This document shows positions 1-64,000 of a stretch of DNA of 64,000 bases, one piece after another; positions within the stretch are counted from its first letter, which is position 1; the number at the start of each line of letters is the position of its first letter. Under the pieces are notes generated by a model. That model was not told the DNA's origin, did no database searches, and was given only the letters and a program-made list of their open reading frames with translations. The position numbers and the translations under genes were made by a program. Source of the DNA: Candidatus Bathyarchaeota archaeon A05DMB-3 (GTDB lineage Archaea > Thermoproteota > Bathyarchaeia > Bathyarchaeales > Bathycorpusculaceae). The DNA lies in the NCBI GenBank assembly GCA_019685555.1, contig JABFQN010000005.1:1-64000 (forward strand). Direction: 5' to 3'.

Positions 1-64
1 GCCTGGACTAGGACATCAGCCTGCCACGCTGACGACCCGGGTTCAAATCCCGGCGGCCGCACCA
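1..64 (+). tRNA. tRNA-Gly (GCC), 5' end cut off by window edge
   Basis: The window opens inside the D-loop. The anticodon stem TCAGC/GCTGA encloses the loop CTGCCAC, giving anticodon GCC (glycine). The T-arm CCGGG-TTCAAAT-CCCGG follows, then the acceptor 3' strand CGGCCGC, discriminator A and an encoded CCA (62-64). The acceptor 5' strand and part of the D-arm lie before position 1. The encoded CCA contrasts with the tRNA-Cys gene in this window, which lacks one. Confidence 0.92.
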
Positions 65-69
65 TAGAA

Positions 70-88
70 CTTTTCCTTTCGGGAAAAG
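70..88 (+). terminator. Hairpin just 3' of tRNA-Gly
   Basis: A perfect 7-bp stem CTTTTCC/GGAAAAG (70-76 with 82-88) closes a five-base loop, six bases after the encoded CCA. No long T tract follows, so it is not a classical archaeal terminator. It may assist 3' processing or be chance. Confidence 0.25.
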
Positions 89-190
89 GGAACCTTCACT
101 AAGAGAAATGTTGCTTGGGGCTTGAGTTTAGATTGGATAGGCTTGCATGGGTGGTGTACGCACACACTTTTGTGTGCATATGTTGTCGGA

Positions 191-199
191 AGCCATAAA
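191..199 (+). promoter_or_regulatory. Candidate TATA box for the vapBC pair
   Basis: An A/T-rich CCATAAATA stretch lies about 28-36 bases before the GTG chosen as the antitoxin start. That is the usual archaeal TATA-to-start-site distance, so the message would be leaderless. Inference from spacing only. Confidence 0.35.
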
Positions 200-226
200 T
201 ATTGTGTGTATGTAATACGTTTTACG

Positions 227-424
227 GTGAAAACTACGATAACACTGAAGGATGAAATCTATGAGTATTTGATTAAAAAGTTTGGAAAGCGTAGAATTTC
301 AAAGGCTGTTAATGAAGCGCTTATGAAGGAGTTTTTCAAGTCTTCTAAGAGCATGTTTGGGGTTGATCCTTGGCTTACAACACAAGGGCTTAGAGACGAG
401 GAGGAGCCTCATGAGGCTTCTTGA
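227..424 (+). CDS. VapB-type antitoxin (CopG/AbrB-like small protein)
   Basis: This 65-residue protein begins at GTG 227. The open frame extends upstream, but those residues (rich in Trp, Cys and His) do not look like an antitoxin, whereas from the GTG it reads KTTITLKDEIYEYLIKKFG, a typical start for archaeal antitoxins paired with PIN toxins. A DNA-binding N-terminal half is followed by a toxin-binding tail with a DPWL motif. The stop overlaps the toxin start at 411 by 14 bases, a normal translationally coupled antitoxin-toxin arrangement. It would bind and neutralise the PIN toxin and repress its own promoter. The toxin reading frame is broken, so the antitoxin may be a leftover. Confidence 0.7.
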   Translation: MKTTITLKDEIYEYLIKKFGKRRISKAVNEALMKEFFKSSKSMFGVDPWLTTQGLRDEEEPHEAS

Positions 425-774
425 CTCCTTCGCCTGGATAGAGTATTTCATGGGGTTCAGATAGAGGAGCTAAAGTTAAAAATTATGTAGAGGGAACAGA
501 ACCTCTTTACACACCTTCAATATGCCTGACGGAGATTAAGTCTAGATATTTAAGGGAGCAAAAAGACCCAACAACAAGATTGGAATTAATTATCGAAAGA
601 AGCTTTATCATACCATTAGACACTGAAATAGCCCTAGAAGCTGCGGAAATTAAACAAAAATACAAGCTTCACACCGTAGATGCAATAATATACGCAACAT
701 CCCAACATAAACGCTTAACCCTTGTCACAGGAGACGCACATTTTAAAGGACTACCAAACGTAGAAATTATTTAG
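411..774 (+). pseudogene. VapC-type PIN-domain toxin, frameshifted
   Basis: The frame opens at ATG 411 with RLLDSFAWIEYFMG, the classic PIN start with the first catalytic Asp, then hits TAG at 462-464. Removing one base from the GGGG run at 452-455 restores a single frame to 774. The rebuilt protein is about 120 residues, normal for VapC, and keeps all four acidic PIN positions: LLDS, LTEI, TVDA and VTGDAHF. PIN toxins are Mg-dependent RNases that cut tRNA, rRNA or mRNA. Intact acidic residues after the shift suggest a recent lesion or a sequencing error rather than old decay. A downstream start near 580 would yield only the C-terminal half, lacking two acidic positions. Confidence 0.75.
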
Positions 775-1053
775 GCTTTAACCGCCAACTTCACCACCCT
801 TCAACTCAAAATCGCACCCACAAAATCATATTACCTCACTATGTTGTTGTAAATCCTAAGGTTATGGCTGGAGAAAGCTAATGATAAGAGACGCTATAAT
901 TAAATTGCATTTCTTTTAATGTATTATTTTTCTAAGGACGAAATTGGAGGGGAAACTGAAAGTGTCTGATTTCGCCCTCCATTCTAACTGCGCGGATTGC
1001 TTAAGTTTTTAACCAGAAGCTCCTAGTATCTGAATGCATAGGAAGTGTAGAAT
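775..1053. other. Intergenic region with a possible stem and promoter-like sequence
   Basis: I see no convincing gene in these 279 bases. TGGAGGG (945-951) can pair with CCCTCCA (975-981) around a 23-base loop, a possible RNA structure of unknown meaning. An A/T-rich CTTAAGTTTTTAA near 1000-1012 is placed to act as TATA box for the tautomerase gene at 1054. Confidence 0.4.
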
Positions 1054-1251
1054 ATGCCGAGCGTTCACGTGTTTGTCTGGGAAGGTTTCGGAAAAGACAA
1101 AGTCAAAACCTTGATACGGGAAATAACCAAGATTTTCGCTGGTTTCGGCATTCCGGAAAGCGCTGTCGAAATAATTGTGCAGGAAATTCCTAAAACCCAT
1201 TGGGGGATTGGAGGCGAACCAGCCTCAGAAAAGTTTAAGGATAAATCTTGA
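1054..1251 (+). CDS. 4-oxalocrotonate tautomerase family protein
   Basis: The 65-residue product begins Met-Pro-Ser; after Met removal the N-terminal Pro is the catalytic base of this superfamily. Length matches the family (about 60-70 residues). The C-terminal segment IPKTHWGIGGEPASE is the conserved tautomerase signature seen in many small bacterial and archaeal members (PKxxWGxGG). These proteins assemble as hexamers and catalyse keto-enol tautomerisation of 2-oxo acids, but substrates of archaeal members are mostly unknown and none of the neighbours points to an aromatic meta-cleavage pathway. It converges on the MBL gene. Function beyond the fold is not determinable here. Confidence 0.88.
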   Translation: MPSVHVFVWEGFGKDKVKTLIREITKIFAGFGIPESAVEIIVQEIPKTHWGIGGEPASEKFKDKS

Positions 1252-1281
1252 CACTGAGACTACGCTTCATGCACAACATCT

Positions 1282-1825
1282 TTACCCCATTTTTATCCCT
1301 TGATTCGTTTCCGCATTTCTTGGGAAAATTTTGTGGATGAGGATGAACTCCTTGGCTGTCTTTCCGATTTTCATTGCTTCTTCAATGGATAAATGAACTT
1401 CAGACTCTTCGGTAGTCTTCTTATTCATGGTTGCCTCAATTATGGCGAGGTCAGCGCCTTTGACAAATCTCTTTAGAGAAGCGCATACACCGGTGTCACC
1501 GCTTATAACTATCCATTGGTTCGCGATAAACCGTTGTAAAGCCTTTAATAATGCTTTTAACTTCGCTGCAGGCATGGGGAGTTATTAGGAACAAGTTGTT
1601 TGTCCTCCCTATCATTCTTATAAAACCGAAAAGCGTCCATAAACCGCCAACATGGTCAAAATGCCCGTGGGTTATGGCAATTGCTTTCAACCTTTCGAAA
1701 TCGTAATTTAAATTTAACAAGTCTCTTAATGCACCGTCTCCAGCGTCCACCAATAAATCGCCTTCGGTTGTGGATACCAAAATCTGCGTTGCAACCCCCA
1801 GCCTTTGAATACAGAACTTTGACAT
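1282..1825 (-). pseudogene. Metallo-beta-lactamase-fold hydrolase, frameshifted
   Basis: Two overlapping frames together make one RNase Z-like MBL protein. The first (from ATG 1825, with GGGAGG just upstream) holds the beta strand LLVDAGDG and the metal motif THGHFDHVGG (HxHxDH), then ends soon after TVYRE. The second continues with QWIVISGDTG, containing the next metal-ligand Asp, then GADLAIIEATM and the late His in FILIHKIFP. Dropping one base of the GG pair at 1518-1519 joins them. The first frame's N-terminus is also uncertain: a frame opening at 1868 reads NVKVLYSKAGG and could join at a run of five G at about 1792-1796. Recent pseudogene or sequence error; the substrate is unknown. Confidence 0.7.
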
Positions 1826-1909
1826 TCCAGCCTCCCCCTTCCCAAAAGTCTTGCAACTTGTACACCATAATTAACTTACAGCTAAAAGTCAGCTTTAAAA
1901 TGTTAGGGG

Positions 1910-2650
1910 TTAAAAATGGTTCACTATTTCTTGGATTTTTCTATGCGCTTCACATAGGTTTTTTGCTATAGCGTCTGGCTTTTGTGCGCTTTCAAACAGT
2001 GTTTTAAGCGGGTAAAACTGCGAAACAACGAAGACAGTTTTCATGCCTAATTGTTTTGCTCCTTTAATGTCCTCGTCGGGGCTGTCTCCAACGTAAAGCG
2101 TTTCTTCAGCTTTAACACCAAGCCTTTTTAGGGCTTCTTCGAAAATTTTCGCGTGAGGTTTGCGCCATCCCACAGCCTCTGAAACCAGAATCACATCAAA
2201 GAAATGGTTTATTCCAACTTTTCTTATTCCAGCGTATATCACCGGAGCATATGTGAAGTTTGAGATTAAGCCAAGCTTATGGTTTTCCGAAAGCCTCTGC
2301 AAAGTTTGTTTCGCACATCTTCTAAGCTTAAGGGAGCCCACATAATCTTCAAAGAAAATGTTCACAGCAGTTTTTATGCGGCCGTCTTCGGGGTTTGTTT
2401 TAAAGCCAAGATTGTTTAGGGCTTCGGAAATCCAAACAGCATTTGTCACTTCTACGAGTTTTTGATAGCGGACAACACGGTATTTTTCATGAGCTTGTGT
2501 ATATGCCTCCAAAAAGTCTTTGTGACTTACCTTGAAACCGGCATCAACAATAGCCTTATACAATTTCATTTTTGAAACTTCTAAGTTGTAGCCTTCAACG
2601 TTCACTAATGTGCCGATGAAATCGAAGATTACAGCCTTAATGGGAGACAA
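1910..2650 (-). CDS. HAD-superfamily hydrolase
   Basis: The 246-residue protein has the HAD motifs in order: motif I FDFIGTLV near residue 10 with the nucleophilic Asp, motif II Ser in ISNF near 130, motif III Lys in GWRKPHAKIF near 165, and motif IV GDSPDEDIKGA near 190. A helical cap lies between motifs I and II (class C1). The second Asp of the usual DxD pair in motif I is Ile. This Asp is the general acid in phosphatases, so activity may differ from a classic phosphatase or be weak. The family includes phosphoglycolate phosphatase-like and 2-haloacid dehalogenase-like enzymes. The monocistronic-looking location gives no hint of substrate. Confidence 0.85.
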   Translation of the reverse strand: MSPIKAVIFDFIGTLVNVEGYNLEVSKMKLYKAIVDAGFKVSHKDFLEAYTQAHEKYRVVRYQKLVEVTNAVWISEALNNLGFKTNPEDGRIKTAVNIFFEDYVGSLKLRRCAKQTLQRLSENHKLGLISNFTYAPVIYAGIRKVGINHFFDVILVSEAVGWRKPHAKIFEEALKRLGVKAEETLYVGDSPDEDIKGAKQLGMKTVFVVSQFYPLKTLFESAQKPDAIAKNLCEAHRKIQEIVNHF

Positions 2651-2760
2651 CGCTTCGCTTTCTCCTCTTTTTAGGATTTTTAATACTTTTTTGCAATACT
2701 TATTCTCGTTTAATAAGATTTAGGTATAGGTCTGGCAATTCTGAATAAACGTGTGCGCTT

Positions 2761-3165
2761 ATGTCCTTTAGAGATTATTTACACGAGAAAGCAGAAGAGT
2801 CAAGGCACAACGAGACAACAGCATATTTAATGTTCTTGGCTGGAACGGTGTTCTTCGTTGGAGGCTTGCTGGAAACATTGTTCATGTTTCAGTTTATCAA
2901 CAAAAACCCAGAATGGTTCATTTTCATTCCCTACTACACCGAGCCCCATGTCGGGGCAGTGATGGGTTTATCCCTAATAATTGGCGGTTTAGTCCTAATA
3001 GTCTATGGAATAGTGGCTGGCATAAGCCATTCTCGAGACAGAAGCTGGTACATGAACGAACTGCGAAAGGCAAACTCAATAGAAGAAGCCTTAATGTCAA
3101 AGAAACAAGTTTCAATCGAGGTAAAACAAAAACCCCGTAAAAGAGCGCCTAAACAGGCTAAATAG
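2761..3165 (+). CDS. Small membrane protein with two TM helices and a basic tail
   Basis: I do not recognise a family. The 134-residue product has a charged N-terminus, a first hydrophobic helix at about residues 22-45 (LMFLAGTVFFVGGLLETLFM), a loop with aromatic residues and Pro, a second helix at about 66-90 (VGAVMGLSLIIGGLVLIVYG), and a Lys/Arg-rich C-terminal tail. The positive-inside rule puts both termini in the cytoplasm. It overlaps the end of the convergent Mrp/HypB-like gene by 8 bases, so the two are not co-transcribed. Codon use resembles its neighbours, supporting a real gene. Confidence 0.6.
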   Translation: MSFRDYLHEKAEESRHNETTAYLMFLAGTVFFVGGLLETLFMFQFINKNPEWFIFIPYYTEPHVGAVMGLSLIIGGLVLIVYGIVAGISHSRDRSWYMNELRKANSIEEALMSKKQVSIEVKQKPRKRAPKQAK

Positions 3166-3895
3166 GCAAAGAAAAGCATTTTGAAACAATTTCCGCCAGT
3201 TTTTTGGCAAAATCCGTTCTCAAAAGCAAATCTACGTTTCCCAAGGCATCTTCAACCTTTGGGTCGAAGGGAATTTCTCCAAAAAAGGGTATCCCCGCCT
3301 CTGCAACTTTTTGTCTTATAAATGGGCTTTGCTTCATCTTCATGTTTTCAACAACACCTATCACTGAGACCTTTAACTCCATCAACAAGGTCAAAAGCTT
3401 TTCAACAGTCTCAAAAGCCAAGGGAGAAGGTGTGCTAACCACTAGAAACTCTATGTTTTTAACAAACCTAATCATGTCAAGGGTTACATCGCTTATTCCA
3501 GGAGGCATATCTATTATCAAGAAGTTTAAATAGTCCCATATCGTCACAGAGAAAAGCTCTATGAGGGCGTTTGAAACATCGGCGCCCCTCAAAGGCAAGG
3601 TTTTTTCACCGGAGTAAGCAACTATCGACATATATTTTAAACCGTGAACTTTAGTTGGAACTATGCCCTTCTCTTCTTTCGGTTTAATTTCTTTCACACC
3701 TAAAATGAGGTGGGTTGATGGACTTGTGAAATCAGCATCGAAAAGTCCAACCTTAAAGTTTTTCCTTGCAAGAGTTAAGGCAAGAGTGGATGCAATTAGG
3801 CTTTTGCCTACGCCGCCTTTCCCGCTTGAAACAGCAATTATGCGTTTTACCTTTTCAAGTCTTCGGCTTATAATGTCTATCCGCGGGTCTGCTAT
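3158..3895 (-). CDS. Mrp/MinD-type P-loop ATPase, candidate HypB for [NiFe] hydrogenase nickel insertion
   Basis: A 245-residue SIMIBI ATPase. Read from an ATA codon at 3895-3893 it opens ADPRIDIISRRLEKVKRI and then VSSGKGGVGKS, the deviant Walker A, at about residues 23-32; Walker B lies in FLIIDMPPG. No ATG, GTG or TTG occurs in frame before the P-loop, and hypA's stop is one base upstream, so ATA or a sequence error at the start is the simplest reading. An internal ATG at 3697 would lose the P-loop. True Mrp/NBP35 scaffolds carry a C-terminal CxxC; here that place reads ENMKMKQSPF. Thermococcus uses an Mrp/MinD-type HypB that pairs with HypA, and the gene abuts hypA here. No classical hypB is in the window. 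Confidence 0.75.
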   Translation of the reverse strand: MADPRIDIISRRLEKVKRIIAVSSGKGGVGKSLIASTLALTLARKNFKVGLFDADFTSPSTHLILGVKEIKPKEEKGIVPTKVHGLKYMSIVAYSGEKTLPLRGADVSNALIELFSVTIWDYLNFLIIDMPPGISDVTLDMIRFVKNIEFLVVSTPSPLAFETVEKLLTLLMELKVSVIGVVENMKMKQSPFIRQKVAEAGIPFFGEIPFDPKVEDALGNVDLLLRTDFAKKLAEIVSKCFSLPI

Positions 3896-3896
3896 G

Positions 3897-4295
3897 TTAT
3901 TTAACCCCCTTTATGCTTTCAATCCATATACCTCTTCCCTCTATAACTTCGAAGTCTGGGCTGCCACATTTTGGACATTTAATGTAAGCATGTATGGTTT
4001 CTGGAACAAAGTGTATGGCTTCGCTTGAATCTGCGTCAAGTTTGTTTTTGCTGAAAAACCATTTGTGTCCGCAGACTCTGCATTTCAATTCGGCTTTAAC
4101 AACTTCTATGATAAACTGGGCTGTTCCGAATTTGGCGGTTTTAAGCTCTGATAAAGCGAATTCCAAAATGTCAAGTTCCACTTGCTGGAGTTCGCCGACC
4201 TTTATTTTGACTTCTCTAACCTCTTTTAATCCTTCCTTTTGAGCGATTTGTGTAGTTGATGAAATTATTGCTTCAGCCAAAGCCCACTCGTGCAT
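3897..4295 (-). CDS. hypA: HypA, nickel chaperone for [NiFe] hydrogenase maturation
   Basis: The 132-residue protein starts Met-His-Glu-Trp; His2 is the conserved nickel ligand and MHE fixes the start at 4295, although the open frame runs 43 codons further upstream. A zinc-ribbon with CRVCGH and CPKCGS follows at about residues 73-114, with the 25-residue insert between the Cys pairs typical of several archaeal HypA proteins. HypA delivers nickel to the hydrogenase large subunit with HypB. The stop codon is followed after one base by the Mrp/MinD-type ATPase, so the two are surely co-transcribed. An A/T-rich element 23-38 bases upstream suggests a leaderless message. Confidence 0.93.
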   Translation of the reverse strand: MHEWALAEAIISSTTQIAQKEGLKEVREVKIKVGELQQVELDILEFALSELKTAKFGTAQFIIEVVKAELKCRVCGHKWFFSKNKLDADSSEAIHFVPETIHAYIKCPKCGSPDFEVIEGRGIWIESIKGVK

Positions 4296-4317
4296 GAGAA
4301 AAGCCTTAACACGGCGC

Positions 4318-4333
4318 GATTTAAAAATATTGC
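4318..4333 (-). promoter_or_regulatory. Candidate TATA element in the hypA / DUF362 divergent spacer
   Basis: The 91-base spacer between hypA and the DUF362 gene contains the near-symmetrical A/T run GATTTAAAAATATTG. On the minus strand it lies 23-38 bases before hypA's ATG, the usual TATA position for a leaderless archaeal message. It could also serve the plus-strand gene. Confidence 0.4.
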
Positions 4334-4386
4334 AGAAACCTTCAAATGTTTCTTCCTTAATTTCAGCTTGTAAGTGTGTCTCTGAA

Positions 4387-5238
4387 ATGAGCAGAGTCGC
4401 CATAGTTAAAGGGTTAAACCCCATCGAGTCAACTGTTAAAGCTCTCGAAATGATAAAAACCGATTTAGATGAAGTTCTCTACGCTGAAAAACCCATTTTG
4501 ATAAAACCTAACTACATAAACGCGCGGCATCCGTCAACTGGAATAACAACAGACAGCAGAGTTGTGGAAGGAATTGTAAAGTTTTTGAAAGAACATGGAA
4601 AAGGCAACATTATTATCGGCGAGGGAAGCGGCTTTGCAGACACCTTCGAAGCCTTCAAAGTTTCGGGAATAGACAAAGTAGCTGAAAAATGGAACGCCAA
4701 ACTCGTCGACCTTAACAAGGACTTTTTTGTCGAGGTTTACCCGCCTAACCCGCTGGCACTTAAAAAAGTTAAAGTGGCAAAGACAGCCCTCGAAAGCCTC
4801 ATAATTAGCGTTCCAAAACTAAAGCTTCACAGACTAGCCACGGTTACACTGGGTTTAAAGAACATGATGGGCGCCCTAGCTTCAAAAGGCGTTATGCACA
4901 ACGGACATTTAAGCGAAAACATTGCAGATTTAGCTTCTGTTCTAAAGCCAAGCTTAACGGTTATAGACGGGGTAATAGCCGGAGAAGGACACGAAACAAG
5001 CGGAAACCCAGTGGAAATGAACCTTGTTGTTACGGGAACAGACCCAGTGGGTGTTGACACCGTCGGCGCCGCCTTAATGGAAGTGCAGCCAACAGAAGTT
5101 AAGCATTTGGTTTTTGCGGAGAAAAAGGGACTTGGAACATGCCGCCTAAAAGACATAGAAGTTGTTGGAGAGCCCATTGAAAAGGTGAAGCGGAAGTTTC
5201 GCAGATCTGTTTCTTCAAAAATCCTTAAACATTTCTGA
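4387..5238 (+). CDS. DUF362 domain protein
   Basis: The frame is open from 4294, but the protein aligns with DUF362 from ATG 4387 (SRVAIVKG), giving 283 residues. Family hallmarks include ILIKPNYI near residue 40, a GEGSG segment near 78, SVPKLKLH near 140 followed by LGLKNMMGA, and DGVIAGEGHE near 200. DUF362 proteins are often annotated as uncharacterised or Fe-S proteins; this copy lacks an added ferredoxin domain. The biochemical role is not settled. It is divergent from hypA, with no clear functional link beyond adjacency. Confidence 0.85.
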   Translation: MSRVAIVKGLNPIESTVKALEMIKTDLDEVLYAEKPILIKPNYINARHPSTGITTDSRVVEGIVKFLKEHGKGNIIIGEGSGFADTFEAFKVSGIDKVAEKWNAKLVDLNKDFFVEVYPPNPLALKKVKVAKTALESLIISVPKLKLHRLATVTLGLKNMMGALASKGVMHNGHLSENIADLASVLKPSLTVIDGVIAGEGHETSGNPVEMNLVVTGTDPVGVDTVGAALMEVQPTEVKHLVFAEKKGLGTCRLKDIEVVGEPIEKVKRKFRRSVSSKILKHF

Positions 5239-5286
5239 AAGCTGAAGGAAAGCTTTTAAGGCTCTTTTTCAGTCTAAAAGGAGCCT

Positions 5287-6702
5287 ATGGCTGAAGAATC
5301 TGAAGCACTGCCAGAAACAGAACCCAGCGGAATAAGCAAATATAGAGATAGAATTATCAATGGACCCATTATCCGCACAATTTTTTGGTTGGGAACTCCT
5401 CCGCTTGTAAACCAGCTTGTGGTTGTAGCCTATAACGTGGCGGACTCTTACTGGCTAAGCAGTTATGATGAGATTGCAGTGGCTGTTCCAAGACAGATGT
5501 GGCCCATACTCATGCTTTTTCAAGCACTTGCAAATGCATTGATAACAGCCAGTCTAAGCATTGTTTCACAGTATATAGGCAGCAAAGCCTACAAAGAAGC
5601 CAGTCTCTCCGCTTCACGCTTCTTTACGCTAGCTTTCTTTTCCTGAGGATTTTTGAGCATACTGCTCATAACGCTTAGAAGCCCAATTTTCACTATTGTA
5701 GTTTCTACGCCTCCGGAAATTTTCGGTTATGTCATAGACTACTCAGGTGTGATAGCCTTCGACGTGTTCTTCAATTACATAGTCCTTACATACACTACGC
5801 TTCTGCAAAGCGTTGGAGAAACGAGAAGACCAGCAATAGTTAACGTTGTAGCAGTCGGCATTAACATAGCCCTAGACCCCTTCTTAGTTTTAGGCATAGG
5901 ACCTTTTCCAAGGTTAGGGGTTATCGGCGCTGCCCTCACCGACGTTATGGGAAAAATAATTTCGATAATTGCTTTAACTTATATCCTTAGGAAAAATTAT
6001 CCAGAGCTTAAAATAACCTTCACTAAGAAAATAAATGTTGAATGGGTTCGGCTGGTTCTACGCATAGGACTGCCAATTTTAACCCTTGGATTAATGAACG
6101 GCTTTGCATTTCTAATGCAGCTTAAACTCGTTAACATGTTAGGCGTGATGACAGCTGCAGCCTTCTCCATAGGCTTCATAATACTGGACATTGTGGACGC
6201 CGCGCTTTGGGGACTAAGCGGAGCACCAGCCATAATGATTGGACAAAGCTTAGGGGCAGACAACCGCAAAAGAGCAAAAGAAGTTGCCTTAAAAGCAACC
6301 CTTCTAATTTTTGCCCTTATAGCAATAGGAGCAGCCATCACCTACCCTATAAGGAGAAATTTAGCAGACGTGTTCGCAGACGACCCAAACATCCTCGGCG
6401 AAACCGAAACCTACCTCCAAACACTCTTACCCACACTTCCATTCTTCGGCCTTTTCGCAGTCGCCCTATCCATTGGAAGAGGGTCGGGACACACACTGTT
6501 TCCAACAGCCCTAGGAATACTGAGGCTTTGGGGAATCAGAATAGCTTTAGGCTACATTCTAGCCTTTGCAGTAGGCATGGGTTCTTTGGGAATTTGGCTA
6601 GCCATCGCCATAAGCAACGCCATAGGAGGAGGCATAGCCATCCTATGGATAAAATACGGAAACTGGGCAAAAGCAGTGATAAAAAGGGATATGGAGCCTT
6701 AA
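5287..6702 (+). pseudogene. MATE-family multidrug/Na+ antiporter interrupted by in-frame TGA
   Basis: The reading frame runs from ATG 5287 (with GGAG upstream) to 6702 with a single internal TGA at 5644-5646. Both sides stay in the same frame and together make a 471-residue MATE transporter, the normal length with 12 TM helices. The N-terminal part has GTPPLVNQLVVVAYNVADS, the family start; the C-terminal part has the second six-helix bundle with a GLPILTLGLMNG repeat. The stop falls in helix 3 between FFTLAFFS and GFLSILLITL, where Trp (TGG) would fit. Family members export cationic drugs in exchange for Na+ or H+. The lesion is either a point nonsense mutation or an error; I see no reason to suspect selenocysteine. 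Confidence 0.75.
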
Positions 6703-6800
6703 GAAGCAGCATTATCCTTCTCAAACATAGGGTTTTAGAGGAAAATGAAAAAGATGTGAACAGTTAATAGGTAGTGTGTCACATTCTGTGAGGGAAACGC

Positions 6801-7496
6801 ATGAAGTATGATATAAAATTTAAGCCGTCTTACTCGATGCTAGTGGTAACCTTAGAGCCAGACGAGAAAATACTGGCTGAGTCCGGTGCAATGACTTATA
6901 TGACGCCGAACATTGAAGTGCACACGAGGAAAAGGGAAACAAGTCTTTTAGGCACTTTGGGTTTAGCAATTTTTGGACGCCAATCTTTCTGGGTCAACGA
7001 GTATACTGCAAGAAACAGCCCAGGCGAAGTTGGATTTGTCTCAGCGCCTGTAGGCGACATTGAAAAGCTGGAAATAACCCCAAATCAAGGCTACATCATA
7101 CAGAAAGCCTCCTACATAGCTTCAACGGAAAATGTAGACTTAGACATCAAATGGGAGGGCTTCACAAAGGGCTTGTTTGGACAAGGCCTATTTATGATAA
7201 AAGTTACAGGTGAAGGAAGCCTTTTCATAAACACCTTCGGAGCCATAGACAAGCATGTTCTGCATCCCGGCCAACACTTGATTGTGGACAACTTCCACTT
7301 AGTGGCTTTCAGCACCACATGCAATTACGAAGTGACGAAGTTTGGAGGCTTAAAAGAAACAATTTTAGGCGGAGAAGGCTTGGTAACAAAAATTGAGGGC
7401 CCAGGCGAAGTTTACATTCAAACAAAGAACCTTGGAGAGTTTGTAGAATGGCTTTGGACCCTAATTGAGCCCAGAGTACGAGCAAGAGCCCGCTAA
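6801..7496 (+). CDS. AIM24 / TIGR00266 family protein
   Basis: The 231-residue protein is a beta-rich AIM24 family member. Typical features are the N-terminal YSMLVVTLEPDEKILAESGA with the conserved ESGAM, a central LFGQGLFMIKVTGEGSLFI repeat, and a C-terminal GGEGLVTKIEGPGEVYIQTK. Length matches bacterial and archaeal homologues of about 220-240 residues. The fold resembles the tryptophan RNA-binding attenuator fold, but the cellular role of prokaryotic members is unknown; the eukaryotic relative is a mitochondrial inner-membrane organisation protein. GAGGG lies upstream as a ribosome-binding site. It stands alone between the MATE gene and tRNA-Cys. Confidence 0.85.
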   Translation: MKYDIKFKPSYSMLVVTLEPDEKILAESGAMTYMTPNIEVHTRKRETSLLGTLGLAIFGRQSFWVNEYTARNSPGEVGFVSAPVGDIEKLEITPNQGYIIQKASYIASTENVDLDIKWEGFTKGLFGQGLFMIKVTGEGSLFINTFGAIDKHVLHPGQHLIVDNFHLVAFSTTCNYEVTKFGGLKETILGGEGLVTKIEGPGEVYIQTKNLGEFVEWLWTLIEPRVRARAR

Positions 7497-7588
7497 ATAT
7501 CTGCGATGTTGACGGCGAAACTTTTCAGAAAAAGAAAAAAGCCCAACTGTCTGTGGATTCGCCAAGAAACCGGGGATTTATGCCAAAA

Positions 7589-7661
7589 AGCCGGGGGTGG
7601 GAGTTGAACCCACATATAGCTGCTCTGCAGGCAGCCGCCTGAACCGTTCGGCCACCCCGGC
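7589..7661 (-). tRNA. tRNA-Cys (GCA)
   Basis: On the minus strand the acceptor GCCGGGG pairs with CCCCGGC. The anticodon stem GCTGC/GCAGC encloses CTGCAGA, giving anticodon GCA (cysteine). The T-arm GTTCAACTCC is standard, and discriminator U73 is the base that cysteinyl-tRNA synthetase requires. The gene is 73 bases, has no intron and no encoded CCA. A run of five T starting at the discriminator position may end transcription. Confidence 0.97.
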
Positions 7662-7686
7662 GCTTCAAATTATTTTAGTCTGAGTG

Positions 7687-7694
7687 TAATAAAG
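7687..7694 (-). promoter_or_regulatory. Candidate TATA box for tRNA-Cys
   Basis: CTTTATTA on the minus strand lies 26-33 bases before the first base of the tRNA, the standard archaeal TATA location. It is adjacent to the stop of the upstream adenylyltransferase gene. Supported by position only. Confidence 0.35.
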
Positions 7695-7697
7695 GTT

Positions 7698-8741
7698 TTA
7701 TTGGGTTAGTCTGAGTTTTTTGGTTATTTCCTTGTAGACTTTTTTGGCTGTTTCTTCGTCTGTTACGTTTTTTATGAGCATGCGTCCTCCGTTGAACATT
7801 GTTATTTCATATTTTTTGTGGGTGAAGACTATTGCCATTGAGGATTTTATGCGGATTTTGAAGTTTTCTTTTATTTTTGTGTGGATGGCGTCTAGGCTTA
7901 GTTTTGTTGGTTTTTCTGGGTTTATGTTTACTGTGTTTTGTCCGCATAGCCAAACGAGTTTTTCGCGGGTTTTTTGGGTGGTTTTGCCTTGGCATGCTGG
8001 ACAGTTTGGTCTTTTGTGGATTTCTATTGTGGTGAAGTACATGTCGCTGAAGTCGCATATCATTAGTTTGCCCTTTAACGGCGTGCCTATTTCTGCTAGG
8101 AGTTTTATGGCTTCCATGGCTTGCATTGTTCCAATTATTCCAGGGGTTGTGCCGAGTACTCCTCTGACATCGCATGTGAGTAAGTTGCTGTCATCGATGT
8201 TTGGTAAAACGCATTCTAGGCATGGGGTTTCCGGCGGAGCGAAAACTGAGAGGTTGCCTTCGATGCCTATGGCGGCGCCGAAAACATAGGGGATTTTAAG
8301 CTTTGCACATGTACGGTTGATTAGGTAGCGGGTACGCATGTTATCCAAACCGTCGACGACGCAGTTAACATCATTGAGAAGCCTTTCAACGTTGTCTGCG
8401 TTCAAGTTTTCTGGAACAGCTTCAACAGTGATGAAGGGGTTTACTTTCATAAGCCTTTTCGCCGAAACCTCGGCTTTTGGATAGCCTAAATCTTTTGGCA
8501 TGTATAAAACTTGTCTATGAAGGTTTTGCGGTTCAACAGTGTCCTGGTCTATGAGGCGTAAATGCCCTACACCAGCCAGCGCTAGGTAAAGCGAAGAAAC
8601 AGTGCCAAGTCCACCGAGACCGACAACTGCAACTTTTGATTTTGCAAGTTTCTCTTGCCCTTCTAGGCCGAGCTCTTTTAGGACTAGTTGGCGACTGTAG
8701 AATTCGTTGTATAAAATTTGGGTTTTTCGAGTTTTCAACAT
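7698..8741 (-). CDS. ThiF/MoeB/HesA-family E1-like adenylyltransferase with C-terminal extension
   Basis: The 347-residue protein has the full E1-like core: YSRQLVLKELG, the nucleotide loop VVGLGGLGT near residue 40, the Arg of NLHRQ, the catalytic-Cys-like region LLTCDVRGVLGTTPGIIG, and a zinc site with CLEC and CPAC. Such enzymes adenylate the C-terminal Gly-Gly of small ubiquitin-like sulfur carriers (MoaD, ThiS, SAMPs) for molybdopterin, thiamine or tRNA thiolation. After the core, at about residue 250, an extra domain of roughly 95 residues of mixed beta/alpha character replaces the rhodanese domain found in eukaryotic MOCS3; I do not recognise it. It lies 28 bases downstream of the DNA ligase gene. 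The partner is not in the window. Confidence 0.88.
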   Translation of the reverse strand: MLKTRKTQILYNEFYSRQLVLKELGLEGQEKLAKSKVAVVGLGGLGTVSSLYLALAGVGHLRLIDQDTVEPQNLHRQVLYMPKDLGYPKAEVSAKRLMKVNPFITVEAVPENLNADNVERLLNDVNCVVDGLDNMRTRYLINRTCAKLKIPYVFGAAIGIEGNLSVFAPPETPCLECVLPNIDDSNLLTCDVRGVLGTTPGIIGTMQAMEAIKLLAEIGTPLKGKLMICDFSDMYFTTIEIHKRPNCPACQGKTTQKTREKLVWLCGQNTVNINPEKPTKLSLDAIHTKIKENFKIRIKSSMAIVFTHKKYEITMFNGGRMLIKNVTDEETAKKVYKEITKKLRLTQ

Positions 8742-8769
8742 TTAACCAGCCTTCCACAAAGCTTGCACA

Positions 8770-10473
8770 CTATTTGCTGTTTCTTAGACTTATATTACCC
8801 TTTTTCAAAAACTGCTTTTCGTATATTTCTCTGACTCTCTGTATGGTATCAGCCTCTTCTGGTGTTTTGTCTTCCCTTATGCGGGTTATCCTTGCAAACC
8901 GCAATGCCATGCCGCACTTGTATTTTGGACTTTTTTGAATCTCGTTGTAGGCCACTTCGACCACTATTTTTGGAATTACAAAAATTCGCCTATGCTCCTC
9001 TTTTACGGCTAATTCTTTGAGATGCTTTGTCATTTCGGTGATTTCCGCGTCGGTTAAACCTTTGAAAGTCTTGCCCACGATTAAAAATTCACCTGTTTCC
9101 GCATCCCGCGCCGCCAAGTAATAGTCTGAAAGCCATTCGCGTCTCCGCCCATAACCGTACTCTGCTGCAACAATTACAAGGTCTAGGGGCTCAAGGATGG
9201 GCTTTATCTTAAGCCAGCGTTTTCCACGAATTCCAGGAACATATTCGCTGTCAAGTTTCTTCGCGATAAGTCCTTCATGTCCGGAATCTGTGGCTTCCTT
9301 AAGAAAATGCTCCGCCTCTTCGACGCTGTTTGTGATAATCTGCTTTGTCAGCGGTATTTCCCCAGAGTTTTCAGCTAGCATCTGCCTCCGCTGAAGATAT
9401 GGAAGCATTATTAGGCTTTCTCCGTTAAGGTAGAGGATGTCAAAAAGGTAAAGGTTTACAGGGATTGTTTCGGCAATGGCTTCTATTGCGTGAACTCTTT
9501 TAAATCTTCGCATAAGATGTTGGAAGGGAATCGGATTTCCTTCATTGTCGACGGCTATGACTTCGCCTTCTAAAATTGCTTCTTCCGCCTTCACGTTCTT
9601 CCTAACAGTTTCAGCTATTTCAGGGAGGCTTTCGGTTACGTCGGTTAATCTGCGACTGAAAATCTTAACGTTTTCGCCTTGCTTGTGGATTTGAACTCTG
9701 GCTCCGTCAAGTTTGTGTTCGAAGGCTGCTCTTCCACCGTGCTCTTTTAGAGCTTCAGCCACATCATTAGCCATCTGAGCCAACATAAGCTTGACGGGCC
9801 TAAAAATTTTAAAGCCTACTTTTGAAAGCCCTTCTCTGCCTTCGGTTTTCGCTATTGCCGCCACTGTGCCAATATCGCCTAACACCATACTAGCCCTTTG
9901 AACATCCTTAAGCGGTACTTGGAAAGCCTTAGAAACTGCTTGTTCCATCAATCCCTCGTGGAACCCTGTGCGCATTTCTCCAATAATTATTTTGACTAAG
10001 TATTTAGCCTCAATAGGGGAAGCTAAACTCAGCAAAGTTTCGATTATGCGCTCCTTTTTCTCTCTAGAGCCGTATCCAGCAGTTTGGGCTATTGCTTCGA
10101 AACCTTGCCTAATCTCGTTTATTGTCAAGACTCTTTCAAATAATGGGGCTTGTCTCTTGAGTTTGCTGTTTTCGAAGATCATTTTTGCAGCTGAGCCTAC
10201 ATCTCCAGTCTGGCTGAAAGCTTTTATGAAAAGTTCCCAGTCAACTCCTGTTATGCGCCTAATGATTTCGCTTAGCGTGGCCCAGCTTACCTCTAGGGTT
10301 TGCTGGTTTTGTTTTGGAAGAGCCCTTCCCAAAATCATGGAAACAGCTGGCTCAACATCATCAGTTTCTAAGCTTTTAAGGAAATCAGCCACAAGACTTA
10401 CCATGGGAATTCGTTTTGTCATATTTTCCAATTTTTCGCATAGTTCTGCGAGGGCTTTGAAGGGGGTTGGCAT
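8770..10473 (-). CDS. lig: ATP-dependent DNA ligase, archaeal type
   Basis: The 567-residue protein has the archaeal ligase layout: N-terminal helical DNA-binding domain (to about 220), nucleotidyltransferase domain with motif I EHKLDGARVQIH carrying the adenylated Lys, motif III LYLFDILYLNGE, motif IV EGLIAKKLDS, motif V KRWLKIKP, and a C-terminal OB domain. It seals nicks in replication and repair by forming ligase-AMP, then AMP-DNA. Length and order match Thermococcus and Sulfolobus ligases. Upstream of the E1-like gene on the same strand, probably expressed from its own promoter. Confidence 0.96.
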   Translation of the reverse strand: MPTPFKALAELCEKLENMTKRIPMVSLVADFLKSLETDDVEPAVSMILGRALPKQNQQTLEVSWATLSEIIRRITGVDWELFIKAFSQTGDVGSAAKMIFENSKLKRQAPLFERVLTINEIRQGFEAIAQTAGYGSREKKERIIETLLSLASPIEAKYLVKIIIGEMRTGFHEGLMEQAVSKAFQVPLKDVQRASMVLGDIGTVAAIAKTEGREGLSKVGFKIFRPVKLMLAQMANDVAEALKEHGGRAAFEHKLDGARVQIHKQGENVKIFSRRLTDVTESLPEIAETVRKNVKAEEAILEGEVIAVDNEGNPIPFQHLMRRFKRVHAIEAIAETIPVNLYLFDILYLNGESLIMLPYLQRRQMLAENSGEIPLTKQIITNSVEEAEHFLKEATDSGHEGLIAKKLDSEYVPGIRGKRWLKIKPILEPLDLVIVAAEYGYGRRREWLSDYYLAARDAETGEFLIVGKTFKGLTDAEITEMTKHLKELAVKEEHRRIFVIPKIVVEVAYNEIQKSPKYKCGMALRFARITRIREDKTPEEADTIQRVREIYEKQFLKKGNISLRNSK

Positions 10474-10556
10474 AAACCATCCTTTTTACACTTCTACATC
10501 AAATATTTTGAAGGGTGTTTTAAATAGGTTGCATAAAGAAAAGGGTTTGAGCTGTC

Positions 10557-10931
10557 TTAAAACAATTCTTCCAGCTTTGTTTTTATTTCCTTTATCTTTT
10601 TCTCCAACTCTTCTACTTTCTCATTTTGCGCCAATGCCTTGTAACAGTCCCTTGCATATTCCAGTGCGCTTACTCCAAATCTGTCAAAGCCTTTCTTGAA
10701 GGATAAATCTGCAGACTTTAGGAAGTATTCAACAGCTTTCTCATAGTTTTTAAGCATAAACTCGCATTCACCAGCTTTGAAAAGCGCATAAGTAGCATCA
10801 AAGAAGTTGTTCGCCTTCTGGTAAAGCTCAGACGCTTGCAGAAAATTTTCTTTAGCCTCTTCATACCTGCCCAGTTCATAAAGAGTGTTTCCATTTTTGT
10901 GCAGTTTAACGGGGTCTTCCTTTTCCGCCAT
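10557..10931 (-). CDS. TPR-repeat protein
   Basis: A 124-residue helical protein with about three tetratricopeptide-like repeats: LYELGRYEEAKENFLQASEL, YALFKAGECEFMLKNYEKAV, and SALEYARDCYKALAQNEKVE. The C-terminus is a charged helix (EELEKKIKEIKTKLEEL) likely to form a coiled coil. I prefer ATG 10931 over the upstream GTG at 10952, which would add a short Cys-containing extension. TPR proteins are scaffolds for protein-protein contacts. It lies between DNA ligase and the glycan genes without clear operon links. No specific partner can be inferred. Confidence 0.75.
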   Translation of the reverse strand: MAEKEDPVKLHKNGNTLYELGRYEEAKENFLQASELYQKANNFFDATYALFKAGECEFMLKNYEKAVEYFLKSADLSFKKGFDRFGVSALEYARDCYKALAQNEKVEELEKKIKEIKTKLEELF

Positions 10932-10991
10932 GACAATCAACTCGCATGCCACTTACAATGGTTTGAAGATGCAATTTAGGTTTTCCCTATT

Positions 10992-12071
10992 TTAATGTTT
11001 AACTTTTGAACTGATAGTCTTCCAAGAAGTTTTCTGTTCAACAGGTTTCAACAATCGATGCATTCCACCAGCCACAAACGCCAAAGACCTCAAAATATCT
11101 ATAAAGGGATAAACTAGAACTCGCAGATACTTTCCGTCTCGCATCTTAAATGTTCGATAAGCGTACAATGCCATAAGCCCCAATAACGGGAAAAATAAGA
11201 GCCCAAATGATGTGGTAAGAAATGCTGTTGACTGGGTAAACACTGTGTAGATGATTAAAGATAAAATTGCGAAAAACCACAGGGCAAAACCTGTTAAGCT
11301 TAACAGAACCCATTTCGATAACATGCTATTGACTCCCTTAACTTTTGGGACTAAACCGCCTCCCTGTCCATAACGGAAAGTCTGCTTTAAAAGCTCTAAA
11401 AGGGTTGAACGATGTTTATGTTTCACCGAAATTTCAGGTGTGAGAAGTATTTTGTATCCCTTCTCGCAAACCCTTTCGGCAAACTCAAGCTCATCAAAGC
11501 CGTATTCGAACCTTTCATCAAAAAAGCCTGTTTTTTCCACGGCTTCCCTTTTCACGGCAAGGTTGCATCCAACTGGATAATAAATCGGGGAACTTATTTT
11601 CTCTATTACCGCCTTCTTCTTAAATATCCTCATCACTGGGATTATGCTTTCATCCGCATACCTTGCCAGAAAATCGTCGTTATACCTCAGAATTTGGCCG
11701 CCCACACATCCCACTTGAGGGTCTTGAAGGTTTTCAACCATTTTTTTAACCCAATCCCTTGGAATGACACAGTCGTGGTCTGTGAAGGCTATAATTTCGC
11801 CTGTGCTGTTCTTTATGCCTGTGTTTCTTGCTGCATTAACCCCAGGTTTTTCCTCTGTTAGAAGTTTGACCGGATAGTGCGACACTATTTCCTTTGTGCC
11901 ATCGGTTGAGTGCCCATCCACAACTATTATTTCAAGTTTATTCCTATCGTAGTCAACCCGCATTAAAGAATCTAGAAGATCTTTTATCTTTGCTGCTCCG
12001 TTTTTAACTGGAACCACTATCGAAACTTTTGGGTAGGCTTTATTTTCCCCTTTCAATTGCCACTCCTTCAA
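10992..12071 (-). CDS. Membrane-anchored family 2 glycosyltransferase
   Basis: The 359-residue protein is a GT-A fold GT2 enzyme: SIVVPVKNGAAKIKDLLDSL at the start, VVDGHSTDGT, the metal-binding ITDHD-type motif FTDHDC near residue 100, and FDERFEYGFDELEFAERV with the acceptor-side acidic residues. Two or three hydrophobic helices at about 240-315 anchor it in the membrane, and a basic C-terminal tail follows. It transfers a sugar from a nucleotide donor to a lipid or glycan acceptor, probably on the cytoplasmic face. Only four bases separate it from the upstream epimerase, so they form an operon; the pair suggests synthesis and use of one sugar nucleotide. Confidence 0.88.
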   Translation of the reverse strand: MKEWQLKGENKAYPKVSIVVPVKNGAAKIKDLLDSLMRVDYDRNKLEIIVVDGHSTDGTKEIVSHYPVKLLTEEKPGVNAARNTGIKNSTGEIIAFTDHDCVIPRDWVKKMVENLQDPQVGCVGGQILRYNDDFLARYADESIIPVMRIFKKKAVIEKISSPIYYPVGCNLAVKREAVEKTGFFDERFEYGFDELEFAERVCEKGYKILLTPEISVKHKHRSTLLELLKQTFRYGQGGGLVPKVKGVNSMLSKWVLLSLTGFALWFFAILSLIIYTVFTQSTAFLTTSFGLLFFPLLGLMALYAYRTFKMRDGKYLRVLVYPFIDILRSLAFVAGGMHRLLKPVEQKTSWKTISSKVKH

Positions 12072-12075
12072 ACTT

Positions 12076-13041
12076 TTACTCGTTTTTCAAGATTTCCTCC
12101 GCGGCCTTTTCAACCGATTGACGACTATTTAATCTAGGCTTCCATCCTAATTTTTTTAGTTTATTAATGCTTAAAAGCATAAATTTTACGTCTCCCTTCC
12201 ATCCCCTTCCTCCATCAACACCGCCGGTAAATGTATATTGAACATTGTTTAATCCCATTTTTCCGCGGACGATATCTGCTATTTCTTTAACAGTTACTTG
12301 GTCTTCTGAACCAACGTTATAAATTTCCACTTTTTCATGGTTAAGATTTGTGCCCATTAACATTGCGTTTATACAGTCTTCAACGTGTAAATATGATTTT
12401 GTTTGGGTTCCGTCGCCTAGTATTTCGAGTTTTCTGGGGTTTTCCCTTAATTTTTTTATGAAGTCGTAGATTACCCCGTGGCGTGCTCTTGAACCCACTA
12501 TGTTTGCAAGTCTGTAGATCAATGCTTTAAACCCGTAGGTGTAGGCATAGCTGGTTATTAGGGCTTCTGAGGCAAGTTTTGAGGCGCCATAAACAGAGAT
12601 GGGCTTGAGGGGGGAATAGTTTTCAGGTGTTGGAATTTCCTCTGCATCACCGTAAACAGCTGACGACGAAGCAAAAATTAAGGTTTTAACTTCGCCCACC
12701 TTGCGGATTGCCTCGAGCAGATTAAAGGTTGCGAGGACGTTCTGTTCATAATGAACTTTAGGGTCTGTTGAGCTGATTCTAACTTCTGGGTTTGCAGCTA
12801 AATGAAAAATGGTTTCGCATTCAACGAGAGGTTCTAGGATTTTTTCGTAGAAGAGAAGATCTCCAAACACAAACTTGAAGTTTGGAGCGTTCAGCCATTT
12901 CTTAAGGTTCTCCATTCTCCCGGCGGTGAGGTTATCAAAAACAACCACTTCAACGTGGTTTTCGCAGAGCCTATCCACAAGGTGGCTTCCTATAAACCCA
13001 GCTCCACCAGTTATGAAAACTCTTCCAAGACTTAAAGTCAA
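12076..13041 (-). CDS. NAD-dependent sugar-nucleotide epimerase/dehydratase (GalE-like)
   Basis: This 321-residue extended short-chain dehydrogenase has the Rossmann loop ITGGAGFIGSH near residue 10, an FHLAANPEV segment, the catalytic Ser in FASSSAVYGD near 125, and the YxxxK pair in SVYGASKLASEA near 150. YRLANIVGSRARHGVIYDF and the GDGTQTKSYLHVEDC segment are typical of UDP-glucose 4-epimerase-like enzymes. It probably epimerises a UDP-hexose to feed the glycosyltransferase encoded four bases downstream. The exact sugar (glucose/galactose or N-acetyl forms) cannot be fixed from sequence. Confidence 0.9.
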   Translation of the reverse strand: MTLSLGRVFITGGAGFIGSHLVDRLCENHVEVVVFDNLTAGRMENLKKWLNAPNFKFVFGDLLFYEKILEPLVECETIFHLAANPEVRISSTDPKVHYEQNVLATFNLLEAIRKVGEVKTLIFASSSAVYGDAEEIPTPENYSPLKPISVYGASKLASEALITSYAYTYGFKALIYRLANIVGSRARHGVIYDFIKKLRENPRKLEILGDGTQTKSYLHVEDCINAMLMGTNLNHEKVEIYNVGSEDQVTVKEIADIVRGKMGLNNVQYTFTGGVDGGRGWKGDVKFMLLSINKLKKLGWKPRLNSRQSVEKAAEEILKNE

Positions 13042-13099
13042 AGATGTGTTCTCCCCTTTTAAGATGAGTGTTTCTTAAACGCTGTAATTATAATTCAGT

Positions 13100-14116
13100 T
13101 TATCTGTGTTTTGCTAAAGCAACCCATAAATGATCACATTTAGGACGGGGAAGAACTGTTTCACTGCCATTTTTACGGACAAATAAACGTTTGGTTTGTG
13201 GCTTAAGGAATTCTCCAATTACAAAAGCCTCTATGTTATGCGCTCTTAATTCTTCCACAATTTTTCCAGTTAAACTTTCTTTTGAAGCTATAAGCAGAGC
13301 CCCAGAACTAATCAATTGCAGTGGGTCTATTTTAAAAAAACTGCAAATTTCAAGGGTTTCCTTTGCCACTGAGATTTTCTCTTCAAAAATTTTTACGCCT
13401 AGATTTGAGGCGTCAGCCATTTCGTGGATGCCTCCGAGAATCCCCCCTTCAGTGGGATCGTGCATGGCGTTTACTCCGCCAGTTTCAAAGGCGAGAATAG
13501 CTTCCTTTACGATGCTTATTTTTTCGAAAAACCTCTGCGCCGACCTTAACAGTTCTTCCCGCATTCCCTTTTTAAGCAGCAACCAATAACGTTCAGTTGC
13601 GAGGATAGCTGTGCCTTCAATCCCGGCGGTTTTTGTCAATATAAGTTTGTCACCGGGTTTGGCTCCTCCGGCTGTAACGTATTTTCCCTTTTCGGTTATT
13701 CCCATAGCGCATCCAATAACTATTGGGTTGACAAGTTCCGGGGTTACCTCACAGTGGCCTCCTACAATGGCTATTCCAAGGGCTTTTGAAGCCTTATCCA
13801 TTTGGGAACAGATGGTTTTCACTGTTTGTTTATCAGAGTCTTCTGATAGGAGAATACATGAAGAAAACAATGTGGGTTTAACCCCGAAAGTTGCTATGTC
13901 GTTGGCGTTGACGTTGACGGCAAGCCACCCTATTCGCTCAACCGCTCCTGTTATCGGGTCCATGGAAACTATTAGGGATTTATCGCCAATGTCTATTATG
14001 GCGCCATCAAAGCCGGCAGATGGCCCTAGAACAACTTCGCGGCGTTTCGCGCCTAGATTCTTGAAGACAACCTCTTTCAAAATTTCAACGGGAATTTTTC
14101 CCGGTGGCAGCCTCAA
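13100..14116 (-). CDS. AIR synthase-related (HypE/ThiL/PurM-fold) ATP-binding protein
   Basis: The 338-residue protein has the PurM-superfamily layout: Gly- and Asp-rich GFDGAIIDIGD near residue 35, SMDPITGAVERIGWLAVNVNANDIATFGVKP near 50-80 (signature split here for reference), GGHCEVTP near 125, and MHDPTEGGILGGIHEMAD near 218. These match HypE-like proteins that bind ATP at a dimer interface. It lacks the C-terminal PRxC needed for HypE chemistry; the true hypE is at 33502. It follows the ECF S component by 25 bases on the same strand, suggesting a vitamin or cofactor role such as phosphorylation of a salvaged compound. That link is inference. Confidence 0.8.
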   Translation of the reverse strand: MRLPPGKIPVEILKEVVFKNLGAKRREVVLGPSAGFDGAIIDIGDKSLIVSMDPITGAVERIGWLAVNVNANDIATFGVKPTLFSSCILLSEDSDKQTVKTICSQMDKASKALGIAIVGGHCEVTPELVNPIVIGCAMGITEKGKYVTAGGAKPGDKLILTKTAGIEGTAILATERYWLLLKKGMREELLRSAQRFFEKISIVKEAILAFETGGVNAMHDPTEGGILGGIHEMADASNLGVKIFEEKISVAKETLEICSFFKIDPLQLISSGALLIASKESLTGKIVEELRAHNIEAFVIGEFLKPQTKRLFVRKNGSETVLPRPKCDHLWVALAKHR

Positions 14117-14141
14117 TTTTTATCCCTCAGTTCTTAAGCGG

Positions 14142-14900
14142 TTAAAGTCGGCTTTCAAGTAGTTGTGGTAATGCTCGCTTAATAACCCTCACTATGGGTG
14201 TTGCCACTATTAACCCAATAGTCATTTGCCCAATGTTTATGGGAACCTCAGCGAGTGCGAAAACTCCGAGAAAAAGCTGTTCGTAAATGAAATAGCCAAA
14301 AACCATCCACAACCCTCCGAAAATGCATGAAATGATTGCAAAGCCAAATTCAGCTTCAGAAACAAAGGCAAGAACCGTCACCAATAGAACAGCGAGCGCT
14401 CCTACTCCAAACCAAAACTCCACTGGAATAAAAACTGTTGATGTAGGATTTTCTGCGGAAACTATGCCGGAGTAGAGTTCGACAATGCCGCTGTAGTAAA
14501 GGAAACCTATAAGGCTGACAAGCATTCCGATGAGTACTCCTATTTCGATGGTGAATATTCTCCATTCACGTTTAGTATAAGCCTTAACAAAGGCTTGTCC
14601 CTTTTGGCTTAGAAAGCCTACAATAAGCCCCTCCAAGGCTTTAATTATAAGCGTTGCAGGTGCATAATAGTAATAGCCAAGAAATACGTCTGCAAACATG
14701 GAGCCAACACCTCCTGCGAAGGCTCCTACCAATGGACCGAAAAGTAGAGCCGCCGTGTAAACCATTGTTTCCCCAATGTTAAAGAAGCCTTTAGTGCTGG
14801 GCACGTAAACTGTGAAGCTTATTGTTGCTATACAAACGAGAGCTGTGAAAACGCCCATTATGCTTAACTGTTTTGTTAAGCTTAACATTTTCAGGGACAT
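14142..14900 (-). CDS. ECF transporter S component (substrate-binding membrane protein)
   Basis: The 252-residue integral membrane protein has about six or seven hydrophobic helices. The N-terminal region reads FNIGETMVYTAALLFGPLVG, then GGVGSMFADVFLGYYYY and TLIIKALEGLIVGFLS, the signature of energy-coupling-factor S components that take up vitamins and trace nutrients. A hydrophilic loop near residue 105-120 and a second half with an insertion make it longer than the 180-200 residues of typical RibU-like S components. EcfA and EcfT are not encoded nearby, so it would share a group II ECF module. Substrate unknown; the neighbours hint at a cofactor or its precursor. Confidence 0.85.
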   Translation of the reverse strand: MSLKMLSLTKQLSIMGVFTALVCIATISFTVYVPSTKGFFNIGETMVYTAALLFGPLVGAFAGGVGSMFADVFLGYYYYAPATLIIKALEGLIVGFLSQKGQAFVKAYTKREWRIFTIEIGVLIGMLVSLIGFLYYSGIVELYSGIVSAENPTSTVFIPVEFWFGVGALAVLLVTVLAFVSEAEFGFAIISCIFGGLWMVFGYFIYEQLFLGVFALAEVPINIGQMTIGLIVATPIVRVIKRALPQLLESRL

Positions 14901-14973
14901 TTTGGGCAGCCTCGGTAAGAATAGTATAGTTATAACTTAACTATTTTAATTTATTGCAACGAAAAGGTGGAAA

Positions 14974-16377
14974 CTATAGTAAAAGTTTTAGGTCGTCGAA
15001 GGCTCTTAGGACTTTTTCTCCGCGCTTGGTTATTTTGAAAAATTTTCTCCCCTCTCCTTCATAACTTGTGACAAGCCCGTTCTTTGAAAGTTCGTTTAAG
15101 TGCTGGTAAATTGCTGCTCTGGTCATGGTTTTTCCAAGTTTTTTCCACAACTCATAGCCATAAGCATCTTTTTCACTTAAGATTCGCAATATTTTCTCTT
15201 TTGTGCTCAGTTCTAAGCCGACAGCTGCTGTTTTTCTTTTCTTTGTTAATGCTTGTAGAACATCTGTTGATTTAAGTCCGCTTCCAGTTATTAAACAAAC
15301 AATTTTATCTGTCTCGTCGATTATTCCTTGATTCACAAGTTTTTTGATGGCTGCATATGTTGCTGCGCTCGCTGGTTCCGCGAAAATCCCCTCAAATCGC
15401 GCTATCTCCCGCTCCGCTGAAAAAATTTCTTCGTCAGAAACTGATACTGCCAAACCCTTTGATTCTTTGATGGCGTTGAGTGCCAAGCTTCCGTAGGAAG
15501 GATTTTTAACCAATATTGCAAGAGCATGCGTTGAAGGTTTCGCCTTTAAAACTGGTTTCTCCGCGTTTCGTATATATGCGTTAACTATTGGTGCACATCC
15601 TTCAGCTTGAACGCCAACCATTTTAGGAAGCGCATCAATCTTGCCGATTTTTTCAAGTTCTTTAAAACCTTTCCAGACGGCGTATAATGTCCCGCCACTT
15701 CCCATGGAAACTGTGAACCATTCTGGAACGCCTATTTGCTCAAAAACTTCGTAGGCTATGGTTTTTAATGCTTCTATTGCCAGAGGGTTCAGCTCCACTG
15801 AACCTTGATACCAGCCAGTTTCCTTTGCCACTTCCTCGGCTCTTTCCAAAGATTCGTCAACTATTTCTCCATATTCTTCAATTACCGCGTCGTAGATGAG
15901 CATTTGAGCAAGCTTTCCAACATCCACGTTTTTGGGAACTACAGCGTGGCAGAAAAGCCCCAATTTCGCACAGTAAGCAGACAAAGAAGCCCCAAGATTT
16001 CCGTTTGTGGCGCAGATAACCGATTTATACCCCAAGTCGACGGCGTTGGAAATCAATAGTGCTGCACATCTATCTCTAAAAGAGTTGGTGGGGTTGCGGG
16101 TTTCATCCTTAAAGTAAACATCGCGCATTCCAACAGTCTTGGCTAGTCTTTTCGCTTTATGAAGCGGAGTCCCACCTTCCCCCAAAGAGACAAAATTTTT
16201 GACTCTTGGCATAAAATGCTTATAACGCCAAAAGGAAAAACGTCCGATAAACTTAGCAGTCTTAAGCCTCTCAATGTCATATTTGAACTCTAATGGGCAT
16301 CCGCAATTTCCACAAACACGCTGCGGTGAAGAACCTTTAAACTTTGAACCACAAGCACTGCATTCTAAAAACGCCAT
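14974..16377 (-). CDS. Threonine synthase-like PLP-fold protein without the catalytic Lys, fused to a winged helix
   Basis: Residues 1-30 form a zinc ribbon (CSACGS, CGNCGC) as in archaeal threonine synthases. Residues 60-385 are a fold-type-II PLP domain: SLGEGGTPLH, KDETRNPTNSFRDR near 90-103, CATNGNLGASLSAY, the phosphate-binding MGSGGTL near 227, and the C-terminal TGSGLKS. The PLP-binding Lys of the SFKDR motif is Arg101 (codon AGA at 16077-16075). Residues 390-467 are a PadR-like winged helix: DAYGYELWKKLG, AIYQHLNELSKNGLV and GRKFFKITKRG. The PLP site looks otherwise intact, so it may bind a ligand and regulate transcription rather than make threonine. A one-base sequence error (AAA to AGA) would be the dull alternative. 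Confidence 0.8.
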   Translation of the reverse strand: MAFLECSACGSKFKGSSPQRVCGNCGCPLEFKYDIERLKTAKFIGRFSFWRYKHFMPRVKNFVSLGEGGTPLHKAKRLAKTVGMRDVYFKDETRNPTNSFRDRCAALLISNAVDLGYKSVICATNGNLGASLSAYCAKLGLFCHAVVPKNVDVGKLAQMLIYDAVIEEYGEIVDESLERAEEVAKETGWYQGSVELNPLAIEALKTIAYEVFEQIGVPEWFTVSMGSGGTLYAVWKGFKELEKIGKIDALPKMVGVQAEGCAPIVNAYIRNAEKPVLKAKPSTHALAILVKNPSYGSLALNAIKESKGLAVSVSDEEIFSAEREIARFEGIFAEPASAATYAAIKKLVNQGIIDETDKIVCLITGSGLKSTDVLQALTKKRKTAAVGLELSTKEKILRILSEKDAYGYELWKKLGKTMTRAAIYQHLNELSKNGLVTSYEGEGRKFFKITKRGEKVLRAFDDLKLLL

Positions 16378-16410
16378 TCACTTGACTCCTCAAATCTTCC
16401 TATAGAATTA

Positions 16411-17460
16411 TTAAAGGTAATATCCAGCTTTTAACTTAATGTCAGAAACTGTTGCGCGAATATCGTTTCTTATAAAACCATGTTTTAAAAGTTCCGAATC
16501 TTTCACCCTTCTAAAGAATTGCACCCTCATCCTTTTTTCCCACATTTTCCTAATGTTTAATAACGAGTAGGCAAAACCCCTAAAAGTTTCCTTAGCCTCC
16601 AAAGGTTTTCCTATTAACATAAAGCCGAACGCAGCCAAAAAAGTTAAAGTTGAATATAGAGAAAACCGCCACCAAAGGTTCCTTAATTCATAATTCTTAA
16701 TCATTGTGCATATTCTGTTCTTTACCGAGTGGCGCAATTTTTTCGGATTCAAAGCTCTCCTTGGCTCTCCATCGTGAAAAACCACAGCCGAAGGAACGAA
16801 CACTATTTTGTACCCGAACAGTCTAACCCTAAAAGAAAAGTCTGTATCATCGTCGTAAATGAAATAATCCGGGTCGAAGCCTCCGGCTTTTTCGAAAGCA
16901 TTACGAAGCACTAGGCATCCTGCGGATGAAGCAGCGAAAATTTCGAAAATGTTCTGAAAATCATCTGCCTTTAAACCTCTTGTTGTATACCATGTTCCTA
17001 AGGCGTCGATTGCAATTCCAGCATTATCTAAAAGGCGGTTGTTGCTGGTCATTAATATTTTTGCTTGTGCAACGCCTATTTCTTCGTCGTTTTCCGCGGC
17101 TTTTACAAGTTCAGTTAGCCAATCTTCAGTCACGTAAGCGTCATTGTCGAGGAAAGCCAAATATTTACTATGGGAATTTAAAACGTGTTTTCCAACATTG
17201 TGGGACGCGGAAGGCCCAATATCATGGTCGTAATGAACGACTTTTACTGTTGGAAAATGTCGTTTAATCCATGTTGCCAAATTTTTAGTTAAGCAGTCCA
17301 CTACGATGATTTCATAGCGGGGATAATTCGTCCGCGTGAGATAGCCTAAACACTTTTCAAGCTGACGAGTCCCATTAAAGTTAATTACAATCACGGAAAC
17401 CATAGGCCACTTGTTTTGCAACCGAGAAAACCACCGCACTGCCATTATTATAATACTCAC
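16411..17460 (-). CDS. Family 2 glycosyltransferase (rhamnosyltransferase-like)
   Basis: The 349-residue GT2 protein contains SVIVINFNGTRQLEKCLGYL, IIVVDCLTKN, a DND metal site in FLDNDAYVTEDW near residue 105, and the acceptor-site DPDYFIYDDDTDFSFRVRL near 195. A hydrophobic helix at about 265-285 (STLTFLAAFGFMLIG) may attach it to the membrane. GTG 17460 overlaps the stop of the upstream RGP-like gene by four bases (GTGA), indicating coupling; ATG 17445 is an alternative start. It likely adds a deoxy- or hexose sugar to a surface glycan. Donor and acceptor unknown. Confidence 0.85.
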   Translation of the reverse strand: MSIIIMAVRWFSRLQNKWPMVSVIVINFNGTRQLEKCLGYLTRTNYPRYEIIVVDCLTKNLATWIKRHFPTVKVVHYDHDIGPSASHNVGKHVLNSHSKYLAFLDNDAYVTEDWLTELVKAAENDEEIGVAQAKILMTSNNRLLDNAGIAIDALGTWYTTRGLKADDFQNIFEIFAASSAGCLVLRNAFEKAGGFDPDYFIYDDDTDFSFRVRLFGYKIVFVPSAVVFHDGEPRRALNPKKLRHSVKNRICTMIKNYELRNLWWRFSLYSTLTFLAAFGFMLIGKPLEAKETFRGFAYSLLNIRKMWEKRMRVQFFRRVKDSELLKHGFIRNDIRATVSDIKLKAGYYL

Positions 17461-18563
17461 GAGATTTTATCTGTTACATCAACCCATTTTCGCATGTTTT
17501 CGATTTGAACTTGCCAAAACCTGACATTTTCGGGAAGTCTAACCAACTTTTCCAAGTTTTTATCAAGGTGATCAGCTAATTCAAGATAGCAGTCCGCATA
17601 ACTTTTCGCCGCCAGCTCCGCAGCATCGCATATTTTCCATAAATGTTCGTTCATCTCTAACCCGTTTATCTCCTTTTGTAAATCTTTAAAAATACTTCTG
17701 CTTCTTTTAGCATGAGTCCCGGAAGGTTTACCTAAACAAAGTCTGTCGCCCAAATGATCAGCTATTTTCTTGAGGAAAACTCCCGACCAGATGTCGTCAA
17801 ACCTGTCAATGTTGTTGAAGTTCATGTAAAGCTGGTAGAAGGCTGGCACAATTTTGGGGAGAAACGAGGTGTTCATGCTGCAAAGCCCAAAGTATGTTCC
17901 CTTCCCTAAAATTATTTTTTCCCGCTTATAGCCACGGCTTTCTATTGCACATTTGCCATTTAACCCTCCATAATAGAGAATGGTTAACGCGTCTAAGTCT
18001 GGCTGTCCACTCCAAAGCCCCATGTTCACCACACAACTTCCACCATTATCAGTCCAAACATAATCTTCGCTTCTACAGGCTGGGTCGTATGGATGCCCCC
18101 TTGGAAAGATTTTCTGACTAACATTTAAGTCAAGATTTTCAATGGTATTGTACCATTTCCCAGAAGCATTCACGGTGACTCCGTTTTCACTGAACAAATT
18201 GTCAACATGTGCCTCTATAAAGCCGCTTGAAAGAGTGACGTCATCATCCACCTCCAATATTACGGTTGCTCCATTTTCACAGGCCCTTAAAAAGCCGAAA
18301 GAAACTTCTGCGTGGCACTTTTCTGGAATCAACTTGAGATATTTCTGGTAAGATTTTCCAAATCTATCTTTAAACCATTTCGCCCTTTCTCTAGGCCCAT
18401 AATATTCGTGGGGAACGTTTGACAAAAGTTTCTCGTTTAGTTTGCGTACGCTCTCGTCTCCCTCGTCTATAATTAAAATTTTAGCATCCATAGGGGAACA
18501 ATTCTCAAGTATGCTTAAGTTTTCCAAAGGGTTTATGGATGCTGTCACTATGTAGACTTGCAT
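17457..18563 (-). CDS. RGP / UDP-arabinopyranose mutase-like protein
   Basis: The 368-residue protein looks like a GT-A fold of the reversibly glycosylated polypeptide (PF03214) type. It has an acidic DDD site in VILEVDDDVTLS near residue 105, YYGPRERAKWFKDRFG near 55, and the region RGHPYDPACRSEDYVWTDNG then GLWSGQPDLDA near 155-190, which parallels the plant RGP pattern of sequence around the sugar site. Plant RGPs interconvert UDP-arabinose ring forms and self-glycosylate; archaeal members are not characterised as far as I know. It is translationally coupled to the downstream GT2. The assignment is by pattern memory, so a related nucleotide-sugar enzyme is possible. Confidence 0.6.
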   Translation of the reverse strand: MQVYIVTASINPLENLSILENCSPMDAKILIIDEGDESVRKLNEKLLSNVPHEYYGPRERAKWFKDRFGKSYQKYLKLIPEKCHAEVSFGFLRACENGATVILEVDDDVTLSSGFIEAHVDNLFSENGVTVNASGKWYNTIENLDLNVSQKIFPRGHPYDPACRSEDYVWTDNGGSCVVNMGLWSGQPDLDALTILYYGGLNGKCAIESRGYKREKIILGKGTYFGLCSMNTSFLPKIVPAFYQLYMNFNNIDRFDDIWSGVFLKKIADHLGDRLCLGKPSGTHAKRSRSIFKDLQKEINGLEMNEHLWKICDAAELAAKSYADCYLELADHLDKNLEKLVRLPENVRFWQVQIENMRKWVDVTDKIS

Positions 18564-18655
18564 TTAAATCACACAAAGGAAGTTGTCGCGAATCATTGCA
18601 ATTTCATGATGCTATTCATCTATAAGCTTTTGTATTTCATGTTGACTTTTCAAAT

Positions 18656-18925
18656 TTATGGTTCTAGACTTGGCAGAACAGCTAAAATAGCTGAAACTTC
18701 TTTAAGGATTAACTTGTCTAATTTCGGTTCCTCGCCGTCTTTATCAATTATGGAATTTATCTCCATATCAAGATCACATAACACTATAAGGTCTTTAATT
18801 ATCCTTGGTCCAGGATCTTTCGGCTTTTTCAGTTCGATAATGGCTGGTAAAAGCATGAGAATGATGAAGGTTAATACTCCGAAAAACAACATTATAACCG
18901 AGTCTGGAGTCGGAGTCGGAACCAT
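18656..18925 (-). CDS. Small single-TM membrane protein beside a polysaccharide synthase
   Basis: I do not recognise a family. The 89-residue product has a Pro/Thr-rich start, one strong hydrophobic helix at about residues 10-32 (VIMLFFGVLTFIILMLLPAI), and a charged cytoplasmic tail. ATG 18925 lies 10 bases after the stop of the processive GT2 gene with AAGGTAAGG just upstream, so it is likely translated from the same message. Small membrane subunits are common with cellulose- or hyaluronan-synthase-like enzymes; this may be one. Codon use fits a real gene. Confidence 0.5.
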   Translation of the reverse strand: MVPTPTPDSVIMLFFGVLTFIILMLLPAIIELKKPKDPGPRIIKDLIVLCDLDMEINSIIDKDGEEPKLDKLILKEVSAILAVLPSLEP

Positions 18926-18935
18926 CCTTACCTTT

Positions 18936-20231
18936 TCAGTGTTTTAACAAACTTGCAATATAACAGTTTCCATTCCCAGAATGTGCTGTTTTATCCCAAT
19001 GATTGCCATTTTTCCCTGCAAGTTTTGACACGAGGAGGTCTAGAAAAGCCTTAGTGCATATGGGAATGTTGTATAGGAACGTGAAGACTAAGAGGGGGAT
19101 AAGCCACTGCGCCCTTGTTCTGCCGTCAAGATACGTTCCAACGCCTATCTCGTAAAATGGGGCGAAGTTTCCTACGGCACTGTATAGGGAAATGGATATT
19201 ACTGTCCAAAATGGAGTTAAGCACTGTGAGAATTTTAAGAAGAACAGAGGAACACCAATGATCCATGAGAATAAGACGGCGACTGGCATAAAGTAAACGT
19301 TAAGCAGCAGTAACCCATCAACTTTTTCGATGAACCCGAGTTTTTTGCTTCTTAAAACGTTTAGTGAATGTTTGAAGGCGCATTGCATATGTCCCTTCGC
19401 CCATCTGTATCGCTGTTTCCAGTAAGCTTGCCAACTTTCAACAGCCTCCTCATAACACTCAGCATCTGAGACATATTTAACGCTATAACCTGCAAGGTAA
19501 ACTCGGAAGGTGAGGTCCGTGTCTTCTGCCAATAGGTTTTCATCCCAACCGCCTAGAGATTCTAAAAGCTCACGGCGAAATCCGCCCACGGTTCCGCCGA
19601 ACTGGGTTATTAAGCCAAGTTTGTTGCGGGCTTCTTGGTCAACACAGTATCCGCCTATCCTTTCTAGTGCAACAAGCCTTGTTACAATGTTTTGAGGTTC
19701 GTTTAAAACTATAACTCTGCCTTGCACAGCTCCAACCTTCGGATCTGCAAATTCCTTTACAAGTTTTTCAACAATGTCTCTCTGAGGGTAATAGTCTGCG
19801 TCGAAGCACAGAATTATTTCGCCATCTGCGTGTCTTAATCCAGCGTTGAGGGCTGAAGCCTTCCCACATCCTCCTTCTTTTTTGTCTCGTTTAACAACCT
19901 CAATGTAGTTGTAAGCTTTGGAATATTGCTCGGCTATTTTCCCAGTGTCATCTGTTGAAGCATCATCAACAACTATTACTTGCAAATTTTCCTTCGGATA
20001 GGTTAACTCCGTCATCCTTTGAAGAAGTCTCCCAATGACACGCTCCTCGTTACGGGCAGGCACCAAAATTGAAACAGTAGGCGGATAAACCGAGTTTTGA
20101 GTTTTGGAATTTGTTTTCTTTTTCTGGGCGGTTTTAAGAACCGTTATGGTAAATATATAATGGCGGACGAGATATGCAACCATTACAGCAGTTAAAAGAA
20201 TAAACAATGTTTCTAAAACTTCAATAAGCAT
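18936..20231 (-). CDS. Processive family 2 glycosyltransferase (cellulose/poly-GlcNAc synthase-like)
   Basis: From ATG 20231 the protein has 431 residues: an N-terminal TM helix (about 5-28), a GT-A domain with VSILVPARNEERVIGRLL, VVDDASTDDT, the metal-binding CFDADYYPQ, AEDTDLTFRV with the catalytic Asp, and the QRYRWAKG (QxxRW) motif of processive synthases, then three or four C-terminal TM helices. This architecture couples polymerisation to export of a polysaccharide. Its start overlaps the end of the upstream membrane protein by 11 bases; an upstream in-frame start at 20267 would lengthen that overlap. The polymer is unknown; no PilZ domain is visible. Confidence 0.9.
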   Translation of the reverse strand: MLIEVLETLFILLTAVMVAYLVRHYIFTITVLKTAQKKKTNSKTQNSVYPPTVSILVPARNEERVIGRLLQRMTELTYPKENLQVIVVDDASTDDTGKIAEQYSKAYNYIEVVKRDKKEGGCGKASALNAGLRHADGEIILCFDADYYPQRDIVEKLVKEFADPKVGAVQGRVIVLNEPQNIVTRLVALERIGGYCVDQEARNKLGLITQFGGTVGGFRRELLESLGGWDENLLAEDTDLTFRVYLAGYSVKYVSDAECYEEAVESWQAYWKQRYRWAKGHMQCAFKHSLNVLRSKKLGFIEKVDGLLLLNVYFMPVAVLFSWIIGVPLFFLKFSQCLTPFWTVISISLYSAVGNFAPFYEIGVGTYLDGRTRAQWLIPLLVFTFLYNIPICTKAFLDLLVSKLAGKNGNHWDKTAHSGNGNCYIASLLKH

Positions 20232-20601
20232 TCTTGGCCGCCGCCCTTTCATTTTTAGAATTTGCAAGAAATGTTAGGCTTAGGGACCAGAAGGACACAA
20301 CCCACAGCAGGTTCAATATTGGGCTCAAGACAACAAATACTGCATTAAAGCCATCCAAGGCATGGGCAGTAATGGCGCCGACAAACACGGAGAAAAGGTT
20401 GTTCCAAATTAGACAAACAGAGTTCCCCATAATTAGTGCAAGCATTTTCCTTTTCAGCGGACCATTTAATGGGAAAAGCATGCATGCAAAGAAAACATTG
20501 AAAATTATTAGCGCTTGAAGTGTTTCTTCAGAAACTTGCAAAAGAATAGAGAAAGCAACAAGGGTTGTGCCAGCGGCCAATCCAAAAATTAATTGTTTCA
20601 A
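20221..20601 (-). CDS. Four-helix membrane protein, first gene of the glycan synthase operon
   Basis: I do not recognise a family. The 126-residue protein is almost wholly hydrophobic, with four predicted TM helices at about residues 3-22, 28-46, 51-76 and 85-113, and a short basic C-terminus. Its end overlaps the processive glycosyltransferase start, so the two are translationally coupled and may form one membrane complex. It could assist folding or export of the polymer; there is no motif that proves this. Confidence 0.6.
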   Translation of the reverse strand: MKQLIFGLAAGTTLVAFSILLQVSEETLQALIIFNVFFACMLFPLNGPLKRKMLALIMGNSVCLIWNNLFSVFVGAITAHALDGFNAVFVVLSPILNLLWVVSFWSLSLTFLANSKNERAAAKNAY

Positions 20602-20693
20602 ACCCCTTCATCCCTCCGAAACCATCATTCAAATATGGACTGAAGGAATATTATAGAAGATTCTTCGGGTATGCTTTTAAAAATTGCGAAAAC

Positions 20694-21272
20694 CTATCTG
20701 TTAAAAACCATCTTGTCTAAAACAAAAACTAGAACTTGGAAAACTTCTTCAGCTGTCAAATTGTCAGTGTCCAGTATTAGGTGAAATGGAGTGAAGTCTT
20801 CGCCTAAATTAAAGCCATAAAGCCTCTTGTAAATGGCCCTTGTTTTCTCCTCCTTATTTCTTAAAGTTTCTAAGGCTTTTTCAACGCTTATTCCGTCCCT
20901 TTTTGCAACCCTTTCAGCCCTTTTATTTTGAGAGGCTTCCAGCCATATTTTAAAGCCGTCTTCTAAGAGCCACGGCATGGTCCAGCTGTCCAGGACGGCG
21001 TTTCCTTGTTTGGCTGCTTCCAAAAGTTTTTGGTCTACAGCCTTGTCGAATTCGGGGTTTTTCCTTCTATTTTCTAGGAAGGATAAGCCTTCCGGGCTTT
21101 CCCACCATCCCTTTTTAAGGGGTTTGTAGCCCTTTTCTATGGCTAGGGCTTTTAGGGCTTCTCCTCCAGAATAGTATTTTAAGTTGTATTTTTCTGCCAA
21201 CTTTTTAGCCAATGTGCTTTTGCCGCTTCCAGCCATTCCACATATGCAAATGACCACTGATTCTTTAACCAT
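20694..21272 (-). CDS. cmk: Cytidylate kinase, archaeal type
   Basis: The 192-residue P-loop kinase starts CICGMAGSGKSTLAKKLAEKY, then YYSGGEALKALAIEKG, VLDSWTMPWLLEDGFKIWLEA (the lid/substrate region) and RVAKRDGISVEKALE. These match the short archaeal CMP kinases, which phosphorylate CMP and dCMP with ATP. In many archaea cmk follows rpl34e, as here (12 bases apart). The usual next genes, rpl14e and cbf5, are not downstream; a glycan cluster follows instead. Confidence 0.95.
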   Translation of the reverse strand: MVKESVVICICGMAGSGKSTLAKKLAEKYNLKYYSGGEALKALAIEKGYKPLKKGWWESPEGLSFLENRRKNPEFDKAVDQKLLEAAKQGNAVLDSWTMPWLLEDGFKIWLEASQNKRAERVAKRDGISVEKALETLRNKEEKTRAIYKRLYGFNLGEDFTPFHLILDTDNLTAEEVFQVLVFVLDKMVFNR

Positions 21273-21284
21273 TTTCCAAACGCC

Positions 21285-21563
21285 TCAAAAAGCGTTTAGG
21301 ATTCTCGCTGCTTGCTTCAGAGCAGTTTTTAGGCAGTTGTGGCAAAGCTGTCCGCCATATATTCGCGAAATCCTTCTTTTTGTACGATTAAGTTTTCTTA
21401 TCTCTGAGGGGGACAAGTTTGGAATCACAGTTAAGGGCCTACCGCAGAGACTGCAACTGCTTTGGGCGGTTACTTCACGTTTATAATGTATGCTTGTGCG
21501 CCCTCCAGGTAAAGCCTTAAAAACGCGCTTTCGGCTTCGAGTTCGCTTGGCTGGTCTAGGCAT
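21285..21563 (-). CDS. rpl34e: Large ribosomal subunit protein eL34
   Basis: 92 residues from ATG 21563 (PRPAKRTRSRKRVFKALPGG), with the two Cys pairs CSLCGRP and CHNC of the zinc-binding L34e fold. The open frame extends upstream through the DUF106 gene, but PRPA is the conserved start. It binds 23S rRNA in the archaeal 50S subunit. It sits five bases after the DUF106 gene in the tail of the ribosomal operon. Confidence 0.95.
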   Translation of the reverse strand: MPRPAKRTRSRKRVFKALPGGRTSIHYKREVTAQSSCSLCGRPLTVIPNLSPSEIRKLNRTKRRISRIYGGQLCHNCLKTALKQAARILNAF

Positions 21564-21568
21564 TTCCA

Positions 21569-22036
21569 TCACTCCACACTTATGAGACCAAATAGGTGAG
21601 AGAATAAAGTGCTGAAAAGGAAGGAGCACAGCATGTACCACCATAACAGGGATGATCCAAACAATGGGATGGGAAGGTTCCACCCTATCCCTGGAAAATA
21701 TGCAATATTGGCTCCTCCGTATATTCCTCCAAGAAAAGACCACACTATCATTAAGGGAACAACGAATAGGAGAGTTACCTTCATTGATTGCCATGAAGCT
21801 TTGGCGTTAAGCTGCGTTATATACTGTTGTTTTTTCATAAGCTTCTCTATCTGTTTCTTGTTCCCGCTTTTTTGAGCTTCGCGAAGTTGAGAATACCACT
21901 CTGCAACCTCTTTTCTCCAAGCCTTCATTTGTTCGGGATCCGTTAAAAGGCGGTTTGCAATGGTCATAGCGAAAGTTATTGTGGCAGCCAGAGCGAATAG
22001 GAAGAGCGTTGATCCGGGAGGCTCTACTGGCAACAT
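21569..22036 (-). CDS. DUF106 protein, EMC3/TMCO1 (Oxa1/YidC) superfamily insertase
   Basis: The 155-residue protein has an N-terminal TM helix (about 10-30), a long charged cytoplasmic coiled coil (QMKAWRKEVAEWYSQLREAQ to about 80), then two more TM helices. This is the three-helix core of archaeal DUF106/Ylp1, homologous to YidC, Get1, EMC3 and TMCO1. These proteins help insert membrane proteins at or near the Sec translocon, and the gene directly follows secY with an 17-base gap, as in many archaea. The positively charged groove residues cannot be judged here. Confidence 0.9.
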   Translation of the reverse strand: MLPVEPPGSTLFLFALAATITFAMTIANRLLTDPEQMKAWRKEVAEWYSQLREAQKSGNKKQIEKLMKKQQYITQLNAKASWQSMKVTLLFVVPLMIVWSFLGGIYGGANIAYFPGIGWNLPIPLFGSSLLWWYMLCSFLFSTLFSHLFGLISVE

Positions 22037-22053
22037 TTCATTTTACCTCTTTT

Positions 22054-23466
22054 TCAGCCTCCAAACAGTCTCCTAAAGGCGGGGTACATTTCAGCCACTC
22101 TTTCCCGCACTAAGATTTCATAATATTGGTAGATTATGCCCACGGATAGAAGAATTCCTATGCCGGACCCGAAAACTCCGAAGAAGTCTGATAAGCCGGC
22201 AATCAATCCAACTATTATTCCGCCTAGAATGGTGACGGCGGGAATATAGCGTTTAAGAATTTGCTCAACAGCTTTTCCAGAGCGTCTATACCCTGGAATT
22301 TGCATGCCAGCATCCACGAGCTGTTTTGCAACTGTTGAGGGACCTAAGCCGCCAACCTCAAGCCACGTAAGGGAGAAGATAACACAGAAAGCGACGAGAA
22401 TTGCCAAATAGCCTACAGCTCTCAAAGGTTCCGCCATAACATTGGAAAGGTTACCTGGAGATGTCACATAGTATACGAGACCCCCGCCGGGTACATACTG
22501 TTCTCCTTCAGGCTTGTACCATCCTAGGAGGTTAACCCAAAAGTTGTTTCTCCCCCAAGGCTGGCTCCAGAGAATATACGAGAAGAAGTATATGTTAGCG
22601 AAAAGGGCTGAAGCAAATATTACTGGAAGATTGGACACGTACAACAGTTTTATTGGGTAGCGGCTTCTGAAACCACGGTAGCCCGCGTAGGATAAAGGAA
22701 GTTCCACCCTAACGCCTTCCATATAGATTATTACAAGAAAAGCCACAATAGTGGCTATAAACCCGATTAAAGATGGAAAGTTTCCCCTCAGCAATAAACC
22801 AGTTACTGATTTTCCACTATTTATCGTTTGTACTAACGCAACGAAAATTCCAGAGCTGCCATATTCGTCAACTGGTGGAGACGGGTTAAAGCATTCGAGA
22901 AATATTTGTTGTGCAACGCCAGCCATGATGAAGAGGCTTATTCCACTGCCGAAACCCCATCCCTTCTGGATAAGCTCATCTAAAAGTAGGACAATCATTC
23001 CAGCAGCCAACAATTGCAGGAAAACGATGATGGCTGTTGTGCCCGGCAAAGTGCCGTACATTCCACTTATTATGTAGGCGGATGCTTGAACACCTGTTAG
23101 GATTATGGCGAATACTTTACTTGCAGTTGTGAATAATGCTCTGTCTTCGGGCTTAGACATGTCGCATTCTATCATGGCGGAACCAACTAGAAGCTGTAGG
23201 ATTAAGCCAGCGGTCACTATGGGACCTATGCCGAGCTCCATTAGGGTGCCGCGGCTTGACGCAAATATTATCCTTAAGGGAGCAAATTCTTCTTGTCTTT
23301 GGATTCCATAAAGGCGGCATGCGTCGCTGGCCATCACAAGATATATTATGAGGGCTATGGCTGTCCAGAAGAGTTTCTCGTTAAACCCAACTCTGCGTTC
23401 CGGAGCTTTAACTTCTGGAATGAATCGTGCAATGGGTTTGAAGAGGTTTAGAAACCTTCCAGCCAT
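22054..23466 (-). CDS. secY: SecY, preprotein translocase channel subunit
   Basis: 470 residues with ten predicted TM helices. Recognisable parts: the N-terminal KPIARFIPEVKAPERRVGFNEK, plug-region segment near FASSRGTLMELGIGPIVTAG, the GFGSGISLFIMAG segment, YRGFRSRYPIKLLYVSNLPV in the cytoplasmic loop that contacts ribosomes, and the C-terminal EMYPAFRRLFG. It forms the protein-conducting channel with SecE and Sec61beta. Located after rpl15 in the spc-type operon as usual. Confidence 0.97.
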   Translation of the reverse strand: MAGRFLNLFKPIARFIPEVKAPERRVGFNEKLFWTAIALIIYLVMASDACRLYGIQRQEEFAPLRIIFASSRGTLMELGIGPIVTAGLILQLLVGSAMIECDMSKPEDRALFTTASKVFAIILTGVQASAYIISGMYGTLPGTTAIIVFLQLLAAGMIVLLLDELIQKGWGFGSGISLFIMAGVAQQIFLECFNPSPPVDEYGSSGIFVALVQTINSGKSVTGLLLRGNFPSLIGFIATIVAFLVIIYMEGVRVELPLSYAGYRGFRSRYPIKLLYVSNLPVIFASALFANIYFFSYILWSQPWGRNNFWVNLLGWYKPEGEQYVPGGGLVYYVTSPGNLSNVMAEPLRAVGYLAILVAFCVIFSLTWLEVGGLGPSTVAKQLVDAGMQIPGYRRSGKAVEQILKRYIPAVTILGGIIVGLIAGLSDFFGVFGSGIGILLSVGIIYQYYEILVRERVAEMYPAFRRLFGG

Positions 23467-23476
23467 GGGTTAACCG

Positions 23477-23917
23477 CTACGCTCCAGTTTCTTGAGATTC
23501 TATTAAAACTTGTCCTCCTGCTTCTTTTATTTTTTCGGCAGCAGATTTAGAGCATGACGCTACTTTTACAACCAGAGGCTTTGTGACCCCTCCAGTTCCA
23601 AGAAGCTTTGTATAGCCTAAACTTTCTAAGTCTATGAAAATTTTTCCCTCTTCTTTTTTCGCTGGGATTTTTTCAGCCATTTCGTCGAGTTCTCCGACGT
23701 TTATAACTTTAACTTTTTGTTTTAGGCTTTTAGGCGAGGTGAAACCCTTTCTCCCGAAATATTCTGGCTCATATTTTATGATAAAGGTCCATCCGTGTTT
23801 ATGACGCCCTGCTTTCCGCATACCTCTTGAACCGGATTTTCTATGTTGGCCTACTCGTCCATAGCCTTGTGTTCTTGAACCACGTTTTTTGCGGATTTTC
23901 CTAAGCTTGTGGGGCAT
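23477..23917 (-). CDS. rpl15: Large ribosomal subunit protein uL15
   Basis: 146 residues starting PHKLRKIRKKRGSRTQGYGR and HRKSGSRGMRKAGRHKHG, the basic Gly-rich rRNA-binding tail of archaeal/eukaryal L15, then the globular domain with INVGELDEMAEKI and KLLGTGGVTKPLVVKV. It starts four bases after the Hsp20-like gene stop, so that gene lies between L30 and L15. Confidence 0.96.
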   Translation of the reverse strand: MPHKLRKIRKKRGSRTQGYGRVGQHRKSGSRGMRKAGRHKHGWTFIIKYEPEYFGRKGFTSPKSLKQKVKVINVGELDEMAEKIPAKKEEGKIFIDLESLGYTKLLGTGGVTKPLVVKVASCSKSAAEKIKEAGGQVLIESQETGA

Positions 23918-23921
23918 CCTT

Positions 23922-24374
23922 TCAACCAGCCAATTTGTTTAGGACTTTTTCTTTAACAGCCTTTTTCAGCTTTATCTCCAGCACTCCATTTTTATATGTT
24001 GTGAACGTTGCCTCTGGAATAACTATTTCTGGAAGATTTAAACGTTTATAGTATCTGCGACCTTGAGTTTTCGCTGACAATGTTAGCCGCTGTTTTTCAG
24101 TGTGGATTTTTATGTTTTCCCTTTTAAAGCCTTTAAGTTCTGCAACAACAGTTATGCCGTCTTCTTCATTAAAAACATCGAGTAATGGCTCAGGCTCTCT
24201 TAAAATAATTTTCCCAGAGTTTTTTAGGCGCTTATATGTATAGTGGTATAGTCTCTCTCTAGTTTTGGAGTTTTTAAGTCTGGATACTTTGAGGCTTTTC
24301 CTGTTTTCAGCTTCATCTAGTCTTCTTATAGCTTTGAACCATTTGGGACGTTTTTCGCTTTTCCGCCATCTCAT
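23922..24374 (-). CDS. Hsp20/alpha-crystallin-domain protein with basic N-terminal region
   Basis: The 150-residue product has two parts. Residues 1-60 are rich in Lys and Arg (RWRKSEKRPKWFKAIRR, RERLYHYTYKRLKN). Residues about 62-140 form an alpha-crystallin-like domain: PLLDVFNEEDGITVVAELKG, IKIHTEKQRLTLSAKT, YYKRLNLPEIVIPE and FTTYKNGVLEIKLKK, the final A-x-x-x-N-G-V-L-E strand being the Hsp20 signature. The C-terminal I-x-I motif needed for oligomers in most small heat-shock proteins is not evident. It is placed between rpl30 and rpl15, abutting rpl15, with a separate promoter-like element upstream. A ribosome-linked chaperone is one idea. Confidence 0.78.
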   Translation of the reverse strand: MRWRKSEKRPKWFKAIRRLDEAENRKSLKVSRLKNSKTRERLYHYTYKRLKNSGKIILREPEPLLDVFNEEDGITVVAELKGFKRENIKIHTEKQRLTLSAKTQGRRYYKRLNLPEIVIPEATFTTYKNGVLEIKLKKAVKEKVLNKLAG

Positions 24375-24417
24375 ATTGAACCTTCCCCCTATGACACAAT
24401 GGCATCTTTAAACTGGC

Positions 24418-24425
24418 TATAAAAG
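24418..24425 (-). promoter_or_regulatory. Candidate internal promoter ahead of the Hsp20-like gene
   Basis: A 79-base gap separates rpl30 from the Hsp20-like gene, whereas nearly all other genes in this operon abut or overlap. On the minus strand it contains CTTTTATA, 44-51 bases before the ATG, and GGGGGAAGG close to the start. This fits a TATA box with a short leader and a ribosome-binding site. Confidence 0.45.
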
Positions 24426-24453
24426 GTATCGATGCAAACATGAAATAAAGCGG

Positions 24454-24942
24454 TTAAATCATTCGCTCCAGTAAGGCGTTAATTTGCTCGCCTCTGTATC
24501 CAAGCTCTCCGCCTGCACTGTAACTCTTCTTTATCTTACCCTTGAACCCTTTTGATGGCGGATGCAGCTTAAAATAGGGCTGGATTTCTGGAAGATTCCA
24601 ATATTCAATTTTACAATTGAATATAGCGTCTGCAAGTTCCTCTACAGATTTATAACCGATTTTTTGGGCATATTCATCTGTCAGTTTTTTATTTCCAGCC
24701 AATCTTCCCCTCTCTTTTAACATTGTTATTATGGTTTCTTTGGAAACTTCTCCCCATGTGACAAAATTCTGCGCCGTTTTCAGCATTCCAAGAAATGAAG
24801 GTCGATTATCAATTAAAATTGCATGGTTGTTCCTTTTCAGATTTAACATGCGGAGGGTTTCTCTAACTTGCAGAGGCGCGCTTATGGTTCCGCGAACCCT
24901 CACAACTGCGATGCATTTGCGTTCTTCAGATTTGCCAGACAA
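24454..24942 (-). CDS. rpl30: Large ribosomal subunit protein uL30
   Basis: 162 residues, the longer archaeal form. The ferredoxin-like core reads IAVVRVRGTISAPLQVRETLRMLNLKR (quoted in part) and NHAILIDNRPSFLGMLKTAQNFVTWG; the archaeal extension ends with LHPPSKGFKGKIKKSYSAGG, typical of L30/L7 in archaea and eukaryotes. It starts directly after S5 (one base apart). Confidence 0.96.
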   Translation of the reverse strand: MSGKSEERKCIAVVRVRGTISAPLQVRETLRMLNLKRNNHAILIDNRPSFLGMLKTAQNFVTWGEVSKETIITMLKERGRLAGNKKLTDEYAQKIGYKSVEELADAIFNCKIEYWNLPEIQPYFKLHPPSKGFKGKIKKSYSAGGELGYRGEQINALLERMI

Positions 24943-25605
24943 CTACCTCACCCAGTCTGTCGGGGTTATTAGACTGTAAGTTTTTTTCAACGCGTCGAAA
25001 ACTGCATATGCAAAGGACGGAACTGTCCGCGTTGAACCATAACTTCTAGTCCAACAGTCTTTTATTCCAGCAAGACCAAGGATGACTTTGGCAACTTCGC
25101 TGGCAACCAATCCTAAGCCTCTAGGCCCGGGAACTACCACCACTTTTACGCCGCCGCATTTTCCTTCAACTTGGAAGGGCAAGGAGTGGGGTTTTCCGCA
25201 GCCGCACTCCCAGCTTCCGCAGCCACGCCTAACAGGGATCAATTTTAGTCTGGCGTCTGCGGCAGCCTTTTCTATGGCTGTTCGCACTTGGCTTGCTTTT
25301 CCAGCACCAAGTCCAATGTAGCCATCTCTGTTTCCAACAGCGACTACGGCCTTAAACCTAGACTTTTCTCCGGCGTCTGTCTGCTTCTGCACAAGGTTTA
25401 TGTTTATAACTTCCTCTTGAAGTTCTGGAAGAAGCGCGTCAACGATTTGGGGTTCGCGTATAGATAAGCCTTCCATGAAAACCTCTTCAATAGATGTGAT
25501 TTTACCCTCTTGAATCAGCTTTCCAAGATGGGTTTTAGGAACCCACTGTTCTAGGCTACTAGCCCTATCAACCACGGTTTTTTCCTCCACCCTTAAACGC
25601 GGCAA
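24943..25605 (-). CDS. rps5: Small ribosomal subunit protein uS5
   Basis: 220 residues with the N-terminal double-stranded-RNA-binding-like S5 domain ([22 protein letters not shown] near residue 85) and the C-terminal domain ([22 protein letters not shown]). Pro-rich and Cys-bearing insert [17 protein letters not shown] is typical of archaeal S5. The start overlaps rpl18 by 38 bases; a GTG a few codons in is an alternative. Functions in decoding fidelity and mRNA entry. Confidence 0.95.
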
Positions 25606-26179
25606 TCACCGTCTTTTTAACCTCCTCAAAATGCTCTGGGAGGCTTTCCGGAGGAACCTTATTTTCCAAGTATTTTGAGAAATATGCCATATACTTTTCA
25701 GTGTTCGCCGACAAGGTTTTGGCATACTGCGCTATGTGCATGCCTTGTATCCGCTTTTCATCTGGGAGTTTCTCCTCTCCGTGGGGCACAGCTAAACCAG
25801 CGTCTAAAACCCCTTTTAAGGCGGCGAAGATTCTTGCACCTTTTGTAGGAGAGTGCAGTCCTGTATCCAGAACAGCTTCTTTGATTCCTTTGGCTTTAGC
25901 CTTTAATCCACAGAGGAAACCAGTCAGGTAAGCGGCTGGAAGATTTCCTCTGGGGGCTTTCCAACCATATTTTTTAAGAAGTTCTTTGCTGTGGGCTGAG
26001 GTTAAAACTTCGTCACCGTGGGGTTTTGCAGCGATTATTTGCACCACCATGTTGTTAAGTGTGCCGCGAACCACGAGTCGAGGTTTCCCAGATATAACAA
26101 GCGCCTTTCGTTTTCTGTAATTTGTTTTGCCTTCTCTTCTCCGACGGTAGGGCACAGAGTAACGTGCATCTTTCGCCAT
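25568..26179 (-). CDS. rpl18: Large ribosomal subunit protein uL18
   Basis: 203 residues, archaeal/eukaryal L5-type L18: [19 protein letters not shown] at the start, then [33 protein letters not shown] and [23 protein letters not shown]. It binds 5S rRNA with L5 in the central protuberance. The stop of rpl19e overlaps its start by one base. Confidence 0.96.
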
Positions 26180-26634
26180 CAGCGTTTCCTCCAGAGGTCG
26201 TGGGCTTTTATGTGGCGTTCCATGTCGGTGATGGATTCGAATCTTCCGCTTTTCACCATACTATACAATTCTCGATAAATGCTCTCCGTGATTATTTTGC
26301 TGTCTTTCAGTTCGCGAAGCCTCTTCCGCAACGCTCGAACTCTTTTCATCCAAGCCTCTTTCTTGGAAATCCTCGCTTTCCCCGCTCCGCTCCTGCTTCC
26401 AGATCCACGCCTCAAACCTTTCTTTTTCTTCTCGTGGGCCAACCTTGCTCTTGCGCGGCTAACACCTTTCTCCTTTAACGGTTTAATTACACCCTCATGG
26501 ATTAGTTTTCTAATTTCCTCCCGAGTTATAGCAGCTTCAACATCATCAACCCTATTTGGATCTATCCAAATCCTTTCCTGACCAATTTTAAGTATCTGCG
26601 CCGCTAACCGCCTCTGGCTTTTTAGGCTTGTCAC
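26179..26634 (-). CDS. rpl19e: Large ribosomal subunit protein eL19
   Basis: 151 residues with the conserved start [20 protein letters not shown] and [20 protein letters not shown], then a basic loop with [20 protein letters not shown] and a long C-terminal helix ending [14 protein letters not shown]. Archaeal/eukaryal-specific protein of the 50S subunit, overlapping rpl32e by four bases. Confidence 0.96.
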
Positions 26635-27173
26635 TGCTTCTTTCTCCTCCCTTCGCTTTTCTCTGTTTTCTTTCGTTTAGCCTTTGGTTTTTCCTTCTCT
26701 GTCTCCTCCGTTTCCTCCTCAAATGTTTCCTCCTTTTCAGCTTCCTCTTTCGCTTCTCCAAGATTCAGAACAATTATTTTCTTTCTCCTAGCTTGAAGAA
26801 GAATTTGCGCTCTCTTCTTTTTGCCAACAGTGTGAGCAATTCGCACAGCTTGAGTTTTAGGGTCCACGTTTTGGAGCTCATCAACGTTGTGCACTAAAAC
26901 TTCTTCATAGCCCGATGGATGAAGACCCCTAGCGGCTTTAGGACCCCTATATCCAACATTTACTGTTGGAGGCCAGCCCTTAATTTTCCTTCGCATTTTA
27001 TTGTCTATGCCTCGTGGTCTGCGCCAATTCTCCTTTAAACGGTCATATCGCCAGCTTTCCTGCCTCGCGAAATTCGGCTTCTTCTTTTTAGCCTTCGCCC
27101 TTGCGCGTAAGGCTTTTTCCAAAGCCGCTGGGTTCTGCTCTTTCACTTTACTCCATCCCCTCACTACGCTCAT
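26631..27173 (-). CDS. rpl32e: Large ribosomal subunit protein eL32 with long charged tail
   Basis: 180 residues from ATG 27173. The core has [41 protein letters not shown] and the C-terminal [20 protein letters not shown], as in L32e. About the last 45 residues alternate Glu-rich and Lys-rich blocks ([18 protein letters not shown]), longer than usual. The open frame extends nine codons upstream; the start overlaps rpl6 by 26 bases. Confidence 0.94.
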
Positions 27174-27693
27174 ATAGGTATATGCCGTCCAGAAAAACAC
27201 GGGGGTCTTTCCGCTTAACTTTGGTGGCTTGCACTATATTCGCCGCTGTTTGGCTAACATCTTCCAAGTTGATTCCTTGAACAATTATGTCTTCGCTTTG
27301 AACTTTAACTTCTGCGTCGCCAATAATTTTTGCCTTCCTCGGGTTTCTTTCACCTGTAAAGTTCTCGATTAAGATGGTTTTACCTTGAGTCTTAACTGAA
27401 ATTGGAAAGTGGGAGAAAACGATTTTCAGTTTGTATGTGAAGCCCTTCCTAACTCCAGTAATCATGTTTCTGATATGTGCATAAACAGTGCCTACAAGGG
27501 CGCTCTCCTTTTTCCGAGGCCAATTAGCCCATATTCGAAGATTTTTAGCTTGAAGCTCCATTGAGATTGGAGCGGAAGAAAAATCTCTTGTTAAAGTTCC
27601 CTTCGCTCCTTTAACTGTCACTTTTTTCCCTTCAAGAGTAACCTCTACGTCGTCTGGAATTTGAATGGTTTTTGAAACTTCAACAGCTCGCAC
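27148..27693 (-). CDS. rpl6: Large ribosomal subunit protein uL6
   Basis: 181 residues with two L6 repeats: [21 protein letters not shown] at the start, [24 protein letters not shown] mid-protein, and the C-terminal [28 protein letters not shown] (quoted in part here). It binds helix 97 of 23S rRNA near the factor-binding site. It starts 14 bases after rps8. Confidence 0.95.
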
Positions 27694-27707
27694 TGCAGAC
27701 CCCTCTT

Positions 27708-28112
27708 TTAATAGACAAAGGCTAGGAGTCTACCTCCAATACCTTTTTCCTTGGCTTCCTTATGGGAAAGCAGCCCCTTAGGTGTCGAAATAATTAGCAG
27801 CCCTACCTCTCTGGACGGAAGAAACTTTTTCTCCCAATCTTCAATTTCATCAGTTTTTACAGGGAAACGGGGTTTGATAGCTCCACACTTGTTTATTCTG
27901 CCCAAAAGCTGAACCTTAAATTTTCCAGAGCGCCCATCATCTATAAACTCAAACTCTCCAAGATAGCCGTTCAACTGCATGACCCTTAAAACTTTGCCCA
28001 GAAGTTTAGAGGCAGGGCTAATTACACATTCGCGCTTATTGCGCAACTCGTTATTCATGATTGTTGTCAAGCCGTTTGACAGCGCATCCATGATGTTTTC
28101 CTCATCACTCAT
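27708..28112 (-). CDS. rps8: Small ribosomal subunit protein uS8
   Basis: 134 residues containing [41 protein letters not shown] and the C-terminal [19 protein letters not shown], hallmarks of archaeal S8. It binds helix 21 of 16S rRNA and is often an autoregulator of spc operons. Its ATG lies inside the end of rps14 (8-base overlap). Confidence 0.96.
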
Positions 28113-28269
28113 ATTTTTGGAAGCCGAGTTTTTTGGCTACTTCCCTAAAACAATGCCTACACAAATATAAATTATAACGCCGAATAACGGGTCCATAAGA
28201 CCCGCATCTGACGCATGGTCTAGCTCCTTTGCCATATTTCCTTTCCTTTTTAGTTTTCTTTTTACCCAT
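28105..28269 (-). CDS. rps14: Small ribosomal subunit protein uS14, zinc type (short gene)
   Basis: This 54-residue gene is easily missed by length filters. Read from ATG 28269 it opens [20 protein letters not shown], continues with the Cys pair [16 protein letters not shown] and [14 protein letters not shown], and ends KYE. The four Cys bind zinc, the C+ form normal for archaea. Its position between rpl5 and rps8 is the conserved archaeal order, and it overlaps rps8 by 8 bases. It helps shape the head of the 30S subunit. Confidence 0.96.
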
Positions 28270-28287
28270 AAATTTCCCTCTGACTGA

Positions 28288-28827
28288 TTAGACTATTTCA
28301 ACCCCCAATGCGTCTTTAACAAAAACCATGGTTTCATCTGGTGTTAAAGCGTGGTTTGAGCCTATTTTCGCCTTTGCCCTCTGTCTATTCTTAACACGCC
28401 ATCCTGGACGATTTAAAGAAACGCACACATCCATGCCAAAAATTCCTATTTCAGGGTCGTATTTAACTCCGGGTATTTCTATATGCTCCTTTATGCCGAA
28501 GGCGAAGTTGCCGTGTTCGTCAAAACAACTTTTAGGAAGTTTGTAGTCGATTACGTGAAAGACTTTTTTAAGGAATTCTATGGCTTTTTGCTTTCTAAGG
28601 GTCACTATGCATGCCATGGGTTCGCCTCTCCTGATTCCGAAATCCCTTAGGGTCTTCTTCGCTTTTCTTTTACATGGAGTTTGACCCGTCAGGTCCTTCA
28701 GAATTTTGGAAGCTTTTTCAAGGGGTTCTCCGGATTTTCCGACACTTATGTTGACAACAACCTTTTCGATTCTTGGTTTAAACATCGGATTTTCATTCCA
28801 CATCTTTCGAATTTCCTCTTCAGACAT
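28288..28827 (-). CDS. rpl5: Large ribosomal subunit protein uL5
   Basis: 179 residues with the archaeal L5 pattern: NPMFKPRIEKVVVNISVGKS near the start, LTGQTPCKRKAKKTLRDFGI, GEPMACIVTLRKQKAIEFLK, and FGIKEHIEIPGVKYDPEIGI. It carries 5S rRNA to the central protuberance. The start overlaps rps4e by 8 bases. Confidence 0.96.
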   Translation of the reverse strand: MSEEEIRKMWNENPMFKPRIEKVVVNISVGKSGEPLEKASKILKDLTGQTPCKRKAKKTLRDFGIRRGEPMACIVTLRKQKAIEFLKKVFHVIDYKLPKSCFDEHGNFAFGIKEHIEIPGVKYDPEIGIFGMDVCVSLNRPGWRVKNRQRAKAKIGSNHALTPDETMVFVKDALGVEIV

Positions 28828-29587
28828 TTTGCGGCGCCTCCGGCAAAGCTATGAGTGGATGCGTTTCACCTATTGCAAAAACGAATTTTAGAATTGTCTG
28901 GTAACGGTTTCCCTTCTCGTCTTCTATTGTTACTATGGCGTCTTTGCGCTTTTTCCCCTTTGCTTCCTCAATTTCAATGATTTTGCCGTATTTTCCTATG
29001 TTTTTGCCACCAGTTATTACTGCAAAGCTATTCTTCTTCATCTTAATATGCTCGAGAATCTGTCTGTTTGGAAGACTTAACTTGACAGTGTCAAATGCGC
29101 TGTAAACGTCTTCTTGCGGGTTTTTTGGGTCGGCTACTTTAATAAGCATGTTTGAGCCGTCGTGGAGGTTAAGCTGTATATGCCCTTTTTTGACGGTTGT
29201 CTTGCTTTCTATTCTGCAAAGCTTGAAAGACGCTTCCTCTTTGGTTATTGGGTGAAGGGTTAAACCCTTATGGGATGGCAATACGCGAAAATGTTTGTCT
29301 ACTTCTGGAAGGGAAATGACATCCATAAGTCCTGTTGGAAACTTGTCTTCCCGTCTTACTTCGCCATCAACATATACCTTTCCTTGAGAGGCTATTATTT
29401 TTGCTTCTTTCCTTGTCTTAGCGGCATCTAGGATATCGCGCAAGATTATGGTTAATGGTAAGCAGCTTTCAAGGGAGTGGGGTCCCGGTGTCGGCTTTAC
29501 AACCCATACAAACTCTTTTCTATGAATCGGCCACAACCTTGGAGCTGGTTTCCGCTTTAAAACTGTTGAGCCTCCCTTTTTACCCAC
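28820..29587 (-). CDS. rps4e: Small ribosomal subunit protein eS4
   Basis: 255 residues from GTG 29587 (GKKGGSTVLKRKPAPRLWPI). The open frame extends far upstream antiphase through the Lys-rich tail of rpl24, which is not part of S4e. Domains in order: S4-like RNA-binding (LTIILRDILDAAKTRKEAKI), S4e central domain, and KOW motif (AVITGGKNIGKYGKIIEIEE). Overlaps the end of rpl24 by 8 bases. Confidence 0.94.
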   Translation of the reverse strand: MGKKGGSTVLKRKPAPRLWPIHRKEFVWVVKPTPGPHSLESCLPLTIILRDILDAAKTRKEAKIIASQGKVYVDGEVRREDKFPTGLMDVISLPEVDKHFRVLPSHKGLTLHPITKEEASFKLCRIESKTTVKKGHIQLNLHDGSNMLIKVADPKNPQEDVYSAFDTVKLSLPNRQILEHIKMKKNSFAVITGGKNIGKYGKIIEIEEAKGKKRKDAIVTIEDEKGNRYQTILKFVFAIGETHPLIALPEAPQNV

Positions 29588-30173
29588 TTCGGGATTCCTC
29601 CACTTTTTTCCGTTTTCTTGGCTTTTTTGGCTTTTCTCGCGTCTTCTTCTTTTGTTTTTCTTCAACCTTTTTCTTTTCTGGTTTTTTCGCTGTTCTTTTT
29701 CTTCTCTTTGGTTTTTCTTCGGTGGGCAGCGGTAGTTCTTCCACGGCAACTTTCTCTTCAACATGTTTTTCTACGACTTTCTCAGCTACCCCTTCAGCCC
29801 TTTTCTTTCTCTCTAAAATTTTCTTCCGCCATTTATCGTCGAGATTAAGCTTTGTTATCATAACCTTTGACGGATGGACGGGGACGAAAATAGTTGTGCC
29901 GTCAACCTTTTCCCTTGTTAAGCCTTCAACATAAATTCTATAACTTTCCCTGTCGACACGCGAAACCTTTCCTTCAAACCCTTTACGCTCACCTCGCATA
30001 ACCCGCACAGTGTCTCCGCTTCTCACTGGAAGGCTTCTTGTTCCGTAACTTTTCCTTAACTCAGGTGAGAGAAGGGCTGCAAAATGTTTGTAGCGTATGT
30101 GGTCTGGTGCTTGGAACAGCGTTTTCCTCTGTTTTGATGACTTCACCGTTCGAGCTGCTTGCATCACATTCAC
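29580..30173 (-). CDS. rpl24: Large ribosomal subunit protein uL24 with long KE-rich tail
   Basis: 197 residues. The N-terminal ~120 hold the normal archaeal L24: VKSSKQRKTLFQAPDHIRYK, the KOW motif SLPVRSGDTVRVMRGERKG, and FVPVHPSKVMITKLNLDDKW. From about residue 122 it continues with roughly 75 residues rich in Lys, Glu, Pro and Arg that are absent from the usual 120-residue protein. The tail could bind rRNA or an acidic partner on the ribosome surface near the exit tunnel. Confidence 0.94.
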   Translation of the reverse strand: MNVMQAARTVKSSKQRKTLFQAPDHIRYKHFAALLSPELRKSYGTRSLPVRSGDTVRVMRGERKGFEGKVSRVDRESYRIYVEGLTREKVDGTTIFVPVHPSKVMITKLNLDDKWRKKILERKKRAEGVAEKVVEKHVEEKVAVEELPLPTEEKPKRRKRTAKKPEKKKVEEKQKKKTREKPKKPRKRKKVEESRSG

Positions 30174-30177
30174 CTCT

Positions 30178-30618
30178 TTATATTATTATGCTGGCTGCGC
30201 TGGCAATTCTCGGCCATCTTTCAGCAGCCTCCCTTGCTACTGGTCCGCGGATTTCCGAACCCTTCATTTCCCCGTCTGGAGTTATTATTACGGCTGCGTT
30301 GTCTTCGAATTGAACCCAGACGCCGTCAGACCTGCGGAAGGGCATTCGCTGTCTAACTATGACTGCTTGGAAAATTTTTCTCCGCATGTCCGGTGTTCCA
30401 TGTCTAACTGAAACTGTTATGCGGTCGCCCACAGCAGCGGAGGGAACACGCCTCAGTCTTCCCTTATAACCCATAACCTGTACTAAGCGTAGTTCTCTAG
30501 CGCCTGTGTTATCGACACATCTTAGGATGGAGCCTGCTGGCAATCCTCTTGAGATTTTTGGTCTTTGACCGATTAAACCCTTTGCAACCAAGCCCCTTGC
30601 CTTTGCTTTTGCAGCCAT
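30178..30618 (-). CDS. rpl14: Large ribosomal subunit protein uL14
   Basis: 146 residues including [20 protein letters not shown], the classic L14 signature, then [20 protein letters not shown] and [20 protein letters not shown]. It forms an intersubunit bridge and the factor-binding site. It begins three bases after rps17. Confidence 0.97.
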
Positions 30619-30621
30619 TTT

Positions 30622-30945
30622 TTACTTCTCCTCCAATTTTTCTACAACAACAAAAGAAACTGTCTTGCTTATTGGTCGGCATTCGGCTATTGTGACGCGG
30701 TCTCCTTCTTTGGCGTCTATGCACGGTGGGTTGTGGCAAGGTATTCGGCTATGTCTCCTTTCATACCTCATAAACTTTGGAACATACCGTAAAAAGTCAT
30801 GCCGCACTATAACTGTTTTATCCATTTTAGCGCTAACAACTAAGCCTTCTAGCACTCGTCCTCTTATTGGAAGCCTTCCATGGAAGGGGCAATTCCGGTC
30901 ATTGCATGTTTTTTTGGGTTTTTTAAATGTCAACGCCATTACCAT
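30622..30945 (-). CDS. rps17: Small ribosomal subunit protein uS17
   Basis: 107 residues with the OB-fold signature: CPFHGRLPIRGRVLEGLVVS, KMDKTVIVRHDFLRYVPKFM and HNPPCIDAKEGDRVTIAECR. Archaeal/eukaryal-type S17 (S11e-like). It overlaps the RNase P component gene by seven bases. Confidence 0.96.
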   Translation of the reverse strand: MVMALTFKKPKKTCNDRNCPFHGRLPIRGRVLEGLVVSAKMDKTVIVRHDFLRYVPKFMRYERRHSRIPCHNPPCIDAKEGDRVTIAECRPISKTVSFVVVEKLEEK

Positions 30946-31220
30946 AACCTCTTAACGCGTTTTTTCAAGCGGTCTTCAGGTCTTCCAACAAGAAGTTTAC
31001 CGTCAATCTCCACGATGGTTCCGTCGGAAAATTTGAAATGAAAAATAGATGAATCTTTCATAATCATTTTCCTTTTCCCATTATGGAGAATAATGAAAGT
31101 GTTCCGTGTTTCATCGATTACTTTGCCGCGGGTTCCTATGCAGCTGCGGTTCGTGCTCTTGGCAACTTTAGCCTCTGTTCCGATAAACTCGTAGCGTATT
31201 ATGTCGGGGGTTGCTTTCAT
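30939..31220 (-). CDS. rnp1: RNase P protein component 1 (Rpp29/Pop4 homologue)
   Basis: 93 residues: IRYEFIGTEAKVAKSTNRSC, IGTRGKVIDETRNTFIILHN, and the C-terminal LVGRPEDRLKKRVKRLW, which is the conserved archaeal Rpp29 end. It has an Sm-like fold and with Rpp21 stabilises the specificity domain of RNase P RNA for tRNA 5' maturation. Position between rpl29 and rps17 is standard in archaea. Overlaps rpl29 by four bases. Confidence 0.95.
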   Translation of the reverse strand: MKATPDIIRYEFIGTEAKVAKSTNRSCIGTRGKVIDETRNTFIILHNGKRKMIMKDSSIFHFKFSDGTIVEIDGKLLVGRPEDRLKKRVKRLW

Positions 31221-31450
31221 TTGCCTCCTCCCTTTTTACCCGCTTTTGCTTCGAGTTTTTGCTCTCTTTCCACTGTTAGTATTCTTGCGATTGCCCTACG
31301 CAGTTCCTTTATTCTCGCAGGGTTTTCCACAGTGCCGCCAGCCTTCACCATGGTTTTTAGCCTAACCAGCTCTGTTTTAAACTCGGTAAGCTTCTTATCT
31401 CGCTCTTCAGGGGGCATTTCCCGTATCTCTTTAACTCTAATTAGAGGCAT
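31217..31450 (-). CDS. rpl29: Large ribosomal subunit protein uL29
   Basis: 77 residues with the helical-hairpin signature IREMPPEERDKKLTEFKTEL and AGGTVENPARIKELRRAIAR. It lies by the exit tunnel. It begins directly after rps3 (stop/start adjacent) and ends with a basic Gly/Lys tail. Confidence 0.95.
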   Translation of the reverse strand: MPLIRVKEIREMPPEERDKKLTEFKTELVRLKTMVKAGGTVENPARIKELRRAIARILTVEREQKLEAKAGKKGGGK

Positions 31451-32137
31451 CTACTCTGCCGCTCCCTCTTCTCCGCCTGCATCTTCAACTTCTTCTTCGG
31501 TTTCCTCGGATGCGGTTTCATCCAATGTTTCCTCTATTGGAGGAACTTCAACTATTTGGATTTTATCTGGAAACTTTGCATCTGGAGGCATTATCCTAAC
31601 CTTAATACCGTATATGCCCGGCTTTAGCTGCACATGCACCTCGGCTTTCCTCATGTACTTTAAGGCTGGATCGCCGCATTTTGGCAAATACCCGCTCCTA
31701 AACTTTTCATATCTGGCTCTTTCAGTTCTAAGTTTTCCACTGATGATTATTTCTGCGCCTAGGGCTCCAGCTTCCATCACCTGGTTTAAAGCCCAGAAAC
31801 CTGCGCGTCTGAAGTGGACTCCCCTCTGGAGGGCTGAGGCTATCCGTGTGGCAACAATGTACGGATTTAACTCTGGAACCTCAATTTCGGAGACTGAAAT
31901 TTGCGGGTTTGAAACATTAAATGTTTCCTCTAAGATTTTTGCAAGCTCCCTTATTGTTTCGCCACTTCTGCCTATCACAAGTCCCGGGCGCATAGCATAA
32001 ATCACTATGTGGGTCCCAAGCGGAGTTTCTGAAATGTTTACCCCACCATACCCAGCCCTTTCCAGCTTTCTCTGTAGAAACTCATCAATTTCAGCTCTTT
32101 TCCTAGACTTTGATATGAAATGTTTCACAACAGCCAT
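31451..32137 (-). CDS. rps3: Small ribosomal subunit protein uS3
   Basis: 228 residues. The KH domain (type II) includes GTHIVIYAMRPGLVIGRSGE with GxxG-like loop, then ELNPYIVATRIASALQRGVH and the C-terminal domain with GYLPKCGDPALKYMRKAEVH. About 25 acidic residues end the protein (SEETEEEVEDAGGEE), similar to other archaeal S3. It overlaps rpl22 by one base. Confidence 0.97.
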   Translation of the reverse strand: MAVVKHFISKSRKRAEIDEFLQRKLERAGYGGVNISETPLGTHIVIYAMRPGLVIGRSGETIRELAKILEETFNVSNPQISVSEIEVPELNPYIVATRIASALQRGVHFRRAGFWALNQVMEAGALGAEIIISGKLRTERARYEKFRSGYLPKCGDPALKYMRKAEVHVQLKPGIYGIKVRIMPPDAKFPDKIQIVEVPPIEETLDETASEETEEEVEDAGGEEGAAE

Positions 32138-32628
32138 TAGACTTCCTCCGTCACCGCTTCTGGCTGTTCTTCCAAGGCAAGTTCAATGTGGCAGAGGGTT
32201 TCAAATTTCGGCGTAGCTCTTCCATGGGCTCGTGGCATATACCTTTTAATTTTCATTCCGGGATAAGCTGACGTGTGGATTATTTTCAGCCTCTCTGTGT
32301 CCAAGCCTTTGTTTTCTGCATTGGCTTCTGCCCCCTCAAGAAGTTTTAGAATCTGCTTTGCCACTTTAACTGGGTATCTGCCCGCATACGCTTTTTCCAG
32401 TCCGTGGCGGTGTCCCGCTTTCTTTTTAAACCTAGTGAAGGGAACAGCCTTCTTTTTGGCTATAACATCTCTTAAAAACCGTTTCGCTTGGATAAGCGTC
32501 ATTCCTTTAATTGTTTTGCAGACTTCGCGGGCGGATTTATAGGATACCCTAACCTCTCGCCCGCTTGTCTTAACGGTTTTTTCCGGGTCTAATGCTTCTT
32601 CAGGTATGGAGTATCCCCATTTTGGCAC
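32137..32628 (-). CDS. rpl22: Large ribosomal subunit protein uL22, first gene of the operon
   Basis: 163 residues from GTG 32628 (PKWGYSIPEEALDPEKTVKT). Typical archaeal L22 parts include SYKSAREVCKTIKGMTLIQA, the basic loop and RYMPRAHGRATPKFETLCHI, whose hairpin lines the exit tunnel. In most archaea rps19, rpl2, rpl23, rpl4 and rpl3 precede it on the same strand. Here the next leftward-read gene upstream is an acetyltransferase, and a TATA box lies 43-50 bases before the GTG, so the operon probably begins here. Confidence 0.95.
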   Translation of the reverse strand: MPKWGYSIPEEALDPEKTVKTSGREVRVSYKSAREVCKTIKGMTLIQAKRFLRDVIAKKKAVPFTRFKKKAGHRHGLEKAYAGRYPVKVAKQILKLLEGAEANAENKGLDTERLKIIHTSAYPGMKIKRYMPRAHGRATPKFETLCHIELALEEQPEAVTEEV

Positions 32629-32670
32629 TTAATAGACTCTCCAACTGTGCAATTGAACAGCTACATGGCG

Positions 32671-32678
32671 ATTTATAT
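32671..32678 (-). promoter_or_regulatory. TATA box of the ribosomal protein operon
   Basis: On the minus strand GGAAAACCATATAAATCG contains ATATAAAT preceded by a purine-rich BRE-like stretch. It is 43-50 bases before rpl22, leaving about 20 bases of leader after a start site 25 bases downstream. No other gene lies between. Confidence 0.6.
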
Positions 32679-32720
32679 GGTTTTCCATTTTAAAAAGCAA
32701 CAAAACCGCATAACTTTATT

Positions 32721-33324
32721 TCATAAGCTCAAGTATGGAGCCTTTCCAGCTTTGTGGACGATACAAGGGATGCGCCATACAGAAAGTTTCACCCTCCAAA
32801 AGCTTTGCCAATCCATCGTTGGCATTTCTGCGTTCTCCTTTTTTGGCATCCACATTAAGTGTATTGCGAAAACTTGCGCTGGACGTTTGATTTTATGTTT
32901 CACTTGAACACCTTCTATTGCCTTAAAGCCCAACTTTTCCATCTGCCATTTCATAAACCATGGAGTCCAATGGTTTTCTAAGGCTATAGTAGCAAAGCCA
33001 GAAGCATTCTTTTCATTACTTATCATATTTCCTATGAGTAATTTTCCGAAGTTGTGTCCCTTTGCTTTTCTCAAAATCCAAATGCAATTCATAACGATTA
33101 CATTTTCACCTTTTATTGTATATCCAGAAGCCTCAGCAAGCGAATACTCAATAGTACCAACGACTTCGTCATTAAAAATTAAGAGTTTCTTGCGGAATCC
33201 TTTTGGGATTGCTTCTTGTAAGTATTTCTGTCTTGCGGCGTATCGCTTAAAAGGCATAGGCGCTAGGCATTTGTAAAGATATTTCCGTAATGTCCACGAT
33301 TTTAATTCTAGAATCTAACTTCAT
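32721..33324 (-). pseudogene. GNAT-family N-acetyltransferase, frameshifted near its N-terminus
   Basis: The main frame (32721-33257) encodes an acetyltransferase fold with FNDEVVGTIEYSLAEASGYT, the acetyl-CoA motif A region CIWILRKAKGHNFGKLLI, and ATIALENHWTPWF. GNAT domains normally begin 25-30 residues earlier. In another frame directly upstream, ATG 33324 reads KLDSRIKIVDITEISLQMPS and AYAF, a typical GNAT beta-1 (xIKIVDITE), then meets TAA. Dropping one T from the four-base T run (minus strand, 33249-33252) fuses the two as AYAFKRYAARQKYLQE. ATG 33257 is an alternative start giving a shortened but open 178-residue product. Substrate unknown. Confidence 0.6.
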
Positions 33325-33490
33325 TTCAGTCAATTTCAGCTTATTGTAATTTAACATATAAGAGACTGCCGCTGCAGAGTTTTGCAGAAAACTAGAGAGG
33401 GGAGAGTCGTATTGGCTTGATTTCAAACCAAAATATGTTGCGATTTGTTTATGTTTAACCATCACGTTAGTATCCAAAGTTAAAAAGAGT

Positions 33491-33495
33491 GGTGA
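33491..33495 (+). promoter_or_regulatory. Ribosome-binding site deciding the hypE TTG start
   Basis: GGTGA, complementary to the archaeal 16S rRNA 3' end, lies six bases before TTG 33502. It supports that start over ATG 33529. Confidence 0.5.
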
Positions 33496-33501
33496 AGCAG
33501 A

Positions 33502-34569
33502 TTGAACGCCAACAAGGGTAACATAACCATGTTGCATGGCGCTGGCGGAACAGTCATGCATGACCTTGTTAAAAATTATATCGTGAAGTATTTTGGTGGC
33601 ATAGGTAACGCTGAGGTTCCGCTTGAAGCCTTGGATGATGCGGCGGTTGTCGGCGACACCGTTTTGAAAAGCGACTCCCACGCCGTTAAGCCGATCTTCT
33701 TCCCAGGCGGAGACATTGGACGTTTGGCGATTTCAGGCACGGTTAACGACATTGCAGTTTTGGGAGCTGAGCCTTACGCATTAGCATGTGGCTTAGTTTT
33801 GGAAGAGGGACTAGCCATAGCAGATTTTGAAAAAATTTTGGCAAGCATGAGGCAAACATGTCAAGAAGCAGGCGTGGGCGTAGTCACTGGCGACACAAAG
33901 GTTGTGGAGAAAGGCAGTTTGGGCGGCTGTGTGATAAACGTTTCAGGAGTTGGCAGAAGAACGGAAGCTCTAGAAAGAAACCTAAAAGTTGTAAAGCAGT
34001 TTAGAAGCGACTTTAAAGCACGGTGGATTTTGGATTCGAACCTTAAACCCGGAGACAAAATATTGTTATCGGGCACCATTGGCGACCATGGATTGGCAGT
34101 TTTATCAGCCCAAGAAGGATTAAGTTTTGGAAGCAGCATAAAGTCTGATGTTAAACCCTTAAGCCGCTTAATTCAACGTTTGCTCGGTGAAGTAGGCGGC
34201 ATAACAGCAATGAAAGACCCAACCCGCGGCGGTTTGGCAGACGCCCTCAACGAGTTCAGCGAAAAATCCCACATAGGCATACTGGTCCACGAGGATAAAA
34301 TCCCCATAAGAAAAGATGTGAAAGCGGCGTGTGAAATGCTTGGCTTGGACCCGCTTGAGGTTGGAAACGAAGGAAAAATAGTCATAAGCGTTGTAAAAGA
34401 AAAAGCTGAAGAAGTTTTAAAACTTCTTAAAACCACTGAAGAGGGAAAGGAAGCGGAAATCATAGGCGAAGCAACAAAAGACTTCAGCGGAGTAGCCATG
34501 CAAACAGTTGTCGGCGGGAAAAGGATAATCCAACGACCTGTTGGAGACCCGGTTCCGAGAATTTGTTAA
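33502..34569 (+). CDS. hypE: HypE, hydrogenase cyanide-ligand synthesis protein
   Basis: 355 residues of PurM-fold HypE. ITMLHGAGGTVMHDL begins the protein, followed by ALDDAAVVGDTVLKSDSHAV (ATP/Mg site), LAISGTVNDIAVLGAEPYAL and MKDPTRGGLADALNEFSEKS. The C-terminus is PRIC; this terminal Cys is the residue that HypF carbamoylates and HypE then dehydrates to a thiocyanate, later moved to iron on HypC-HypD. The TTG start is backed by GGTGA six bases upstream. It faces the hypD-hypC-hypF operon from the other side of two small genes. Confidence 0.96.
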   Translation: MNANKGNITMLHGAGGTVMHDLVKNYIVKYFGGIGNAEVPLEALDDAAVVGDTVLKSDSHAVKPIFFPGGDIGRLAISGTVNDIAVLGAEPYALACGLVLEEGLAIADFEKILASMRQTCQEAGVGVVTGDTKVVEKGSLGGCVINVSGVGRRTEALERNLKVVKQFRSDFKARWILDSNLKPGDKILLSGTIGDHGLAVLSAQEGLSFGSSIKSDVKPLSRLIQRLLGEVGGITAMKDPTRGGLADALNEFSEKSHIGILVHEDKIPIRKDVKAACEMLGLDPLEVGNEGKIVISVVKEKAEEVLKLLKTTEEGKEAEIIGEATKDFSGVAMQTVVGGKRIIQRPVGDPVPRIC

Positions 34570-34571
34570 GG

Positions 34572-34781
34572 CTATTTGGGTTTTCTCCACAAGTCTGAAA
34601 CTTTTCCAACTTTTACAAGCTTCCATTTGCCGAAAAAATCTTTTTTATAAAAATGGTATAAACCGCAGCGGGTGCATTGCATAACCCGCCTGTTCTTTTC
34701 AAAATCCATTTCATACAACACTAAAGGTGAACCACAGTCAACACATTTACCAGTATATGCCCTGTTACTTTCACCACTCAT
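34572..34781 (-). CDS. Small zinc-ribbon protein
   Basis: The 69-residue protein has two Cys pairs, GKCVDCGSPLVLYEMDFEKN and MQCTRCGLYHFYKKDFFGKW, spaced as in a rubredoxin-like zinc ribbon. The family is common in archaeal genomes as short uncharacterised genes; it may bind nucleic acid or act as a subunit. It is convergent with hypE, two bases apart, and so has no evident operon partner. Confidence 0.7.
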   Translation of the reverse strand: MSGESNRAYTGKCVDCGSPLVLYEMDFEKNRRVMQCTRCGLYHFYKKDFFGKWKLVKVGKVSDLWRKPK

Positions 34782-34865
34782 CTATGCGAGCCTCCATATT
34801 AATTCATTTTCTTAACGTTTAAGCTTAACCAGCAGAATTAAAGAAAGATGGGGGCTTAGTCTTAA

Positions 34866-35501
34866 TTATTGTGGCGGTTGCGGTGGAGGTGGTGGCGCAG
34901 GTTGAACTGGCATGGGTTGAACGGATGCTGCTTTAATAGAGAAAAATCCAACTGCGATAAGTATCCAAGAAATCCAAACCACTATAAAGCCTATCAAAAT
35001 TATTGAGAGCACCGCGCCGATAAGCCAAAGCAAGCCCGCAGTTCCAAAAATTTTCTCGCCTGACTTCTCGGATAAACTATTCAAAGATTTTCTCACCAAT
35101 ACAGCTGAAGCAACCATAAAAATGAAGAACACAACCCAAGCTGCAATGGCTCCTGCAGCAAGAGACCATATGGCGTTTAGATTATCCATAAAGTATTGTT
35201 GAACAGCAATAGGGTTAGTCCAGTATATTTCTATTGTAGCCAGCATCTGCAAAACCAGCACAATAAATATTGCGGCAGTTGCCACTGCGCCAATAATTAC
35301 CGTAATAAACCCATATAGAGCGTTATTGAATATACCGCCTTCTTGATATTGGTCTGCAAACCCCTTTAGGGCGATTAGAACTAGGATTGCACCAACAAGC
35401 ACCAAAAATCCCACATACGCCGACCCGAAAAACCCGAGAAAACCAATAGCCATTAATATTGCGCCTATGCCACCTAACGTCTTGTTTGACTCTAGACCCA
35501 T
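34866..35501 (-). CDS. DUF996 membrane protein
   Basis: From ATG 35501 (GLESNKTLGGIGAILMAIG) the product has 211 residues, with the DUF996 start motif SNKTLGGIGA and about five TM helices. An 11-codon-longer open frame starts at 35534. The tail (QPMPVQPAPPPPPQPPQ) is Pro-rich and presumably disordered. Function is unknown. It sits 20 bases or so downstream of hypD on the same strand, but a link with hydrogenase maturation is doubtful because DUF996 genes occur in many contexts. Confidence 0.75.
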   Translation of the reverse strand: MGLESNKTLGGIGAILMAIGFLGFFGSAYVGFLVLVGAILVLIALKGFADQYQEGGIFNNALYGFITVIIGAVATAAIFIVLVLQMLATIEIYWTNPIAVQQYFMDNLNAIWSLAAGAIAAWVVFFIFMVASAVLVRKSLNSLSEKSGEKIFGTAGLLWLIGAVLSIILIGFIVVWISWILIAVGFFSIKAASVQPMPVQPAPPPPPQPPQ

Positions 35502-35554
35502 TCCATTAACCTCGCTGAAAGCGATTTCTGTCATTCTTTAAATAAAAGCTTTGT

Positions 35555-36634
35555 CTATTTGGCTTCTTTTGCCCAGATTCGGCATGTTCCCTCTATGCTG
35601 ACCATACATGCACCTTTTGGCTTTTGCGGAGTACAAGCCTTCATAAACAGTGGGCACTCTGTTGGCTTAATTTTCCCAATCATTACAAGGTGGCATTGAC
35701 ATCCGGGCAACAAGTCCCTCCCATGTTTAACGTGCACACCAAATTTTTCACAAGCATCAAAGTTGACATATTGCGTTTTAAGCTTGAATGCTGAGGATGG
35801 CAGTCTTCCTAAACCTCGCCATTCTCCGTCTACAACTTCAAACGCTTGCTGCATTACTTCTTGAGCCTTAATGTTTCCCTCCCAGTTTACAGCTCGAACA
35901 TACTCGTTTTCCAGTCGGGCAACGCCTTCTTTAAGCTGTTTCAAAATCATGTAAACGGCGAACAAGACATCTAAAGGCTCAAAACCAGCCACCACTGTGG
36001 GCATACGGTAGGCTTTTGGAAAAATCTCGTAGGCTTTCAAGCCTATGACTGTGCTTACATGTCCCGGCGCAATAAAACCGTCTATGTGAAGGTCGCCTAT
36101 TCCAAGCAGAAGCTCCATGGCTGGGGGAATAAGCCTATGCGAAACTAGAAAGCTTAGGTTTTTCGGCGGTTTTTTCAAAACTTCTATGGCTGTTGAAGGC
36201 GCCGTAGTTTCAAAACCTATGGCGAAGAAGGCAAACTCCTTAGCGGGCTCCTTTTCAGCCATTTTAACAGCGTCTGAAACACTGTAAACAACTCTGATGT
36301 CAGCACCTTCAGCCTTAGCGTCTAAAAGCGACTTTTCTGAACTTGGAACGCGGAGAACATCTCCGAAACATGTGACAGCTACGCCTTTCTGGGCTAGCTG
36401 AACAGCCTCATCTATTTCCGAAGCAGGTGTTACGCAGACGGGGCAGCCTGGTCCCGCTATAACTTCAACATTGGAGGGCAATAAGCTTCGGAGACCGAAA
36501 TGGGTTATTGTCCACTCGTGGGTGCCGCAAACATGGCAGATTTTCACAACATCGCTTTTAGGAGCAACTTCACGGATTTTCTCAACTATGCGTTTAGCCA
36601 ACACGGGGTCTCTAAACTTTAAGTGTTCAAACAT
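35555..36634 (-). CDS. hypD: HypD, [4Fe-4S] scaffold for the Fe(CN)2CO unit
   Basis: 359 residues with all HypD signatures: ICHVCGTHEWTITHFGLRSL (Cys of CGTHE), VIAGPGCPVCVTPASEID, GFETTAPSTAIEVLKK, and the C-terminal cluster ligands in LLPGCQCHLVMIGKIKPTEC through GACMVSIEGTCRIW. HypD with HypC assembles the iron centre with its cyanide and CO ligands before transfer to the hydrogenase large subunit. It follows hypC by 24 bases. Confidence 0.97.
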   Translation of the reverse strand: MFEHLKFRDPVLAKRIVEKIREVAPKSDVVKICHVCGTHEWTITHFGLRSLLPSNVEVIAGPGCPVCVTPASEIDEAVQLAQKGVAVTCFGDVLRVPSSEKSLLDAKAEGADIRVVYSVSDAVKMAEKEPAKEFAFFAIGFETTAPSTAIEVLKKPPKNLSFLVSHRLIPPAMELLLGIGDLHIDGFIAPGHVSTVIGLKAYEIFPKAYRMPTVVAGFEPLDVLFAVYMILKQLKEGVARLENEYVRAVNWEGNIKAQEVMQQAFEVVDGEWRGLGRLPSSAFKLKTQYVNFDACEKFGVHVKHGRDLLPGCQCHLVMIGKIKPTECPLFMKACTPQKPKGACMVSIEGTCRIWAKEAK

Positions 36635-36658
36635 TTTGGCTCAACAGCATATTTCGTG

Positions 36659-36895
36659 TTATTTCGTTTTCAGCTGGTTTTCAGCCTCTAAGATTTCGCT
36701 CCACAAACGCAGGGTTTCCTCAGCCTCTTCCCTGCTCAAAACTTGGATGGCGTAACCAGCATGAACCAAAATGTAATCACCTACCTTAACATTAACGAGG
36801 GTTACGTCAACTTCTCTTAGTACGCCCTCTCCGAAATCAACTTGGGCTTTGCCATCTTGAACTTTCATGACTTTTGCTGGAATAGCTAAACACAT
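36659..36895 (-). CDS. hypC: HypC, hydrogenase maturation chaperone
   Basis: 78 residues from ATG 36895, reading CLAIPAKVMKVQDGKAQVDF. Cys2 after Met is essential for binding iron and the large subunit, so this start is preferred over two upstream Met codons. GDYILVHAGYAIQVLSREEA is the conserved C-terminal half. OB-fold, works with HypD and the hydrogenase large subunit. Lies between hypF and hypD. Confidence 0.96.
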   Translation of the reverse strand: MCLAIPAKVMKVQDGKAQVDFGEGVLREVDVTLVNVKVGDYILVHAGYAIQVLSREEAEETLRLWSEILEAENQLKTK

Positions 36896-36941
36896 CGCCA
36901 TCATTCAATAGCAGAACATGCAACAATAAATTGGTTATGGT

Positions 36942-39227
36942 TCAAAATTGGAAAAACCCTCCAAAAACTGCTTGTCCAAAGGATACGCCACCATCGCCTG
37001 GTGGAACAGCCTCGTGGACAAGAAAACGTAAACCAGCAGCTTCAACAGTTTCTCGCATAACCCTAGTGAATATTTCGTTACTGGCAACACCCCCGGAAAA
37101 GCCCACCACTTTCACATCGTTTTCTAAAGCTTTTTCGATGGCTAACGTTGCTAAGCCCTTGGCAAGATAAACATGCGCAGAGAAAGCCAAATCAGCCATT
37201 GCATGCTTTTCTCTGTTTTCAAATACTTGCAGAACCATTTCCGTCGTGTTTAAAATGTCCCCCTCAATTATGGGGTTCAATTTTAAAACATCCTTGCCTT
37301 CCAACGCGGTGGATTCCAATTTCATAGCTGGTTCACCTTCATAAGTGCGTTCATAACACACGCCTAAAACAGCAGCCAAAGCGTCCAAAACTCTTCCACA
37401 ACTTGACGTTTCAAAGTTTCGCCCTCTATTCGATTGTTGGAGTATAAGCTGAATCTCATTTTCGCCGTGTCGAAAATGCTGTTTGTTTTGTATAAGCCAC
37501 TCTTCTACATGCACTTTTTTATTGAGGATTCCAGCAGCCATTCTCAGCGGATAAATCGCAGCCAAATCCCCGCCTATTAGAGGTTGCTTTTCAAGGTGGG
37601 CAACCCGCTTAAACTCCAAAGAGTTTCTTGAACCCAGTATTATTTCTCCACCCCACGCTTCGCCGTCGACGCCGTAGCCGTAGCCGTCGCAGCACACGCC
37701 AACCATTTCAGCAATGTTATGCTCAGCCATCAACGCTGCAACATGGGCGAAATGATGTTGTACTTGGATTAGTTGCCAATGGTTTAGCGTTGCCAAGTCG
37801 TGCGCAAGCCTTGTTGTTGTAAATTTCGGATGCAAATCACATGCAACCGCGTCGACTTTGCTGTTTGTTAAGTGAATCAGGTGCTTGGCTACATTTCCAA
37901 GAAAATCCCGGGTTTCAACGTTTTCAACGTCTCCTATGTGCTGGGATATGAAGGCTTTGTTGCCAAGCAAAATGCACGCAGTGTTGTTCAGTTCGCCGCC
38001 CAAGGCTAAAACGCATTTTCCGGCTTTTTCCGTCAAAATTATCGGCGCTGGAGCATAACCCCTTGAACGCCTAACAAAAACCTGTTTTTCACCATGCAAA
38101 CGCATGACTGAGTCATCACATCGGTGGGCAATTCGCCTATTATGAAAAAGGAAATAGTCGACGATGTTGCCGAGGATTTTTAGAGCTTCTCCGTCATCTT
38201 TAACTATTGGCTGATTAGGCGGATTAGCACTGGTCATAACAAAGGCTGGCTCGTCTATACTGTCAAACAACATGTAATGCAAACCCGTGTAAGGAAGCAT
38301 AACACCAACATTATGCAAGCCAGGGGCAATCAAATCTGAAAGGTAAAAGTTACTGCTTTTTTTCAGAAGCACTATGGGACGCATGTAAGAGGCTAAAAGC
38401 TCAGCCTCTTTGGGACTTACTTCTGCGAAGGATTTTATAGCCTCTAAGTCCCGCGCCATAATGGCAAATGGTTTTTGTCGCCTATGCTTTACTTGCCTAA
38501 GCCTTACTAGAGGCTCATCCCTAGTGGTGGCGGCAGCTACATGAAAACCTCCATATCCTTTAATAGCGACAATAAAGCCCTCTGCGATAAGCTTACCAGC
38601 TTCACGTATCGGGTCTTCGCTTGGAATTAGTTCACCCTTACATGTTGTCAAATACACTTTAGGACCACATTTCGGACAAGCCACTGTCTGAGCGTGAAAA
38701 CGCCTGTTTGAAGGATCTGCATATTCGCTTTGACAGAAACTGCACATGGGAAAATCCCGCATGGTAGTGTTTTCACGGTCGTATGGAAGCCTTTCAATAA
38801 TCGTGTATCTTGGACCACAATCCGTGCAAGTTATAAAAAAATAGTCATATCTTGGGTTGTCCTTGTTTCTCAGCTCTTTTAGACACTCGCCACATATGGC
38901 TATGTCAGGCGGGATGACAGAGCCGGAAAGCTCGGCTTTCTTAGAGCTTTCATAAATCTTAAAGTCGGTATATTCGTTTTCTCCACCAAGTTCAACTGTG
39001 ATAACTTCGTGGATTTGCGCCAAAGGCGGCTTTTTCTCTTTTAAATCCTTCAAGAAACTGTTTACGGCTTTTTCCGTGCCTTCTAGAAGGATTTCTACGC
39101 CAGCATCGCCCATGTTCCTAACATAACCCTTTAAGCTGTTTTTTGCGGCTATTCGGTAAATGAAGGGACGGAATCCCACGCCTTGAATGATGCCTGTGAC
39201 TCTAACTTTTACTCGCACCATGCCCAT
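36942..39227 (-). CDS. hypF: HypF, carbamoyltransferase of hydrogenase maturation
   Basis: 761 residues in four parts: acylphosphatase domain (VRVTGIIQGVGFRPFIYRIA), two zinc fingers (CGECLKEL, CTDCGPRY, CSFCQSEY, CPKCGPKV), YrdC-like domain (IAVAIKGYGGFHVAAATTRD region near 215-235), and Kae1-like domain (VQHHFAHVAALMAEH, GVCCDGYGYGVDGEAWGG, VVGFSGGVASNEIFTRVM). It makes carbamoyl-AMP from carbamoyl phosphate and transfers the group to HypE. Full length and intact. First gene of the hypF-hypC-hypD set. Confidence 0.97.
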   Translation of the reverse strand: MGMVRVKVRVTGIIQGVGFRPFIYRIAAKNSLKGYVRNMGDAGVEILLEGTEKAVNSFLKDLKEKKPPLAQIHEVITVELGGENEYTDFKIYESSKKAELSGSVIPPDIAICGECLKELRNKDNPRYDYFFITCTDCGPRYTIIERLPYDRENTTMRDFPMCSFCQSEYADPSNRRFHAQTVACPKCGPKVYLTTCKGELIPSEDPIREAGKLIAEGFIVAIKGYGGFHVAAATTRDEPLVRLRQVKHRRQKPFAIMARDLEAIKSFAEVSPKEAELLASYMRPIVLLKKSSNFYLSDLIAPGLHNVGVMLPYTGLHYMLFDSIDEPAFVMTSANPPNQPIVKDDGEALKILGNIVDYFLFHNRRIAHRCDDSVMRLHGEKQVFVRRSRGYAPAPIILTEKAGKCVLALGGELNNTACILLGNKAFISQHIGDVENVETRDFLGNVAKHLIHLTNSKVDAVACDLHPKFTTTRLAHDLATLNHWQLIQVQHHFAHVAALMAEHNIAEMVGVCCDGYGYGVDGEAWGGEIILGSRNSLEFKRVAHLEKQPLIGGDLAAIYPLRMAAGILNKKVHVEEWLIQNKQHFRHGENEIQLILQQSNRGRNFETSSCGRVLDALAAVLGVCYERTYEGEPAMKLESTALEGKDVLKLNPIIEGDILNTTEMVLQVFENREKHAMADLAFSAHVYLAKGLATLAIEKALENDVKVVGFSGGVASNEIFTRVMRETVEAAGLRFLVHEAVPPGDGGVSFGQAVFGGFFQF

Positions 39228-39263
39228 CTCGTTGAGTTCTAAACATAATTGAAGCGGTAAGTT

Positions 39264-40013
39264 TTAAAGTTCACCCTCAGACTCTTTCCACAAATAGTTA
39301 AAGTAGTCTTTAGCCAAACTCGCTAAGCCCGGATGGTCAGACCATATGGCAGTGATTTCTCCCCTCTCGTCGCTGAAAAGCAGCAGCACCTCATCGCCGT
39401 CTGATATGGCTCCGCCTCCAAACATTTTGGCTTTCCGTCTTACTTCGCCTACCTTTGAAAGGGTTCTGTAAACATTTTCATTCATCCCTTTCGAAACCAT
39501 AAAGCGAACTTGCATCTTTTCACCGATAAAAGAGTGAAGAAGTTGGTAAAAGTCCAGTAGGAATTCCTCTTTGATGGATGGGAAGGCTATTAGCAACTCT
39601 TGTCTACAATTTTTAACCATTTCCTTAAACTTTGAAACAATGTTTAATAAACCCCGCAAAATCCAAATGTCATATTTTTCTCTAGTTTTGATTTTCTCAT
39701 AGGAAGGCATCAGCTCGTCAGCTATTGCCTTCTCGATTTGCAGCCACTCGTTTTCTATAACAGTTTTCGCCGTTTTTAGGGCTGTTTCAGGAGATTTTGG
39801 AAAGTATTTGCTGGGTCTTTTCCTCGTTACCTCTATCCATCCTTTTTTTTCTAGGCTGTTGAGGGTTTGGTAAACCTTCGAGTAGGGTATTTGCGCCCCA
39901 TAGCTTACTTGTTTGGCTGTTAATGCGCCTTTTTCTAAAAGAACAAGGTAAGCGTTAACCTCATAGTCGGTTAGCCCAGTTTTTCTGAGAAGCATTCTGA
40001 TTTTTGCACTCAT
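39264..40013 (-). CDS. TrmB-family transcription regulator
   Basis: 249 residues. The N-terminal winged helix reads LLRKTGLTDYEVNAYLVLLE and ALTAKQVSYGAQIPYSKVYQTLNSLEKKGWI (in parts), as in TrmB/Sugar-specific regulators; a helical linker (about 85-110) leads to a C-terminal effector domain with DIWILRGLLNIVSKFKEMV and LLLFSDERGEITAIWSDHP. It is divergent from the tetraether synthase homologue with a 77-base spacer that contains an inverted repeat, so regulation of that gene and of itself is likely. The effector is unknown; sugar is typical of the family. Confidence 0.85.
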   Translation of the reverse strand: MSAKIRMLLRKTGLTDYEVNAYLVLLEKGALTAKQVSYGAQIPYSKVYQTLNSLEKKGWIEVTRKRPSKYFPKSPETALKTAKTVIENEWLQIEKAIADELMPSYEKIKTREKYDIWILRGLLNIVSKFKEMVKNCRQELLIAFPSIKEEFLLDFYQLLHSFIGEKMQVRFMVSKGMNENVYRTLSKVGEVRRKAKMFGGGAISDGDEVLLLFSDERGEITAIWSDHPGLASLAKDYFNYLWKESEGEL

Positions 40014-40037
40014 GAGGCTGAAATATACTTTTCACCC

Positions 40038-40062
40038 TATTAAAGTTATGGAAATTTTAATA
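40038..40062 (+). promoter_or_regulatory. Inverted repeat/TATA element between trmB-like and tes-like genes
   Basis: TATTAAA (40038-40044) and TTTAATA (40056-40062) are a perfect 7-bp inverted repeat with an 11-base spacer. The right arm overlaps a TATA-like TTTTAATATA placed about 28-37 bases before the GTG start of the downstream gene. A repressor bound here would block TBP. Operator role is inference. Confidence 0.4.
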
Positions 40063-40090
40063 TAACATTCCACCAATCCAAAACCCTCAC

Positions 40091-41629
40091 GTGAGGAACA
40101 TGCCGAAGGAACTGGAAGAAGTCAAGTTTGAAACTTATTCAACAAGCGTATGTCCAGAATGCCTAAACAAAATTCCCATGAGAATTTACGAGGAAAACGG
40201 CGTAATTTTCCTTGAAAAAACATGTCCAAAACATGGAAAATTTGAAGATGTTTACTGGGGAGATGCCGAACTTTTCAAATGGTTTTACAGCGATTGGTAT
40301 AACGCGAAATATGCTGGAACTGGCTTAGAAAATCCCCACACAAAAACGGCTAAGGGGTGCCCCTACGACTGCGGTCTATGCACACAACACAAGTCCCACA
40401 CAGTTTTGGGCATAATAGACGTTACAAACAGATGCAATATGGCTTGCCCCGTCTGCTTCGCCTACGCTGGAGCAGTAAACTATGTTTACGAGCCAACATA
40501 TGAACAGATTGTAGACATGATTAAGCTTCTTAGAGGCAATAAGCCTTGGGCTTGTAATGCTCTTCAGTTCAGCGGCGGAGAACCCACAATAAGAAACGAT
40601 TTGCCACAGCTTATCGCAGAAGCCAAAAAAGCTGGAATAACCCATGTGGAGGTAAACACCAACGGACTACGCCTTGCAGAAGACTTAGACTACTTTAAAA
40701 AACTTTTAGACGCTGGCTTAAGCACTCTTTACCTGCAGTTTGACGGTTTAAGAGAGGAAATCTACAAGAAAACCAGAGCGAGAACAGACCTTGTCCAAAA
40801 AAAGCAGAAGGTTTTAGAAAACGCCAGAAAAATAGGCTTAGACTCAATCGTTTTAGTGGTCACCCTTGCAAGGGGAGTAAACGACAAAGATTTAGGCGAC
40901 ATAGTACGCTATGCTATTGAAAACCATGATGTTGTCAGATGCGTCAACATTCAGCCAATTTCCATGGCTGGGAGAGCCCGCAAAGACGAAATGCGGAAAA
41001 TGCGCATAACAGTGCCGGACACCATAAAACTGATAGAAGAACAGACAAACGGAAAAATCACGCGACAAGACTGGCGGCCAGTCAACTGGCCTGTTCCAGT
41101 TTCTAAGGGAATGGAAATAGTGAAAAATAGAGCCTATCCAGAGTTTACGATGCATCCCATGTGTGGAGCTGCAACCTTCGTTGTTGTTGAGGAGGATGAT
41201 TCGTACAAGCCTATAACGCAGTATGTGGATGTTGACCGTTTTGCAGAAATCTTTTGGAACATCTATTATTCCGGCGTGAAGGGCAAGAGAACCATGGCGA
41301 AGATGAGGATGCTGGAGCTTTTGCCCATGGTTAAGTCGCCACTTGTCAGAGGTTTGCTAAAGGATGTTATAACAAAGGGGAGCTATGAAGCGTTGGGAAG
41401 GCTCATGCGAAGAGTTGTCATGATTGGAATAATGCATTTCATGGACGTTTGGAACCTAGATCTAGACCGAGTTCAGAGATGCGTCATCCACTATGCAACA
41501 CCAGATGGAAAGATTAGGCCCTTCTGCACATACAACAGCCTTCACCGAAACAATGTGGAAAAGCAATTCGCTATGTCAGTCGGCGAATGGACTGAAAAAA
41601 TGGGAAAGAAACTGAACGAACCAGTCTGA
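40091..41629 (+). CDS. Radical SAM protein, tetraether lipid synthase (Tes/MJ0619) family
   Basis: 512 residues. The N-terminal Cys-rich part has VCPECLNKIPMRIYEENG and KTCPKHGKFEDVYWGD; next come CPYDCGLCTQHKSHT and the radical SAM motif VTNRCNMACPVCFAYAG (CxxxCxxC) near residue 117. GGEPTIRNDLPQLI and LQFDGL follow. The Cys pattern CPYDCGLC upstream of the radical SAM triad is the mark of the Tes family, which joins phytanyl chains of archaeal lipids to make membrane-spanning tetraethers. Related GDGT ring synthases share much of this. GTG 40091 or ATG 40100 may be the start. Divergent TrmB-like regulator upstream. Confidence 0.85.
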   Translation: MRNMPKELEEVKFETYSTSVCPECLNKIPMRIYEENGVIFLEKTCPKHGKFEDVYWGDAELFKWFYSDWYNAKYAGTGLENPHTKTAKGCPYDCGLCTQHKSHTVLGIIDVTNRCNMACPVCFAYAGAVNYVYEPTYEQIVDMIKLLRGNKPWACNALQFSGGEPTIRNDLPQLIAEAKKAGITHVEVNTNGLRLAEDLDYFKKLLDAGLSTLYLQFDGLREEIYKKTRARTDLVQKKQKVLENARKIGLDSIVLVVTLARGVNDKDLGDIVRYAIENHDVVRCVNIQPISMAGRARKDEMRKMRITVPDTIKLIEEQTNGKITRQDWRPVNWPVPVSKGMEIVKNRAYPEFTMHPMCGAATFVVVEEDDSYKPITQYVDVDRFAEIFWNIYYSGVKGKRTMAKMRMLELLPMVKSPLVRGLLKDVITKGSYEALGRLMRRVVMIGIMHFMDVWNLDLDRVQRCVIHYATPDGKIRPFCTYNSLHRNNVEKQFAMSVGEWTEKMGKKLNEPV

Positions 41630-41667
41630 AAAATAGCTACAACAGCAATATAAAGAAAGAGAAAAGG

Positions 41668-43392
41668 CTAGGTTTTAGCCGTCATCTTCTTTAACTCTTC
41701 TTCACGTAAGACTCTTCGGAGAACCTTGCCAACAGCACTTAACGGCAGCTCCTTTCGAATTTCCAGCTCCCTAATCGCCTTGTAAGGCGCCACCTTCTCG
41801 TTGACAAACTTCATAAGCTCTTCCTCGGTGGCGGTCATACCCTCCTTTAACACAACAAAAGCCTTTGGAATTTCGCCGGAAACAGTGTCTGGTTTGCCGA
41901 TTACTCCACAAAGTTTCACGGCTGGATGCTCATAAAGAACATCTTCAAGCTCCCTTGGGTAGACGCTGTACCCCTTATATTTGATAAGGTCTTTTTTGCG
42001 GTCTGTTATGTAAAAGTAGCCATCCTCATCCATTTTCCCAATGTCACCAGTGTAAAGCCACCCGTTTCTGAGAACATCAGCTGTTTCCTCAAGCATTTTC
42101 CAGTAACCCTTCATCACTTGCGGACCCTTAACTATTAACTCGCCGATCTCGCCTGGAGGAAGCTCTTTCTCTCCAGTTTCTATATCAACGATTTTCGCGT
42201 CTGTGTCCGGCCATGGGATTCCTATAGAGCCAACTTTAACGGTTTTCATGGTTTTGTCAAGTGGGTTGCAGTGGGTTACTGGCGAAGACTCCGTAAGTCC
42301 GTAGCCTTCAACCAAAACGCCGCCCGTCACTTCCATAAACTTTTTCTGAACTTCCGGCGGAAGCGGCGCCGCGCCTGATATGCAGAACTTTATTGACGTA
42401 CAGTCGTATTTTTTGAGGTCTGGATGGGTTAGAAGCATGGCATACATTGTCGGCGCACCGCAAAACACTGTTACCTTATACTTCTGGATTACTTGAAATA
42501 CGCTTATTGGGTCGAAGCGGGGAAGCAGAACAATTCTTCCCGCGAAATAGATTGGCGCATTCATGCCGGTTGTCATTCCATAAATATGGAAAAGCGGAAG
42601 TACAGCTAAGACGGTTTCCTCGCCCTCGTTGGCTTGCAACCACTCATTGCACATGACGGCGTTTGAAACTAGGTTCATGTGGGTGAGCATGGCTCCTTTT
42701 GCAATTCCAGTGGTTCCGCCAGTGTATTGAAGGGCAGCCAAATCCTCTTTTGGGTTAATTTCAACTTTCGGCGGTTTCGCCTCGTATTTTGCCATAAGCT
42801 CCGTGAAAAAGTGAACGTTCGGTTTGGGCTCAACTTTGCGCGAGGGAATTTTTTTCAGCAAAGAACCCAAGACAGCCTTAAACTTTGGCATGTAATCCTT
42901 CAAGCTTGTTACAACAACGTTTCGCAGCCTTGTTTTTCCCCAAACCTTTTCCACAATCGGGTACAACAAGTCAAGAACAACTATGGTCTCAGCTTCGGAA
43001 TCGTTTAATTGATGCTCAACCTCTCGCTCTTTATAGAGGGGGCTAATTGCCGTGACAATGGCACCTGCTTTTAAAGCGCCGTAATATGATATTATGAACT
43101 GTGGGACGTTTGGAAGGAAAATTGCAACTTTGTCTCCCTTCTTCACTCCCAAATCTACCAACGCAGTCGCAAACTTGTCAGAAAGCACATCCAACTCTTT
43201 ATAGGTTAATTCCTTGTCAAAGTAAACTATTGCCGTTTTATCCGGATGTTTTTGGGCAGCGCTCCTTAAAAATTCGAAAAGCGGCACTTCGGGATAATCT
43301 ATGGTTTTTCTAACGCCTGTGGGCCAGAGTTTGTACCATGGCTTTTCAAGTCTTTCTTCCTTTTCAGCCTTCTTTCTCTTTTTAGCTGGCAT
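41668..43392 (-). CDS. Long-chain acyl-CoA synthetase (AMP-forming)
   Basis: 574 residues of ANL-superfamily ligase. Motifs: A3 YTGGTTGIAKGAMLTHMNL near residue 225, GYGLTESSPVTHCNPL (A5) near 360, ELPPGEIGELIVKGPQVMKG, YTGDIGKMDEDGYFYITDRK (A7/A8 hinge) and the catalytic Lys in PLSAVGKVLRR near the C-terminus. It activates a fatty acid to acyl-AMP then acyl-CoA. It is the first step for the beta-oxidation genes on the same strand, though it is the last gene in order. A soluble N-terminus with many Lys precedes the domain. Confidence 0.93.
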   Translation of the reverse strand: MPAKKRKKAEKEERLEKPWYKLWPTGVRKTIDYPEVPLFEFLRSAAQKHPDKTAIVYFDKELTYKELDVLSDKFATALVDLGVKKGDKVAIFLPNVPQFIISYYGALKAGAIVTAISPLYKEREVEHQLNDSEAETIVVLDLLYPIVEKVWGKTRLRNVVVTSLKDYMPKFKAVLGSLLKKIPSRKVEPKPNVHFFTELMAKYEAKPPKVEINPKEDLAALQYTGGTTGIAKGAMLTHMNLVSNAVMCNEWLQANEGEETVLAVLPLFHIYGMTTGMNAPIYFAGRIVLLPRFDPISVFQVIQKYKVTVFCGAPTMYAMLLTHPDLKKYDCTSIKFCISGAAPLPPEVQKKFMEVTGGVLVEGYGLTESSPVTHCNPLDKTMKTVKVGSIGIPWPDTDAKIVDIETGEKELPPGEIGELIVKGPQVMKGYWKMLEETADVLRNGWLYTGDIGKMDEDGYFYITDRKKDLIKYKGYSVYPRELEDVLYEHPAVKLCGVIGKPDTVSGEIPKAFVVLKEGMTATEEELMKFVNEKVAPYKAIRELEIRKELPLSAVGKVLRRVLREEELKKMTAKT

Positions 43393-43473
43393 ACTAAACC
43401 CTATTAAGGTATAAGCGGTGTTTGGAAGTAATAATACTTTCCATAAAAAACGCCCGATGCAAAGAGCTTGGCT

Positions 43474-43905
43474 CTATTCCGGTCGAATGAACTCGTATAT
43501 AGGTTTTCCTTCGGGAGTGATTTTGGCTACAAGTTTGGCTTTCATGCCCACTTTAACCTCTGAAAGCTTGAAACCGGTTAGCCAAGCAAGCACCCTTACG
43601 CCTTCTTTAAGTCTTCCAATGGCAACGGTATAGGGTTTCTCTGGTTGAAATGTTGTTGGTCTAACAACGACATGGGTGAAAGTTTCGATTGTTGCCTCGT
43701 CGCTGAGCTCAACCCACTCCATATCAGAGGCTAAGCATTCTGAACAGTCAGCAACTGGCGGAAAATACAGTTTTCCACATCTTTTGCATTTTGTGGCCAA
43801 AACTTTTCCCTGTTTTAGGCTTTCCCAAAATTGCAACGTCTTACTTATCGGTATGTCTTGCACTATTTTTATTTCTCTCGATTTTATTGAGGGCATAGTC
43901 GCCAT
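43474..43905 (-). CDS. DUF35 zinc-ribbon/OB protein, thiolase partner
   Basis: The 143-residue protein has a helix, a zinc ribbon (TKCKRCGKLYFPPVADCSEC) at about 37-58, then an OB fold (ATIETFTHVVVRPTTFQPEK, RVLAWLTGFKLSEVKVGMKA). DUF35 proteins bind CoA intermediates and bridge thiolases to HMG-CoA synthase in archaeal mevalonate synthesis or partner SCP2-type thiolases. It sits 4 bases after the thiolase gene, so here a thiolase subunit for beta-oxidation is most likely. Confidence 0.88.
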   Translation of the reverse strand: MATMPSIKSREIKIVQDIPISKTLQFWESLKQGKVLATKCKRCGKLYFPPVADCSECLASDMEWVELSDEATIETFTHVVVRPTTFQPEKPYTVAIGRLKEGVRVLAWLTGFKLSEVKVGMKAKLVAKITPEGKPIYEFIRPE

Positions 43906-43909
43906 ACAA

Positions 43910-45100
43910 TCATCTCCTCAAAATTGTAACATAACAGTAATGTCCCGTCCCGCCGACGTTGTGGGCTAAGGCTATATAATTTTTCATGGGCACTTGCCGG
44001 CTTTTTTCAATAGCTTCTTCTCTAAGCTGTTTTGTCAACTCATATATCATCGCGCATCCAGTTGTGCCTATGGGGTGACCCTTTGCCTTTAAGCCGCCGT
44101 CCACGTTTACTGGGATTTTTCCACCTATCTCCGTTTGTCCTTCCCTTAACAGCTTGGCTCCTTCGCCTTTTTCGCATAGCCCTATGTCTTCGTAAGCCAT
44201 TATTTCAGCTATGGTGAAGCAGTCGTGGACCACTGCAACGTCAAGCTGGTCCGGCGTTATTTTAGCCATCTTGTAAGCTTTTTGGGAGGCTTGGACACTT
44301 GCCTCTAAACCAACATAGTCCAAGCGTTTACTCATGTTTGCAGTTCCAGACGCAAACCCTACCCCAGCAACCCAAACAGGCGTGTCAACCTTCAGCTCTT
44401 TAACCTTGTCTTCAGAGGCGAGGATTACTGAGGCTGCTCCATCGGATACTGGGCAACAGTCGAAAAGTTTCAAGGGTGCAGCGATAACCATAGACGACAG
44501 CACGTCGTCGACTATTATTCGGTTTTGAAGATGTGCAATGGGGTTCATTGAGGCATATTTGTGGTTTTTAACGGCAACTAAAGCCAAATCTTCCTCTGTA
44601 GTTCCATATTTTGCCATGTGGGCAGTTGCATATAACGCGTAATAGGCTGGAAAGGTTAAGCCGAAATTGTGGAACTCCCAGAGGTAGTATCCAGCCCTAC
44701 CAATCCACTCCATCATAGTCGGTGTGTCAATTTCCCTCATCTTTTCAATACCCAAAGCTGCTGCAATTTCAACTTGCCCGCTTGCCACAGCCCAGTAAGC
44801 TGTTGAAAACGCTGCACTTCCGCTTGCACATGCGGCTTCACAACGTATAAGTCCCGCGCCTGTTAGCCCACAATATTCGGCTGAAACCACTGCTGGAAGA
44901 AGCTCCTCATACCAAGCTCCAGCTCCAGTAGAGCCAACCGCAACGAACTCTATTTCTTTTGGGGTTATTCCAGCATCTTCAACTGACGGCTTAAAAGCCT
45001 CGAAGGCTAGTTCAGCCACGTTCACGTCGTTTCTTACACCAAATTTTGAGCATCCAACGCCTATTATTGCCACTTTTTTCATTACATCACCATACTGCAA
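43910..45100 (-). CDS. SCP2-type thiolase (acetyl-CoA acyltransferase-like)
   Basis: 396 residues. Catalytic nucleophile Cys in RCEAACASGSAAFSTAYWAV near residue 90, active-site His in VVHDCFTIAEIMAYEDIG near 285, and His in KAKGHPIGTTGCAMIYELT near 345; GTGHYCYVTIL ends the protein. The enzyme family cleaves 3-ketoacyl-CoA with CoA, or runs backward; pairing with DUF35 is standard in archaea. In this cluster the degradative step is expected. Confidence 0.92.
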   Translation of the reverse strand: MQYGDVMKKVAIIGVGCSKFGVRNDVNVAELAFEAFKPSVEDAGITPKEIEFVAVGSTGAGAWYEELLPAVVSAEYCGLTGAGLIRCEAACASGSAAFSTAYWAVASGQVEIAAALGIEKMREIDTPTMMEWIGRAGYYLWEFHNFGLTFPAYYALYATAHMAKYGTTEEDLALVAVKNHKYASMNPIAHLQNRIIVDDVLSSMVIAAPLKLFDCCPVSDGAASVILASEDKVKELKVDTPVWVAGVGFASGTANMSKRLDYVGLEASVQASQKAYKMAKITPDQLDVAVVHDCFTIAEIMAYEDIGLCEKGEGAKLLREGQTEIGGKIPVNVDGGLKAKGHPIGTTGCAMIYELTKQLREEAIEKSRQVPMKNYIALAHNVGGTGHYCYVTILRR

Positions 45101-45135
45101 TTATTAACGATTAAAAATGGGATTATGGGAGAGTT

Positions 45136-45936
45136 TTATTTTCCTTTGAATTCAGCTTTTCGCCTTGACATAAAGGCTTCTACGCCTTCTTTTAGGTCTT
45201 CCGTGGAGAAGGTTAATGCCATAAGCCCCGACTCTATACGCAAACCAGCTTCCAACGGCACTTGTGTTCCAAAGTTTAAGGAATACTTCGCATATTTCAG
45301 CGCTACTGGTGGACCTTCACTTAGTTTTTTGGCTAATTCACGAGTTTCGTCTCTGAGTTTCTCATAGTGCACAACCCTGTGAACCAAGCCTATTTTTAGG
45401 GCTTCTTCAGCCTTAAGTCTGGTTCCAAGCATCACCATTTCTTTAGCCCGCGCCAATCCAACGATTCTGACAAGCCTTTGAGTGCCGCCCCATCCGGGTA
45501 TGAGCCCCAAGTTTATTTCTGGGCTTCCAAGTTCTGCGTGTTCTGCGGCTATTCTGAAGTCGCATGCAAGGGCCAGTTCTAAGCCTCCGCCTAGGGCGAA
45601 GCCGTTTATTGCGGCTATAACTGGTTTTGACATTTCCTCTATTTTGCTGAAAACTTTCTGTCCCATTCTTGAGAATTCTTCAGCTTTAACCGGTGTCGCC
45701 TTAGGAAACATTGTTACGTCTGCGCCTGCGCTAAAGGCTCTGTCGCCTTCGCCTGTTATTACAACACATCTCACCGACGGGTCCTTTTCAGCAGTGTCTA
45801 AGGCGTCTGCAAGCTCTTCCATCAAGACGTCGTTGAAGGCGTTCAGCCTATGCGGCCTATTGAGGATTATCCATAGAACGCTTTCTTCCCTTTCCACTTT
45901 CACGGTTTCGTATGCTTTACTCATAAACACCACCAC
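45136..45936 (-). CDS. Enoyl-CoA hydratase
   Basis: 266 residues of crotonase fold. RPHRLNAFNDVLMEELADAL starts the CoA site; GDRAFSAGADVTMFPKATP and INGFALGGGLELALACDFRI provide oxyanion-hole residues; SPEINLGLIPGWGGTQRLVR and GLARAKEMVMLGTRLKAEEA place the two catalytic Glu positions (PE and KE) of the hydratases. It adds water to trans-2-enoyl-CoA. Separated by 35 bases from the downstream thiolase. Confidence 0.93.
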   Translation of the reverse strand: MVVFMSKAYETVKVEREESVLWIILNRPHRLNAFNDVLMEELADALDTAEKDPSVRCVVITGEGDRAFSAGADVTMFPKATPVKAEEFSRMGQKVFSKIEEMSKPVIAAINGFALGGGLELALACDFRIAAEHAELGSPEINLGLIPGWGGTQRLVRIVGLARAKEMVMLGTRLKAEEALKIGLVHRVVHYEKLRDETRELAKKLSEGPPVALKYAKYSLNFGTQVPLEAGLRIESGLMALTFSTEDLKEGVEAFMSRRKAEFKGK

Positions 45937-45976
45937 ATCATGTTTTGCAGCATAGTCTATATTACTTTTGGGAAAT

Positions 45977-47131
45977 TCAGAACTTCCGCAAAAGATATTT
46001 TAGAACTGTAAGCTTCTGGATTTCGCTTGTTCCCTCGTAGATTTCAGTTATTTTCGCGTCTCTGTGATACCTTTCAACACGATATTCGCCCAAATAGCCA
46101 TAACCGCCTAAGGTTTGAATAGCGAAGTCTGTGGCTTCCATCGACACGCGGCCTGCATACTGCTTTGCCATAGCCGTTGCCATGGGATCCATTTTTCCAG
46201 CGTCAATAAGCCATGCAGCCTTATAGGTTAAAAGTCTTGCAGCTTCGATTTTTGTGGCTAACTCTGCCAGCGTGCAGCCAATAGCCTCGTGCTGTATTAT
46301 GGGTTGTCCAAAGGCTTCTCTCTGTTTTGAGTATTTGAAGGCTATTTCCCATGCGCCTTGAGCCATGCCAACGGCTTGGGCTGCCACGCCAACTCTTGTT
46401 TTGTCGAAGAACTCCATTGAATGGTAAAAGCCTCTGTTAAGTTCGCCAACAATGTTCCAGTCTGTAACCTTAACATTGTCAAATCTAACCTCGCCTGTCA
46501 CGGAACACCTTATTCCCATTTTGTTGTGAAGTTTTGTTGTGTCCAATCCATGAGTGCCCTTGTCTACCACGAATAGTGTTTCACCTCTATATGTTGGTCT
46601 AACCTTTGTGTCTGTCTGCGTTAAAACCACAAAGAAATCTGCGATTGTGGCGTTTGTAATGAAGGTTTTTGTGCCGTTTATCCACCATTCGTTCCCGTAT
46701 TTTGTGGCTGTTGTCTCCATGCGGGTTATGTCGCTTCCGCTAACGTTTGGCTCCGTAAAGGCTGCGGCTGAAATATAGTCGCCTCTGCAGATTGGCGGCA
46801 AATATTTTTCCTTCTGCTCTTTAGTGCCATGAACAAGGATTAGTTCGCTTCCAAAGTTTCCGCTTGAAATTGCCACGCCAAGCGATGAGTCTGCTCTGCA
46901 CATTTCCTCGATTATAAGGCATGTTTCAAGAAGCCCATAGCCTTGACCCCCATATTCTTGGGGGAAGAACATGCTTGTAAAGCCCAATTTGGCGGCTTTC
47001 TTGTAAAGTTCCGTGGGAAACTCTTCTTTGCGGTCAAGCTCCAATGCTAGTTCTGGTTTGAATTCCTTGTCGCAGAATTCCCTCACAGCGTTTTTTATTC
47101 CAATCTGCTCCTCGGTTAGTTCAAACTTCAT
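45977..47131 (-). CDS. Acyl-CoA dehydrogenase (copy 1)
   Basis: 384 residues, FAD flavoprotein. SAAAFTEPNVSGSDITRMET is the substrate/FAD segment, MGIRCSVTGEVRFDNVKVTD follows, KQREAFGQPIIQHEAIGCTL mid-domain, and ITEIYEGTSEIQKLTVLKYL carries the catalytic Glu at the C-terminus. It oxidises acyl-CoA to enoyl-CoA and passes electrons to ETF. ATG 47131 abuts the stop of the 3-hydroxyacyl-CoA dehydrogenase gene. Confidence 0.94.
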   Translation of the reverse strand: MKFELTEEQIGIKNAVREFCDKEFKPELALELDRKEEFPTELYKKAAKLGFTSMFFPQEYGGQGYGLLETCLIIEEMCRADSSLGVAISSGNFGSELILVHGTKEQKEKYLPPICRGDYISAAAFTEPNVSGSDITRMETTATKYGNEWWINGTKTFITNATIADFFVVLTQTDTKVRPTYRGETLFVVDKGTHGLDTTKLHNKMGIRCSVTGEVRFDNVKVTDWNIVGELNRGFYHSMEFFDKTRVGVAAQAVGMAQGAWEIAFKYSKQREAFGQPIIQHEAIGCTLAELATKIEAARLLTYKAAWLIDAGKMDPMATAMAKQYAGRVSMEATDFAIQTLGGYGYLGEYRVERYHRDAKITEIYEGTSEIQKLTVLKYLLRKF

Positions 47132-48316
47132 TTAGTAGAACCCCCTTCCAGTTTTCTTACCCAGCCAACCTTTATTGACGTATTCTTCTAAAAGTGGGCA
47201 AGGCTTATACATTTCCATGTTATATTTGGCGTAAAGCTCCTTCAACTTTTTGAGGACAATATCTATGCCAGTTCTATCTCCATATTCGCATGGACCTGAA
47301 GGCCAGTAGGTGCCAAGTTTCATTCCAGTGTCTATGTCGGCTGGGCTTGCAGCATCTTCATAAATTAGCCATGCAGCCTCGTTTACGGCTACAGCCCAAG
47401 ACCTTTCCACGTCATACTCTTCAAGCATGTTGAAAGGGATTCTTGGTCTTCCCTTGGTCCAGTCGTAAAAGCCGACGCCTGTTTTTTGCCCAAGCTTCCG
47501 CTCTTTTACTAGCGGTTCGATGACTTCTGCGCATGGTTTGAAGCGGTCGCCGTAAGCATCATAGAGGATTTTTCCAACCTCGTAGGCTATGTCAAGTCCA
47601 ACAAAGTCGGCTAGTTCAAACCATCCCATTGGAAAACCGCCACTGTATTTTACTGAGGCGTCTATGCCTTCTTTTGTTGCTTCGCCTCTGTGGTAAGCCC
47701 AAAACGCTTCGTTGAAGACTGCGCCAAGCACTCTGTTAACTATGAAGCCCCGCACGTCTTTTCTCACGACTACTGGTGTTTTTCCAAGTTTTTTAGCTAG
47801 TTCCCCAAGAGTGCTTATTGTTTCTTGGCTTGTTTTTTCGCCTTTGATAACTTCAACCAAAGCCATTAGCTGAGGCGGGTTGAAGAAGTGCATTCCCGCC
47901 ACTTTGTCTGGACGGTTTGTGGCATTGCCCATTTCGGTAATGCTTAAAGTTGAAGTGTTAGAAGCCAGAATGGCGTGCGGAGGCGCAACGCTGTCCAGTT
48001 TAGCGAAAACTTGCTTTTTCAGTTCCATGTTTTCCGGAACCGCTTCAATGGCGAGGTCTATGCCTTCTGCCGCTTGCTCATAGCTAGTTGTTATGCTTAT
48101 CCGTGCAAGTGCAGCTTCAGCGTCCTCTTGTCTTATGCGTTTCTTTTCGGTGAACTTGCCTAGGCTCCACTTGATTTTTTCCAAAGCTTTTTGGAGAAGT
48201 TCATCGTTTATATCCACCATTGCCACATAGTATCCATTCATCGCCAACAACTGTGTTATTCCATGCCCCATTGCTCCAGAACCGATAACTGCTGCTTTTT
48301 TCAATTTTTCAACCAA
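47132..48316 (-). CDS. 3-hydroxyacyl-CoA dehydrogenase
   Basis: 394 residues. NAD loop KKAAVIGSGAMGHGITQLLA at the start; the catalytic segment NTSTLSITEMGNATNRPDKV and GMHFFNPPQLMALVEVIKGE with His and Glu near residues 140-155; then two C-terminal domains (GFIVNRVLGAVFNEAFWAYH and the repeat ending LGKKTGRGFY). It oxidises 3-hydroxyacyl-CoA to 3-ketoacyl-CoA. No fused crotonase domain, unlike many archaeal versions that are longer (about 650 residues). Adjacent to acyl-CoA dehydrogenase copy 1. Confidence 0.94.
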   Translation of the reverse strand: MVEKLKKAAVIGSGAMGHGITQLLAMNGYYVAMVDINDELLQKALEKIKWSLGKFTEKKRIRQEDAEAALARISITTSYEQAAEGIDLAIEAVPENMELKKQVFAKLDSVAPPHAILASNTSTLSITEMGNATNRPDKVAGMHFFNPPQLMALVEVIKGEKTSQETISTLGELAKKLGKTPVVVRKDVRGFIVNRVLGAVFNEAFWAYHRGEATKEGIDASVKYSGGFPMGWFELADFVGLDIAYEVGKILYDAYGDRFKPCAEVIEPLVKERKLGQKTGVGFYDWTKGRPRIPFNMLEEYDVERSWAVAVNEAAWLIYEDAASPADIDTGMKLGTYWPSGPCEYGDRTGIDIVLKKLKELYAKYNMEMYKPCPLLEEYVNKGWLGKKTGRGFY

Positions 48317-48391
48317 ACAAATTCCTCCTTTAAGAATCTAATATGAATGATTAAGATGAGTATAAAATCTTTCCCAACCCCGTGAACTTTG

Positions 48392-48880
48392 TCAGGTTTT
48401 TAGATATTTCGAGAACTTTTTCATCATCAATGTGTATTTAGAAGCTAATTTTTGCTTTAGATAATTAAACTCCAATGGTAAATAGGGGTCGTCCAGTTGT
48501 GATGCGAAATTTTTGAGCCTTTTCCTAACCCATTCATACCCCTTTTTATTCAGAGCGTACGTTAGTTCATAATCTAAAGCCGTGAAATGGGCTTCATAGA
48601 CATTTGGATAAAATTTCATTACTGTTTGTTCATTAATCGGTGTATTCATTTTCTTTAGCTCACTTATCTCAACAAATTCGTGAACCATTAAAAACTCGTT
48701 ATTTAAAACATCCTCCAGCGTTGTAGTATCTCCAGTTGGAGTTTCACCCGTCATGTAATCATAAAACTCTTTGGGAGAAATGCTTTCATAATCATAGCCA
48801 AGTTTATTTAAAATTTCAGCGGTCTTTCCTAATTTAGCCGCAATTTCGCTAAGTATGGAATTATCGTCCTTTATATCCAT
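48392..48880 (-). CDS. Unknown protein within the beta-oxidation cluster
   Basis: I do not recognise this 162-residue soluble protein. It is acidic and helical at the N-terminus (ILSEIAAKLGKTAEILNKLG), has FLMVHEFVEISELKKM with a His-Glu-x-x-Glu pattern, then VYEAHFTALDYELTYALNKK, and a basic helical end. The His and Glu residues might form a metal site, but no known family was matched. It lies between two acyl-CoA dehydrogenase-containing units with 75 and 104 bases around it, so it may be separately expressed. Confidence 0.5.
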   Translation of the reverse strand: MDIKDDNSILSEIAAKLGKTAEILNKLGYDYESISPKEFYDYMTGETPTGDTTTLEDVLNNEFLMVHEFVEISELKKMNTPINEQTVMKFYPNVYEAHFTALDYELTYALNKKGYEWVRKRLKNFASQLDDPYLPLEFNYLKQKLASKYTLMMKKFSKYLKT

Positions 48881-48984
48881 GCGGATGCCTTTATAGTTCT
48901 AAATAATGTTTGCGTTTAAGATAAAATTTTTCGCATTCAGAGACGCCAGAATCAAACTTTAAAGAAACGGGGGAGAGGCTATAA

Positions 48985-50133
48985 CTATCTCTGTAGAAAG
49001 TTTACTATGGTTAACTTTTGAATTTCACTTGTGCCCTCGTAGATTTCAGTTATTTTTGCACATCTATGGAAACGTTCCACATGGTAGTCTGCCAAATAGC
49101 CATATCCGCCGAAAATCTGTATGGCTTCGTCTGTAACCTCCATTGCGATACGGCTTGCATAGGCTTTAGCCATTGAAGTGGCAACTGGACTGGGCTTTTC
49201 ATGGTCGTATATCCAAGCCGCCTTATACGTCAGCAAACGGGCAGTTTCAATTTTTATTGCCATCTCAGCCAGTTTGAAGGAAACTCCTTGAAAGTTTATT
49301 ATCGGCTGTCCAAACTGTTTACGTGTTTTTGCATAGGCAAGCGCCTTTTCAAAGGCACCTTGAGCCATACCCACAGCTTGAGCTGCAACTGTTATCCGTG
49401 TTCCATCAAAAAGTTCGAGAGCGTAATAAAAGCCTTTGTTAAGTTCGCCTACCAGATTTGTTTCTGGCACGTGGAGGTCGCTTAGTGCCAATGAACCAGT
49501 AACGCAAGGCTTTATTCCCATTTTGCCACGAAGCTTTGCCGCTTCCAAGCCTGGCATGCCTTTCTCTGCTAAGAATAAGCTTTGTCCGCGGTGGGGTGGT
49601 GTAGCGTTGGGGTCTGTTTGGCATAGAATTATGAAGGTGTCGGCTATTGGAGCGTTTGTTATGAACTGTTTTGAACCGTTTATAATCCATCCGTTGCCGT
49701 TTTTGACAGCGGTTGTGTCTAGGCGGGTTATGTCGCTTCCGTGTTCAGGTTCAGTGAAGGCGGCAGCCGCAATTTTTTCACCCCTCGCAAGTGGCGGGAT
49801 ATATTTTTCCTTCTGTTCTTTGGTGCCGTGTTTTAGCAAAACGTCTGGAACCATTAGGTTTCCAAGGGAAACAGCCACCCCTAACCCAGGGTCAACACGA
49901 CAGAATTCCTCAACTACCAAGCATTCCTCTAAAACGCCGTAGCCTTGCCCATCATATTCTTGCGGTATGCGCATACTTGTAAAGCCTAAATTTGCAGCCT
50001 TACGGTAAAGCTCCATTGGAAACTCTTCTTTCTGGTCGTATTCCAGAGCAAGCTCTGGCGTGAACTCTTTTTCTGCAAACTCGCGTGCCGCCCGTTTTAT
50101 TTCTATCTGTTCATCAGTTAGCTTAAAATCCAT
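48985..50133 (-). CDS. Acyl-CoA dehydrogenase (copy 2)
   Basis: 382 residues, paralogue of copy 1. Differences include AAAAFTEPEHGSDITRLDTT and MGIKPCVTGSLALSDLHVPE; the C-terminus has ITEIYEGTSEIQKLTIVNFL with the catalytic Glu. Two copies with different binding-loop residues suggest different chain lengths. It lies directly after etfA and etfB (20 bases), its electron acceptor. Confidence 0.94.
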   Translation of the reverse strand: MDFKLTDEQIEIKRAAREFAEKEFTPELALEYDQKEEFPMELYRKAANLGFTSMRIPQEYDGQGYGVLEECLVVEEFCRVDPGLGVAVSLGNLMVPDVLLKHGTKEQKEKYIPPLARGEKIAAAAFTEPEHGSDITRLDTTAVKNGNGWIINGSKQFITNAPIADTFIILCQTDPNATPPHRGQSLFLAEKGMPGLEAAKLRGKMGIKPCVTGSLALSDLHVPETNLVGELNKGFYYALELFDGTRITVAAQAVGMAQGAFEKALAYAKTRKQFGQPIINFQGVSFKLAEMAIKIETARLLTYKAAWIYDHEKPSPVATSMAKAYASRIAMEVTDEAIQIFGGYGYLADYHVERFHRCAKITEIYEGTSEIQKLTIVNFLQR

Positions 50134-50152
50134 TTTGTTCCCTTGCCTTGAA

Positions 50153-51142
50153 CTATGTTTTTTGAGCTTTTAACTCGTTAATTTTGTTCCTCAGCGGCGG
50201 CACAATTTTGAATAGGTCTTCGACTATGCCGTAGTCTGAAAAGCTGAATATTGGCGCTTTCGGGTCTTTGTTCACTGCTATTATCAAATCTGAGTTTTTC
50301 ATTCCTAGAACATGCTGAAAAGCGCCGCTTATTCCTAGGGCTATGTAAAGTTTCGGTTTTACAGTTTTCCCAGAAATGCCTACTTGCCTGTCGCTGGGAA
50401 GCCAACCCTTATCCACTATAGGACGGGAACAAGCCAAGACTCCTCCGATGGATTTTGCCAGTTCCTCCACTATGGGTATGTTACTTTGGTCTTTTATTCC
50501 CCTTCCAATGCCAACCAACACTTCTGCAGCTGTTATATCTACACCTCCAGGCGGCGGCAAAACATACTGTAGGAACCGTTTTGTAGTTATTTCCTCTGTT
50601 AGAGGCGATGGAATCTCTTCTATTTCTCCGTTGGATGGTGTTGGTGGTTTTTGAACTTGGAAGGCGGCTTGCCGCACGGTCACCATGTAACCCTCAGCCT
50701 TACGAAGCACAGCCTTAACGTTTACTTTCCCACCATACATTTGCCTTGTAACAGTGAGCGCGTCACCCTCGAAGGCAAGGTCTATACAGTCCGTAGCCAA
50801 AGGAACGTTTAATGCAGCTGCCAGTCTTGGGGCAAGCTCCACACCGTAAGAAGTATGACCAATGACTGTTAGGATTGGTTTACGCTCTTTAAATATATGC
50901 GAAAGCACTTTTTGGTAGGCATCTGAGTTAAAGTGCTCAAGTTTATCGTCTTCAACGAGCAAAACTCTTTTTGCATATTCCACCAAGTTTTTGGCGTGTT
51001 CTCTAACGTTTTTACCTAACAAAACAGCTGTTAAATCAGCGTTGGTCTTTTCAGCTAACTCTCGGGCTTTTGTCAACATTTCGAAGGTTATATCTCTTAG
51101 CTGCCCTTGTCTGTGCTCGGCTAAAACAAATATTTCAGCCAT
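50153..51142 (-). CDS. etfA: Electron transfer flavoprotein alpha subunit
   Basis: 329 residues. N-terminal domain (VLAEHRQGQLRDITFEMLTK) and C-terminal FAD domain: SRPIVDKGWLPSDRQVGISG, KTVKPKLYIALGISGAFQHV and DLIIAVNKDPKAPIFSFSDY, the conserved ETF-alpha signature. It passes electrons from acyl-CoA dehydrogenases to a quinone or other acceptor; no ETF-quinone oxidoreductase is encoded in the window. Adjacent to etfB. Confidence 0.96.
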   Translation of the reverse strand: MAEIFVLAEHRQGQLRDITFEMLTKARELAEKTNADLTAVLLGKNVREHAKNLVEYAKRVLLVEDDKLEHFNSDAYQKVLSHIFKERKPILTVIGHTSYGVELAPRLAAALNVPLATDCIDLAFEGDALTVTRQMYGGKVNVKAVLRKAEGYMVTVRQAAFQVQKPPTPSNGEIEEIPSPLTEEITTKRFLQYVLPPPGGVDITAAEVLVGIGRGIKDQSNIPIVEELAKSIGGVLACSRPIVDKGWLPSDRQVGISGKTVKPKLYIALGISGAFQHVLGMKNSDLIIAVNKDPKAPIFSFSDYGIVEDLFKIVPPLRNKINELKAQKT

Positions 51143-51931
51143 CTAAACCAACCCCCTTGACTTCAGAATTTCAATAATTTTGGTGGCTATTTCATCTGGG
51201 CTTCCTTGGAGAAACTCTGCTTGCTTCTCAACAGGCGGAACATAAAGCTTCTCTATTTTCAGCCATGAACCAGCCTCGCCAACTTCGCTTTCATTTAAGC
51301 CAATGTCAGCTAACCCCATGACCCTTATTTCCTTCTGCATTGCCTTACGAATCCCCATTATTGAAACGTAGCGAGGTTCATTTATGCCCGTCTGAACAGT
51401 GAAAACTGCGGGAAGCTTAACCTCTAATCGCTCTTCTAAACCACCTTCAAGTTCACGGTTAACCACCGCCTTCCCTTCGCCAAATTCAATCTTCTTAACC
51501 ATCGTGGCATGGGGAACACCCAGCAACCCCGCAAGAACAGGCCCAACCACGGCGCTTCCATCATCCCCTGCTTGCGCTCCTGTTAAGATTAGGTCAAAGT
51601 GCAAGTTTTTGATGATGCTGTAAAGGATTTTCGCTGTTGCATAAGCGTCTGAGTTGGTAAATTTTAGGTCTGTTAAGCGTATAGCTTTGTCTGCGCCGCG
51701 AGCCAAACATTTCCGCAAAGTGCTGTCTGAATCTTCGGGGCCAACGGTTATGGCTGTGACAGTTCCGCTGAATTTTTCTTTTATACGCACTGCCTCTTCT
51801 AAAGCATAGTCGTCCCACTCGTTGATGTCGAAAACTAAACCGGTTTTTTCTATGGTTTTGCCGCTTGCGTCGATTTTTAGTTCTGCTTCGGCTGTTTCGG
51901 GTACATGTTTAACACATACAATAATGTCCAA
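51143..51931 (-). CDS. etfB: Electron transfer flavoprotein beta subunit
   Basis: 262 residues if begun at TTG 51931 (DIIVCVKHVPETAEAELKID). An open frame runs 13 codons further to 51970, but AAGGAGA lies nine bases before the TTG and D-I-I-V-C-V-K is the conserved start of EtfB. DINEWDDYALEEAVRIKEKF, LTGAQAGDDGSAVVGPVLAG and the C-terminal VYVPPVEKQAEFL-like segment follow. The first gene of the etfB-etfA-acyl-CoA dehydrogenase operon. Confidence 0.95.
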   Translation of the reverse strand: MDIIVCVKHVPETAEAELKIDASGKTIEKTGLVFDINEWDDYALEEAVRIKEKFSGTVTAITVGPEDSDSTLRKCLARGADKAIRLTDLKFTNSDAYATAKILYSIIKNLHFDLILTGAQAGDDGSAVVGPVLAGLLGVPHATMVKKIEFGEGKAVVNRELEGGLEERLEVKLPAVFTVQTGINEPRYVSIMGIRKAMQKEIRVMGLADIGLNESEVGEAGSWLKIEKLYVPPVEKQAEFLQGSPDEIATKIIEILKSRGLV

Positions 51932-51940
51932 ACCAGATTC

Positions 51941-51947
51941 TCTCCTT
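51941..51947 (-). promoter_or_regulatory. Strong ribosome-binding site deciding the etfB TTG start
   Basis: AAGGAGA (minus strand) lies nine bases before the TTG at 51931 and inside the open frame of the longer version. This position is hard to explain if the upstream ATG at 51970 were the start. Confidence 0.6.
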
Positions 51948-51980
51948 AATATTTTTGGAAGATTGTTCACACTTGTTTTT

Positions 51981-51990
51981 CATATAATTT
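51981..51990 (-). promoter_or_regulatory. Candidate TATA box of the etf operon
   Basis: AAATTATATG on the minus strand is about 50 bases before the etfB start, allowing a roughly 25-base leader that includes the ribosome-binding site. Inference from spacing and composition. Confidence 0.4.
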
Positions 51991-52084
51991 TTGCTTAGAA
52001 AGGTCTGCTTCAAAACATGTTTTGACCATAAAAACTAAACCGAAGGTGTCTGGTAAGGAAGGCTATTCCGCCATAAACAGCAGT

Positions 52085-54883
52085 CTACTTGTGCATAAGC
52101 TGTTCTTTCAAAATTTCTTCGGCTTTTTCGATTGCTTTTTGCAGTTTTTTTGTGTTGATTCCTCCTCCTTGGGCAAAGTTGGGTTTCCCTCCCCCTCCTC
52201 CACCTATTATCTTTGAAGCCTCTTTTACTATTTCACCGGCGTTTACTCCTTTGTTGACGGCTTTCTTTCCAGCCATAACCATTATCCTCGCAGTTTTCTC
52301 ATCAGCTCCATAGAAAATGGCGACCATCGCATCATCCCTTTTAATCAACTCGTTTGCCGTTTGAACCATACGGTCAACATCGATATTTTCCTTGAAATCA
52401 CGCAAAACAAGCTTAACACCACTTATTTCGCGAACAACTTCAATCTCCGCCTCAGCGCTTACGCCAGCACTTTCCAGCTTTGCTATTTCTTTAATTAGTC
52501 TTCTCCTTTCCGCGTTTGCCTCTTTCAGTTCTTTAACAAATTTTTCAGCAGTTTTGTCCAACTTTTCCAATGGAGCATTTAGAATTTCTGAAACCCGCCA
52601 GAGCAGCTCCTCGTTCTTTTGCACAGCCTTCAACGCTTGAACACCAACAGAATACACAAGCCTCTCTACGCCGTCTTGAATCCTCTCAGAATGAATTATT
52701 TTAATAAAGCCTATCTCTCCAGTGTTCTGCACATGGGTTCCGGCGCAAGCCTCAACCTCCCAGTCTCCAATTTTAACAACGCGAATTTCCTTCCCGGGAA
52801 CTGCACCGCCTTGATAAAGCCTAAACCCGTAACGGTTTTCAGCTTCAGCCCTAGGCATCCAAGAAATTTCAACGGGTATATTCCTTAAAACAGCCTCGTT
52901 GGCTAAGAGTTCTATTTTTTTCACCTCTTCCCGCGTGAGACGACGGTAATGAGAAATGTCAAGCCTTGAACTTTCAATGCCTTTTTGAGTGCCAAACTGC
53001 CAGACATGTTGCCCCAAAACCCGCCGCGCAGCAGCATTAACAATATGGGTAGCAGTGTGAGCTTTCATCAGGGCGTAACGCCTATCCCAGTTTATAACGC
53101 CCTTAACTACGCTACCTTTCTTTGGAGCTTTTCCTCCGCTAATTTTGTGAACTATAACTTTGCCAACCTTCTGAACATCAACAACCTCAGCTTTTTCCCC
53201 GTCAAACATTAGAAACCCTTTGTCTGCTGGTTGCCCACCGCCTTCTGGGTAGAAGCATGTTCTATCTAGAACTATGTGTTTATCTTTGAAGACTTGGACG
53301 ACTGCGGCTTCAAATTCCCTCATGTATTGGTCTTTGTAGTAAAGTTCTTCTATTTCTGGAAGCCCCACCACTTCATTTTCAAGCCATTTTTCATGTTCAA
53401 CTTCCTCTGTTGGCTTTGGTGTTTGCATGTGTCTTTCAGCAATTAAGGCGTAAAAGTTTTCAGGAATTTCCACGGCTAAACCTTCAGTTTCCGCTGTTTC
53501 CTTAACGATTTCTGGCGGGAGACCATGAGAGTCATATAGCTCAGTTAAGGTTTCAACTGGAATTTTGCTGATACCTTTTGATTTCAACTCTTCAGCTATT
53601 CGCCTTACTAGGCTTCCTCCCCGCTTTATTGTTTCATTGAACTTCTCTTCTTCTACCGAAAGTATCTCCATTATTTCGTCTCGCATCTCGTGGAGATGCG
53701 GATAATCCTTAGACCAGTAACGGATTTGCAAGTCAAAAATGTCGTAAAGCTTGTCGGAAATATCAAGCATTCTTAACAGTCGGTATATTCTCCTAAACAG
53801 AAGCCTCGCCAAATAGCCTTCCTGGATATTTGAAGGAACCACGCCTTCCGAAAGTATGAAGCTTAAACATTTTGTATGATCTGCAATTGCAAAGGCGTTT
53901 TCTATCGGAAACAAAAACTTATCCAATACATCAGCTTCCACATTAATCATTGCAGCTATTTTCTTTCTGATTTCAAACAGACCAGCAGTCTTATCCAAAC
54001 TTACAAGACCGGAAACATTTGCAACTTTTGCTAGCAGATCTTGGTTAATTTTGGTTATTCCAGCCATTTTGAAAATTTTATCAAGTAATTCGCCGTAAAT
54101 TGTGTGGAAGGCGCTTGGAGCGCCTTGTGAGAGCCAAGCGAAACGTTCTATGCCATAGCCGGTGTCCACAGTTCTTATTGGTAGTTTGACAAATTTGTCG
54201 TTTATGACTTTGTATTGCATGAAAACTAGCGTGGCAACTTCTAATCCTCCGACGATGCATTCAAGGCATGGTCCAGCGTTTCCCCCTCCGGACCAAACTT
54301 CCTCTTTGTAGGTTATCGCCTCTGGTTTTATGCCAAGTTCTTTGGTGGCAAAGAGGTGGTGGTATCTCACTGTTTGGTCTTTCCAATAAACCTCTTTGTC
54401 TGGATAGTTAAATGCATGGTGCCCGCCCATTTCAAAAATGGTCACATATTTACCGAAGGTTGGACCTGTGTTGGTTATATCCACCAAGCGAATGCATGGT
54501 TGAGCTATGACTAGGGGGTTTGCCGGCGGCGGCGCAATTCCTTCAGTTACGTATGGTTGAAAGTCTATTATGCTGGCGTGTGTTAGGTAAATGTCATCCC
54601 TCCATCTGGCAACAACGGGATAAGGCTTAATGCGCATGTGCCCATGCCTTTCAAAAAAGGACAGGAAGGCTTCACGCATTTCACGCAGACTATAGCTTCT
54701 TTTCGTAGGCGGATTACCTATAAAAGTATAAACGGCACAGCCTTCAGCCCTTGCTTCTCCACACGTTTCTTGTTCATGGTTAAGGGTCCAAAAATGTGTC
54801 TTACAAGTTGGGCAAAACTTTCTAACATAGCCTAGCTCTTTGAAAAAAGCAAGCGCATATTCCTCGGCTGGAAACTTTTCCAA
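52085..54883 (-). CDS. alaS: Alanyl-tRNA synthetase, archaeal type
   Basis: 932 residues. The archaeal N-terminal extension (EEYALAFFKELGYVRKFCPT) precedes the class II aminoacylation core (GHMRIKPYPVVARWRDDIYL, motif 2; GYGIERFAWLSQG, motif 3). The editing domain has HTATHIVNAAARRVLGQHVW and ACAGTHVQNTGEIGFIKI (His and Cys zinc ligands), and the C-Ala region ends IIGGGGGGKPNFAQGGG. It charges tRNA-Ala and hydrolyses Ser- and Gly-tRNA-Ala. Intact. Confidence 0.97.
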   Translation of the reverse strand: MEKFPAEEYALAFFKELGYVRKFCPTCKTHFWTLNHEQETCGEARAEGCAVYTFIGNPPTKRSYSLREMREAFLSFFERHGHMRIKPYPVVARWRDDIYLTHASIIDFQPYVTEGIAPPPANPLVIAQPCIRLVDITNTGPTFGKYVTIFEMGGHHAFNYPDKEVYWKDQTVRYHHLFATKELGIKPEAITYKEEVWSGGGNAGPCLECIVGGLEVATLVFMQYKVINDKFVKLPIRTVDTGYGIERFAWLSQGAPSAFHTIYGELLDKIFKMAGITKINQDLLAKVANVSGLVSLDKTAGLFEIRKKIAAMINVEADVLDKFLFPIENAFAIADHTKCLSFILSEGVVPSNIQEGYLARLLFRRIYRLLRMLDISDKLYDIFDLQIRYWSKDYPHLHEMRDEIMEILSVEEEKFNETIKRGGSLVRRIAEELKSKGISKIPVETLTELYDSHGLPPEIVKETAETEGLAVEIPENFYALIAERHMQTPKPTEEVEHEKWLENEVVGLPEIEELYYKDQYMREFEAAVVQVFKDKHIVLDRTCFYPEGGGQPADKGFLMFDGEKAEVVDVQKVGKVIVHKISGGKAPKKGSVVKGVINWDRRYALMKAHTATHIVNAAARRVLGQHVWQFGTQKGIESSRLDISHYRRLTREEVKKIELLANEAVLRNIPVEISWMPRAEAENRYGFRLYQGGAVPGKEIRVVKIGDWEVEACAGTHVQNTGEIGFIKIIHSERIQDGVERLVYSVGVQALKAVQKNEELLWRVSEILNAPLEKLDKTAEKFVKELKEANAERRRLIKEIAKLESAGVSAEAEIEVVREISGVKLVLRDFKENIDVDRMVQTANELIKRDDAMVAIFYGADEKTARIMVMAGKKAVNKGVNAGEIVKEASKIIGGGGGGKPNFAQGGGINTKKLQKAIEKAEEILKEQLMHK

Positions 54884-54968
54884 AGCTATCTAACGCTCCA
54901 GATTCTAACTTATTTGGCTCTGCGCGTTTTCAATGGATAAACGAGTCTCGAACATTTAAACTATTTTA

Positions 54969-55277
54969 CTATCCAAGTTTAAGGCCTATCAGAAAGCCGG
55001 CAATAAAGCTTGCAGCAAACGGCAGCAAAGCTATTGTATGAACAAGCCAGGAAAGGGCGTTGCCAGCTAACCCCAACAAGTTGCCGATAAATGTGAAAAG
55101 GGCCTCATAGTTTATGCTTATCACTCCCTTCACTGCTAAATATATGAGAACAGCAATAAACAAGCCTATTAAGACGAGTATGAGTTTGCTTAATTTTTTA
55201 AGAGCGAATCCAACTATGAAACCACCTATGCCCCCTATGCCAAGCTCGTAAACAATGGGGGGTAAAACCTCGCTCAT
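54969..55277 (-). CDS. FUN14-family membrane protein
   Basis: 102 residues, mostly hydrophobic, with three TM helices. The N-terminal ELGIGGIGGFIVGFALKKLSK is the FUN14 signature (Gly-rich first helix and basic turn), and the C-terminal ASFIAGFLIGLKLG matches too. The eukaryotic FUNDC1 protein is a mitochondrial receptor; the archaeal role is unknown. It is upstream of alaS in reverse orientation order but not obviously co-transcribed. Confidence 0.85.
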   Translation of the reverse strand: MSEVLPPIVYELGIGGIGGFIVGFALKKLSKLILVLIGLFIAVLIYLAVKGVISINYEALFTFIGNLLGLAGNALSWLVHTIALLPFAASFIAGFLIGLKLG

Positions 55278-55364
55278 TTAGGGGTTTCTCCAAATATCAA
55301 GCACCTTACGCCGCTTTAAAGCTTATTGGCTTTATTAACACTTTTAGGAAACATAACAAAAGGT

Positions 55365-55372
55365 GGAGGTGA
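55365..55372 (+). promoter_or_regulatory. Strong ribosome-binding site for the 55384 gene
   Basis: GGAGGTGA is a near-perfect complement to the archaeal 16S rRNA tail. It overlaps the first codons of the longer open frame (GTG 55363) and is eleven bases before TTG 55384, so the shorter start is favoured. Confidence 0.55.
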
Positions 55373-55383
55373 AAAAACTGGAC

Positions 55384-55632
55384 TTGCTTGAAATATACAT
55401 ACTTAACCTTGCTTTAACCCTTGGCATGTTCATTGTTTTAGTTTTCAGAGCGTGGATTGAACTGAGAAATTATAAAATTATGTGGAAAGAGTTGGAGTGG
55501 AGGCAAACCTACCAGGCTGTGGGACGTATACTCAAAGCTGAAAGGGATTTGTTTTGTAAGGTTGAAGGCGGTGATGAGCTTTATCGGCTGCTTTGCGAGA
55601 TTTTCAAAGTTAAAGAAAATGAAAAAACGTAA
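55384..55632 (+). CDS. Small single-TM protein of unknown function
   Basis: From TTG 55384 the product has 82 residues: one TM helix (about 4-24, IYILNLALTLGMFIVLVFRA), then an amphipathic charged region with LRNYKIMWKELEWRQTYQAV and a Lys/Glu-rich end. No family recognised. Convergent with the TiaS gene, four bases from it. The ribosome-binding site supports that it is translated. Confidence 0.55.
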   Translation: MLEIYILNLALTLGMFIVLVFRAWIELRNYKIMWKELEWRQTYQAVGRILKAERDLFCKVEGGDELYRLLCEIFKVKENEKT

Positions 55633-55636
55633 CATC

Positions 55637-56980
55637 TCATGGAAAGTGCCACCCATCCATCAACTCGTTCACTGAGAAACTCTGCCGCTTTTCCATCCCG
55701 TAACGCACAAGAGGTTTTGTAAGATGCCTCTGAGACCTCGGCGAAGTAATATACAACCCCCTTTTCAATTTTCGTTTAATTTTGACGACAACTTTGCTGA
55801 GATTTGGGAAACGTTGACCACATTTTTCGCATCTGTAGCCTTTACTCCTTCCCATGGATTTCAACCGCTTGCCGCACTGTGGGCAAGTCGGGTTGTGATA
55901 AACCATTTGAGGAGCAAGCTTTAGTAAACGAAGTTTTTCAAGGTTTATGGTTAATGGACGATTTCGGGATGGGGGACGAATGCCACCGTAAACCTCAACA
56001 TAATCTCCTGCAACAAGCTTACTTGCCACCTTTCTTAAGTTACCAGTGGGCGCGTACGCAGCGCAATCAACACAACCACTCTCATCTTCAATTGAAAAGA
56101 TAATGTGCCTTCTTGGAATTATCTTCGGATTTGCCGCCACAGTTCCTTTGGCAACCACTGGATAATATGGTTTTATTTGGCTTAACTGCTTGACACGTTT
56201 TAGATGGGCGTCTGTGCCGTGGTTTGTGCGGAAAATTACCCATCTTTCAACAGGCTCAAGGGGCTTAACCATTTCAAAAGCCTTTTTAACAACCTCTGGG
56301 CTTTCACCTCTTATACCGAAAAGGATGGGGTCTGGTCCTCGGGGCGTTATTAGGATTCTGCCTGTTTCCGGGTCAACATTGTTAAACGTGTGGGGGGCTG
56401 TTGTCTTATCCATTTCCACAACAGATGCTTCCTCTATCTTCCTTTTTAAGCCATAGTTTTCTGGAGCACGATATGTAATAATTTCGAATGTATGGTCCCC
56501 TTGCAAGGTTTCGCCTACAGCCGCTAAACCGCCTATTATTCCGCGTCCACTTTTAAAGCCTAAAGCCTCAGCTTTAAACCGTTTTAAAATTTTAAGAGCT
56601 GTCTTCATTTCAACAACTCCAGTTATAGCATTTTTAGCGAAAGTTTTAACCTCCTTTGGAATTTTCACCCTTGCAAAGAAGACAATGCCCGGGTCCGTGC
56701 CTTTATATTCTAAATCAGCATTTTCTTCCACAGCGTCTATAACTACTTCTTTAACCTTGCCGACGACGTTTTCATCGCATTTTATTCGCAGACAGAGGGC
56801 TCCATTTCCCCTAGTTTTCCATGGAACATTTGGATTCAGTCTAATCAGGTTGGGATAATCTGTAAACTGCGCTCCAAGTTTGTGAAGTTTCTCCACCAGA
56901 AGAGCAGCAACGTATGTTGTGCATCCTTTTCTCGGCGAATCTGTGTCGTCGAAGCCTATATGTAATTGTTGAAGAGCCAT
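55637..56980 (-). CDS. tiaS: TiaS, tRNA-Ile2 agmatidine synthase
   Basis: 447 residues with the TiaS start HIGFDDTDSPRKGCTTYVAA (DDTDSP, ATP/Mg site), central GRGIIGGLAAVGETLQGDHT, TFNNVDPETGRILITPRGPD, an OB domain near 290-340 and a zinc ribbon CPQCGKRLKSMGRSKGYRCE. TiaS attaches agmatine to C34 of tRNA-Ile(CAU) so that it reads AUA, which is essential in archaea. Confidence 0.95.
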   Translation of the reverse strand: MALQQLHIGFDDTDSPRKGCTTYVAALLVEKLHKLGAQFTDYPNLIRLNPNVPWKTRGNGALCLRIKCDENVVGKVKEVVIDAVEENADLEYKGTDPGIVFFARVKIPKEVKTFAKNAITGVVEMKTALKILKRFKAEALGFKSGRGIIGGLAAVGETLQGDHTFEIITYRAPENYGLKRKIEEASVVEMDKTTAPHTFNNVDPETGRILITPRGPDPILFGIRGESPEVVKKAFEMVKPLEPVERWVIFRTNHGTDAHLKRVKQLSQIKPYYPVVAKGTVAANPKIIPRRHIIFSIEDESGCVDCAAYAPTGNLRKVASKLVAGDYVEVYGGIRPPSRNRPLTINLEKLRLLKLAPQMVYHNPTCPQCGKRLKSMGRSKGYRCEKCGQRFPNLSKVVVKIKRKLKRGLYITSPRSQRHLTKPLVRYGMEKRQSFSVNELMDGWHFP

Positions 56981-57074
56981 TTGTTACAGCCTAAAAGCCA
57001 TTACGCTTCCGAAAGCTAAAAAGAGTGTGCTTGAAAGTTTTTGGATTATGATGTGAAATAAAGGGGAGAATAGG

Positions 57075-57317
57075 CTACTTTGGTGATTCTTCAACTATTA
57101 TCATTGTTAGGGTTGACCTAACCTTGTCGAGCCTTCTAATACGCCAAGTCACAATTTCCTTTAGCTTATCCATTGTTTCCGCGCCAACTCTGGCAATTAT
57201 GTCGTAGACTCCATAAACAGCGAAAGCTTCCTCAACACCTTCAATCTTTTTTAAGTCTCTTAAGACATCTGCTTCTGAACCTATTTCCGTGTTGATTAAC
57301 ACAAAGGCTTTAGGCAT
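57075..57317 (-). CDS. Stand-alone Lrp/AsnC effector-binding (RAM) domain protein
   Basis: 80 residues, KAFVLINTEIGSEADVLRDL, VEEAFAVYGVYDIIARVGAE and LDKVRSTLTMIIVEE, the beta-alpha-beta RAM fold without the helix-turn-helix. Such single-domain forms bind amino acids or act as modulators of Lrp regulators in archaea. It is upstream of tiaS on the same strand with a 94-base gap. Confidence 0.85.
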   Translation of the reverse strand: MPKAFVLINTEIGSEADVLRDLKKIEGVEEAFAVYGVYDIIARVGAETMDKLKEIVTWRIRRLDKVRSTLTMIIVEESPK

Positions 57318-57445
57318 TTAAACCTCCTCGTATTATTGTCTGTTCTGAATGCATTAAAATATTTTGTTGTTATAAAGCGTTTCTAGCTTCATCTTTTGAA
57401 AATATTCTTATCTTTAATTGAAGATATTAGCTGTTAGGTCTAAAC

Positions 57446-58999
57446 ATGACAGCCGAAAATGCCATGAAAGGTTATATTACAAGTAGTGAAATGCGAGCTT
57501 TAGAGTTAAACGCTGAATATTTTGGAGTTTCGCAGCTTCAACTTATGGAAAATGCTGGACGCCACATAGCCTTAGAAATAGCTTCAAGGTTTAAGCCGGA
57601 CAAAAGCATTGCAATTTTCTGTGGTTTAGGCGGCAATGGTGGAGACGGATTTGTCGCAGCACGGCATCTTTCAGCGATGGGTTTTAAAGTTACAGTTATT
57701 CTTGCTGGAAAAGCCAAGGAAATCTCCCATAAAGCAGCCTTAGAAAACTGGAGGGCACTGCAATTTTTGAGGGAAAGCATAACTATTCATGAAGTTTACG
57801 ACAGCGCTCTTATACCCAACATAAACGCGGAAGTCGTTGTTGACGCGCTTCTCGGAACCGGAACCAGGGGCAAACTGAAACCGCCCATACAACAACTTGT
57901 TGAAAAAATTAACTTTTCAAACGCCTTTAAAGTGGCTGTTGACGTGCCCACCGGAATAGACTCTGACACCGGAGAAGTTTTAGGCGCCGCCGTGAAAGCC
58001 AACTTGACAATAACTTTTTACAAGACAAAAAGGGGGCTTGAAAACGCAAGGGAATATGTTGGCGAGTTGGTTGTGAAAGACATTGGCTTGCCAAAAGAGT
58101 TGGAAAACTACGCTGGACCAGGAGATGTCACACTCGCTCTAAAAAAACGGGTTACAGAATCCCATAAAGGAGAGTATGGGAGACTGCTTGTAATTGGCGG
58201 AAGCGAAACTTTCTCAGGCGCCCCGGCTTTGGTGGCACTTGCCGCCCTACGAACAGGTGTTGATTTAGCGTATGTAGCTGCTCCGTGGAAAACTGCCCAT
58301 GACATTTCAGCCATGTCCCCCGACCTAATCACCATAAAACTTGACGGAGACCACCTAAACATAGCCAATATACCGTCACTAAAAGCCTATGTTGAAAGAG
58401 CAGACGCAGTTGTTTTAGGCCCTGGACTGGGGCTTCACGCCGAAACAAGGGATGCCGTTAAGACTTTGATTGAAATTATTGAAAGTGCTTGTAAACCGCT
58501 TTTGCTAGATGCTGATGGCTTGAAAGCATTCGCAGAATTTAAAAGGAAGTTAACTGTGCCATCAGTTTTGACCCCACATGTTGGAGAATACGCTATACTA
58601 ACTGGTAGAAAACTTCCTGAAAACTTAACGGATAAGGCTTTAGAAGCGCAGAAAACCGCTGCGGAATTAGGTGCTGTGCTGCTTCTTAAAGGTCCAGTGG
58701 ACATCATCGCAAATGAAAAACGCTTCAAACTCAATTTTACCGGAAACCCTGGCATGACAGTAGGCGGAACCGGGGATGTGCTTTCCGGAATTGTTGGAGC
58801 TTTTTTGGCGCAGAGCGCAGACCCCTTTAAGGCTGCTGTTGCCGGAGCCTTCGTAAACGGTGCTACTGGAGACTTTGTTTTTGAAGAGAAGGGCTATCAC
58901 ATGGTTGCATCTGACCTTTTGGAATGGATTCCAAAGGTGCTGGACGACCCTATGAGCCATTTGAAGGTGCGAAATGAAGGTGCAGCGAAAACCAGTTAA
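57446..58999 (+). CDS. nnr: Bifunctional NAD(P)H-hydrate epimerase/dehydratase (NnrE-NnrD)
   Basis: 517 residues. The N-terminal YjeF-N epimerase domain has GLGGNGGDGFVAARHLSAMG and VDALLGTGTRGKLKPPIQQL; the C-terminal ADP-dependent dehydratase (about 230-505) has LLVIGGSETFSGAPALVALA, DAVVLGPGLGLHAETRDAV and NPGMTVGGTGDVLSGIVGAF. Repairs damaged NADHX and NADPHX. It overlaps tsr3 by 26 bases. Confidence 0.95.
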   Translation: MTAENAMKGYITSSEMRALELNAEYFGVSQLQLMENAGRHIALEIASRFKPDKSIAIFCGLGGNGGDGFVAARHLSAMGFKVTVILAGKAKEISHKAALENWRALQFLRESITIHEVYDSALIPNINAEVVVDALLGTGTRGKLKPPIQQLVEKINFSNAFKVAVDVPTGIDSDTGEVLGAAVKANLTITFYKTKRGLENAREYVGELVVKDIGLPKELENYAGPGDVTLALKKRVTESHKGEYGRLLVIGGSETFSGAPALVALAALRTGVDLAYVAAPWKTAHDISAMSPDLITIKLDGDHLNIANIPSLKAYVERADAVVLGPGLGLHAETRDAVKTLIEIIESACKPLLLDADGLKAFAEFKRKLTVPSVLTPHVGEYAILTGRKLPENLTDKALEAQKTAAELGAVLLLKGPVDIIANEKRFKLNFTGNPGMTVGGTGDVLSGIVGAFLAQSADPFKAAVAGAFVNGATGDFVFEEKGYHMVASDLLEWIPKVLDDPMSHLKVRNEGAAKTS

Positions 59000-59504
59000 A
59001 ATTGTTGTTTATCACGCTGGGCAATGCGACCCTAAAAAGTGCACAGCCCTAAAGCTTAAACGCCACGGACTGGTTCGTCTTGTGCGTCAAATTAAGCTTC
59101 TGCCGAGAAGGGGTGTTGTCCTAAATCCTCTTTCAAAAATTGCTTTTTCACCGGCGGACAGGGAACGCATAGAGGAATATGGCTTAGTGGCGTTAGACTT
59201 TAGTTGGGAACACGCTGAAAAACCATTACTAAAAAATGTTAGGGGAACATCCAGATGCCTTCCATATCTGGTTGCTGGGAACCCTGTTAATTTTGGATGT
59301 CCCACGAAGCTTAGCACTGTTGAAGCCTTATCCGCGGCTTTATACATAGCTGGATTCAAGGATGAAGCTTATAGGCTGCTTTCAGTATTTAAGTGGGGGC
59401 ACACGTTCATCGACATAAACAAAGAAAGACTTGAAAGCTATACCATGGCAAAAAACAGTAAAGAAGTGGTTAAATTCCAAGAGCGGTTCGTAAAAATTGT
59501 TTAA
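58974..59504 (+). CDS. tsr3: Tsr3, rRNA aminocarboxypropyltransferase (DUF367)
   Basis: 176 residues: VYHAGQCDPKKCTALKLKRH, RRGVVLNPLSKIAFSPADRE, VALDFSWEHAEKPLL, RCLPYLVAGNPVNFGCPTKL and LSTVEALSAALYIAGFKDEA. Tsr3 adds an aminocarboxypropyl group from SAM to the hypermodified uridine of the small rRNA (acp3U) in yeast and archaea. It overlaps the nnr gene and has the usual order RLP-L-VAGNPVN-G. Confidence 0.94.
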   Translation: MKVQRKPVKIVVYHAGQCDPKKCTALKLKRHGLVRLVRQIKLLPRRGVVLNPLSKIAFSPADRERIEEYGLVALDFSWEHAEKPLLKNVRGTSRCLPYLVAGNPVNFGCPTKLSTVEALSAALYIAGFKDEAYRLLSVFKWGHTFIDINKERLESYTMAKNSKEVVKFQERFVKIV

Positions 59505-59523
59505 GGCTCTATGCCTCAGCCGT

Positions 59524-60183
59524 TTACCTTTGGAATTTTCTGCAGTGCTCTCCGCAATGCATGAAGACGTCTATGAGAGACTTAACAGATGAAGCCTCTT
59601 TCAATTCGCCTATCAAATATAGCCTCGCCTCTCTTTCGCTTAGGGATACACGTTTAATGAAAGCCTTCAATTCAAGAATATGTTTCTGGAGGCGACGGTC
59701 TGAAAGGAATTTATCTGCAATTTCTTGATTTGAGGCTAAAACAGCGAAATATTTGTAAAAATCATCGCCTGAAATCACGCGAGTGAGACCCCTTTCAGAA
59801 GCCACTTTTAAGCATAGTTTCTCTTCCTTTATTGGTAGAATTTCCATACTGAGAGGAATGGAGTCTTTAAAGAAGCCCCAGCATGCTAGACGGTCTTTGT
59901 CCTTTGTAAGCAAAGCCAAGGGATAATGCATCAGGTTTTCACGGTCTACGAGGCTGACAGCCATTTCGATTTCCGTGAAGGGTTCTTTCTCCTTGAGCTT
60001 ACATAGGGTTCGGAATCCGCCGCGACTGTAGGGACGGAAGCCCACGAAACTACTGTGCGGCGACATATGCTCTTTCACGGTTCTCGCGTAGCTGACCGCA
60101 ATTTTTCTGTTCCGGTACATACCGATGAAATAGGCTATTAGGAATAGGAAGGCGAGGGCGAAGATTAGGGTTATCTCGTACAT
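59524..60183 (-). CDS. Unknown single-TM membrane protein
   Basis: 219 residues: an N-terminal TM helix (about 3-23, ITLIFALAFLFLIAYFIGMY) followed by a soluble domain with FVGFRPYSRGGFRTLCKLKE, YPLALLTKDKDRLACWGFFK and a helical end with CGEHCRKF. I do not recognise a family, though similar proteins may occur in uncultured archaea. Divergent from cstA with an 84-base spacer. A regulatory or stress-linked role for CstA is a guess only. Confidence 0.5.
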   Translation of the reverse strand: MYEITLIFALAFLFLIAYFIGMYRNRKIAVSYARTVKEHMSPHSSFVGFRPYSRGGFRTLCKLKEKEPFTEIEMAVSLVDRENLMHYPLALLTKDKDRLACWGFFKDSIPLSMEILPIKEEKLCLKVASERGLTRVISGDDFYKYFAVLASNQEIADKFLSDRRLQKHILELKAFIKRVSLSEREARLYLIGELKEASSVKSLIDVFMHCGEHCRKFQR

Positions 60184-60220
60184 GCCACCGCTCCTTCTAA
60201 TGATTAGTTTTATCGCAAGT

Positions 60221-60230
60221 CTTATATTAA
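60221..60230 (+). promoter_or_regulatory. Candidate TATA box of cstA
   Basis: CTTATATTAA is 38-47 bases before the TTG start at 60268 of cstA. GAGGG, 7-11 bases before the TTG, may be the ribosome-binding site. Inference from spacing. Confidence 0.4.
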
Positions 60231-60267
60231 GATGACCAGCTAAACCATAAAAACCGAGGGACGAAAC

Positions 60268-61950
60268 TTGCTTTCAGTAATCGTAATTCTGCTTGGAATA
60301 ATATTGTATGCCATCGCCTACTGGGGCTACATAAAATGGTTCGACAAAAACGTCATAATGTCGGATCCAAAACGAGAAACGCCAGCCCACACGTACATGG
60401 ACGGCGTAGAATTTTTCCCATCAAACAGATATGTCCTTTTCGGATTCCAGTGGAAAAGCATAGCAGCTCTAGGTCCCGTGCTAGGCCCCATCATCGGCGT
60501 TCAATGGGGATGGCTGCCAGCGCTTCTATGGATTCTATTTGGGACTATTTTCATAGGCTGGATTCATGATTATGGCAGCCTAATGGTTTCCACAAGATCA
60601 GAGGGTTCATCTTTCGGTCCAATAACCTATGAGCTAATTTCGCCGAGAGCCCGAACAATTCTATTGTGGTATATTCTTTGGTACATCGTTTTAATCCTCT
60701 CATCCTTCACCAACGTCGTTTCAGGCTTATTTATAAGCTATACTGTGAGCCCAATACCAGTGCTCATAGTCACAATCGTGGGAATGCTGGCGGGTTATAT
60801 GACATACAAACTTAAAGTTAACATTGCTTACACTACCATAATCGCTGTAATAATAATGTTTCTAGGAATCTGGGTGGGCATAGTACAACCTGTGACTGTT
60901 CCTCTGCCAACCACGGGACCGTTTCCAAACGCTAAAGACTTTTGGATGTTTATAACGCTGTTTTTCTGTTTTCTCGGAGCTGTCTTGCCAATATGGGTTT
61001 TCATCCAACCCATAAACTATCTCTCCTTCTACCTTGTCTACGCGGGCATAATAGGCATAATTATTGGAGCATTTGTAGGAGCCCCCAACTTTTCACAAGC
61101 GGCAACAACGACCTTCTGGACTACAGGAACATGGGCAGCCTCAGCAGCTATAGGGCCCCTATGGCCCATGATGTTTGTAACAATCGCTTGCGGAGCAATA
61201 TCCGGATGGCACAGCCTAATCGGGTCCTCCATTACGGCTAAACAGCTTGACACCGAACCGGACGCCCACTTTGTAGGCGGCGGCGCAATGCTAGCGGAGG
61301 GAATACTGGCAACAGTTGCCCTAGTCACATGCGCAATTCTTGACCCAAGCGTAGCAGCAGCCACAGGAGCAGGCGGAATATTTGTCAAAGGCGGATCAAC
61401 ACTTCTAGGATACATAGGAATCCCAGTAAATGTTGGAAACGCGTTAACATCAGTCATGCTAATCATATTGGCTATAACAATCATGCACATAGGTTTGAGG
61501 ATTACTAGACTAGTGTTGTCCGACCTAGCTGGACCACGGATGGGTGGACTCTTTAAAAACAAGTATATTAGCGCCATCCTAGTGTGTATAGTTGTCTACC
61601 TTATAACAAGTCCACATGTAGGCGCAGTTTTCAGCTACATTTGGGGCACCTTCGGCGGGGCAAACCAGCTGATGGCTGGACTGGCCCTAATGATCGTGTC
61701 GCTGTGGCTTACAAAGGAGAAGCGTCCAACAATTTACACGTTGATTCCCATGCTTTTCATGCTAGCAACCACTCTGTCGGCGTTAGCTTTCCTTTCCTAC
61801 AATGGAGTTACTGGATATATGGCAGACCCAACAAAGATAGGAGCGTTAATAGCTGCCGCTGTGAACGTTTTTCTATTAATTCTTGGACTTTTCATGTGCT
61901 ATGAGGGAGCCAAAGCCTTTCAGAGGTTAAGAGCAGCAAAGACTACCTAA
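60268..61950 (+). CDS. cstA: CstA-family peptide/pyruvate transporter
   Basis: 560 residues with about 14 TM helices. The N-terminal YWGYIKWFDKNVIMSDPKRE then TPAHTYMDGVEFFPSNRYVL, FGFQWKSIAALGPVLGPIIG and LWILFGTIFIGWIHDYGSLM are CstA hallmarks; central GAISGWHSLIGSSITAKQLD is also conserved. Family members carry peptides or pyruvate into bacteria during carbon starvation; archaeal substrates are not known. TTG start at 60268. Convergent with the ArsA pair. Confidence 0.92.
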   Translation: MLSVIVILLGIILYAIAYWGYIKWFDKNVIMSDPKRETPAHTYMDGVEFFPSNRYVLFGFQWKSIAALGPVLGPIIGVQWGWLPALLWILFGTIFIGWIHDYGSLMVSTRSEGSSFGPITYELISPRARTILLWYILWYIVLILSSFTNVVSGLFISYTVSPIPVLIVTIVGMLAGYMTYKLKVNIAYTTIIAVIIMFLGIWVGIVQPVTVPLPTTGPFPNAKDFWMFITLFFCFLGAVLPIWVFIQPINYLSFYLVYAGIIGIIIGAFVGAPNFSQAATTTFWTTGTWAASAAIGPLWPMMFVTIACGAISGWHSLIGSSITAKQLDTEPDAHFVGGGAMLAEGILATVALVTCAILDPSVAAATGAGGIFVKGGSTLLGYIGIPVNVGNALTSVMLIILAITIMHIGLRITRLVLSDLAGPRMGGLFKNKYISAILVCIVVYLITSPHVGAVFSYIWGTFGGANQLMAGLALMIVSLWLTKEKRPTIYTLIPMLFMLATTLSALAFLSYNGVTGYMADPTKIGALIAAAVNVFLLILGLFMCYEGAKAFQRLRAAKTT

Positions 61951-61966
61951 ATTTTCCCCTATTTTT

Positions 61967-62971
61967 TTATTCTTTAGCCAAAGCCTCCGCAACGCGAGCA
62001 ATCATTTTTAAGCCTGTTACTTCCGTTTCAAATAGCGGTACATACCCGCGGATCATTCCTGGAAACTTTTCATGAATAATTTTCAGATAGCCATCCTGTT
62101 CCCGTATTTTATTAACGATATAAGGTGAAGTGTTTTTTAGGTCGAACTCTTCCTTTGGCAAGACTTCGTTCACTATCACCCCGCCTGTTGGAATGTCGAA
62201 GGCTTGAACCCAGCCGATGAAACGTTCAATGACGGCTATGGGAAGCGAAAGTGGCAAAGTTACGAAGAAGAAGGCGGTTCGCTTCTTATCCGTTAAGAAC
62301 ATACGTCCTTTCTCTGTTTTTTCTCTTGTAGCCAAGAGGCTGGCAAGAAGAGGATCCTTCTTTATCTCTTCCATAATTTTATCTTTGCGGAAAGACAGTT
62401 TTACACGAAGCGAGAGGGCTTCTTCTCGGCTTTTAATCATTTTATGCAGCCAGAGATCATAGACTTTTGACATGCCAAGAAGGCGGTAGGTGTGGGCTAC
62501 AGGCGCTGTGTCGAAAACATAGGCGTCAAATTCACCCTTCAATATTAGGCTAACCATGTCGTCAAACATGGCTGACTCTTCAAAGGCAGGATTTGTTGTG
62601 GCAATATCCACAAAAGGCTCCGGGTCTAATGGAATGTCAGCATATTTAAGGAAAGTGTAAATCTTTTCCCGTATCTCATTCTTATATCTCTCAATAGTGT
62701 CTGAAATGTCAATTTCAACCGCATAAAGATTCTTTGTACCTTCAATTTTTTGGATGCCCTTACCCCAAATGTCCTTACCAAAGGCGCTTGAAAGACTGTG
62801 GACGGGGTTTGTGGAAGAAATTAATGTTTTTCTCCCAAGTTTTTCAGCCAAGTAATAGGCGGTTCCTGCCGCCACCACGGTTTTGCCTACGCCGCCTTTT
62901 CCTCCGAAAAACAAGTATTTGAGATTGGGGTTTGATGCGACATAATCGCTAAAACTTACATTTGCGCTCAT
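61967..62971 (-). CDS. ArsA/GET3-like ATPase, copy with altered switch I
   Basis: 334 residues. Deviant Walker A FFGGKGGVGKT at 21-31 (signature Lys retained). Switch I reads SSTNPVHSLSSAFG, with Asn55 where ArsA/GET3 proteins have the catalytic Asp (DPAH). Switch II DTAPVAHTYRLL near 155 is nearly canonical. A helical insert and KIIHEKFPGMIRGYVPLFET close the protein. GET3-like ATPases work as dimers that deliver tail-anchored proteins; ArsA drives arsenite export. Asn at this site in yeast Get3 blocks hydrolysis. It lies two bases after its paralogue, so the two probably form a heterodimer. Confidence 0.87.
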   Translation of the reverse strand: MSANVSFSDYVASNPNLKYLFFGGKGGVGKTVVAAGTAYYLAEKLGRKTLISSTNPVHSLSSAFGKDIWGKGIQKIEGTKNLYAVEIDISDTIERYKNEIREKIYTFLKYADIPLDPEPFVDIATTNPAFEESAMFDDMVSLILKGEFDAYVFDTAPVAHTYRLLGMSKVYDLWLHKMIKSREEALSLRVKLSFRKDKIMEEIKKDPLLASLLATREKTEKGRMFLTDKKRTAFFFVTLPLSLPIAVIERFIGWVQAFDIPTGGVIVNEVLPKEEFDLKNTSPYIVNKIREQDGYLKIIHEKFPGMIRGYVPLFETEVTGLKMIARVAEALAKE

Positions 62972-62973
62972 GG

Positions 62974-63963
62974 CTACGCCTCTCCAAACAGAACTTTAGC
63001 TACTTCAGGGATCATTTTAAGCCCTTTAGGTTCACGGTCAAACATATGCACGACTCCACGGATAAGTGGCCCAAACTCTTTCTGAATGGTTTTCATATGC
63101 TCTTGCTGCATAGCTATCTTGTTCTTTAGAAAGGCTGGAATGTTCTTTTGCTTTAAAAGTTCAACAGGATACACCTGGTTTACTACAACCCCGCTTAAAG
63201 GTATGTTAAACTCCCTAAACATTTCCAAAGCCCTTCTTGTGTCAAGTATTGGCATAAGTTCTGGTATAAGAACGTAGAAAAAGGCCGTATGCTCCTGATC
63301 TCTCATCATGTTGCTGACAAAACCTAACCTTGAACGGATAAAATCCAACTCTTCTAGGATTTTATCTTCTTGAGCTAGGCTGCCTTTCCCGCTCATAACT
63401 GCGGCTACATCGCCATATTCAGCAGCTTTCTTTCTTGTTTCAACTATTTTGTTAACCCAAGCGTCTAATATTTCCGACATACCTAGAAATCGTATGGCGT
63501 GTCCATGGGGCATCATGTCAAAAATATAGTAATCGTAAGCGCCGCTCGTCATCAATTCAACCATAGCATCAAACGTTGCTGACTCCGCCATGGCGGGTTC
63601 AGCGGCAGACGACTTAATGTAGTCTTCCACCTCTTTGGGAACTTCTCCATACATTTTGATTATTTTCTGCCTTATCTCTTCCTGATAATCGGCTATCCTC
63701 TTGTCAGCATCGATCTCTAATGCGAAAAGGTTAGAGGTTATTTCAACTTCTCCTTTGCCAAAAATGTTTCTCTCAAAAATATCTGTGAGGCTGGCTTGGG
63801 GGTCTGTGGAGAAAACCACAACTTTTTTGCCTTTTCTGGCAAGCCAGTATGCAGTTGCTGCGGATAATGTTGTTTTTCCTAGACCTCCCTTGCCGCCGAA
63901 AAGAATATACTTTATGTTCGGGTGGCTCGCTAAATACTCCTTTATCGACACAGCCTTTGACAA
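62974..63963 (-). CDS. ArsA/GET3-like ATPase, copy with altered switch II
   Basis: 329 residues. Walker A LFGGKGGLGKT at 21-31; switch I FSTDPQASLTDIFE is intact with Asp54, and the following Asp (LTD) is kept. Switch II reads FDMMPHGHAIRFL rather than the usual DTAPTGH. GGVVNQVYPVEL-like and LIRGVVHMFDREPKGLKMIP sequences are family-typical. The start 63963 is near the window edge and no upstream gene is visible. No arsR, arsB or arsenite-binding Cys pairs are seen. Confidence 0.87.
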   Translation of the reverse strand: MSKAVSIKEYLASHPNIKYILFGGKGGLGKTTLSAATAYWLARKGKKVVVFSTDPQASLTDIFERNIFGKGEVEITSNLFALEIDADKRIADYQEEIRQKIIKMYGEVPKEVEDYIKSSAAEPAMAESATFDAMVELMTSGAYDYYIFDMMPHGHAIRFLGMSEILDAWVNKIVETRKKAAEYGDVAAVMSGKGSLAQEDKILEELDFIRSRLGFVSNMMRDQEHTAFFYVLIPELMPILDTRRALEMFREFNIPLSGVVVNQVYPVELLKQKNIPAFLKNKIAMQQEHMKTIQKEFGPLIRGVVHMFDREPKGLKMIPEVAKVLFGEA

Positions 63964-64000
63964 GCCCTAAGCCCTCCTTCTAGGCGAAAACAGAGTCCGT

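Follow-up and report, generated by a model that had tools for sequence, protein, structure and literature searches.

ThiR and RbkR, two regulators of vitamin genes in Archaea, are built around enzyme domains: ThiR is ThiN fused to a helix-turn-helix, and RbkR is a helix-turn-helix fused to riboflavin kinase. For vitamin B6 the closest described regulators are bacterial. Regulons of the MocR family include pdxST, pdxK and pdxU, and the family is reported to be absent from Archaea (PMC5320631). PdxU and PdxU2/HmpT are B6 transporters of the family PF07155 (PMC9997740), and HmpT/PdxU2 is reported to bind or carry pyridoxamine (PMC4860826). Some alternative kinases for B6 still await discovery (PMC9997740). 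In the literature searched, no B6 regulator of Archaea was found, and nothing relevant on a threonine-synthase/PadR or fold-type-II PLP regulator.

The locus compared here lies in a window of 64,000 nucleotides (the whole stretch of DNA that was analysed) from Candidatus Bathyarchaeota archaeon A05DMB-3. One of its genes is very probably a transcription factor for vitamin B6 supply, in which a degenerate enzyme domain related to threonine synthase (ThrC), most likely a sensor of PLP, is joined to a PadR-like winged helix that would bind a predicted operator and repress when PLP is plentiful. The features of the locus are:

14974–16377, minus strand: regulator gene, ThrC-like fold-type-II PLP domain with a C-terminal PadR-like winged helix, 467 aa (open reading frame, Pfam, NCBIfam, model)
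16294–16368, minus strand: N-terminal zinc ribbon, residues 4–28, with C6, C9, C22 and C25 (cysteines invariant in alignments A1 and A3)
15262–16230, minus strand: ThrC-like PLP-binding domain, residues 50–372 (Pfam PALP, 6.5e-78; PDB matches)
16075–16077, minus strand: Arg101 codon AGA, at the site of the ThrC Schiff-base lysine (alignment to ThrC; kept in orthologues)
15688–15702, minus strand: GSGGT, residues 226–230, at the PLP-phosphate-loop position (aligned with T. thermophilus G187–N191)
14977–15210, minus strand: PadR-like winged helix, residues 390–467 (Pfam PadR, 3.6e-13; helices and wing in the model)
14920–14945: predicted operator AATAGTTAAGTTATAACTATACTATT (as read on the minus strand), core 22-bp palindrome 14922–14943, ending 19 bp before the S-component ATG
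14142–14900, minus strand: predicted target, ECF transporter S component of PF07155, PdxU/HmpT-like (Pfam, 7.2e-31; profile and fold match to 4hzu_S)
13100–14116, minus strand: AIR-synthase/HypE/ThiL-family gene, likely co-transcribed with the S component (Pfam AIRS and AIRS_C)

The regulator gene is an open reading frame with an ATG start and no interruption. The four cysteines of its zinc ribbon are nearly invariant among its relatives, Pfam PALP covers residues 63–365 (E 6.5e-78), and the loops MGSGGTL (225–231) and TGSGLKS (364–370) are present. By sequence, its solved relatives are threonine synthases (2zsj, 4e-63). An AlphaFold2 model made from a 54-sequence alignment (mean pLDDT 89.9, pTM 0.79) consists of a ThrC fold and a C-terminal winged-helix region, with a poorly defined linker at about 370–388; its best PDB match is 6nmx, the threonine synthase of Bacillus subtilis (E 2e-31, TM 0.86 normalised by the target), and other ThrC structures are also among its best fold matches. 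The preliminary description had claimed a ThrC fold with a zinc ribbon and both loops, which is borne out by Pfam PALP, the PDB matches and the model. It had also named the alignment with PadR from about residue 390 as a test, and the region does align, PF03551 matching residues 396–458 at 49.7 bits, above the gathering cut-off of 27. NCBIfam NF004170/PRK05638, labelled ‘threonine synthase’, matches residues 4–460 of 467 at 417.3 bits, just under its cut-off of 421; since this model spans the whole protein, the fusion is already on record in databases. A chance pairing of two genes was ruled out by full-length fused orthologues in dozens of genomes. Around the locus (window positions 10992–20267) lie several glycosyltransferase-like genes, for which no link to B6 was seen.

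Codon 16077–16075 is AGA and encodes Arg101. Its counterpart in T. thermophilus ThrC is Lys61, as numbered along the 1uim alignment; the Schiff-base lysine of the ThrC motif NPTGSFKDR is missing. Among 50 order-level orthologues in which the residue is readable, 48 have Arg, one has Met (L005), one has Ser (L006) and none has Lys. As the arginine is conserved across these orthologues, a sequencing error is ruled out, and the earlier claim of an arginine where the PLP lysine is expected holds.

Residue 101 was tabulated more widely in an alignment of 162 sequences. The clade of the window protein (the R clade, 85 sequences) has Arg in 83, the other two having Met and Ser. In a sister clade of 20 fused proteins, Leu is found in eight, Ile in seven, Thr in two, and Val, Met and Ala in one each. 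Lys is present in 25 fused members, 14 Lokiarchaeal and 11 Bathyarchaeal, and in the 32 unfused ThrC homologues; no complete unfused homologue lacking it was seen in this alignment. Homologues with the fusion thus do not all keep the lysine, and its loss stands for the window protein and most members, but not for the Lokiarchaeal and some of the Bathyarchaeal ones. The notion that every fused protein lacks Lys was dropped once the 25 K-type proteins had been found; since some fused members keep the residue, loss of catalysis is not a defining trait of the family. The source genome also encodes two unfused ThrC-like paralogues with Lys (L002 and L003), one of which has NPTGSFKDRGST and the other PTGTFKARG.

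The same fused build was found, in a scan of named genomes, in Bathyarchaeota, Lokiarchaeota, Thorarchaeota, Hermodarchaeum, Baldrarchaeota, a Desulfurococcales bin and Thermococcaceae. In a maximum-likelihood tree, obtained by a quick search under LG+G4 and therefore soft in its deep order, the fused proteins form one clade beside canonical unfused ThrC, with the exception of a long-branched unfused group which falls inside it, and residue 101 requires at least seven changes of state (R, K or other).

The ligand pocket has changed throughout the fused proteins. T88, N154, S155, R160 and mostly N188 (T. thermophilus numbering), which from ThrC structures we take to be substrate or cofactor contacts, are altered in all fused groups, Lys-bearing ones included; these positions are 91% conserved in canonical unfused ThrC, whereas the R clade mostly has M/L, A/P, E, V/S/A and S. 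K116, N87, G187 and T317 are largely kept in comparison with canonical ThrC. Position 128 (T88) tracks residue 101, being Q/H with Lys, M/L with Arg and L/F in the third group. Judged by its residues, the altered pocket would fit a protein that still holds something PLP-like and no longer handles O-phosphohomoserine.

The S component encoded by the next gene after the regulator, at 14142–14900, belongs, like PdxU and PdxU2/HmpT, to PF07155/COG4720. Its sole PDB profile match is 4hzu_S (HmpT/PdxU2, E 2.1e-23), which also ranks first by fold. For the pyridoxamine contacts of HmpT (E41, Q43 and H84; PMC4860826), E41 corresponds to E44 here and H84 to K87, while Q43 is unplaceable; the S component here has Lys and Glu where HmpT has His84 and Gln87, and the AIRS/ThiL-like gene that follows the window S component is a further difference from HmpT. 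With His84 replaced by Lys and a Pfam family named after riboflavin, B6 is a putative, not a proven, substrate. The AIRS/HypE/ThiL-family gene at 13100–14116 is a candidate kinase for trapping imported B6; in many genomes, whether or not these have the regulator, a gene of its kind comes after the B6-type S component.

Of 80 named loci, at least 52 have a PF07155 S component adjacent to the regulator or one gene away (counted from the table of these loci). The pairing is seen in R-, K- and I/L-type members from several phyla, and the regulatory role seems to have outlasted several exchanges of residue 101. Four genomes of f14, another Thermoproteota family, have the order regulator, S component, ECF-type ATPase, membrane protein, and these include the best matches to PRK05638. 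The PRK05638 matches at 695–703 bits have Arg at the PLP-lysine site as well; because of this residue and the neighbouring ECF transporter, the name ‘threonine synthase’ is probably wrong for them. One Lys-less fused regulator (L202:6016-7320), with Arg and 695 bits to NF004170 (PRK05638), is encoded beside an ECF transporter. In three Thermococcaceae loci (L196, L198 and L201) the Arg-type gene lies upstream of a gene that, by eye, resembles ribose-5-phosphate isomerase, with no adjacent S component; ribose 5-phosphate is a substrate of PdxS.

Nearly all Bathyarchaeal spacers between the regulator and S-component genes contain a near-perfect palindrome, TAGTATAGTTATAACTATACTA, with a mean palindrome score of 7.8 against 4.3 in shuffles. 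A matrix was trained on these spacers, and three of the tests used sites outside the training set. The window site is the only strong match in 64 kb (32.6 bits, the next 0.8) and the only exact match to the pattern in its own genome. Where S-component genes are unlinked to the regulator (L226–L228; G062, G064 and G071), a site is found 14–17 bp upstream, at 32.6, 29.6 and 23.5 bits. The S-component genes of 15 regulator-less genomes have no site, the best scoring 9.8 bits and the rest below 0. A weak, half-eroded operator of 9.8 bits precedes the S component of L232 (G099), a genome in which the regulator was not found. Across 101 genomes of the class, by our tally, a site is present in 46 of 51 regulator-positive and 3 of 50 regulator-negative genomes. 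G412 and G413, where no fused regulator turned up, have one site each at no more than one mismatch; two sites were left uncounted, one inside a called open reading frame (G368 C96:43871) and one about 400 bp from a purA-like gene (G084 C34:14437).

Operators also occur before other genes. A perfect one precedes a gene of 305 aa with weak similarity to ECF riboflavin S components, followed by a ThiL-like gene (L302:1477-3484; G046 C18), and one lies directly upstream of a second type of S component, with a WHIGD motif, at L305:1523-2103 and L306:1779-2344. In Lokiarchaea, a related palindrome, ATAAGTTNNAACTTAT, stands before 13 of 14 S-component genes, with 13–14 of 14 matches (chance about 0.001 each), a descriptive test since the Asgard consensus was read off the same sequences. 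The winged helix keeps Y424-Q425-H426 without variation throughout the broad alignment A3, and this, with the related Lokiarchaeal palindrome, suggests that the DNA-reading part is common to Lys-bearing and Lys-less members.

The operator is also associated with genes of B6 synthesis. In genomes with an R-type regulator, unlinked pdxS has a site directly upstream in all five cases (37.5 bits in G368, 23.1 in G071, 15.7 in G074, 14.4 in G089 and a weak 7.1 in G058). Six f10 genomes for which the search gave no fused regulator served as controls, and none of their pdxST loci has a site or scores above 4 bits; this comparison, 5/5 against 0/6, leaves out of the controls the pdxS genes of L253 and L255, which start at contig ends and have unreadable promoters. 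In four f13 genomes a Leu-type regulator is divergent from pdxS–pdxT, with 67–150 bp between the called open reading frames and only a degenerate palindrome in these regions; in the one checked against NCBIfam, pdxS scored 459 (cut-off 395) and pdxT 215 (cut-off 106).

The pdxS gene itself is seldom found among these archaea, although such absences are soft, the genomes being mostly MAGs. As pdxS (TIGR00343) was found neither in the source genome nor in 96 of 101 genomes searched, import of B6 should matter. Across the class, 240 of 257 genomes lack the gene. Of the 34 genomes that supplied named regulator loci, 31 lack it, all sixteen Asgard genomes tested from the Loki/Thor/Hermod groups among them; in the three that have it, the regulator has no S component next to it. 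In an even sample of the phylum (n=200), pdxS is present in 5 of the 38 genomes that carry a fused regulator against 91 of the 162 that do not (Fisher 1e-6, uncorrected for relatedness).

The preliminary description had proposed a fold-type-II analogue of MocR, a pseudoenzyme sensor with a winged helix. This proposal is well supported by the fold, the loss of the lysine, the gene neighbours and the operator with its co-occurrence with the regulator, unlinked sites included, all of which were computed here. In the mechanism envisaged, the ThrC-like domain would be a degenerate enzyme whose PLP-like pocket reads the PLP pool, and the PadR-like winged helix, as a dimer, would bind the 22–26 bp palindrome between the regulator and S-component genes. 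When PLP is sufficient, the promoter of the genes for B6 uptake (and synthesis) would be closed; when PLP is short, release would allow B6 uptake to rise, and pdxST expression too where these genes are present. Repression is likely to be the sign of regulation because the operator lies no more than about 30 bp before the start codon of its target. PLP is the most likely of the ligands proposed, and the window protein would hold it without a Schiff base; Lys-bearing members may hold it as an aldimine and the others non-covalently.

The ThrC ancestry of the protein might instead point to the threonine/homoserine branch, with the ThrC-like domain sensing an amino acid or O-phosphohomoserine and the regulator controlling thrC or amino-acid uptake. 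In several f9 genomes the regulator is indeed divergent from a real, Lys-bearing thrC. However, these thrC genes have no operator upstream (−8 to −21 bits), the pocket residues of ThrC are gone, and the regulator is repeatedly associated with a B6-family S component and pdxST. A threonine-pathway regulator was rejected as the main reading on the evidence of the divergent f9 promoters, and is considered improbable. The description had offered PLP, an amino acid or a phospho-homoserine-like compound as ligand; PLP is favoured, and phospho-homoserine is unlikely because the ThrC pocket positions are lost and the real thrC beside the regulator lacks the operator. It is just as doubtful that the regulator and S component serve another vitamin (riboflavin, or a precursor of thiamine), with the pdxST link secondary. 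The NCBIfam riboflavin model PRK13661 gives the S component only 22 bits against a cut-off of 99, despite the riboflavin label of PF07155 in Pfam, and HmpT is its best structural relative. The AIRS/ThiL-like neighbour and the one operator beside a ThiL-like gene (L302) would suit thiamine, but in five genomes pdxS has the operator in front of it, and a further four have pdxST next to the regulator.

A trigger enzyme, still catalytic on the ThrC or another substrate and with an added DNA-binding domain, is the least probable of these alternatives. The essential lysine is gone from the window protein and most members, the altered pocket is common to the K-type proteins, and Bathyarchaeal K-type genomes carry a separate unfused thrC. 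Such an enzyme would agree with the lysine of the Lokiarchaeal and some Bathyarchaeal members, with the NCBIfam name, and with Lokiarchaeal genomes, in which the K-type fused protein is the only detectable ThrC homologue; these Lokiarchaeal proteins could also be enzymes.

Regulation of B6 supply by PLP remains the preferred reading of the window gene. For the family as a whole, it is reasonably probable that its members are the first B6-responsive transcription factors of Archaea and the first on the fold-type-II PLP fold, with a range that takes in Bathyarchaea, Asgard archaea, other Thermoproteota and Thermococci; that the sensor role was kept through several losses or exchanges of the Schiff-base lysine, most members sensing PLP non-covalently; and that the curated ‘threonine synthase’ family contains such regulators. 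A candidate B6 regulator of Archaea can now be named, together with a predicted operator, its target genes and a ligand that can be tested, and many genes called threonine synthase are suggested to be regulators. The presence of Lys-bearing and Lys-less members in one family makes PLP sensing with or without the lysine open to test. B6 auxotrophy with salvage is predicted for most relatives of the source organism.

Compared with known systems, the window protein is related to ThrC by descent and fails its defining lysine. It shares with ThrC, NF004170/PRK05638 included, the fold, the zinc ribbon and several PLP-site positions, and PRK05638 spans the same fused build; most fused members differ in the missing Schiff-base lysine, the altered substrate pocket, the DNA-binding domain and the B6 gene context. 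Like ThiR and RbkR, it would be a case of a metabolic enzyme domain reused as a cofactor sensor in an archaeal vitamin-gene regulator, for another vitamin and on another fold; as far as the literature was searched, this fold has no earlier report in that role. With the bacterial PdxR/MocR proteins it shares a winged helix joined to a sensor domain derived from a PLP enzyme, a B6-gene regulon (pdxST, pdxU; here by operator and gene context only) and, in the f13 genomes, the divergent arrangement of regulator and pdxST seen for PdxR. MocR, in contrast, has a fold-type-I aminotransferase sensor and an N-terminal GntR helix-turn-helix, whereas the window protein has a PALP/ThrC domain of fold type II with a zinc ribbon, its lysine usually lost in the family, and a C-terminal PadR-like winged helix. 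The same solution, a PLP enzyme turned into a PLP sensor with a winged helix, would thus have arisen from an unrelated PLP fold. Since the sensor fold, the type of winged helix and the domain order differ, the protein is PdxR-like in its working but lies outside the MocR family.
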